Virus record (IMG/VR): IMGVR_UViG_3300034198_009159
Span: 1-20,734 of that record
Reading direction: 5' to 3' (one strand)
Length of the DNA: 20,734 nucleotides
From: a virus
The translations under genes and the position numbers were made by a program. Below the pieces are notes generated by a model that saw nothing but the letters and a program-made list of their open reading frames with translations, made no database searches and had not been told where the DNA came from. Below, piece by piece: positions 1 to 20,734 of this stretch (its first letter is position 1; each line of letters begins with the position of its first letter).

Positions 1-5
1 AAATA

Positions 6-143
6 ATGAACTCCCAACTTCGATCTAGGTCTAACACACCTGAGAAACGTTACTCCAAACGTTTCGCAAACAAGTCAGCCAAATGTCGGCAACGACGCAA
101 GTGGCTGAAAACACTCCACCAACGCCTTCTCAATAATGCCTAA
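6..143 (+). CDS. Small basic hypothetical protein (45 aa)
   Basis: An ATG-started frame of 45 residues ends in TAA at 141-143. The product is very rich in Arg and Lys (motifs EKRYSKR and RQRRKWLK) with almost no acidic residues, as expected of a nucleic-acid-binding or ribosome-associated peptide, but I recognise no family. It overlaps the next gene by 8 nt, as part of a chain of small overlapping genes. Sequence upstream of base 1 is missing, so its promoter and ribosome-binding site cannot be judged. It is called as a gene because of its position in the overlapping chain and its biased composition. Confidence 0.5.
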   Translation: MNSQLRSRSNTPEKRYSKRFANKSAKCRQRRKWLKTLHQRLLNNA

Positions 144-306
144 AGCTCTTAATGAAGACTCACGAAAACTACGTGTTGATCTTGTGGAGTTTATGGCTAT
201 TGCTGTTAAAGAGCGATCCGATGCTTCGTTCTACACAAATGAGCAAATAGCCGAACTCACCAAACAAATCAAACGAGTTGCCAAATTCTTGTGTATTGCT
301 AATTAA
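136..306 (+). CDS. Small hypothetical protein (56 aa)
   Basis: A frame starting MPKALNEDSRKLRVDL runs to TAA at 304-306. It looks like a single compact helical domain: an amphipathic N-terminal half (LRVDLVEFMAIAVKER) and a C-terminal helix (NEQIAELTKQIKRVAKFL). No family is recognised. The start lies 8 nt inside the previous gene and the stop shares one base with the next ATG (TAATG), so translation is probably coupled on both sides. It is probably one of the early, host-directed small proteins typical of this end of cyanopodovirus genomes; that role is inferred from position only. Confidence 0.6.
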   Translation: MPKALNEDSRKLRVDLVEFMAIAVKERSDASFYTNEQIAELTKQIKRVAKFLCIAN

Positions 307-512
307 TGAAAGTTCATAACGTTCGTCAAGTTTACTCAAACCTCTCGCCTTATTGTAGTTTTGCTAAAGAAAATGATTTTATCAGCGTCACTGAATGGCA
401 CAACGGTGAGGGGTTTGATGTAGAAATTAGCTGCGATAAAAGGCGTGAGTTATTCCAACTTACTTACGGGGAGTTTCAAGCCTTACAAGTTCTAGTAAAT
501 TACAAAGAATGA
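306..512 (+). CDS. Small hypothetical protein (68 aa)
   Basis: Starts at the ATG of a TAATG junction with the preceding gene and ends at a TGA embedded in the next start (ATGA). The 68-residue product begins MKVHNVRQVYSNLSPYCSF and has mixed, globular-looking composition with alternating hydrophobic and polar residues in the C-terminal half (RRELFQLTYGEFQALQVLV). No signal peptide, membrane segment or known motif is visible. Function is unknown; overlap on both ends supports a real gene. Confidence 0.65.
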   Translation: MKVHNVRQVYSNLSPYCSFAKENDFISVTEWHNGEGFDVEISCDKRRELFQLTYGEFQALQVLVNYKE

Positions 513-682
513 AAGTAAACACTTATCGACTACTTGAGGAGTGCATTGAGCGTGGTATTAGAGGAGGTCTTATGAATGAAGATAGGGATGCCAGCCTTGA
601 GTTCATTATCGAACGTTATGTTGACAGAGTAATGAACGAAGTCTGTGAATACTTTTCTTTCAACGGAGACTGCATTAATTGA
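509..682 (+). CDS. Small acidic hypothetical protein (57 aa)
   Basis: The frame MKVNTYRLLEECIERG... opens at an ATGA overlap with the previous stop and ends at TGA 680-682. The sequence is predominantly helical and acidic (LLEECIERG, EDRDASLEF, VMNEVCEYF) with three cysteines. No recognised family. The next gene appears to start at the TTG of a TTGA junction at its stop, continuing the coupled chain. Function cannot be assigned. Confidence 0.6.
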   Translation: MKVNTYRLLEECIERGIRGGLMNEDRDASLEFIIERYVDRVMNEVCEYFSFNGDCIN

Positions 683-840
683 ATCACAATCATCGCACTT
701 ACGCTGTCATTCTTTCTACTGGTACTGAGTACATCCTTGCCCGTGACTCAGAAAGTGCAGCTTGGACTGCACTAGAGCTTTCACATGACAGGGAGGCACG
801 ACTCTTAGATGTAAGACCCTATAACGAGCCAGATTGGTAA
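679..840 (+). CDS. Conserved small cyanophage protein, TTG start (53 aa)
   Basis: The frame from TTG at 679 to TAA at 838-840 encodes 53 residues including RTYAVILSTGTEYILARD, SAAWTALELSHDRE and a C-terminal VRPYNEPDW. I recognise this as the type of short protein repeatedly seen in cyanophage genomes, without a known function. There is no ATG in frame before the conserved core, so TTG overlapping the previous stop (TTGA) is the best start; other non-ATG starts cannot be excluded. Predicted to be a small soluble alpha/beta protein. Confidence 0.65.
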   Translation: MNHNHRTYAVILSTGTEYILARDSESAAWTALELSHDREARLLDVRPYNEPDW

Positions 841-871
841 GTAACAACCATACAAACACTACTCCTTTCTC

Positions 872-1045
872 ATGTATTACAACCCTGAAACCGAGCGTGC
901 TGTCCGCTCTATTGAACAGCAAGCCGCCGAAAACCGCAAAATCATTGAAAAGCTTTCTCCTCCGATTCCCAATGCAATTGTCTGGAGCAGCCTTGAGGGT
1001 CGTTGGATTCCAAACCCTGAGGCACAGCTCACCTATGGCAACTAA
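872..1045 (+). CDS. Small hypothetical protein (57 aa)
   Basis: The frame MYYNPETERAVRSIEQQAAE... ends at TAA 1043-1045. The N-terminal half is an Ala/Glu/Gln-rich amphipathic helix (ERAVRSIEQQAAENRKIIEKL) and the C-terminal half is Pro/Trp-rich (SPPIPNAIVWSSLEGRWIPN). The start lies 31 nt after the preceding stop, one of the few short gaps in this block, and the end overlaps the next gene by 11 nt. No function is recognised. The opposite strand is also open here, but its product has no family features. Confidence 0.55.
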   Translation: MYYNPETERAVRSIEQQAAENRKIIEKLSPPIPNAIVWSSLEGRWIPNPEAQLTYGN

Positions 1046-1337
1046 TAAGTACTTCCCGAACAACTGGCAACAATACAAAGATGCAGACGATAGTGATTTC
1101 ATTCCTCACACATTTGAGGAGGTTATGTCATGGAAAGTCTCAGGATGGGAACTTCCGTCCAGTGTATGCTGCCTTATACGTGTAACAGACTGTAACACAA
1201 AGAAAACGAAGGAATTTACATATCAAAACCTGAGAGCAGCGCAAGAAAAAGTTAACACTTTAATTAATGCTCCCGGAGTTGAATTTGTAGTCTGCGACCA
1301 CAATCGGATCCACTTTATTACCCCTCAAAATGACTGA
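1035..1337 (+). CDS. Conserved cyanophage hypothetical protein (100 aa)
   Basis: The product begins MATNKYFPNNWQQYKDA and contains PHTFEEVMSWKVSGWELPSS, a central beta-rich stretch (VCCLIRVTDCNTKKTKEFTY), a helix (NLRAAQEKVNTLI) and a C-terminal EFVVCDHNRIHFIT. This matches a family I recall as widespread in cyanophages, always unannotated. The open frame extends upstream to 834, but I chose the ATG at 1035 because family members begin MATNKYFPNNW and because the preceding 872-1045 gene then overlaps by only 11 nt. It probably acts in the cytoplasm early in infection; its function is unknown. Confidence 0.75.
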   Translation: MATNKYFPNNWQQYKDADDSDFIPHTFEEVMSWKVSGWELPSSVCCLIRVTDCNTKKTKEFTYQNLRAAQEKVNTLINAPGVEFVVCDHNRIHFITPQND

Positions 1338-1479
1338 CAAGACCTTTTCTAGACGTTTACAGCAACTGATTGAACAACTTCAATCCCACCCTCATCGTGA
1401 CGAGATCCTTGAATTAGCCCAAAGCCAATTGCTCGATGATGTAAATACAGTTCCACATTGGAGCGACAAAGTGAGCTAA
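1330..1479 (+). CDS. Small hypothetical protein (49 aa)
   Basis: The frame starts ATGACTGACAAG, overlapping the previous stop by 8 nt (ATG..TGA), and ends at TAA 1477-1479. The 49-residue product is helical and charged (FSRRLQQLIEQLQSHPHRDE, ILELAQSQLLDD). No family is recognised. It is the last gene of the overlapping chain before the putative promoter of the ribbon-helix-helix gene. Confidence 0.5.
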   Translation: MTDKTFSRRLQQLIEQLQSHPHRDEILELAQSQLLDDVNTVPHWSDKVS

Positions 1480-1489
1480 GTGTGCTACG
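1461..1489 (+). promoter_or_regulatory. Possible sigma70-type promoter ahead of the RHH gene
   Basis: A GCGACA element (four of six matches to TTGACA) lies 17 nt upstream of TACGAT (four of six matches to TATAAT), which is preceded by an extended -10 TGn. It overlaps the end of the upstream small gene and would start transcription shortly before the ATG at 1512. The match is moderate; I cannot score it statistically. Confidence 0.25.
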
Positions 1490-1511
1490 ATTAGTTGATT
1501 TATCTTTTTTC

Positions 1512-1652
1512 ATGAAAAGGGTTACCTGCATATTCAGCACGGAAGTTCATCAAAAATTAAAACTTCTAGCTGTTCAGCGGGATACAACTTTGATCGCTTT
1601 GATTAATGAAGCTGTAAAAATGTATTTGCGGTTTTCTACCCAAAAAGATTAA
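1512..1652 (+). CDS. Ribbon-helix-helix (CopG/Arc-type) DNA-binding protein (46 aa)
   Basis: A predicted transcription regulator. The 46 residues follow the RHH pattern: a short basic beta strand (KRVTCIFSTEVHQKL), helix 1 (VHQKLKLLAVQRD), the T-T-L turn, and helix 2 (LIALINEAVKMYLRF). RHH proteins bind DNA as dimers through the paired strands, and short ones often repress their own gene. The frame stays open upstream to a TTG at 1458, but I chose the ATG at 1512 because it begins directly at the RHH strand. No good Shine-Dalgarno is visible. It lies just upstream of a winged-helix regulator and an integrase, so control of lysogeny or of the early block is a reasonable inference, not shown directly. 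Confidence 0.65.
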   Translation: MKRVTCIFSTEVHQKLKLLAVQRDTTLIALINEAVKMYLRFSTQKD

Positions 1653-1715
1653 ATCCAGGTAAACTAATCAAGTTCACTCTTTTTACTACATCATTGTGAC
1701 CATCTTTTCAGTCGG

Positions 1716-1733
1716 CAACCTATATATTGGTTG
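1716..1733. promoter_or_regulatory. Inverted repeat, candidate operator
   Basis: CAACC at 1716-1720 and GGTTG at 1729-1733 form a perfect 5-bp dyad around an AT-only centre (TATATATT). It sits in the non-coding gap between the RHH gene and the winged-helix gene and about 25 nt upstream of the predicted -35 at 1760, a plausible place for a regulator to bind. The arms are short, so chance is possible. Confidence 0.25.
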
Positions 1734-1759
1734 GGATGTCGAATCTTTTACGGATATAC

Positions 1760-1789
1760 TTGTCCACTTGGGTAGGTTCCGTGTAGAAT
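1760..1789 (+). promoter_or_regulatory. Predicted sigma70 promoter for the regulator-integrase pair
   Basis: TTGTCC at 1760-1765 (four of six matches to TTGACA) and TAGAAT at 1784-1789 (five of six matches to TATAAT) are separated by 18 nt. Transcription would begin near 1796 and read the wHTH gene and the integrase together. The host RNA polymerase would use it. It is the clearest host-type promoter in the window, and it sits at the start of the int module. Confidence 0.4.
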
Positions 1790-1810
1790 ACGGAGGTTCA
1801 CGGTCAGATC

Positions 1811-2167
1811 ATGGACCCACTCCGGCGACAACGCACCTCCCCTCGGATGGAGCGGATGCTAAAGGTCATCAACCTTCTAAGGCTGTTAGATCGTGAGCTT
1901 CCAGCCCAAGTCATTGCAACCCTATTTTATGTAGCAAGCCATGAAAACTGCCACAAAGCAGCGATGGAGGAAGACCTTGAGTTTACCACTGCTAGTGGCA
2001 GTCGCAACACAGATTGGTTATCTAAGTTCCATCGACTTGGAAAACCAGGACTAGATCTAATCATTAAGGAGCCTGATCCTACGAACAAGAGACGTACTCA
2101 ACTTAAGCTAACGCCAAAAGGCAAACAGCTCATCCACCAAATTGAGGAACTTCTTTTTAATGACTGA
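1811..2167 (+). CDS. MarR-like winged helix-turn-helix regulator (up to 118 aa)
   Basis: A predicted DNA-binding regulator. After a basic N-terminus the protein has helices (MLKVINLLRLLDRELPAQ), a recognition region (CHKAAMEEDLEFTTASGSRN) and a wing followed by a C-terminal helix (KRRTQLKLTPKGKQLIHQ); the LTPKG segment is typical of the MarR wing. I recall close relatives beside integrases in cyanopodoviruses. The start is uncertain: ATG 1811 lies 14 nt after GGAGG, while ATG 1847 (MERMLKVINLL) starts nearer the conserved domain. It overlaps the integrase start by 8 nt, so the two are probably co-translated, implying control of integration or excision. The ligand and operator are unknown. Confidence 0.65.
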   Translation: MDPLRRQRTSPRMERMLKVINLLRLLDRELPAQVIATLFYVASHENCHKAAMEEDLEFTTASGSRNTDWLSKFHRLGKPGLDLIIKEPDPTNKRRTQLKLTPKGKQLIHQIEELLFND

Positions 2168-3023
2168 CATCAAAACATGGGGCAATGCCCTGGACTACAC
2201 ACTTTCAACTAGACACTCTTGGAGACATGGTAATGGCAGAAAAACTGCTCTCATCAATGCTGGTCACTTTACCTCGGCAGTTGGATTATCTTTCCCTGTG
2301 CGAAAAATTGATGTACCTCTCATCACAAGAGTATCCATTGAGCTTGAGGAATCAGGTAGAAGCGACGCGACAATCAATAGAGTCGTGTCTGCAGTTAGTA
2401 CAGTCCTCAATCACTGCGCCTTTGACGGATTAATTCCAACTCCTGTTAAGTTCCGTAGACGTAAGGAGAGTGAAGGTCGTATTCTCTATTTTACCAAGGA
2501 TGAAGTTGATCGTTTGGCTTTCGTATCCACTGACGTATTCATCAGGCAGGACTTAAGTGACATCATCACTTTTGCTGCTTATACGGGAATGAGGCAAGGA
2601 GAGATTTTAAAGTTGAGGCGCAAAGACATAGATTTTGCTATGAATCGTATCCTTGTTGGTGGAGAGGCAGCGGTTAAAACTAAATCTGGTAATGTACGTG
2701 CAATTCCAATACATCAGAAGATTGAAAACATTCTTGAGCAGCGGTATTCACAATCATCGCATGACTCATCACTGTTGTTTGGTCATGAATGGAATAACAA
2801 AGATCAGTTGTTAAGGGCATTCCAAAAGGCTAACCGCCTTGTTAAGAATGATGACAATTATTGCTTTCACGTCCTGCGGCACAGCTTCGCCACTTGGCAC
2901 GCTGAAGCCGGTACCCCGATCCGAACCTTGATGACCCTCTGTGGTCACAAGAGAATCGAAACCACTTTGCGTTACGCAAAAACCACGGATGCAGCCTTAA
3001 CTGAAGCCATGGCTTCGATCTAG
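2160..3023 (+). CDS. int: Tyrosine recombinase / integrase
   Basis: Catalyses site-specific strand exchange between phage and host DNA. The 287-residue product has an N-terminal SAM-like core-binding region and a C-terminal catalytic domain with all signature residues: Arg about 145 (AYTGMRQGEI), the beta-hairpin lysine near 173-175 (VKTKSGNVRAIPI), His237-x-x-Arg240 (FHVLRHSFATW), His263 (LCGHKRIETT) and the nucleophile Tyr272 (TLRYAKT). The ATG at 2160 is preferred to the TTG at 2142: it sits 11 nt after GAGGA and overlaps the regulator stop. The gene is followed within about 85 nt by a tRNA-Leu-like segment, the arrangement expected for int-attP. Nothing suggests it is broken. Confidence 0.93.
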   Translation: MTDIKTWGNALDYTLSTRHSWRHGNGRKTALINAGHFTSAVGLSFPVRKIDVPLITRVSIELEESGRSDATINRVVSAVSTVLNHCAFDGLIPTPVKFRRRKESEGRILYFTKDEVDRLAFVSTDVFIRQDLSDIITFAAYTGMRQGEILKLRRKDIDFAMNRILVGGEAAVKTKSGNVRAIPIHQKIENILEQRYSQSSHDSSLLFGHEWNNKDQLLRAFQKANRLVKNDDNYCFHVLRHSFATWHAEAGTPIRTLMTLCGHKRIETTLRYAKTTDAALTEAMASI

Positions 3024-3106
3024 GCGCGTCTACTGGTCGTCTGCTACAGTCGCCTCACGGCCATCAAGGCCACCGTTTCAGTGAGTCTCATCGCTGGAAT
3101 CCACAC

Positions 3107-3198
3107 GCGGATGTGGCGGAATTGGTAGACGCGCTAGTTTCAGGTTCTTGCCGTAAAAACCTACTTACGTGGATGAGTCGGGGTCAAATCTCCGACTC
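3107..3198 (+). other. attP: Partial tRNA-Leu(CAG)-like segment, putative attP
   Basis: From 3107 the sequence reads as the 5' half of a bacterial tRNA-Leu: acceptor strand GCGGATG, D-stem GCG/CGC around GAATTGGTAGA, and an anticodon loop TTCAGGT with anticodon CAG at 3141-3143. After that the resemblance decays: the anticodon stem has two mismatches, a long insert (CGTAA/TTACG dyad) takes the variable arm's place, a T-arm-like GGTCAAATC with stem GAGTCGG/CCGACTC (3175-3181/3192-3198) follows, and no strand pairs with the acceptor. It is therefore unlikely to make a working tRNA. Its place after int argues for attP, with crossover in or near the anticodon loop. A tRNA-Leu match next to int has been reported for Prochlorococcus podovirus P-SSP7. 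Confidence 0.7.
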
Positions 3199-3226
3199 TC
3201 CTTTCTCTGACTACTATCCACTACGG

Positions 3227-3232
3227 TATAAA
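3227..3232 (+). promoter_or_regulatory. Possible -10 element upstream of the RNA polymerase gene
   Basis: TATAAA at 3227-3232 lies 30 nt before the RNA polymerase start in the gap after the tRNA-like segment. A convincing -35 is missing (only CTGACT, 14 nt upstream), so this is a weak candidate. A host-recognised promoter somewhere ahead of this gene is expected biologically. Confidence 0.25.
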
Positions 3233-3262
3233 TCTTGTTACCGGTTCTAGCGAGGATTCTTA

Positions 3263-5608
3263 TTGGCTACACCAGAGGAAATTGATGCACAAGTTCAGTT
3301 AGAAAGAGACCAAATTAGATTAGGTTTAAAAAAGCTGAAGGATAATACAGAAAAACTGGAGAAGAAAAGCTATGCCAGCGCCACTATTTACGGTATTTCT
3401 GCAATCGATGCTTTACTTCCAAAACTAGTTTCTCGCATTGAAGAGACGACTCACAGAGTCAATCAACGAAAAAATGGTGTTGCATTTAAAGAGATCAGAA
3501 AATACTTGGCAGATATCGAACCGCTGGCCGCTGCTGCAATTGCTTTAAAAATAACCTTTGACAAGGTATTCAGCGTTAAACAGGGTAGCGACCAAGTTGC
3601 AGAGGTTTGTGATGCAATCGGTTTCGCTGTAGAATCTGAGTGTCGCATGAGGCACTACGAGAGGTCAGCCCCTGGCTTGCTGCACACTCTGAAGAAAAAC
3701 TACTGGCATAAATCAATTGGCACACAACAGAAACTAACTGTTGTTAAGACTTTGATGAACCGATGCAACACAGAAGAGTGGGAAGCATGGGGAAGGCCAA
3801 ACCGAATCAAACTAGGTACTTGGCTTCTGGATTGCATCATTCAGACTAGTGGGTGGTTTGACAAGCGATGCGTTAGAGAGGGTAGAAAAACTGTTAACTA
3901 CATTGTCCCTACTCCAGAGTTTCTGGAGATCAAAGATAGGGTCATGAAGGACGCCGAGCTTTTCTCCCCACTGTCCTGGCCAATGCTGATCGAGCCTAAT
4001 GACTGGACAAACGACCCAAAAAGACCAGGAGGATACATCCTTAACGAGGTCATGCGAGGTCACGACTTGGTACGTCGCGGCAATCCCCTCCGTATACAGG
4101 GGGAAACACCTCTGACTTTTCTAAATAAAGTTCAGAAGGTAGCTTATCGACTTAATCCATTTATCGTGGGTGTAGCAGAAGAGCTAAGCAGATTGGAACG
4201 CTCTGTTGGTAAGTTTCTCCCAATCATCAACCATGACTTACCACCTAAGCCAGCCGATATCGAAGAGAACTACGATAGCCGGAAGGATTATCGAAGGCGA
4301 GCGGCTGAAGTCATGAACCAAAATGCACAAGAATTTAAAAAATCTTGTCGCACTAGGATGACTATGGAGGCAGTCAAAAGATTTAAAAAGGTAAAAAAGT
4401 TTTACATTCCTTGGTCATTTGACTACCGAGGTAGGGCTTACCCTATACCAGCGTTCCTAACTCCACAAGATACTGACTTTGGAAAGTCTCTACTCAAGTT
4501 TGCTGATGGGTCATTTATGACTCCTGAAGCGGAAGGTTGGTTAGCGTTTCAAGTAGCTACAACATATGGCTTGGATAAAGCAACACTGACCGACAGATTG
4601 AAGTGGGTAGAGGAAAATCAGACACTGATTAGCAACGTTGCTAGTGATCCTATTTGTTATATCTCTGATTGGGAAGCAGCGGACGAGCCTTGGCAGTTCT
4701 TAGCTGCATGTGATGAGTATTATCGCTGCATTATTAAATGTGATCGTCACTTCACAGATCTGCCAGTGGCTACTGATGCTACTTGTTCTGGTCTTCAGAT
4801 CCTAGCTGGATTAGCTCGTGACAAGAGCACAGCCAAGCTAGTTAATGTTCTCCCCAGCTCTGAGCCACAAGATGCTTACAAGGTGGTTGCCGAGGCTGCA
4901 AAGCCGTTGTGCCCACTTCGTCTTCAGCCCTACATGGATCGCAAGAAGACAAAGCGTGTAGTGATGACTGTCCCTTACAATGCTAAACCCTTCAGCAATA
5001 GGGGATACATTAGAGACGCTTTTAAAGAGGAAGGAATTGAACTGGAAAAAGAGGAGCTGACTGAATTAGTGACAGCAGTTCGTGGGGCAATGGAACAGAT
5101 CGTTCCTGGTCCCATGAAGGTGATGAGGTGGATCGAGAAGGAGGTAGCCAACGCCATCAAGAGAGGCTCAACATACCTTGAATGGGTAACTCCATCTGGT
5201 TTTGTGGTTCATCAAAAGCTGATGAAAAAACAAGTTGAGACACTTGAGTTACAGCTTCTCGGTCGATGTAGAATCAATGTCGCCACTGGTGATACTGATA
5301 AGGTTGACATCAATCATCATAAGAATGCAACTAGTCCAAATCTAATCCACTCACTCGATGCCTCTTTGCTTCACCTTTCTGTTATTCGGTTCGATGCGCC
5401 AATAGCCCTGATCCATGATTCAGTGCTGTGCCGAGCCACAGATATGTCTCTTCTATCCACTGTGGTACGAGAGACCTACATGCACCTCTTTGCGGAGCAT
5501 GATTACTTGCGAGACTTTGCAAAACAGATTGGAGCAGAGTCCGAACCACCGATCATTGGCGACCTTGAACCGGAAGCTGTGATTGAATCAACTTATTTTT
5601 TCTGTTAA
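3263..5608 (+). CDS. T7-type single-subunit DNA-directed RNA polymerase
   Basis: Transcribes middle and late phage genes from phage promoters. The 781-residue protein is shorter than T7 RNA polymerase (883), as usual in cyanopodoviruses. Visible motifs: DYRGR near residue 387; motif A with catalytic Asp505 (DATCSGLQILAG); motif B, KRVVMTVPYN, with Tyr572 at the nucleotide-discriminating position; motif C IHDS with catalytic Asp719; and a C-terminal aromatic foot (STYFFC) as in the family. Motif B has Tyr-Asn where T7 has Tyr-Gly. The start is TTG, 6 nt after GAGGA; no in-frame ATG lies close by. Its TAA shares one base with the ATG of the SSB gene. Homologous to T7 gene 1. Confidence 0.97.
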   Translation: MATPEEIDAQVQLERDQIRLGLKKLKDNTEKLEKKSYASATIYGISAIDALLPKLVSRIEETTHRVNQRKNGVAFKEIRKYLADIEPLAAAAIALKITFDKVFSVKQGSDQVAEVCDAIGFAVESECRMRHYERSAPGLLHTLKKNYWHKSIGTQQKLTVVKTLMNRCNTEEWEAWGRPNRIKLGTWLLDCIIQTSGWFDKRCVREGRKTVNYIVPTPEFLEIKDRVMKDAELFSPLSWPMLIEPNDWTNDPKRPGGYILNEVMRGHDLVRRGNPLRIQGETPLTFLNKVQKVAYRLNPFIVGVAEELSRLERSVGKFLPIINHDLPPKPADIEENYDSRKDYRRRAAEVMNQNAQEFKKSCRTRMTMEAVKRFKKVKKFYIPWSFDYRGRAYPIPAFLTPQDTDFGKSLLKFADGSFMTPEAEGWLAFQVATTYGLDKATLTDRLKWVEENQTLISNVASDPICYISDWEAADEPWQFLAACDEYYRCIIKCDRHFTDLPVATDATCSGLQILAGLARDKSTAKLVNVLPSSEPQDAYKVVAEAAKPLCPLRLQPYMDRKKTKRVVMTVPYNAKPFSNRGYIRDAFKEEGIELEKEELTELVTAVRGAMEQIVPGPMKVMRWIEKEVANAIKRGSTYLEWVTPSGFVVHQKLMKKQVETLELQLLGRCRINVATGDTDKVDINHHKNATSPNLIHSLDASLLHLSVIRFDAPIALIHDSVLCRATDMSLLSTVVRETYMHLFAEHDYLRDFAKQIGAESEPPIIGDLEPEAVIESTYFFC

Positions 5609-6180
5609 TGGCACAACCTATTCACATTACTCAACAGCCCGTTGTCCTTGAAGGTTTTCAGGCTGTGATGAAACCGTCCAAATATGGATACTCTTTGTCT
5701 GCGATCCTTGATCAGCGACTTATTGAGATCCTGGAAGACGACCGAAAGGATAGCCTCAAATGGGCTGAGTCGAAACTCAAAAACCCCAAGCGAAGCACCC
5801 TTAAGCCGGAGCCTTGGGAAGAAGTTTCTGAAGGTAAATATAAAGTTAAGTTCAGTTGGGATGCTGAAGCTCGTCCTCCTGTGGTGGATAGTGAGGGAAC
5901 TCCTATCACTGATGAATCAACTCCTCTTTACAGTGGCTCTACTGTTAAGTTGGCCTTCCGCCAGAAGCCGTACATCCTCAAGGATGGTGTTACTTATGGC
6001 ACATCCCTGAAGCTTGCCGCTGTGCAAGTAATCACGGTCAACGGATCGGCTGGTGTAGATAGAGGGGATCTGGATGAGACAGAGGCCGCTGCTCTGTTTG
6101 GGCAGACTAATGGTTTCAAGGTTGGCTCACCTAACGTTCAACCTTCCGAACAAGAAGAAGTAGAAGACGACGATTTTTAA
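5608..6180 (+). CDS. Single-stranded DNA-binding protein (T7 gp2.5-like)
   Basis: Coats ssDNA and contacts the replication proteins. The 190-residue protein has an OB-fold-like body of alternating strands (residues about 75-150: GKYKVKFSWDAEA, STVKLAFRQKPYIL, LKLAAVQVITVNG) and a strongly acidic C-terminal tail ending EDDDF, the feature through which gp2.5-type proteins interact with polymerase and helicase. Its position directly after the RNA polymerase and before endonuclease I matches T7 gene order. It overlaps both neighbours by one base (TAATG at each end), implying translational coupling and comparable expression. Identification rests on the tail, size and position more than on a single motif. 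Confidence 0.88.
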   Translation: MAQPIHITQQPVVLEGFQAVMKPSKYGYSLSAILDQRLIEILEDDRKDSLKWAESKLKNPKRSTLKPEPWEEVSEGKYKVKFSWDAEARPPVVDSEGTPITDESTPLYSGSTVKLAFRQKPYILKDGVTYGTSLKLAAVQVITVNGSAGVDRGDLDETEAAALFGQTNGFKVGSPNVQPSEQEEVEDDDF

Positions 6181-6533
6181 TGGCATTTCGATCTGGGTTG
6201 GAAGAGAAGGTAGCTGATCTTCTCACCAACCTGGGGATTAAATACGAATACGAATCCACAAAGGTACCATACGTTTTACAGTGCAACTACACTCCCGATT
6301 TCCTGCTTCCTAACGGTATCTACCTTGAAACAAAAGGTCAGCTCACCGAGGAAGACCGAAGGAAGATGAAGGCAGTCAAAGAAGCCAATCCAGAATTAGA
6401 TATAAGGTTCGTATTCCAATCTCCATACAACAAGATCTACAAGGGATCTAAAACCACCTATGCCCAATGGTGTGAAAAGCATGGCTTCCAATGGACATCA
6501 TTCCACTCTATCCCAATTTCATGGCTGACATGA
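6180..6533 (+). CDS. Endonuclease I, Holliday junction resolvase (T7 gp3-like)
   Basis: Cleaves branched DNA and host DNA during infection. The 117-residue protein aligns by eye with T7 gp3: SGLEEKVADLL, KYEYESTKVPYV, YTPDFLLPNGIYLETKG, ELDIRFVF, and YAQWCEKHGF. The four expected active-site residues are present: Glu8, Asp40, Glu50 and Lys52. It is shorter than T7 gp3 (149) and lacks that protein's basic C-terminal tail. The ATG overlaps the SSB stop; its own TGA overlaps the next start. It acts as a dimer in the cytoplasm in characterised relatives. Confidence 0.95.
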   Translation: MAFRSGLEEKVADLLTNLGIKYEYESTKVPYVLQCNYTPDFLLPNGIYLETKGQLTEEDRRKMKAVKEANPELDIRFVFQSPYNKIYKGSKTTYAQWCEKHGFQWTSFHSIPISWLT

Positions 6534-6739
6534 TTAAGCATCCGTACGGAACCAAGATGTTCTACAAAGAACAGTTTGACGATATTCTCGCTGATGTTCA
6601 GGGAGACTCTCCGTATTATGGAGAAAATATTGTAGATGGTTTTATTGCGTCCCTTCAAGAGTGGCGCAACTACCACCAGGAACAGGTAAATGAATACGAG
6701 CGAGTCGAACAGCGAGTTCGTGAGGCATCTGCCTTGTAA
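6521..6739 (+). CDS. Conserved small cyanopodovirus protein (72 aa)
   Basis: The product MADMIKHPYGTKMFYKEQ... has KEQFDDILADVQGDSPYYGE, NIVDGFIASLQEWRNYH and a C-terminal coiled helix (EQVNEYERVEQRVREASAL). I recall similar proteins beside endonuclease and primase genes in cyanopodoviruses but know no function. Alternative ATGs are at 6491 and 6530; 6530 forms an exact ATGA overlap with the endonuclease stop, and 6521 lies just before it. The 3' end overlaps the primase-helicase gene by 50 nt, so both reading frames are used there. It may be a replication accessory protein; this is only a guess from position. Confidence 0.65.
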   Translation: MADMIKHPYGTKMFYKEQFDDILADVQGDSPYYGENIVDGFIASLQEWRNYHQEQVNEYERVEQRVREASAL

Positions 6740-8300
6740 TGTGTGCGGCTCATCGGATGCAAACTCCCTGTACTCCGATGGGCATACTTACTGTTTTTCG
6801 TGCAACTCGTACGGAAAAGCGAATGTGGAAACGGAAGACGTAGACATATTTGCAACCAATCACAATCATCAAATGTCCACTAATGTACGATTGCAAGGAG
6901 CAGCAGAACGGCTGCAAAAACGAGGAATATCCGAAAAAACCTGTCAGTTCTACAAAATCTACAAAGATGGAAACGTCCTACGCTTCCATTATTTCGATGA
7001 TGCTGGAATACTTCGAGGCTGCAAAGTAAAAACAAAAAGCAAAATATTCACCTATGAAGGTGAAGTTCCAGGCACCTTATTTGGTCAACACCTGTTCCCA
7101 TCATCCGGTAAGCGTGTGGTGATCACTGAAGGTGAGCTTGATGCTGCATCGTGTCAAGAAGCGATGCCAGGTTGGCCTATGGTGTCTTTACCGAGTGGCG
7201 CTGCAGCAGCTAGGAAGTCAATACAAAAGGCTATCCCATGGCTGCAGGGGTATGAAGAGATCGTCCTGTTCTTTGATAGCGACGAACCAGGCTGCAAAGC
7301 ATCGGAAGAGGCAGCAGCAGTACTACCACCTGGCAAGTGCCGCATCGCCCGACTACAGGCTTACAAGGATGCCTCAGATGCCCTACAGGCTAATGATTCT
7401 GATGCAATTAGAAGAGCAATTTGGGACGCTAAACCCTACAGGCCAGACGGCATTGTTGACGGTAAGTCCCTACTTGAATTAGTAACTACTCCATCTCCAC
7501 CAGCTAACCATGACTACCCCTTCAGCGGACTTCAGCAATTACTACACGGAATCAGATACGGAGAGCTTGTCACAATTACTGCAGGATCTGGCATTGGCAA
7601 GTCCAGCTTCTGCAGGGAGCTTGCAACTTCACTTCTACAAAATGGAGAGCGGGTCGGTTACTTGGCTCTTGAAGAATCAAACAGGCGTACTGCTCTCGGT
7701 TTGATGTCCGCTGCAGTTGGGAAACCACTGCACCTCGGCATCCACGAAAAAGAAGCCCTTACTGAAGCCTATAACGCAACCTTAGCTAATTGGAATCTAT
7801 TCCTGTTTGATGGGTTTGGATCCTTCGATCCAGAACTCATCTATCAAAGGGTTGAGTATTTAGCCCAAGGGTTAGATACACGAGTTATTTTCTTAGACCA
7901 CCTATCCATCCTCCTAAGCGGTCTTGATGGCGATGAGCGCCGAATGATTGATACCACGATGACCAAGCTCCGCTCATTGGTTGAACGAACAGGCATTGCA
8001 ATGTTTCTTGTTTCACATTTGCGAAGAACGTCAAGTGATACAAACCACGAGGAGGGTGCCCGCGTCACTCTGGGACAGTTGCGAGGATCTGCATCGATTG
8101 CACAACTCTCTGACTCAGTTATTGCTCTTGAAAGAAACCAGCAGAGCACATCTGGAGGAAGTGATACAACTGTGCGAATCCTCAAAAATCGCTATTCAGG
8201 AGAAGTTGGCATCGCGTGCAAGCTGACATATGACCTTTCCACCTGTAAATTTCATGAAACTGAAGCAACAGACGAGTTCAACCCAAGTACCGACTTTTAA
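6690..8300 (+). CDS. Primase-helicase (T7 gp4-like)
   Basis: Unwinds the replication fork and synthesises primers. In order over 536 residues: an N-terminal zinc-binding module with Cys16, Cys19, Cys35 and Cys38 (PCNVC...YCFSC); a TOPRIM catalytic core with ITEGELDAAS (Glu147) and DSD at 196-198 (FFDSDEPG); a linker; and a DnaB-family helicase with Walker A AGSGIGKSS at 298-306, the EES motif after YLALEES, and Walker B VIFLDHLSIL with Asp403. T7 gp4 is 566 residues, so this is full length. The tail is acidic (ETEATDEFNPSTDF), as expected for polymerase contact. Its start lies inside the preceding gene, and its own end overlaps the next small gene by 47 nt. Confidence 0.96.
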   Translation: MNTSESNSEFVRHLPCNVCGSSDANSLYSDGHTYCFSCNSYGKANVETEDVDIFATNHNHQMSTNVRLQGAAERLQKRGISEKTCQFYKIYKDGNVLRFHYFDDAGILRGCKVKTKSKIFTYEGEVPGTLFGQHLFPSSGKRVVITEGELDAASCQEAMPGWPMVSLPSGAAAARKSIQKAIPWLQGYEEIVLFFDSDEPGCKASEEAAAVLPPGKCRIARLQAYKDASDALQANDSDAIRRAIWDAKPYRPDGIVDGKSLLELVTTPSPPANHDYPFSGLQQLLHGIRYGELVTITAGSGIGKSSFCRELATSLLQNGERVGYLALEESNRRTALGLMSAAVGKPLHLGIHEKEALTEAYNATLANWNLFLFDGFGSFDPELIYQRVEYLAQGLDTRVIFLDHLSILLSGLDGDERRMIDTTMTKLRSLVERTGIAMFLVSHLRRTSSDTNHEEGARVTLGQLRGSASIAQLSDSVIALERNQQSTSGGSDTTVRILKNRYSGEVGIACKLTYDLSTCKFHETEATDEFNPSTDF

Positions 8301-8379
8301 GCGTCCTAAACCGCCTACACCTGAAGCAGTAGCTAAAGCACAGTTCGTTGACAAGACCTTTAAATGGATAGGGAAATGA
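8254..8379 (+). CDS. Small Pro/Lys-rich hypothetical protein (41 aa)
   Basis: A frame starting MKLKQQTSSTQVPTFKRPK lies across the primase-helicase end and continues to a TGA at 8377-8379 embedded in the ATGA start of the next gene. The product is basic and proline-rich (FKRPKPPTPEAVAKAQF, DKTFKWIGK). Codon use resembles the phage backbone, not the GC-rich gene that follows, so it marks the left edge of the insertion. No family is recognised; it overlaps the helicase gene by 47 nt. Confidence 0.5.
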   Translation: MKLKQQTSSTQVPTFKRPKPPTPEAVAKAQFVDKTFKWIGK

Positions 8380-8948
8380 CTAATTACAAAGCAGCGCCGG
8401 AGCAATGGGCAAAGATGGAGCAATCGGCGGAGAGCTACGGCACCTGTTCTTGCCTCCTTGAACTACGCGACCGCATCGCTGCCCTGGAGACCCAGCGCGA
8501 GACGGAGAAGGCAGCCATCCTGGACATTTACGAGAAGCTGGATCGTCTGAAGACCCAGCACGAAAGCAACTGGACTCGGATCGTGAAGCTGGAGGAGGCC
8601 AACCAGCAGCCCGAACCTATTGACGAAGAGGAGAACGATCGGCGGTTCCGCGCCTGCCTAAACGCGATTGATAACGCCACGCCAGAGCAGATCAGGGCCG
8701 CAGTAGCCAAAGCATCAGCCGACCATTTTCCTGACGCCAAGAAAATGGTCCCCGCCCCGGCCGGTGGGCTGGTGGAGCGGGTGGCGATTGCCGTTTGCCG
8801 TTGCGATGACTCATCCTCCTGGAGTGAAGAGGTAATCAACTGGACCCCCGAAGCACGCGCCGCGATCCTGGCTGTGGCGGAGTGGTTTGACGCCATTGGC
8901 TACGGCGCCACTGCCAGCATGCTGCGCCAGGAGGTGGAGCGTGGCTGA
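8376..8948 (+). CDS. Cyanobacterial/cyanophage accessory protein with coiled coil (190 aa)
   Basis: The product starts MTNYKAAPEQWAKMEQSAE, has TCSCLLELRDRIAALETQ leading into a long heptad-like coiled coil (about residues 25-80), an acidic linker, and a C-terminal segment with LVERVAIAVCRCDDSS and ARAAILAVAEWF. I recall this modular family (start near TxYKAxPEQW, then SCLLELRxRxxALE) as frequent in picocyanobacteria and their phages, with no known function. I chose the ATG at 8376 because of the ATGA overlap with the preceding gene; ATG 8364 is also in frame. The gene is much richer in G+C than its neighbours and uses GCC, CTG and CGC codons freely, a sign of recent acquisition. Confidence 0.75.
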   Translation: MTNYKAAPEQWAKMEQSAESYGTCSCLLELRDRIAALETQRETEKAAILDIYEKLDRLKTQHESNWTRIVKLEEANQQPEPIDEEENDRRFRACLNAIDNATPEQIRAAVAKASADHFPDAKKMVPAPAGGLVERVAIAVCRCDDSSSWSEEVINWTPEARAAILAVAEWFDAIGYGATASMLRQEVERG

Positions 8949-9066
8949 GCTGAGCCCTGCGGCGCAGGCGGTGCCGGAAACCCATGCGGGCTTTGCCAGG
9001 CACTCAATACGCCTTTGCCTCCTCGCCATCGCCGCCGAGCTGGGGAATAATGAACCTAATTTTTGA
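8941..9066 (+). CDS. Small accessory protein of the GC-rich cassette, probably truncated (41 aa)
   Basis: The frame starts at GTG, 8 nt inside the previous gene, and reads (M)AELSPAAQAVPETHAGF then IRLCLLAIAAELGNN. The AELSPAAQAV opening followed by an Ala-rich helix matches a short protein type I recall from cyanobacteria and cyanophages, commonly found beside the preceding family. Its last six codons run through the start of the DNA polymerase exonuclease gene (ATG at 9050), so the C-terminus seems to have been replaced or cut at the cassette's right border. Function unknown. Confidence 0.5.
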   Translation: MAELSPAAQAVPETHAGFARHSIRLCLLAIAAELGNNEPNF

Positions 9067-9568
9067 CATCGAAACAGACGGATTACTTGATGATTTTACC
9101 AGCATCCACTGCATTGGTATCTACGATCTTGATTGTAATGAAACCTATGTTTTCAATGACGAGGGTAACGAGGAACCTATTTCAAGGGCTGTTACTATAC
9201 TTGAAGATGCTGATAACATTATCGGGCATAACATCATTGGTTTTGATATTCCTGCTATTAAGCAAATTTATCCTTTCTTCAATCCCCGTGGGGTTGCTTT
9301 GGATACTCTTGTTCTCAGTCGTATTTATCACGCTGATATTCTCTCTGTAGACAACAAGCGTAAGTGGAAAAATATGCCACTGCAGCTATACGGAAGGCAC
9401 TCCCTAGAAGCATGGGGACACAGACTTCTTGAATACAAGGGAGACTTTTCAAAGACTGCCGACTGGAAAAAGTGGTCAGCAGAAATGCAGGAATACATGC
9501 TTCAGGACATCACTGTAACTCAAAAACTTTGGCAACATTTCCACAAATACCTGACTTCATCAAATTAG
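9050..9568 (+). CDS. DNA polymerase, 3'-5' proofreading exonuclease part
   Basis: This 172-residue frame is the N-terminal exonuclease domain of a T7-type family A DNA polymerase. All three exo motifs are present: Exo I DIETDG with Asp6 and Glu8; Exo II NIIGHNIIGFDIPA with Asp66; Exo III EYMLQD with Tyr149 and Asp153. The four metal-binding carboxylates are intact, so proofreading should work. I chose the ATG at 9050, just after GGGGA, because the DIET motif begins there; the frame is open farther upstream only through the GC-rich insert. It ends at TAG 9566-9568, while the polymerase domain continues in the -1 frame. In T7 both parts form one 704-residue protein. Confidence 0.92.
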   Translation: MNLIFDIETDGLLDDFTSIHCIGIYDLDCNETYVFNDEGNEEPISRAVTILEDADNIIGHNIIGFDIPAIKQIYPFFNPRGVALDTLVLSRIYHADILSVDNKRKWKNMPLQLYGRHSLEAWGHRLLEYKGDFSKTADWKKWSAEMQEYMLQDITVTQKLWQHFHKYLTSSN

Positions 9569-10797
9569 AGCTAGATGTCGCAACGATCCTCACCAAGCAG
9601 GAACTACATGGATGGTTCTTTGATGAACATGCTGCACGGGAACTTGCACAGGCTCTCTATTCCGAGCTTGATGATCTTAAAAGTCTACTTTGCAAGCGGT
9701 ATCCTTACGTCGCTGGACGAGAGTTTACTCCGAAGAGAATTAATAGCTCTACAGGGTACGTCTCTGGAGCACCCCTCACCAAGTTGAAAGAGTTCAGCCC
9801 TACTAGCCGTGACCACATTGCATGGGTCATGGAGAACATCCATGGTTGGGTTCCAAGTAAACAGACAAAGGCTGGTAAGACATCCATCGATGAAACAGTA
9901 CTTAAGGATATAGGAACTGAGGAAGCACTTCAGTTCTACAGATGCCTTGAGTTAACTAAACATCTCGGCATGTTGTCTGAAGGCAACAATGCTTGGCTGA
10001 AGATGGTCAAGAATGATCGCATATACCACCACTGCTCTGTATCGACTAACACTCACCGCTGTGCACACCGTAGGCCAAATCTTGCCCAAGTACCTAGCGA
10101 CTTGTCGTTTAGGAAATTATTCAAGGCAACCCCTGGATACGTCATGGTCGGTGCTGACCTTTCTGGCATCGAACTTAGGATGCTGGCCCACTATCTCGCT
10201 AAATACGATGGTGGCCGATACGGGGATGTACTGATCAACGGAGACATTCACCAAGAAAATGCTGACAAGATCGGCATCTCTAGAAAGCTTGTCAAGACTG
10301 TTACTTACGCCTTCCTGTATGGTGCGGGAGATCAGAAGATTGGAATCTCATACGATCCACAACTATCACCTGAAGCAGCTAAGAAGAAAGGTGCGGAGAT
10401 TAGGACCGCTTACGTTGCTGCCATTGACGGTTTGGATCGCCTACTTACCGACGTTCGTAAGGCAGCTAATCGAGGTTATGTCAAAGCAATAGATGGTCGG
10501 AAGATCACTGTAGAGAGCCCACATAAGGCTCTTAACTATTTGCTTCAATCCTCGGCAGGGGTAATCGCTAAGCGATGGATGGTCGTCGCTGACTATGTAT
10601 CGAAGTCGTTCTACAACAATACCCACCAACTTGCATTCATCCACGACGAACTGCAATTTGAAACCGAGCCAGAGCTAGCTAATCAATTCAAGGAACAGCT
10701 TGAGGGTTGTGCAGAAGAAGCTGGTAAGTACTACAACCTCCGAGTCCCCATTGCTGCCGAAGGGAAGATCGGATCTACCTGGGCAGACGTACACTAA
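9529..10797 (+). CDS. DNA polymerase, polymerase domain (family A), separate frame
   Basis: The polymerisation domain of the same T7-type enzyme. Counted from the TTG at 9529, motif A Asp is near residue 210 (GADLSGIELRML), the O-helix Lys near 256 (KTVTYAFLYGAG), motif C Asp near 373 (FIHDELQFE), and the end reads EGKIGSTWADVH, like T7's C-terminus. The frame is open back to a GTG at 9472, but that stretch is out-of-frame exonuclease coding. No ATG occurs before the conserved core, so the start is TTG 9529, the GTG, or a -1 frameshift from the upstream gene. The stretch between the first helices and SRDHI is about half T7's length, so the thioredoxin-binding loop is much reduced. Confidence 0.9.
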   Translation: MATFPQIPDFIKLELDVATILTKQELHGWFFDEHAARELAQALYSELDDLKSLLCKRYPYVAGREFTPKRINSSTGYVSGAPLTKLKEFSPTSRDHIAWVMENIHGWVPSKQTKAGKTSIDETVLKDIGTEEALQFYRCLELTKHLGMLSEGNNAWLKMVKNDRIYHHCSVSTNTHRCAHRRPNLAQVPSDLSFRKLFKATPGYVMVGADLSGIELRMLAHYLAKYDGGRYGDVLINGDIHQENADKIGISRKLVKTVTYAFLYGAGDQKIGISYDPQLSPEAAKKKGAEIRTAYVAAIDGLDRLLTDVRKAANRGYVKAIDGRKITVESPHKALNYLLQSSAGVIAKRWMVVADYVSKSFYNNTHQLAFIHDELQFETEPELANQFKEQLEGCAEEAGKYYNLRVPIAAEGKIGSTWADVH

Positions 10798-10943
10798 TGC
10801 CACCCACAAAACGTACATCTAAAACACAATTAGCCCTGAAGAACTTTGAATCGAGGGCAAAATTTAAACATACCAGACAAGGAAACGGGACAAGATCCCT
10901 ACCAAACCATGGACGTAAACCACGTCGGGGGCAGGGTAAGTGA
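10797..10943 (+). CDS. Small basic hypothetical protein (48 aa)
   Basis: The frame begins at the TAATG overlap with the DNA polymerase stop and ends at TGA 10941-10943, overlapping the GTG start of the exonuclease gene. The product is strongly basic (MPPTKRTSKTQLALKNFE, RAKFKHTRQG, NHGRKPRRGQGK) with no acidic cluster and looks disordered, suggesting nucleic-acid binding. No family is recognised. Precise overlap at both ends supports it as a real, coupled gene. Confidence 0.65.
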   Translation: MPPTKRTSKTQLALKNFESRAKFKHTRQGNGTRSLPNHGRKPRRGQGK

Positions 10944-11710
10944 GCTTGTTAATTGATGCCGATTACATTGTCTATAAGTGCTGTGCTGCCTGCGAGACTG
11001 AAGTTGACTTTGGTGAAGATGTTATATTGGTTACCAGCAGGTTCTCCGATGCTTATTCAGCAGTATTTGAAGATTTAACTAGGATTGCAAACGACTTGGG
11101 ATATCTTGACGATTCTATTCTGTATTTTTCTGATAGCGTTAACTTCCGTAAACTACTTTGTCCAACGTATAAAGGACATAGAAACCGCAAAAAGCCTTGT
11201 GGATACAAGAGGGTCATCGAGGCGCTCAAAAAAGAATTCCCAGTTGTAATTATGAGTGGCCTAGAAGCCGATGACGCCATCGGCATTGAAGCTACAAAAA
11301 CTGGTGGGCACATTATCGTATCTCCTGATAAAGATATGAGGCAAATACCAGGACAGCTATACAACCTAGTTGACCCTATCACAATCATATCTCCTGAAGA
11401 TGGCTACAAATGGTTTCTAATACAAACCATGTCTGGAGATCAAACCGATGGTTACAGCGGTATTCCCGGAATTGGAATCAAAAGAGCTGAAGCCTTACTT
11501 GATAAAAATGGGGTTTCATGGAAAACAGTAGTTTCAGCATTTGCTGAAAAGGATCTGGACGAAGATGTAGCTCTAATGAATGCAAGATTAGCCAAAATCC
11601 TTACAGTAAATGATTATGATTTCACCAATCAAACCCCAAAGTTTTGGGTTCCCACCGATGCCGGTAGTGGAACTCAAAGTGGAGCAGCAGTTCAAACTAC
11701 GTCAAATTGA
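10940..11710 (+). CDS. 5'-3' exonuclease (T7 gp6-like, FEN family)
   Basis: Degrades duplex DNA from the 5' end, removing primers and recycling host DNA to nucleotides. The 256-residue protein shows the FEN/5'-exonuclease pattern: N-terminal LLIDADYIVYKCC, then YKGHRNRKKPC (basic arch), the metal-binding GLEADDAIGIE, SPDKDMRQIPG, and the helix-hairpin-helix GDQTDGYSGIPGIGIKRAE. The C-terminal tail (GSGTQSGAAVQ) looks disordered. The start is GTG in a GTGA overlap with the preceding stop, directly before MSLLIDADY. It lies at the end of the replication block, as in T7, and overlaps the next gene. Confidence 0.93.
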   Translation: MSLLIDADYIVYKCCAACETEVDFGEDVILVTSRFSDAYSAVFEDLTRIANDLGYLDDSILYFSDSVNFRKLLCPTYKGHRNRKKPCGYKRVIEALKKEFPVVIMSGLEADDAIGIEATKTGGHIIVSPDKDMRQIPGQLYNLVDPITIISPEDGYKWFLIQTMSGDQTDGYSGIPGIGIKRAEALLDKNGVSWKTVVSAFAEKDLDEDVALMNARLAKILTVNDYDFTNQTPKFWVPTDAGSGTQSGAAVQTTSN

Positions 11711-11906
11711 AGACGCACTAAGAAACCCAAATACTAAAAAGGAGGACATTATCACTATCTTCCTGGCACTCCAGCAACAGTGTTTTGTCCTTGGAAATAA
11801 CGTAAGCAATTTGATTAAACAATGGCCAATTCAACCACCCACGGTCCAAACTACTACAAACGAGGAAGTATTGAGCCTTGGGACTTCATTAGAGACCAAG
11901 GGTTAA
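11658..11906 (+). CDS. Conserved small cyanophage protein (82 aa)
   Basis: The product MPVVELKVEQQFKLRQIEDAL... continues with NPNTKKEDIITIFLALQ, CFVLGNNVSNLIKQW and a Pro/Thr-rich tail. The first part is an amphipathic helix pair; I recall near-identical proteins in cyanopodoviruses, unannotated. The frame is open upstream to 11610, but the family begins at or near VVELKVEQQ, so I chose the ATG at 11658. It overlaps the exonuclease end by 53 nt and the next gene by 85 nt; the Pro/Thr-rich tail lies in the second overlap. Function unknown. Confidence 0.65.
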   Translation: MPVVELKVEQQFKLRQIEDALRNPNTKKEDIITIFLALQQQCFVLGNNVSNLIKQWPIQPPTVQTTTNEEVLSLGTSLETKG

Positions 11907-12130
11907 GCTATCACCTAGGTAACGCAATTAAGTACATTTGCAGAGCTGGTTACAAAGAGTCTATCGAAAAAGATCTTAAAAAAGCTATCCACTATCTACA
12001 GAATGAAATCGATAACCTGCCATCCGGACGACATGTACGCATGGAGAGCAAAAAATTTCCGAACCGCGTTCAACCTATCAGACGGATTGACGACTACCTC
12101 GTTGAATCTTCAGCAGACTTTGATCGCTGA
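11822..12130 (+). CDS. DUF3310-family protein
   Basis: The 102-residue product contains the DUF3310 core: NYYKRGSIEPWDFIRDQGLS, HLGNAIKYICRAGYKE and DLKKAIHYLQNEI. DUF3310 proteins are short helical phage proteins, sometimes labelled nucleotide-kinase-like without proof, and are often encoded next to nucleotide metabolism genes, as here. The start ATG (MANSTTHGPNYYKRG) fits the family. The last 33 codons, after the conserved region, are basic and overlap the MazG-like gene in another frame, so this tail may be dispensable. Biochemical role unknown. Confidence 0.8.
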   Translation: MANSTTHGPNYYKRGSIEPWDFIRDQGLSYHLGNAIKYICRAGYKESIEKDLKKAIHYLQNEIDNLPSGRHVRMESKKFPNRVQPIRRIDDYLVESSADFDR

Positions 12131-12407
12131 AGAGGCCGCTGAAGTTTCAGATGCCGTACAGCAACTCTCCTACAACATCACCAATAGGAGAGCCAAAGAG
12201 AACCTACTTAAGGAGTTATCTGATCTTGTCTATGTATGCCATCAGATGGCAGCAGCTTTTGGATGGAACTTAGGGGAAGCTTTTCTTAGGGTTCACGAAA
12301 GTAATATGTCAAAACTCGATGATTACGGGTACCCAGTAAAACGTGAAGATGGCAAGATTCTAAAAAGTAGTAACTATTTCACCCCATCACTTATTGATCT
12401 TGTATGA
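12033..12407 (+). CDS. MazG-like nucleoside triphosphate pyrophosphohydrolase
   Basis: Predicted to hydrolyse NTPs or dNTPs to monophosphate and pyrophosphate. The all-alpha NTP-PPase signature is clear: metal-binding EEAAEV and KELSDLVYVCHQMAAAFGW, followed by AFLRVHESNMSKLDDYG and a C-terminal REDGKILKSSNY; the ExxE...ExxD carboxylates are present. The 124-residue length fits single-domain MazG-like proteins. I chose ATG 12033 over 12003 because family members start shortly before FRTxFNLSDG; both are in frame. It ends in an ATGA overlap with the ribonucleotide reductase gene, linking it to dNTP supply. Cyanophage MazG has been proposed to influence host ppGpp, but substrate cannot be read from sequence. 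Confidence 0.88.
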   Translation: MYAWRAKNFRTAFNLSDGLTTTSLNLQQTLIAEEAAEVSDAVQQLSYNITNRRAKENLLKELSDLVYVCHQMAAAFGWNLGEAFLRVHESNMSKLDDYGYPVKREDGKILKSSNYFTPSLIDLV

Positions 12408-13795
12408 CATCTGAACATAAAAATCTTATTGCCCGTACTGGACGGGTACAATCGTGGATTGATGATCAAACCTCTCGACTCCCAGTCTCCTGCACAGTCT
12501 TCGTCGTTGAAGACTCTATGGAGGGGCCTAATGGAATTGAAGCAAGCTGGCGGTTTGTCAGTCATGCTCTTCGCTTTGGAGCGGGTGTTGCAGTCCATCT
12601 ATCTAAACTCCGACCTAAAGGAAAGGAAAACGATAGTGGGTTGGTTGCATCAGGCCCCGTTAGTTTTGCCAAGATCTACAGCACACTTAATGAAATCCTC
12701 CGACGTGGAGGCATCTATAAAAATGGAGCTGTAGTTTGCCATTTGGACCTCAATCATCCAGATATTATTGATTTTATTACTGTAAGTCGTAGCGATCTTC
12801 CTTGGGTCAAACGTTGCGTAAATATCAATCCATTCTGGTGGCAGCAATCATCCCAAGTAGTGAAGGACTCTCTTCTTGATGGCATCCGCAAAGGTGATAT
12901 TTGGCTTAATAAAACTAAAGTAGATAATAACGGTAAGCGAATTCGTGGCAACGTCTGCCTTGAGGTTTACTTGCCTTCTCGTGGTACATGCTTGCTTCAA
13001 CATGTAAATCTTGGTGCCTGTGAATTCGATGATATTCAACGAGCTTTTGTTACTGGAATGGCTGAGTTGTGCGCTCTTCATTCAAAAACTAATGTCGATG
13101 CAAGTGGTGAGTACTTGTCCCCAACTGTTGACCGACAAGTGGGACTAGGTATGTTAGGACTAGCCAACCTTCTTCGTAGGTACAAAGTAACCTACAAAGA
13201 ATTCGGTCATGCTCTTGAAGTCGTTAATAGCCGTACTCCAATTCACAGAACTCCGGCTGCTGAACTTGCTCTAGAAATACAGGCTGGTATCGAACAAGCT
13301 GCACAAATTGCCAAGGTCAATAAGATGGATAGAGCCTTTGCCATCGCACCTACAGCAAGCTGCAGCTACCGCTACAAAGACATTGATGGGTACACGACAT
13401 GCCCTGAGATCGCTCCACCCATTGCACGCTATGTAGACCGAGATAGTGGCACCTTCGGTGTCCAGTCCTTTGACTATGGCCCCGTAGAAATTGCTAGTGA
13501 AGTTGGTTGGGATGATTATTTTAAAGTTGCTAACGGCATCGTGAAGATGCTTGACCGTACGGGACTTCTTCACGGTTATAGCTTCAATAGTTGGTCAGAT
13601 GTGATCACCTACGACGAAGCGTTTATTGAAGAGTGGTTGAAATCTCCTCAAACCTCCCTTTATTATTCGCTCCAGGTTATGGGTGACGTTCAAGATAAAT
13701 CCAGTGCATATGCCGCATTGGATGAAGAAGAAGTCAACGATTACCTGGAGTCTATTCTAAACGATCTTGCTCCACAGTGTAATTGCGGCGAATGA
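12404..13795 (+). CDS. nrdA: Ribonucleotide reductase alpha (catalytic) subunit, compact class I type
   Basis: Reduces ribonucleotides to deoxyribonucleotides. The 463-residue protein has the catalytic triad Asn183, Cys185 and Glu187 (GNVCLEV), the redox pair Cys30 (LPVSCTVF) and Cys196 (GTCLLQHVNLGAC), and a C-terminal Cys459-x-Cys461 tail (QCNCGE) that would re-reduce the active site. It is far shorter than E. coli NrdA (761) and has no obvious N-terminal ATP cone. Homologs in cyanopodoviruses were once annotated as class II, then reassigned to class I because a beta subunit is encoded next to them; that is also seen here. It overlaps the MazG-like gene and the beta-subunit gene by ATGA junctions. 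Confidence 0.9.
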   Translation: MTSEHKNLIARTGRVQSWIDDQTSRLPVSCTVFVVEDSMEGPNGIEASWRFVSHALRFGAGVAVHLSKLRPKGKENDSGLVASGPVSFAKIYSTLNEILRRGGIYKNGAVVCHLDLNHPDIIDFITVSRSDLPWVKRCVNINPFWWQQSSQVVKDSLLDGIRKGDIWLNKTKVDNNGKRIRGNVCLEVYLPSRGTCLLQHVNLGACEFDDIQRAFVTGMAELCALHSKTNVDASGEYLSPTVDRQVGLGMLGLANLLRRYKVTYKEFGHALEVVNSRTPIHRTPAAELALEIQAGIEQAAQIAKVNKMDRAFAIAPTASCSYRYKDIDGYTTCPEIAPPIARYVDRDSGTFGVQSFDYGPVEIASEVGWDDYFKVANGIVKMLDRTGLLHGYSFNSWSDVITYDEAFIEEWLKSPQTSLYYSLQVMGDVQDKSSAYAALDEEEVNDYLESILNDLAPQCNCGE

Positions 13796-14508
13796 ACCCT
13801 TATCAGAAATTACTAAATAGAAAGAGAAAATGGTCGCCTGTTCAGACCACAGCCGGAAAGCTTGTTGAGGGTGCGGAAGAGACTATCTTTCGTGCTCTTG
13901 CTATTCGACATATGGAACTCCCTGTTGGCGAGTTTATCAAAGAAGCACTTAAAAATGAAGTTCCAGTATTATCAACAGATCTGCTCTTGTCTAATGTCAG
14001 GGACGAAGAGAACCACGACTTGGCTCTCGGTTACATTGCCAACGCGATTGGCACTGATCCTAAAGCTGAAGCGGAGTCCTTTAGACTTAGAGCTGCTTGG
14101 GAAGCGCATCCTGATCACACGATCCTCAAAGCGTTGGTGGCCGAGCGTGCAATTTTCTTCGTACTACTGCCTTTCTTTAGGTTTAATGGTGACGCTGGTA
14201 TCCGAACAGTAAGCGCAGATATTAGTCGAGATGAACAGGTTCACGTTGCTGCCAATAGCCTTGTTTGTAGTGAGTTGGGGCTTAGCATCTCTCCTTCTCT
14301 TGATAAACTCCGTAAGGCAACTATCCAGTGGGTGATGGAACCACTGAGTTCTAAATCAGAATCAAAATACTTAAACAAAAAATTTTGGCTGGATGCCAGT
14401 GATCGCTTGATGTATGAAGGGAGGGCTCCTGAACTTTCTGATACCAAGAGAGCACGGATGCCTGCCTTCTTTGAACACGCAAATCCCAACCTCCCACAAT
14501 ATGCCTAA
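13792..14508 (+). CDS. nrdB: Ribonucleotide reductase beta (metal cofactor) subunit
   Basis: Generates the oxidant that starts catalysis in the alpha subunit. The 238-residue, helix-rich protein has two ExxH metal-binding motifs in the ferritin-like arrangement: Glu72-x-x-His75 (RDEENHDLAL) and Glu148-x-x-His151 (SRDEQVHVAAN), with Glu118 (LVAERAIFF) as a further ligand; the first carboxylate is probably near Glu26-Glu30. The residue four after His75, where E. coli has its radical Tyr122, is Leu79, so a tyrosyl radical of the classical type is not expected. I chose ATG 13792 (MNPYQKLL), which overlaps the alpha-subunit stop. It is much shorter than E. coli NrdB (375). Confidence 0.85.
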   Translation: MNPYQKLLNRKRKWSPVQTTAGKLVEGAEETIFRALAIRHMELPVGEFIKEALKNEVPVLSTDLLLSNVRDEENHDLALGYIANAIGTDPKAEAESFRLRAAWEAHPDHTILKALVAERAIFFVLLPFFRFNGDAGIRTVSADISRDEQVHVAANSLVCSELGLSISPSLDKLRKATIQWVMEPLSSKSESKYLNKKFWLDASDRLMYEGRAPELSDTKRARMPAFFEHANPNLPQYA

Positions 14509-14686
14509 TACAGAAGTAAGCCTGTTGGAGGTTAAGGGTATGCAGATGGCTGCTCTTCTAGAGCGGTTAGAGGATGATTTCCCACCACTAAATCCTCACC
14601 CTGAAAATACTCACGCACAGATTATGTACCGAGCGGGACAGAGGAGTGTAGTTGAGTACATTAAACATCACATGGATGAAGACTAA
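14501..14686 (+). CDS. Small hypothetical protein (61 aa)
   Basis: The frame MPNTEVSLLEVKGMQMAALL... overlaps the reductase beta-subunit stop by 8 nt and ends with TAA sharing a base with the next ATG. The sequence is acidic and helical (LLERLEDDFPPLNPHPE) with a C-terminal GQRSVVEYIKHHMDED. I recall similar proteins just upstream of the portal in cyanopodoviruses; no function is known. Its position at the junction of nucleotide metabolism and morphogenesis does not settle its role. Confidence 0.65.
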   Translation: MPNTEVSLLEVKGMQMAALLERLEDDFPPLNPHPENTHAQIMYRAGQRSVVEYIKHHMDED

Positions 14687-14946
14687 TGTGTTTAGGCGGA
14701 TCATCATCACCACCACCAGCTCCTCCACCACCACTACCGATGCCACCGAGCCCTAAAGCTCCACCACCACCAAGGCCACCACTTGCACCTCCTCAAGCAT
14801 TGGGAAATCCAGATCAGTCAATAGGAATTAAGACTAAAAAATCAAAGGCAGATACTGCTGGTACTGTTGGCCAAGGAACAAATCAACTTAAGATTCCCCT
14901 GAATTTAGGGAATCGCAACCCTAGTTCAGGTATTAACATCGGATGA
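14686..14946 (+). CDS. Proline-rich small virion-type protein (T7 gp6.7/gp7.3-like position)
   Basis: The 86-residue product begins MCLGGSSSPPPAPPPPLPMP, continues as an almost pure Pro/Ala/Ser segment to about residue 42, and ends with a basic linker and NQLKIPLNLGNRNPSSGINI. The MC-start and the terminal SSGINI resemble the small T7 virion proteins gp6.7 and gp7.3, which lie immediately before the portal gene as this one does; T7 gp7.3 ends in a similar GGGINI. This suggests a virion component needed for assembly or adsorption, but homology in low-complexity sequence is weak. It is coupled by TAATG to the gene before and ATGA to the portal. Confidence 0.65.
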   Translation: MCLGGSSSPPPAPPPPLPMPPSPKAPPPPRPPLAPPQALGNPDQSIGIKTKKSKADTAGTVGQGTNQLKIPLNLGNRNPSSGINIG

Positions 14947-16550
14947 CAGCTAAGGACAGGTACAACTATCTTAGCTCAACCAGGAATCAGTTCTTAGATA
15001 CGGCAGTCGAGTGCTCAAGGCTCACCCTTCCGTACCTTATTGATCAAGACGTTCTACAGTCCTCAAGTAAGATTCTCCCATCACCATGGCAGAGTATTGG
15101 AGCTAAGGCTGTTGTAACCCTGGCAGCTAAACTGATGTTGGCATTGCTGCCACCTCAGACTACATTTTTTAAATTACAGATTAGAGACGAAAAGCTTGGA
15201 ACTGATTTGCCTGCAGAGATTCGCAGCGAGTTAGATCTATCATTCTCCAAGCTAGAAAGGATGGTGATGGATTCGATTGCTGCTTCAAGCGATCGAGTAG
15301 TTGTCCATCAAGCAATCAAACACCTTGTTGTTGGAGGTAACGCTCTCATTCATATGGGAGATCATGGCCTCAAGCATTACCCGCTTAACCGTTACGTTGT
15401 AGAGCGTGATGGCAATGGTTCAGTTATTGAGATTGTCACAAAAGAACTGATCTGCCGTAAGCTGTTACCAGATGAATTCTTGAATGCTGATGAGAAGGTT
15501 AACCATGCAGGCGATACAGGAAAGAACTCTATCAATGATGACGTTGAAGTGTATACCCATGTAAGGTGTGATGGTAACAGATGGCTTTGGCACCAAGAGG
15601 CGTTCGATAAAATAATTCCTGGTACTGTAAGTAAAGCTCCTAAAGATGCTTCTCCATGGCTCGTACTTAGATGGAACACAGTAGATGGTGAAGACTATGG
15701 ACGAGGACGAGTAGAGGAGTTCATTGGGGATCTTCGTGCCCTTGAGGCACTCTCTCAGGCCCTCGTAGAAGGCTCTGCAGCGGCTGCCAAAGTCGTCTTC
15801 CTTGTCTCTCCCTCTAGTACCACCAAACCAGCCACCCTGGCCAACGCAGGAAACGGTGCGATCATCCAAGGTAGACCTGATGATGTGCAAGTTGTTCAGG
15901 TTGGTAAAACGGCAGACTTTAGAACTGCTGCTGAAATGGTGGCAAATTTAGAGAGACGAGTTTCCGATGCCTTCCTTGTTCTTACAGTCCGTCAAAGTGA
16001 ACGGACTACTGCTGAAGAAGTAAGGCTTACACAGCTTGAACTAGAGCAGCAACTTGGTGGATTGTTTTCACTACTCACAGTTGAGTTCTTGATTCCCTAT
16101 CTGAATCGAAAGCTGTTAGTGTTGCAACGAAACAAACAGATTCCATCTATTCCTAAAGATTTGGTGCGGCCTACTATTGTGGCTGGCATCAATGCACTTG
16201 GTCGGGGTCAAGATAGAGAATCTTTAACTGCATTCATCACAACAATCGCTCAGACCCTCGGACCTGAAGCACTGATGAAGTTCATCAATCCTGATGAGGC
16301 GATCAAACGTCTTGCTGCTGCACAAGGTATCGATGTTCTGAATCTTGTCAAGTCTGTTCAAGATCAGCAGGCTGAAGCTCAGCAAATGATGGCTCAGCAA
16401 CAGCAAATTGAACTTACAAAACAGGCTGGTCAATTTGCCCGTGCTCCAATGGCTGACCCAACTAAAAATCCACAAGCAATAGAACAGATAGCAAATGTCC
16501 TCGGAACTCAAACCAACGCGCCCTCAGAAGGTCAAGCTCCAGAAGCCTAA
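14943..16550 (+). CDS. Portal / head-tail connector protein (T7 gp8-like)
   Basis: Forms the dodecameric ring at the capsid vertex through which DNA is packaged and ejected. The 535-residue length nearly equals T7 gp8 (536). Visible family features: N-terminal RYNYLSSTRNQFLDTAVECS and LPSPWQSIGAKAVVTLAAKL, LMLALLPPQTTFFKL, HLVVGGNALIHMGDHGLKHYPLNRYVV, DYGRGRVEEFIGDLRALEAL, and a late DAFLVLTVRQSERTTAEEVR. The C-terminus is Gln/Ala-rich and probably flexible (QQAEAQQMMAQQQQIEL). It starts in an ATGA overlap with the proline-rich gene and its end overlaps the next gene by 56 nt. Confidence 0.95.
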   Translation: MTAKDRYNYLSSTRNQFLDTAVECSRLTLPYLIDQDVLQSSSKILPSPWQSIGAKAVVTLAAKLMLALLPPQTTFFKLQIRDEKLGTDLPAEIRSELDLSFSKLERMVMDSIAASSDRVVVHQAIKHLVVGGNALIHMGDHGLKHYPLNRYVVERDGNGSVIEIVTKELICRKLLPDEFLNADEKVNHAGDTGKNSINDDVEVYTHVRCDGNRWLWHQEAFDKIIPGTVSKAPKDASPWLVLRWNTVDGEDYGRGRVEEFIGDLRALEALSQALVEGSAAAAKVVFLVSPSSTTKPATLANAGNGAIIQGRPDDVQVVQVGKTADFRTAAEMVANLERRVSDAFLVLTVRQSERTTAEEVRLTQLELEQQLGGLFSLLTVEFLIPYLNRKLLVLQRNKQIPSIPKDLVRPTIVAGINALGRGQDRESLTAFITTIAQTLGPEALMKFINPDEAIKRLAAAQGIDVLNLVKSVQDQQAEAQQMMAQQQQIELTKQAGQFARAPMADPTKNPQAIEQIANVLGTQTNAPSEGQAPEA

Positions 16551-16740
16551 GGCCACGGAGGTATCCCTTCCAGAAGGGTTAGAAGAATCTGAAATTGCAA
16601 AACCAACATCATTCGACACCAACAAATATGCGCCTAAGCCACGTATTGGCCGCCCCACCTTAGGCTCTGATGGTCGAGTTACAAAAGTAGGACTGGGCGG
16701 TTTGACGACAACTACAATTTATGGCAACCCTGACGTATGA
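16495..16740 (+). CDS. Hypothetical protein between portal and scaffold (81 aa)
   Basis: The frame starting MSSELKPTRPQKVKLQKPKA has a basic N-terminal third, an acidic middle (PEGLEESEIAKP) and a C-terminal Gly-rich part (IGRPTLGSDGRVTKVGLGGL). It has the look of a disordered virion-associated or assembly peptide. T7 has no gene at this place. It overlaps the portal by 56 nt and the scaffold by 20 nt, which supports translation from this frame, but the start is uncertain and there is no clear Shine-Dalgarno. Function unknown. Confidence 0.6.
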   Translation: MSSELKPTRPQKVKLQKPKATEVSLPEGLEESEIAKPTSFDTNKYAPKPRIGRPTLGSDGRVTKVGLGGLTTTTIYGNPDV

Positions 16741-17509
16741 TCCCAGCAACGATCCTCAAATGCTTGAAGCTGATGAGGCTCGTGATGCTGAAAGTTATGA
16801 AATTGGAGAGCGTCTTGAACAAGAGCAGCAAGACCTTCTTGCCGGGAAGTTTAAAGACGCTGCAGAGTTAGAAAAAGCTTATATTGAACTTCAACGTAAG
16901 TTAGGCTCTAGAGAAGTAGAAAGTGAAAGTAGCTCTGAATCAGAGGAAGAGCCTGAAGAAGAGCAGCCACAAGAAGAGGAAGATAACACTGTTGCTCTTC
17001 TGACTGAAGCCTCAGATGAATATGCAAAAAATGGTAAGCTCTCTGACGAGACTCTAGAAGCCTTTGGCAAGATGTCCTCTCAGGAGCTTGTCGAAGCGTA
17101 CATGCGTTTTCAATCAACTCAACAGAGAAGTGCTCCAAGTCAGCAATTGAGTGATTCACAAATCAATCAAATTAAGAATGCAGTGGGTGGAGAAGCAGCT
17201 TACGAGCAGCTTGTTGGTTGGGCTGCAGAAAACTTTTCCCCACAAGAGATTGAAGCTTTTGACTCTGTAGTTGATTCGGGTAATATTAATACAATTAATC
17301 TAGCTCTACAGGCGCTCTATTATCGATACACTGATGCTATGGGTTTTGAAGGTACAACTATACAAGGTAAACCAGCTAAATCACAGGCCGATGTATTCCG
17401 TAGCCAAGCAGAAGTTGTCAGAGCGATGAGTGATCCTCGCTATGAAAATGACCCTGCCTACCGGCAAGATGTGTTCGACAAACTTGAACGATCTGAGTTG
17501 AGCTTCTGA
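16721..17509 (+). CDS. Capsid assembly scaffolding protein (T7 gp9-like)
   Basis: Directs procapsid assembly and leaves before maturation. The 262-residue protein is acidic with a strongly Glu/Ser-rich stretch (about residues 65-90, ESSSESEEEPEEEQPQEEE), a helical centre (LTEASDEYAKNGKLS, ETLEAFGKMSSQELVEAYMR) and a C-terminal helical segment ending PAYRQDVFDKLERSELSF, where T7-type scaffolds contact the capsid protein. The EFxDxAELEKAYIELQRKLG-like region near residue 45 is typical of the family. It follows the portal but, unlike in T7, is not followed directly by the capsid gene. Its TGA at 17507 ends the overlapping gene chain. Confidence 0.9.
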   Translation: MATLTYDPSNDPQMLEADEARDAESYEIGERLEQEQQDLLAGKFKDAAELEKAYIELQRKLGSREVESESSSESEEEPEEEQPQEEEDNTVALLTEASDEYAKNGKLSDETLEAFGKMSSQELVEAYMRFQSTQQRSAPSQQLSDSQINQIKNAVGGEAAYEQLVGWAAENFSPQEIEAFDSVVDSGNINTINLALQALYYRYTDAMGFEGTTIQGKPAKSQADVFRSQAEVVRAMSDPRYENDPAYRQDVFDKLERSELSF

Positions 17510-17512
17510 TTG

Positions 17513-17532
17513 GTTAGTTTTATTTAGCTAAT
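17513..17532 (+). promoter_or_regulatory. Weak hairpin in the scaffold/structural-protein gap
   Basis: GTTAG at 17513-17517 and CTAAT at 17528-17532 can pair (four Watson-Crick pairs plus one G-T) around a 10-nt loop, followed by TTTT. It could be a weak terminator for the upstream block or a leader structure for the next gene. The stem is short and AT-rich. Confidence 0.25.
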
Positions 17533-17552
17533 TTTAAACAACATAATCAGTA

Positions 17553-19112
17553 ATGACAAACTCATACCAGCCAGGAAGACCCAATAGCTTTACTGGCACT
17601 TCTCAGACGTTTGCCCCTGTAAGGCAGTCTGACCCCATCCAACTTTTGGATGAGAATGTTGATGTTTTTGGTCGCCTTAAGGTAACACGACATCAGAATA
17701 TTTACGAAGCTGACTTTGAATACGGTCTTCAACCTCTTCGTTGGGAGAACTTTACGTCAGGTTCTGCAACTATCACCCACCTTCCTGGTCAGGGTGGTGT
17801 GCGACTTAGGCTGACTACAACGAGTGGTGATGTAGCAATCCGACAATCACGGCCTTATCACCGCTATCAGCCTGGTAAATCTATGTTCTTGTCTAGTGCT
17901 GTTCAGTTTGGAACTGCACTTGCTAACCAATATAATCGTGTTGGTTTCTTTGATGACGGTAATGGAGCGTTCTTTGAACAAGATGGAGCTGCTGTAAGTG
18001 CTACCAATCCGTTTGGTATGCAGGTGGTAATTCGCTCTGATGCCTCTGGAGTCCCAACTGATACTAAGGTTCCCTTGTCCCAGTTTAATGGAGACACTAG
18101 GAAGATCAGTACTATCAACTGGAACTTAATCCAAATGATCTGGATTGAGTATGCTTGGTACGGAGCAGGGTCTGTCCGCTTTGGTGTGACTATCCAAGGA
18201 CGTAATATTGTTCTCCATAACTTTGGTGCTGGTAACCGTCCTAATAACACGGCACCGTGGGCACGTACAGGTAACCTGCCTGTTAGGTACGAGCAGCGTA
18301 ACTATGGCACTACTGCTGCCATCAACGATATGTTCCATTATGGTGTCTCCGTAATGGTTGAAGGAGGTCAAGATGAACAACGGGGATTCACTTACTCCTA
18401 TGGTATGGCCCTCGGTACTCCTCGTAAGACTGTTCCACTGAGTACGACTCGCTCACCAATCCTGTCCATTCGTAATCGGGTAATGGGGACTAGTGAGTAC
18501 ACACAGGCTAGTGCTGCTATCGTTTCCGGTACCACTTCAAGTATCAATGTAAGCGGTACTCCCTGGGCTACTAACATATGGCGAGGACGTTGTGTTTATT
18601 TTCCCGATACCAATCAGGTTGCAAGAATTGTTTCAAATTCCACTAACCAACTTATCTTTGCTGATGTTGTAACTGGACTGCCCATCACTACTGCACCGAC
18701 TGCTGGACAGAGCTACACGATTGGACTTATTAACCGTGGTCAGATCCTGCCGTTACGTCTTCTCCTATCCTCCTCAGCTCTTGCACAGATTGAAGTCATT
18801 GCTTCTTCTACTTCTAGTCCGATTGTACTGACAGGTAGTTCGTTTGCTGCTGTTAGTACCTTAGGATCTCCTGGTAGCTTTGCTGAACGTGACGTTTCTG
18901 CTACCTCTTTAAGTGGTGGTGAAGTTGTGATGAGATTTACCACTCCTGCTGGTGGTAGTGGCCTTCTGGATTTGGATCTTTCAAACCTGTTTGCCCTTTA
19001 CAACAATGTAAGGGGGAACGTGCCCGACGTTCTTACTATCGCGGCAACTACTACGTCAGCATCTGCTGCTGACATTGGGGCAGACATCATCTGCCAAGAA
19101 GCTATGTCCTGA
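17553..19112 (+). CDS. Conserved cyanophage structural protein of unknown function (519 aa)
   Basis: A beta-rich protein with a Thr/Ser/Gly-rich composition typical of virion surface proteins. Recognisable blocks include VFGRLKVTRHQNIYEADFEY, LQPLRWENF, DVAIRQSRPYHRYQPGKSMF, QYNRVGFFDDGNGAFFEQD, WIEYAWYGAGSVRFGV and PWARTGNLPVRYEQRN. I recall these same blocks in proteins of many cyanophages, including myoviruses, labelled structural protein. The C-terminal third (from about residue 330) is Ser/Thr/Ala-rich and more variable, like a decoration or fibre domain. It begins at ATG 17553 without a clear ribosome-binding site, in the first real intergenic gap after the morphogenesis operon. Role in head or tail cannot be told from sequence. 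Confidence 0.85.
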   Translation: MTNSYQPGRPNSFTGTSQTFAPVRQSDPIQLLDENVDVFGRLKVTRHQNIYEADFEYGLQPLRWENFTSGSATITHLPGQGGVRLRLTTTSGDVAIRQSRPYHRYQPGKSMFLSSAVQFGTALANQYNRVGFFDDGNGAFFEQDGAAVSATNPFGMQVVIRSDASGVPTDTKVPLSQFNGDTRKISTINWNLIQMIWIEYAWYGAGSVRFGVTIQGRNIVLHNFGAGNRPNNTAPWARTGNLPVRYEQRNYGTTAAINDMFHYGVSVMVEGGQDEQRGFTYSYGMALGTPRKTVPLSTTRSPILSIRNRVMGTSEYTQASAAIVSGTTSSINVSGTPWATNIWRGRCVYFPDTNQVARIVSNSTNQLIFADVVTGLPITTAPTAGQSYTIGLINRGQILPLRLLLSSSALAQIEVIASSTSSPIVLTGSSFAAVSTLGSPGSFAERDVSATSLSGGEVVMRFTTPAGGSGLLDLDLSNLFALYNNVRGNVPDVLTIAATTTSASAADIGADIICQEAMS

Positions 19113-19133
19113 TTAATTTATCCACCCATTAAT
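19112..19133 (+). promoter_or_regulatory. Hairpin directly before the hli start codon
   Basis: ATTAAT at 19112-19117 and ATTAAT at 19128-19133 can form a perfect 6-bp stem with a 10-nt loop that ends exactly at the ATG of hli. No linear Shine-Dalgarno is present in the gap. It may influence translation initiation; ATTAAT is self-complementary, so the repeat is also a direct repeat. Confidence 0.3.
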
Positions 19134-19247
19134 ATGACGAACAAAGAACGCGCTGAACTCATCAATGGTCGCCTTGCAATGCTCGGCGTGGTCGCTGCCA
19201 TTGGTGCTTATGTTACGACTGGTCAACTTATTCCTGGTATTTTCTGA
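19134..19247 (+). CDS. hli: High-light-inducible protein (Hli), 37 aa
   Basis: A photosynthesis-related auxiliary gene of cyanophages. The peptide MTNKERAELINGRLAMLGVV carries the chlorophyll-binding motif ExxNGRxAMxG (Glu8, Asn11, Arg13), followed by a single membrane helix (about residues 14-30) and a short end QLIPGIF. Hli proteins sit in the thylakoid membrane, bind chlorophyll and carotenoid, and help protect photosystem II during stress and infection. At 37 residues it is a minimal phage form, little more than the chlorophyll-binding helix. It lies between the structural protein gene and a tiny Gly/Lys-rich frame sharing one base with its stop (TGATG). In P-SSP7-type phages hli follows the capsid gene; here it precedes it. 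Confidence 0.93.
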   Translation: MTNKERAELINGRLAMLGVVAAIGAYVTTGQLIPGIF

Positions 19248-19300
19248 TGAAAGGCAAAGGCGGTAAAGGCGGTAAAGGCGGCGGCAAGAAAGGCTGCTGA
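19247..19300 (+). CDS. Tiny Gly/Lys-rich peptide (17 aa)
   Basis: A frame of 17 codons starts at the ATG of a TGATG junction with hli and encodes MKGKGGKGGKGGGKKGC. It has seven Gly... and Lys-dominated residues in a repeated KGG pattern and a terminal Cys, with a tandem GGCGGTAAA unit in the DNA. It ends six bases before a terminator stem. The exact overlap with hli argues it is translated as a coupled micro-gene; a chance frame is the alternative. No family recognised. Confidence 0.45.
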   Translation: MKGKGGKGGKGGGKKGC

Positions 19301-19306
19301 TTAAAT

Positions 19307-19344
19307 AGCCCTACTTCTGGCGAGTAGCTGTAGGGCTTTATTGT
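19307..19344 (+). terminator. Rho-independent terminator after hli block
   Basis: AGCCCTAC at 19307-19314 pairs perfectly with GTAGGGCT at 19330-19337 (8 bp, four G-C pairs, 15-nt loop), followed by TTATTGT. This is a good intrinsic terminator and closes the structural-protein/hli/micro-peptide unit. Confidence 0.8.
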
Positions 19345-19350
19345 GTTGAC

Positions 19351-19380
19351 GGAGATAAGAAAGTCCCTCGCTATCTTATC
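19351..19380 (+). promoter_or_regulatory. Leader hairpin adjoining the RlpA-like start codon
   Basis: GATAAGA at 19354-19360 and TCTTATC at 19374-19380 form a perfect 7-bp inverted repeat with a 13-nt loop ending exactly before ATG 19381. A Shine-Dalgarno-like GGAG (19351-19354) lies at the foot of the stem, 26 nt from the ATG in the linear RNA but adjacent once folded. TTGACG at 19346-19351 could be a -35 element, but no good -10 is correctly spaced. Confidence 0.4.
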
Positions 19381-19680
19381 ATGATTCCTATTCTAACTAC
19401 TCTGTCTGTTATTAGTTCTTGGTATGGTCCTGGTTTTCATGGACGATCAAGTGCTAATGGAGAACGATTTAATCAGTATCAACTTACAGCCGCGCATAAA
19501 TCTCTGCCATTTGGCACAAGACTTAAAGTCTGCTACAGAGGATGTGCTGTTGTTCGTGTGACAGATCGCGGACCATTCATTTCTGGTCGAGATCTAGATC
19601 TAAGTAAGGGAGCTGCTGATGCTATCGGTCTTACAAACTCTGGAGTTGGAAGGGTTAGTATTACCCGTCTGAGTAATTGA
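19381..19680 (+). CDS. RlpA-like double-psi beta-barrel protein (99 aa)
   Basis: Related to RlpA, a septal lytic transglycosylase that cleaves peptidoglycan lacking stem peptides. The family core is clear: SSWYGPGFHGRSSANGERF, LTAAHKSLPFGTRLKV, VVRVTDRGPFISGRDLDLS and AADAIGLTNSGVGRVSI. There is no SPOR domain, and the first dozen residues (MIPILTTLSVIS) are mildly hydrophobic but too short for a confident signal peptide. Cys residues in VCYRGCAVV form an extra close pair. In this phage it may help lysis or wall penetration, either as a lysin or as a virion enzyme; which one cannot be told. It lies between two terminators and is coupled to the next gene through TTGA. Confidence 0.88.
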   Translation: MIPILTTLSVISSWYGPGFHGRSSANGERFNQYQLTAAHKSLPFGTRLKVCYRGCAVVRVTDRGPFISGRDLDLSKGAADAIGLTNSGVGRVSITRLSN

Positions 19681-19907
19681 AACAACAAGACCAACAAGAA
19701 AAAACACCTAAAACTAAAAAGAAAAAAAATAGTTTATCTATTTCTCAATCAAATCCTAGTTTTGACCTGAATAACCCATATATTCCTGGGCGTCAAAACT
19801 ACCAAGGAATTCCGAACGCAACGCCGGAGATGCTTCGTCGCTTGCAGCAACGCAAGATGAATAATCCCGGTGGACAGCGATTACCTGTAATCGTTCGTCC
19901 TGTCTAA
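19677..19907 (+). CDS. Small basic hypothetical protein, TTG start (76 aa)
   Basis: The frame opens at TTG overlapping the RlpA-like stop (TTGA) and ends at TAA 19905-19907. The N-terminal 20 residues are Gln/Lys-rich, including a KTKKKKN stretch coded by a run of eight A bases, then comes SNPSFDLNNPYIPGRQNY and a C-terminal LRRLQQRKMNNPGGQRLPVI. It looks largely disordered and positively charged. No family is recognised. Since there is no ATG near the start, TTG is inferred from coupling; the run of A bases makes the frame sensitive to sequencing error or slippage. Confidence 0.6.
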   Translation: MKQQDQQEKTPKTKKKKNSLSISQSNPSFDLNNPYIPGRQNYQGIPNATPEMLRRLQQRKMNNPGGQRLPVIVRPV

Positions 19908-19914
19908 TTTGTTT

Positions 19915-19948
19915 AGGGGGCACCTCAGAGACGGACCCCCTTTTCTTT
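19915..19948 (+). terminator. Rho-independent terminator before the capsid gene
   Basis: AGGGGG at 19915-19920 pairs with CCCCCT at 19936-19941 (15-nt loop), followed by TTTTCTTT. Strong GC stem plus T-run: a good intrinsic terminator separating the accessory block from the capsid transcription unit. Confidence 0.75.
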
Positions 19949-19952
19949 GACT

Positions 19953-19963
19953 ATTGGCCCGTA
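19953..19963 (+). promoter_or_regulatory. Candidate phage RNA polymerase promoter ahead of the capsid gene
   Basis: ATTGGCCCGTA, just after the terminator, resembles the promoter described for the cyanopodovirus Syn5 polymerase (ATTGGGCACCCGTAA) but with an internal gap of several bases. A phage promoter is expected at this place, right after a terminator and before the most highly expressed gene. I saw no second copy in the window, so support is weak. Confidence 0.25.
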
Positions 19964-20011
19964 CGCGGATAACCTTTAGTCATGACGGTGGGAGAGACCA
20001 CACAAACTGGA

Positions 20012-20017
20012 TATAAT
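20012..20017 (+). promoter_or_regulatory. Consensus -10 box (TATAAT) upstream of the capsid gene
   Basis: A perfect TATAAT lies 58 nt before the capsid ATG. The best-placed -35 region is poor (TGGGAG at 17-nt spacing). It may be a host-type promoter giving capsid expression, or an AT-rich part of a phage promoter region. Confidence 0.3.
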
Positions 20018-20033
20018 TACGCGCAAAACTTTT

Positions 20034-20066
20034 CCAAGCTTGGAGAGAAGACTACCTTAATCTCTC
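20034..20066 (+). promoter_or_regulatory. Structured leader of the capsid gene
   Basis: CCAAGCTTGG at 20034-20043 is a perfect 10-base palindrome, and GAGAGA at 20043-20048 can pair with TCTCTC at 20061-20066 across a 12-nt loop. The only Shine-Dalgarno-like bases (GGAG, 20042-20045) lie partly in this stem and 30 nt from the ATG in linear RNA; folding would bring them to within about 10 nt. Confidence 0.4.
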
Positions 20067-20075
20067 TTTACTTAA

Positions 20076-20734
20076 ATGGCTAATACTACTCAAACCGTAC
20101 TCGGCGCAATTAATAAGGCTGTAGCCGATACGTCCGGTGCCCGTCCTTATGATTCTAAGTACGGCACTTATCTGAAACTGTTTAGCGGCGAGCTGTTCAA
20201 GGCTTATGAGTCTGCCACGATTGCCAAAGGCACTGTGCAGACCCGTACCCTGAAGAATGGTAAGTCCCTGCAGTTCATCTTTACTGGCCGCATGTTGGCC
20301 GGTTACCACACCCCTGGTACTCCCATCCTTGGGTCTGGTGATCCCCCGGTGGCGGAAAAAACCATCGTCTGTGACGATCTTCTCGTCAGCTCTGCCTTTG
20401 TGTATGACCTGGACGAAACCCTCGCTCACTACTCTCTGCGTTCCGAGATCGCTTCCAAGATCGGTCATGCCCTCGCTGAGGCTTATGACAAGAAGATCTT
20501 CCGTACGATCGCTAAAGCTGCACGGGAAGCTCACCCGATTACTGCTGCTCCTGGTCCTGAGCCCGGTGGTTCGGTGATCCAACTTGGTGTCCAGAAAGAG
20601 TTCGATGCTCAAGCTATTGTTGATAGCTTCTTTGAAGCCGCTTCAATCCTTGATGAGAAGAACCTTCCTAAGCAAGGTCGTGTTGCTGTGCTGTCCCCGC
20701 GTCAGTACTATGCCCTGATCTCTCAGGTTGATAG
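20076..20734 (+). CDS. Major capsid protein (T7 gp10-like), 3' end outside window
   Basis: Forms the icosahedral shell. The 219 visible codons start MANTTQTVLGAINKAVADTS and contain the T7-type capsid features: LKLFSGELFKAYESATIA, TRTLKNGKSLQFIFTGRM (the E-loop region), the acidic DDLLVSSAFVYDLDETL, and a helical AEAYDKKIFRTIAKAAREAH, then GRVAVLSPRQYYALIS. The frame is open to the window end, so the gene is cut, not broken. It uses C-ending codons (ATC, GGT, CGT, AAG) more than the upstream genes, as expected for a highly expressed gene. The gene follows a terminator and a structured leader, giving it its own transcription unit. Confidence 0.95.
   Translation, partial: MANTTQTVLGAINKAVADTSGARPYDSKYGTYLKLFSGELFKAYESATIAKGTVQTRTLKNGKSLQFIFTGRMLAGYHTPGTPILGSGDPPVAEKTIVCDDLLVSSAFVYDLDETLAHYSLRSEIASKIGHALAEAYDKKIFRTIAKAAREAHPITAAPGPEPGGSVIQLGVQKEFDAQAIVDSFFEAASILDEKNLPKQGRVAVLSPRQYYALISQVD

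Follow-up and report, generated by a model that had tools for sequence, protein, structure and literature searches.

The segment from 1,512 to 3,198 of the window (the whole stretch of DNA analyzed, 20,734 nucleotides) comes from a T7-like cyanophage and represents its integration module, one more member of the known P-SSP7/S-TIP37 type. In the explanation that we prefer, to which we give a probability of roughly 0.6, the MarR-like protein of this module would tune the expression of the integrase (int) and of the phage RNA polymerase (RNAP). The cassette itself is known; new here are an unannotated conserved gene within it (ORF X), a covarying hairpin, a co-varying pair of candidate operators and a natural provirus in a relative.

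Results

Gene layout and relatives of the window

The source record, 20,734 bases long, is part of the genome of a T7-like (Autographiviridae) cyanophage. Among named phages, Synechococcus phage S-CBP1 comes closest, with 71% identity across 80% of the first 8 kb. The gene content of the fragment comprises a T7-like RNAP, SSB, endonuclease, primase/helicase, DNA polymerase, ribonucleotide reductase and head genes; the RNAP and one virion structural protein were called by profile, and the remaining genes from ORFs and homology. The structural protein (17,553–19,112, PHROG 1645) and an apparent RlpA-like domain (19,381–19,680) lie at an unusual location, between the presumed scaffold and capsid genes. 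The cassette and its surroundings contain the following features.

1,330–1,479, + strand: small early ORF 5' of the cassette (PHROG 21680, unknown function, 6e-16)
1,512–1,652, + strand: Arc/antitoxin-like ribbon-helix-helix (RHH) protein, 46 aa
1,696–1,896, + strand: ORF X, small conserved protein lacking annotation (conservation over 1,696–1,797)
1,760–1,776, + strand: O1, candidate MarR operator, TTGTCCACTTGGGTAGG
1,760–1,789, + strand: sigma70-like promoter match, TTGTCC-18-TAGAAT (9/12 matches)
1,811–2,167, + strand: MarR-like winged-helix regulator, 118 aa
2,160–3,023, + strand: tyrosine recombinase (integrase), 287 aa from the ATG at 2,160
3,107–3,145, + strand: attP core, the 5' half of a host tRNA-Leu(CAG)
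3,175–3,198, + strand: terminator-like hairpin with a 9-bp stem and a T-rich tail, GAGTCGGGG-TCAAAT-CTCCGACTC
3,216–3,228, + strand: O2, candidate operator 5' of RNAP, ATCCACTACGGTA
3,263–5,608, + strand: T7-like RNAP with a TTG start (PHROG 414, 4e-224)

The arrangement MarR-int-attP-RNAP was found in P-SSP7, S-TIP37, S-CBP1 and about 100 environmental contigs. In P-SSP7 and S-TIP37 the elements follow one another as in the window (the RHH gene, X, the MarR-like gene, int, an attP made of a tRNA-Leu 5' half, a hairpin region, RNAP), and the proteins of these phages are about 41–53% identical to those of the window. The P-SSP7 core, unlike that of the window, comes from another tRNA-Leu isoacceptor, and in neither phage have X and RHH been described as parts of the module (they are annotated as hypothetical or left unannotated). 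The closest relative, S-CBP1, shares with the window the attP core and the order X, MarR-like gene, int and RNAP, but no RHH was detected by profile in the region searched. The "integration and control unit" seen by the earlier note, which was made from the letters alone, is thus a fair reading, although it is not particular to the present phage, since P-SSP7 and S-TIP37 share the gene order. P-SSP7, which it named for an integrase with a tRNA-Leu match, has the same module, and Shitrit et al. showed by PCR that P-SSP7 and S-TIP37 integrate into tRNA-Leu (PMC8776855).

LUZ100 and the temperate T7-like phages Pasto and HTVC019P, which infect different hosts, also have a MarR-like gene and an integrase 5' of RNAP, and LUZ100 has a terminator between int and RNAP, where the window has its terminator-like hairpin (PMC10134795). 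The LUZ100 MarR shows about 37% identity, and the tRNA-Leu gene of LUZ100 lies 5' of the integrase, whereas the half-tRNA core of the window lies 3' of int. The LUZ100 study demonstrated cotranscription of MarR and int, obtained no stable, inducible lysogens, and proposed that MarR controls the integrase and, by repression, the RNAP in temperate T7-like phages (PMC10134795); Boeckman et al. (2022), as cited there, made the same MarR-plus-integrase lysogeny proposal. The central idea of the earlier note was therefore already in the literature.

The integrase and the MarR-like regulator

The integrase matches Pfam Phage_integrase (1.2e-25) and the PHROG integrase family (2.6e-55) and is 72% identical to that of S-CBP1. 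Its aligned catalytic set is complete, with R (TGMRQGE), K (KTKSG), HxxR (HVLRH), H (GHK) and Y (LRYAK), which agrees with the complete tyrosine recombinase claimed before, and it lies 5' of a T7-like RNAP as in modules of the P-SSP7/S-TIP37 type. We infer that the window phage itself would integrate site-specifically during infection.

The protein encoded directly upstream belongs to a PHROG regulator family (PHROG 9665, 2.3e-45) and is 67% identical to its S-CBP1 homologue. Its AlphaFold model (pLDDT 91.8) has MarR-family proteins as the best PDB matches in Foldseek, and the model, the Foldseek matches and the alignment together reveal a recognition helix and the DPxNRRxxLxLTPKG wing of the MarR fold, confirming the winged-helix regulator; its Pfam HTH_27 score lies below the cut-off of that family. 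A 39-kb contig (L305-L306, G283:C13) carries a T7-like RNAP homologue together with two homologues of this MarR-like protein (37% and 45%).

The winged-helix protein could alternatively act as an Xis-like recombination directionality factor, driving excision by binding to both the P and the P' arm. A small winged-helix gene directly 5' of int and overlapping it (the two ORFs share 8 nt) would suit such a factor, and so would the finding that named cyanophages have a MarR homologue only alongside an integrase. The P' arm also contains an O2-like element, and a weak inverted copy of it adjoins the core at 3,162–3,174. However, the fold and the wing are those of MarR repressors, and the best partner site of O2 lies in the gene's own promoter region, not in the P arm (see below). 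We regard the Xis-like role as improbable and treat the protein as a MarR-like regulator.

ORF X and the RHH protein

The RHH protein scored 33.1 bits against Pfam Antitox_RHH, above the curated cut-off of 27.2, so the RHH protein proposed for this position stands. RHH homologues were present ~300–515 nt 5' of the MarR gene in 30 of the 74 relatives with enough upstream sequence, as well as in S-TIP37 and P-SSP7.

Comparison of about 90 relatives indicates that the supposed regulatory gap between the RHH and MarR-like genes (1,653–1,810) is mostly coding and contains ORF X, which runs over the start of the MarR gene in a different frame. The profile of X matched 56 of 111 loci, invariably in the same frame and place, and this frame was open in 45 of 58 nonredundant loci, compared with 6 for each of the other two frames. 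Substitutions fell on codon positions 1, 2 and 3 at 30, 16 and 55%, and outside the operator part, codons with a single difference were synonymous in 504 cases and nonsynonymous in 304. The conserved pattern, LYxGxDxxSFxD..VHLGRxRLEW, matched nothing in Pfam or PHROG, and the structure model is all-beta with low confidence (pLDDT 64). A dyad at 1,716–1,733, put forward earlier as a candidate operator, was rejected because the gap mostly encodes X: the dyad is coding sequence in a conserved frame and is absent from the relatives.

X was found in five of the six integrase-bearing T7-like cyanophages examined (the exception being S-TIP28) and in none of the eight without an integrase (p of about 0.003, one-sided, calculated by hand), and RHH was likewise absent from those eight phages. 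Both genes thus appear to go along with int. That RHH and X might form a toxin-antitoxin or similar stabilizing pair carried in the cassette is suggested by the Antitox_RHH match and by the position of the RHH gene just 5' of a small ORF. We nevertheless consider such a pair very unlikely: X occurs in loci with no detected RHH (56 loci with X compared with 31 with RHH) and matches no toxin family, and the provirus described below retains RHH without X. We take RHH and X instead to be probable co-expressed partners of the MarR-like protein.

Candidate operators before the MarR-like gene and before RNAP

O1 lies within X and covers the -35 of the sigma70-like match; it is a recurring, locus-specific element shared with O2, which is palindrome-like and conserved before RNAP in the relatives. 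The similarity of the shared element was higher within a locus than between loci (mean 9.5 compared with 8.3, n = 56, p = 5e-8, a value that overstates independence, as the loci are mutually related and not phylogenetically independent). In the top-scoring loci, the element was mostly located at -55 to -39 of the MarR start and just before RNAP. When we searched with the RNAP-side element of each locus, the MarR-side region was significant in 26 of 64 loci, where ~3 were expected. The O1/O2 pair of the window itself is a modest match (10/16), and pairs are found elsewhere too: CACCTGGGTAT is common to both places in S-CBP3 and CTATCCACT in P-SSP7, one further locus (L055) has TTGCACTTAGGCAA and TTGCACTAAGGCAA, and another (L029) has CTCCACTTCGGTA at both. 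The elements differ among phages and agree inside one phage, and several of those on the RNAP side are palindromes. This pattern, which is what one repressor with phage-specific operators would be expected to leave as its trace, suggests that the O1/O2 pairs may be MarR operators.

The host-type promoter proposed at 1,760–1,789 did not rise above chance by itself, since sigma70-like matches numbered 7 in 6.7 kb and 9.7 in shuffles; we therefore rejected it as stand-alone evidence, though it overlaps the recurring O1 element. A third operator at the MarR start codons (1,812–1,826) was unconvincing (7 of 64 loci). Matches to the O2 pattern numbered 11 in the window, where 4.4 were expected, most of them on the + strand of the first 7 kb, and included a perfect match inside the RNAP coding sequence (5,455–5,467). 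The O2-like sites in the int, RNAP and endonuclease genes were not counted because they lie within the coding sequence of those genes. The TTG start codon of RNAP at 3,263 and its ATTCTTATTG context are retained across most relatives, and this start may perhaps act as a brake on RNAP translation.

The attP core and the hairpin

All 39 positions of the core (3,107–3,145) agree with the 5' half of the host tRNA-Leu(CAG) of many picocyanobacteria; at least 120 genome contigs show this identity. As in P-SSP7 and S-TIP37, the site 3' of int thus matches part of a host tRNA-Leu gene. A 31-mer of the core occurred in at least 119 viral contigs; where these were long enough to tell, it mostly lay 3' of int and 5' of RNAP. 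The tRNA-Leu-like att site noticed earlier is therefore real over these 39 bases, but its extension to 3,198 was rejected, as neither ARAGORN nor Rfam found a tRNA in the segment and 3,175–3,198 is a conserved, covarying hairpin. The same 39 bases are also exact in six contigs labeled as Moraxellaceae, Alkanindiges, Saccharimonadia or Bifidobacterium (L160, L161, L190, L226, L168 and L201), so the core alone cannot identify a cyanobacterial host.

A G+C-rich hairpin stem was present in 74 of 83 distinct loci, compared with 16% of shuffles, mostly about 25–41 nt past the core; this spacing is nearly constant, usually around 30 nt. In an alignment of 14 sequences, seven of the nine base pairs changed on both sides while 90.5% of the cells were paired, and the resulting covariation score was reached by no shuffle.

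A natural provirus at tRNA-Leu(CAG)

The search of picocyanobacterial genomes for prophages at a split tRNA-Leu(CAG), which the earlier note had suggested, turned up a related phage in integrated form. Contig QCSL01000012.1 (52,265 bp; L263-L265, G001:C12), which belongs to the single-cell genome of Synechococcus AG-670-B23, has two cores 45.5 kb apart; these delimit a full-length T7-like provirus that shows both of its att junctions in tRNA-Leu(CAG). In the reading direction of that tRNA gene, host genes, a murA-like gene among them, are followed by a core and the phage P' arm, then by phage genes (SSB, endonuclease, primase/helicase, DNA polymerase, nrd genes, portal, capsid and long structural genes), and finally by an RHH gene, RNAP, the integrase, a complete tRNA-Leu(CAG) and host-type genes. 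The D-loop of the attR core contains one base more than that of attL, so the exchange took place 3' of this insertion. No empty attB was found in the assembly, allowing up to one mismatch. The provirus is of the S-TIP28 type, with the clade-B order (RNAP before int) and an integrase 28% identical to that of the window, and it has no detectable MarR gene or X; integration therefore does not need this MarR. Among the papers searched, none names AG-670-B23.

This provirus qualifies what Shitrit et al. state, namely that not even hundreds of single-cell genomes contain an intact prophage (PMC8776855). It also bears on a different view of the cassette, in which integration is only transient and incidental, and MarR, RHH and X just time early expression with no lysis-lysogeny decision. 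In favor of that view, S-TIP37, whose integration needs int and attP, integrated in roughly 0.3% of cells and gave no stable lysogen when about 3e9 cells were plated (PMC8776855). Since S-TIP37 has RHH, X and MarR, the whole cassette is insufficient for stable lysogeny in the laboratory. By contrast, a full-length provirus with both junctions, and with no empty attB found in its assembly, speaks against purely transient integration, and the locus-specific operator pairs resemble divergence of repressor specificity. It is also possible that AG-670-B23 is a cell caught in transient integration. We give purely transient integration a chance that is appreciable and yet falls short of even, and retain regulation by the MarR-like protein as our preferred explanation.

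Provirus counts from our scan of the genome collection are lower bounds. A second, incomplete attL candidate (L310, G065:C30) consists of a host murA-like gene, the tRNA leader, the core and non-tRNA sequence up to the contig end, and an intact tRNA is also present in its genome bin (L308). In a Synechococcaceae MAG (CANCJV010000068.1, L215), the leader of the host tRNA-Leu(CAG) resembles the P arm of the phage, at 93% across the 71 bp of window 3,078–3,148 (core included); it is the sole host with such a match among 116 compared, possibly an integration scar. Two T7-like contigs in cell assemblies (G363:C8, L286-L288; G027:C3, L289-L291) were rejected as proviruses, as no integrase or att core was found in them, and probably stem from infections that were co-sorted or co-binned. 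Picocyanobacterial genomes also contain homologues of the T7-like single-subunit RNAP (about 25–30% identity), several of them on chromosome-size contigs (G117:C1, G275:C1, G158:C14, G091:C1, G131:C21 and others; L269-L285, L292-L304). Those of G117, G275, G158, G091 and G131 were not accepted as proviruses, with no T7-like structural or replication genes nearby (G091 and G158 gave weak scaffold-like hits only), and perhaps belong to another mobile element.

Discussion

We propose that the integrase recombines the attP core with the host tRNA-Leu(CAG) gene, a step that the relatives support well. With an exchange 3' of the D-loop, the rebuilt host tRNA gene would come to lie at the int end. 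Most likely the MarR-like protein, partnered by co-expressed RHH and X, would repress its own int operon via O1 and RNAP expression via O2, and would thereby set the frequency of integration per infection rather than maintain a classical lysogen. The hairpin past attP may limit how far transcription that starts in the early operon, or in a provirus at the host tRNA promoter, reads through into RNAP. In this proposal we infer from comparative sequence that MarR binds O1 and O2, in which direction it regulates and what RHH and X contribute, and the repression model is carried over from other phages, where it is likewise a proposal.

Several observations count against this mechanism. The AG-670-B23 provirus is complete with no detectable MarR gene or X, O1 lies inside the coding sequence of X, the O1/O2 match of the window is modest, and a perfect O2 match falls within the RNAP gene. 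As for lysogeny arising from the cassette, S-TIP37, which has it complete, speaks against stable lysogens in the laboratory. We accordingly carry the "minimal lysogeny switch" of the earlier note forward as a hypothesis, favored, as far as regulation is concerned, by the operator-like pairs and disfavored by an integrated relative with no detectable MarR gene. Integration-dependent immunity, as in mycobacteriophages such as BPs (PMC4557955), offers an analogy only: a CI-type repressor is dispensable if integration itself rearranges control. In the window attP separates the early operon from RNAP, but it does not fall within a repressor gene. Integration is not a general topological switch of RNAP, as RNAP precedes int in S-TIP28 and in the AG-670-B23 provirus, though it may act as one where attP lies between int and RNAP.

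On a wider reading, T7-like cyanophages would possess an unrecognized repressor system of MarR-like protein, RHH and X acting at phage-specific operator pairs, and some of their lineages would be true proviruses of wild Synechococcus at tRNA-Leu(CAG). We put this forward tentatively, as a possibility with odds of perhaps one against two. If true, it would run counter to the view that these phages have no intact proviruses or repressors. ORF X, the O1/O2 pairs and the full-length natural provirus offer concrete targets, and S-TIP37 is already genetically tractable. At stake is whether the abundant T7-like viruses of marine picocyanobacteria may become dormant.
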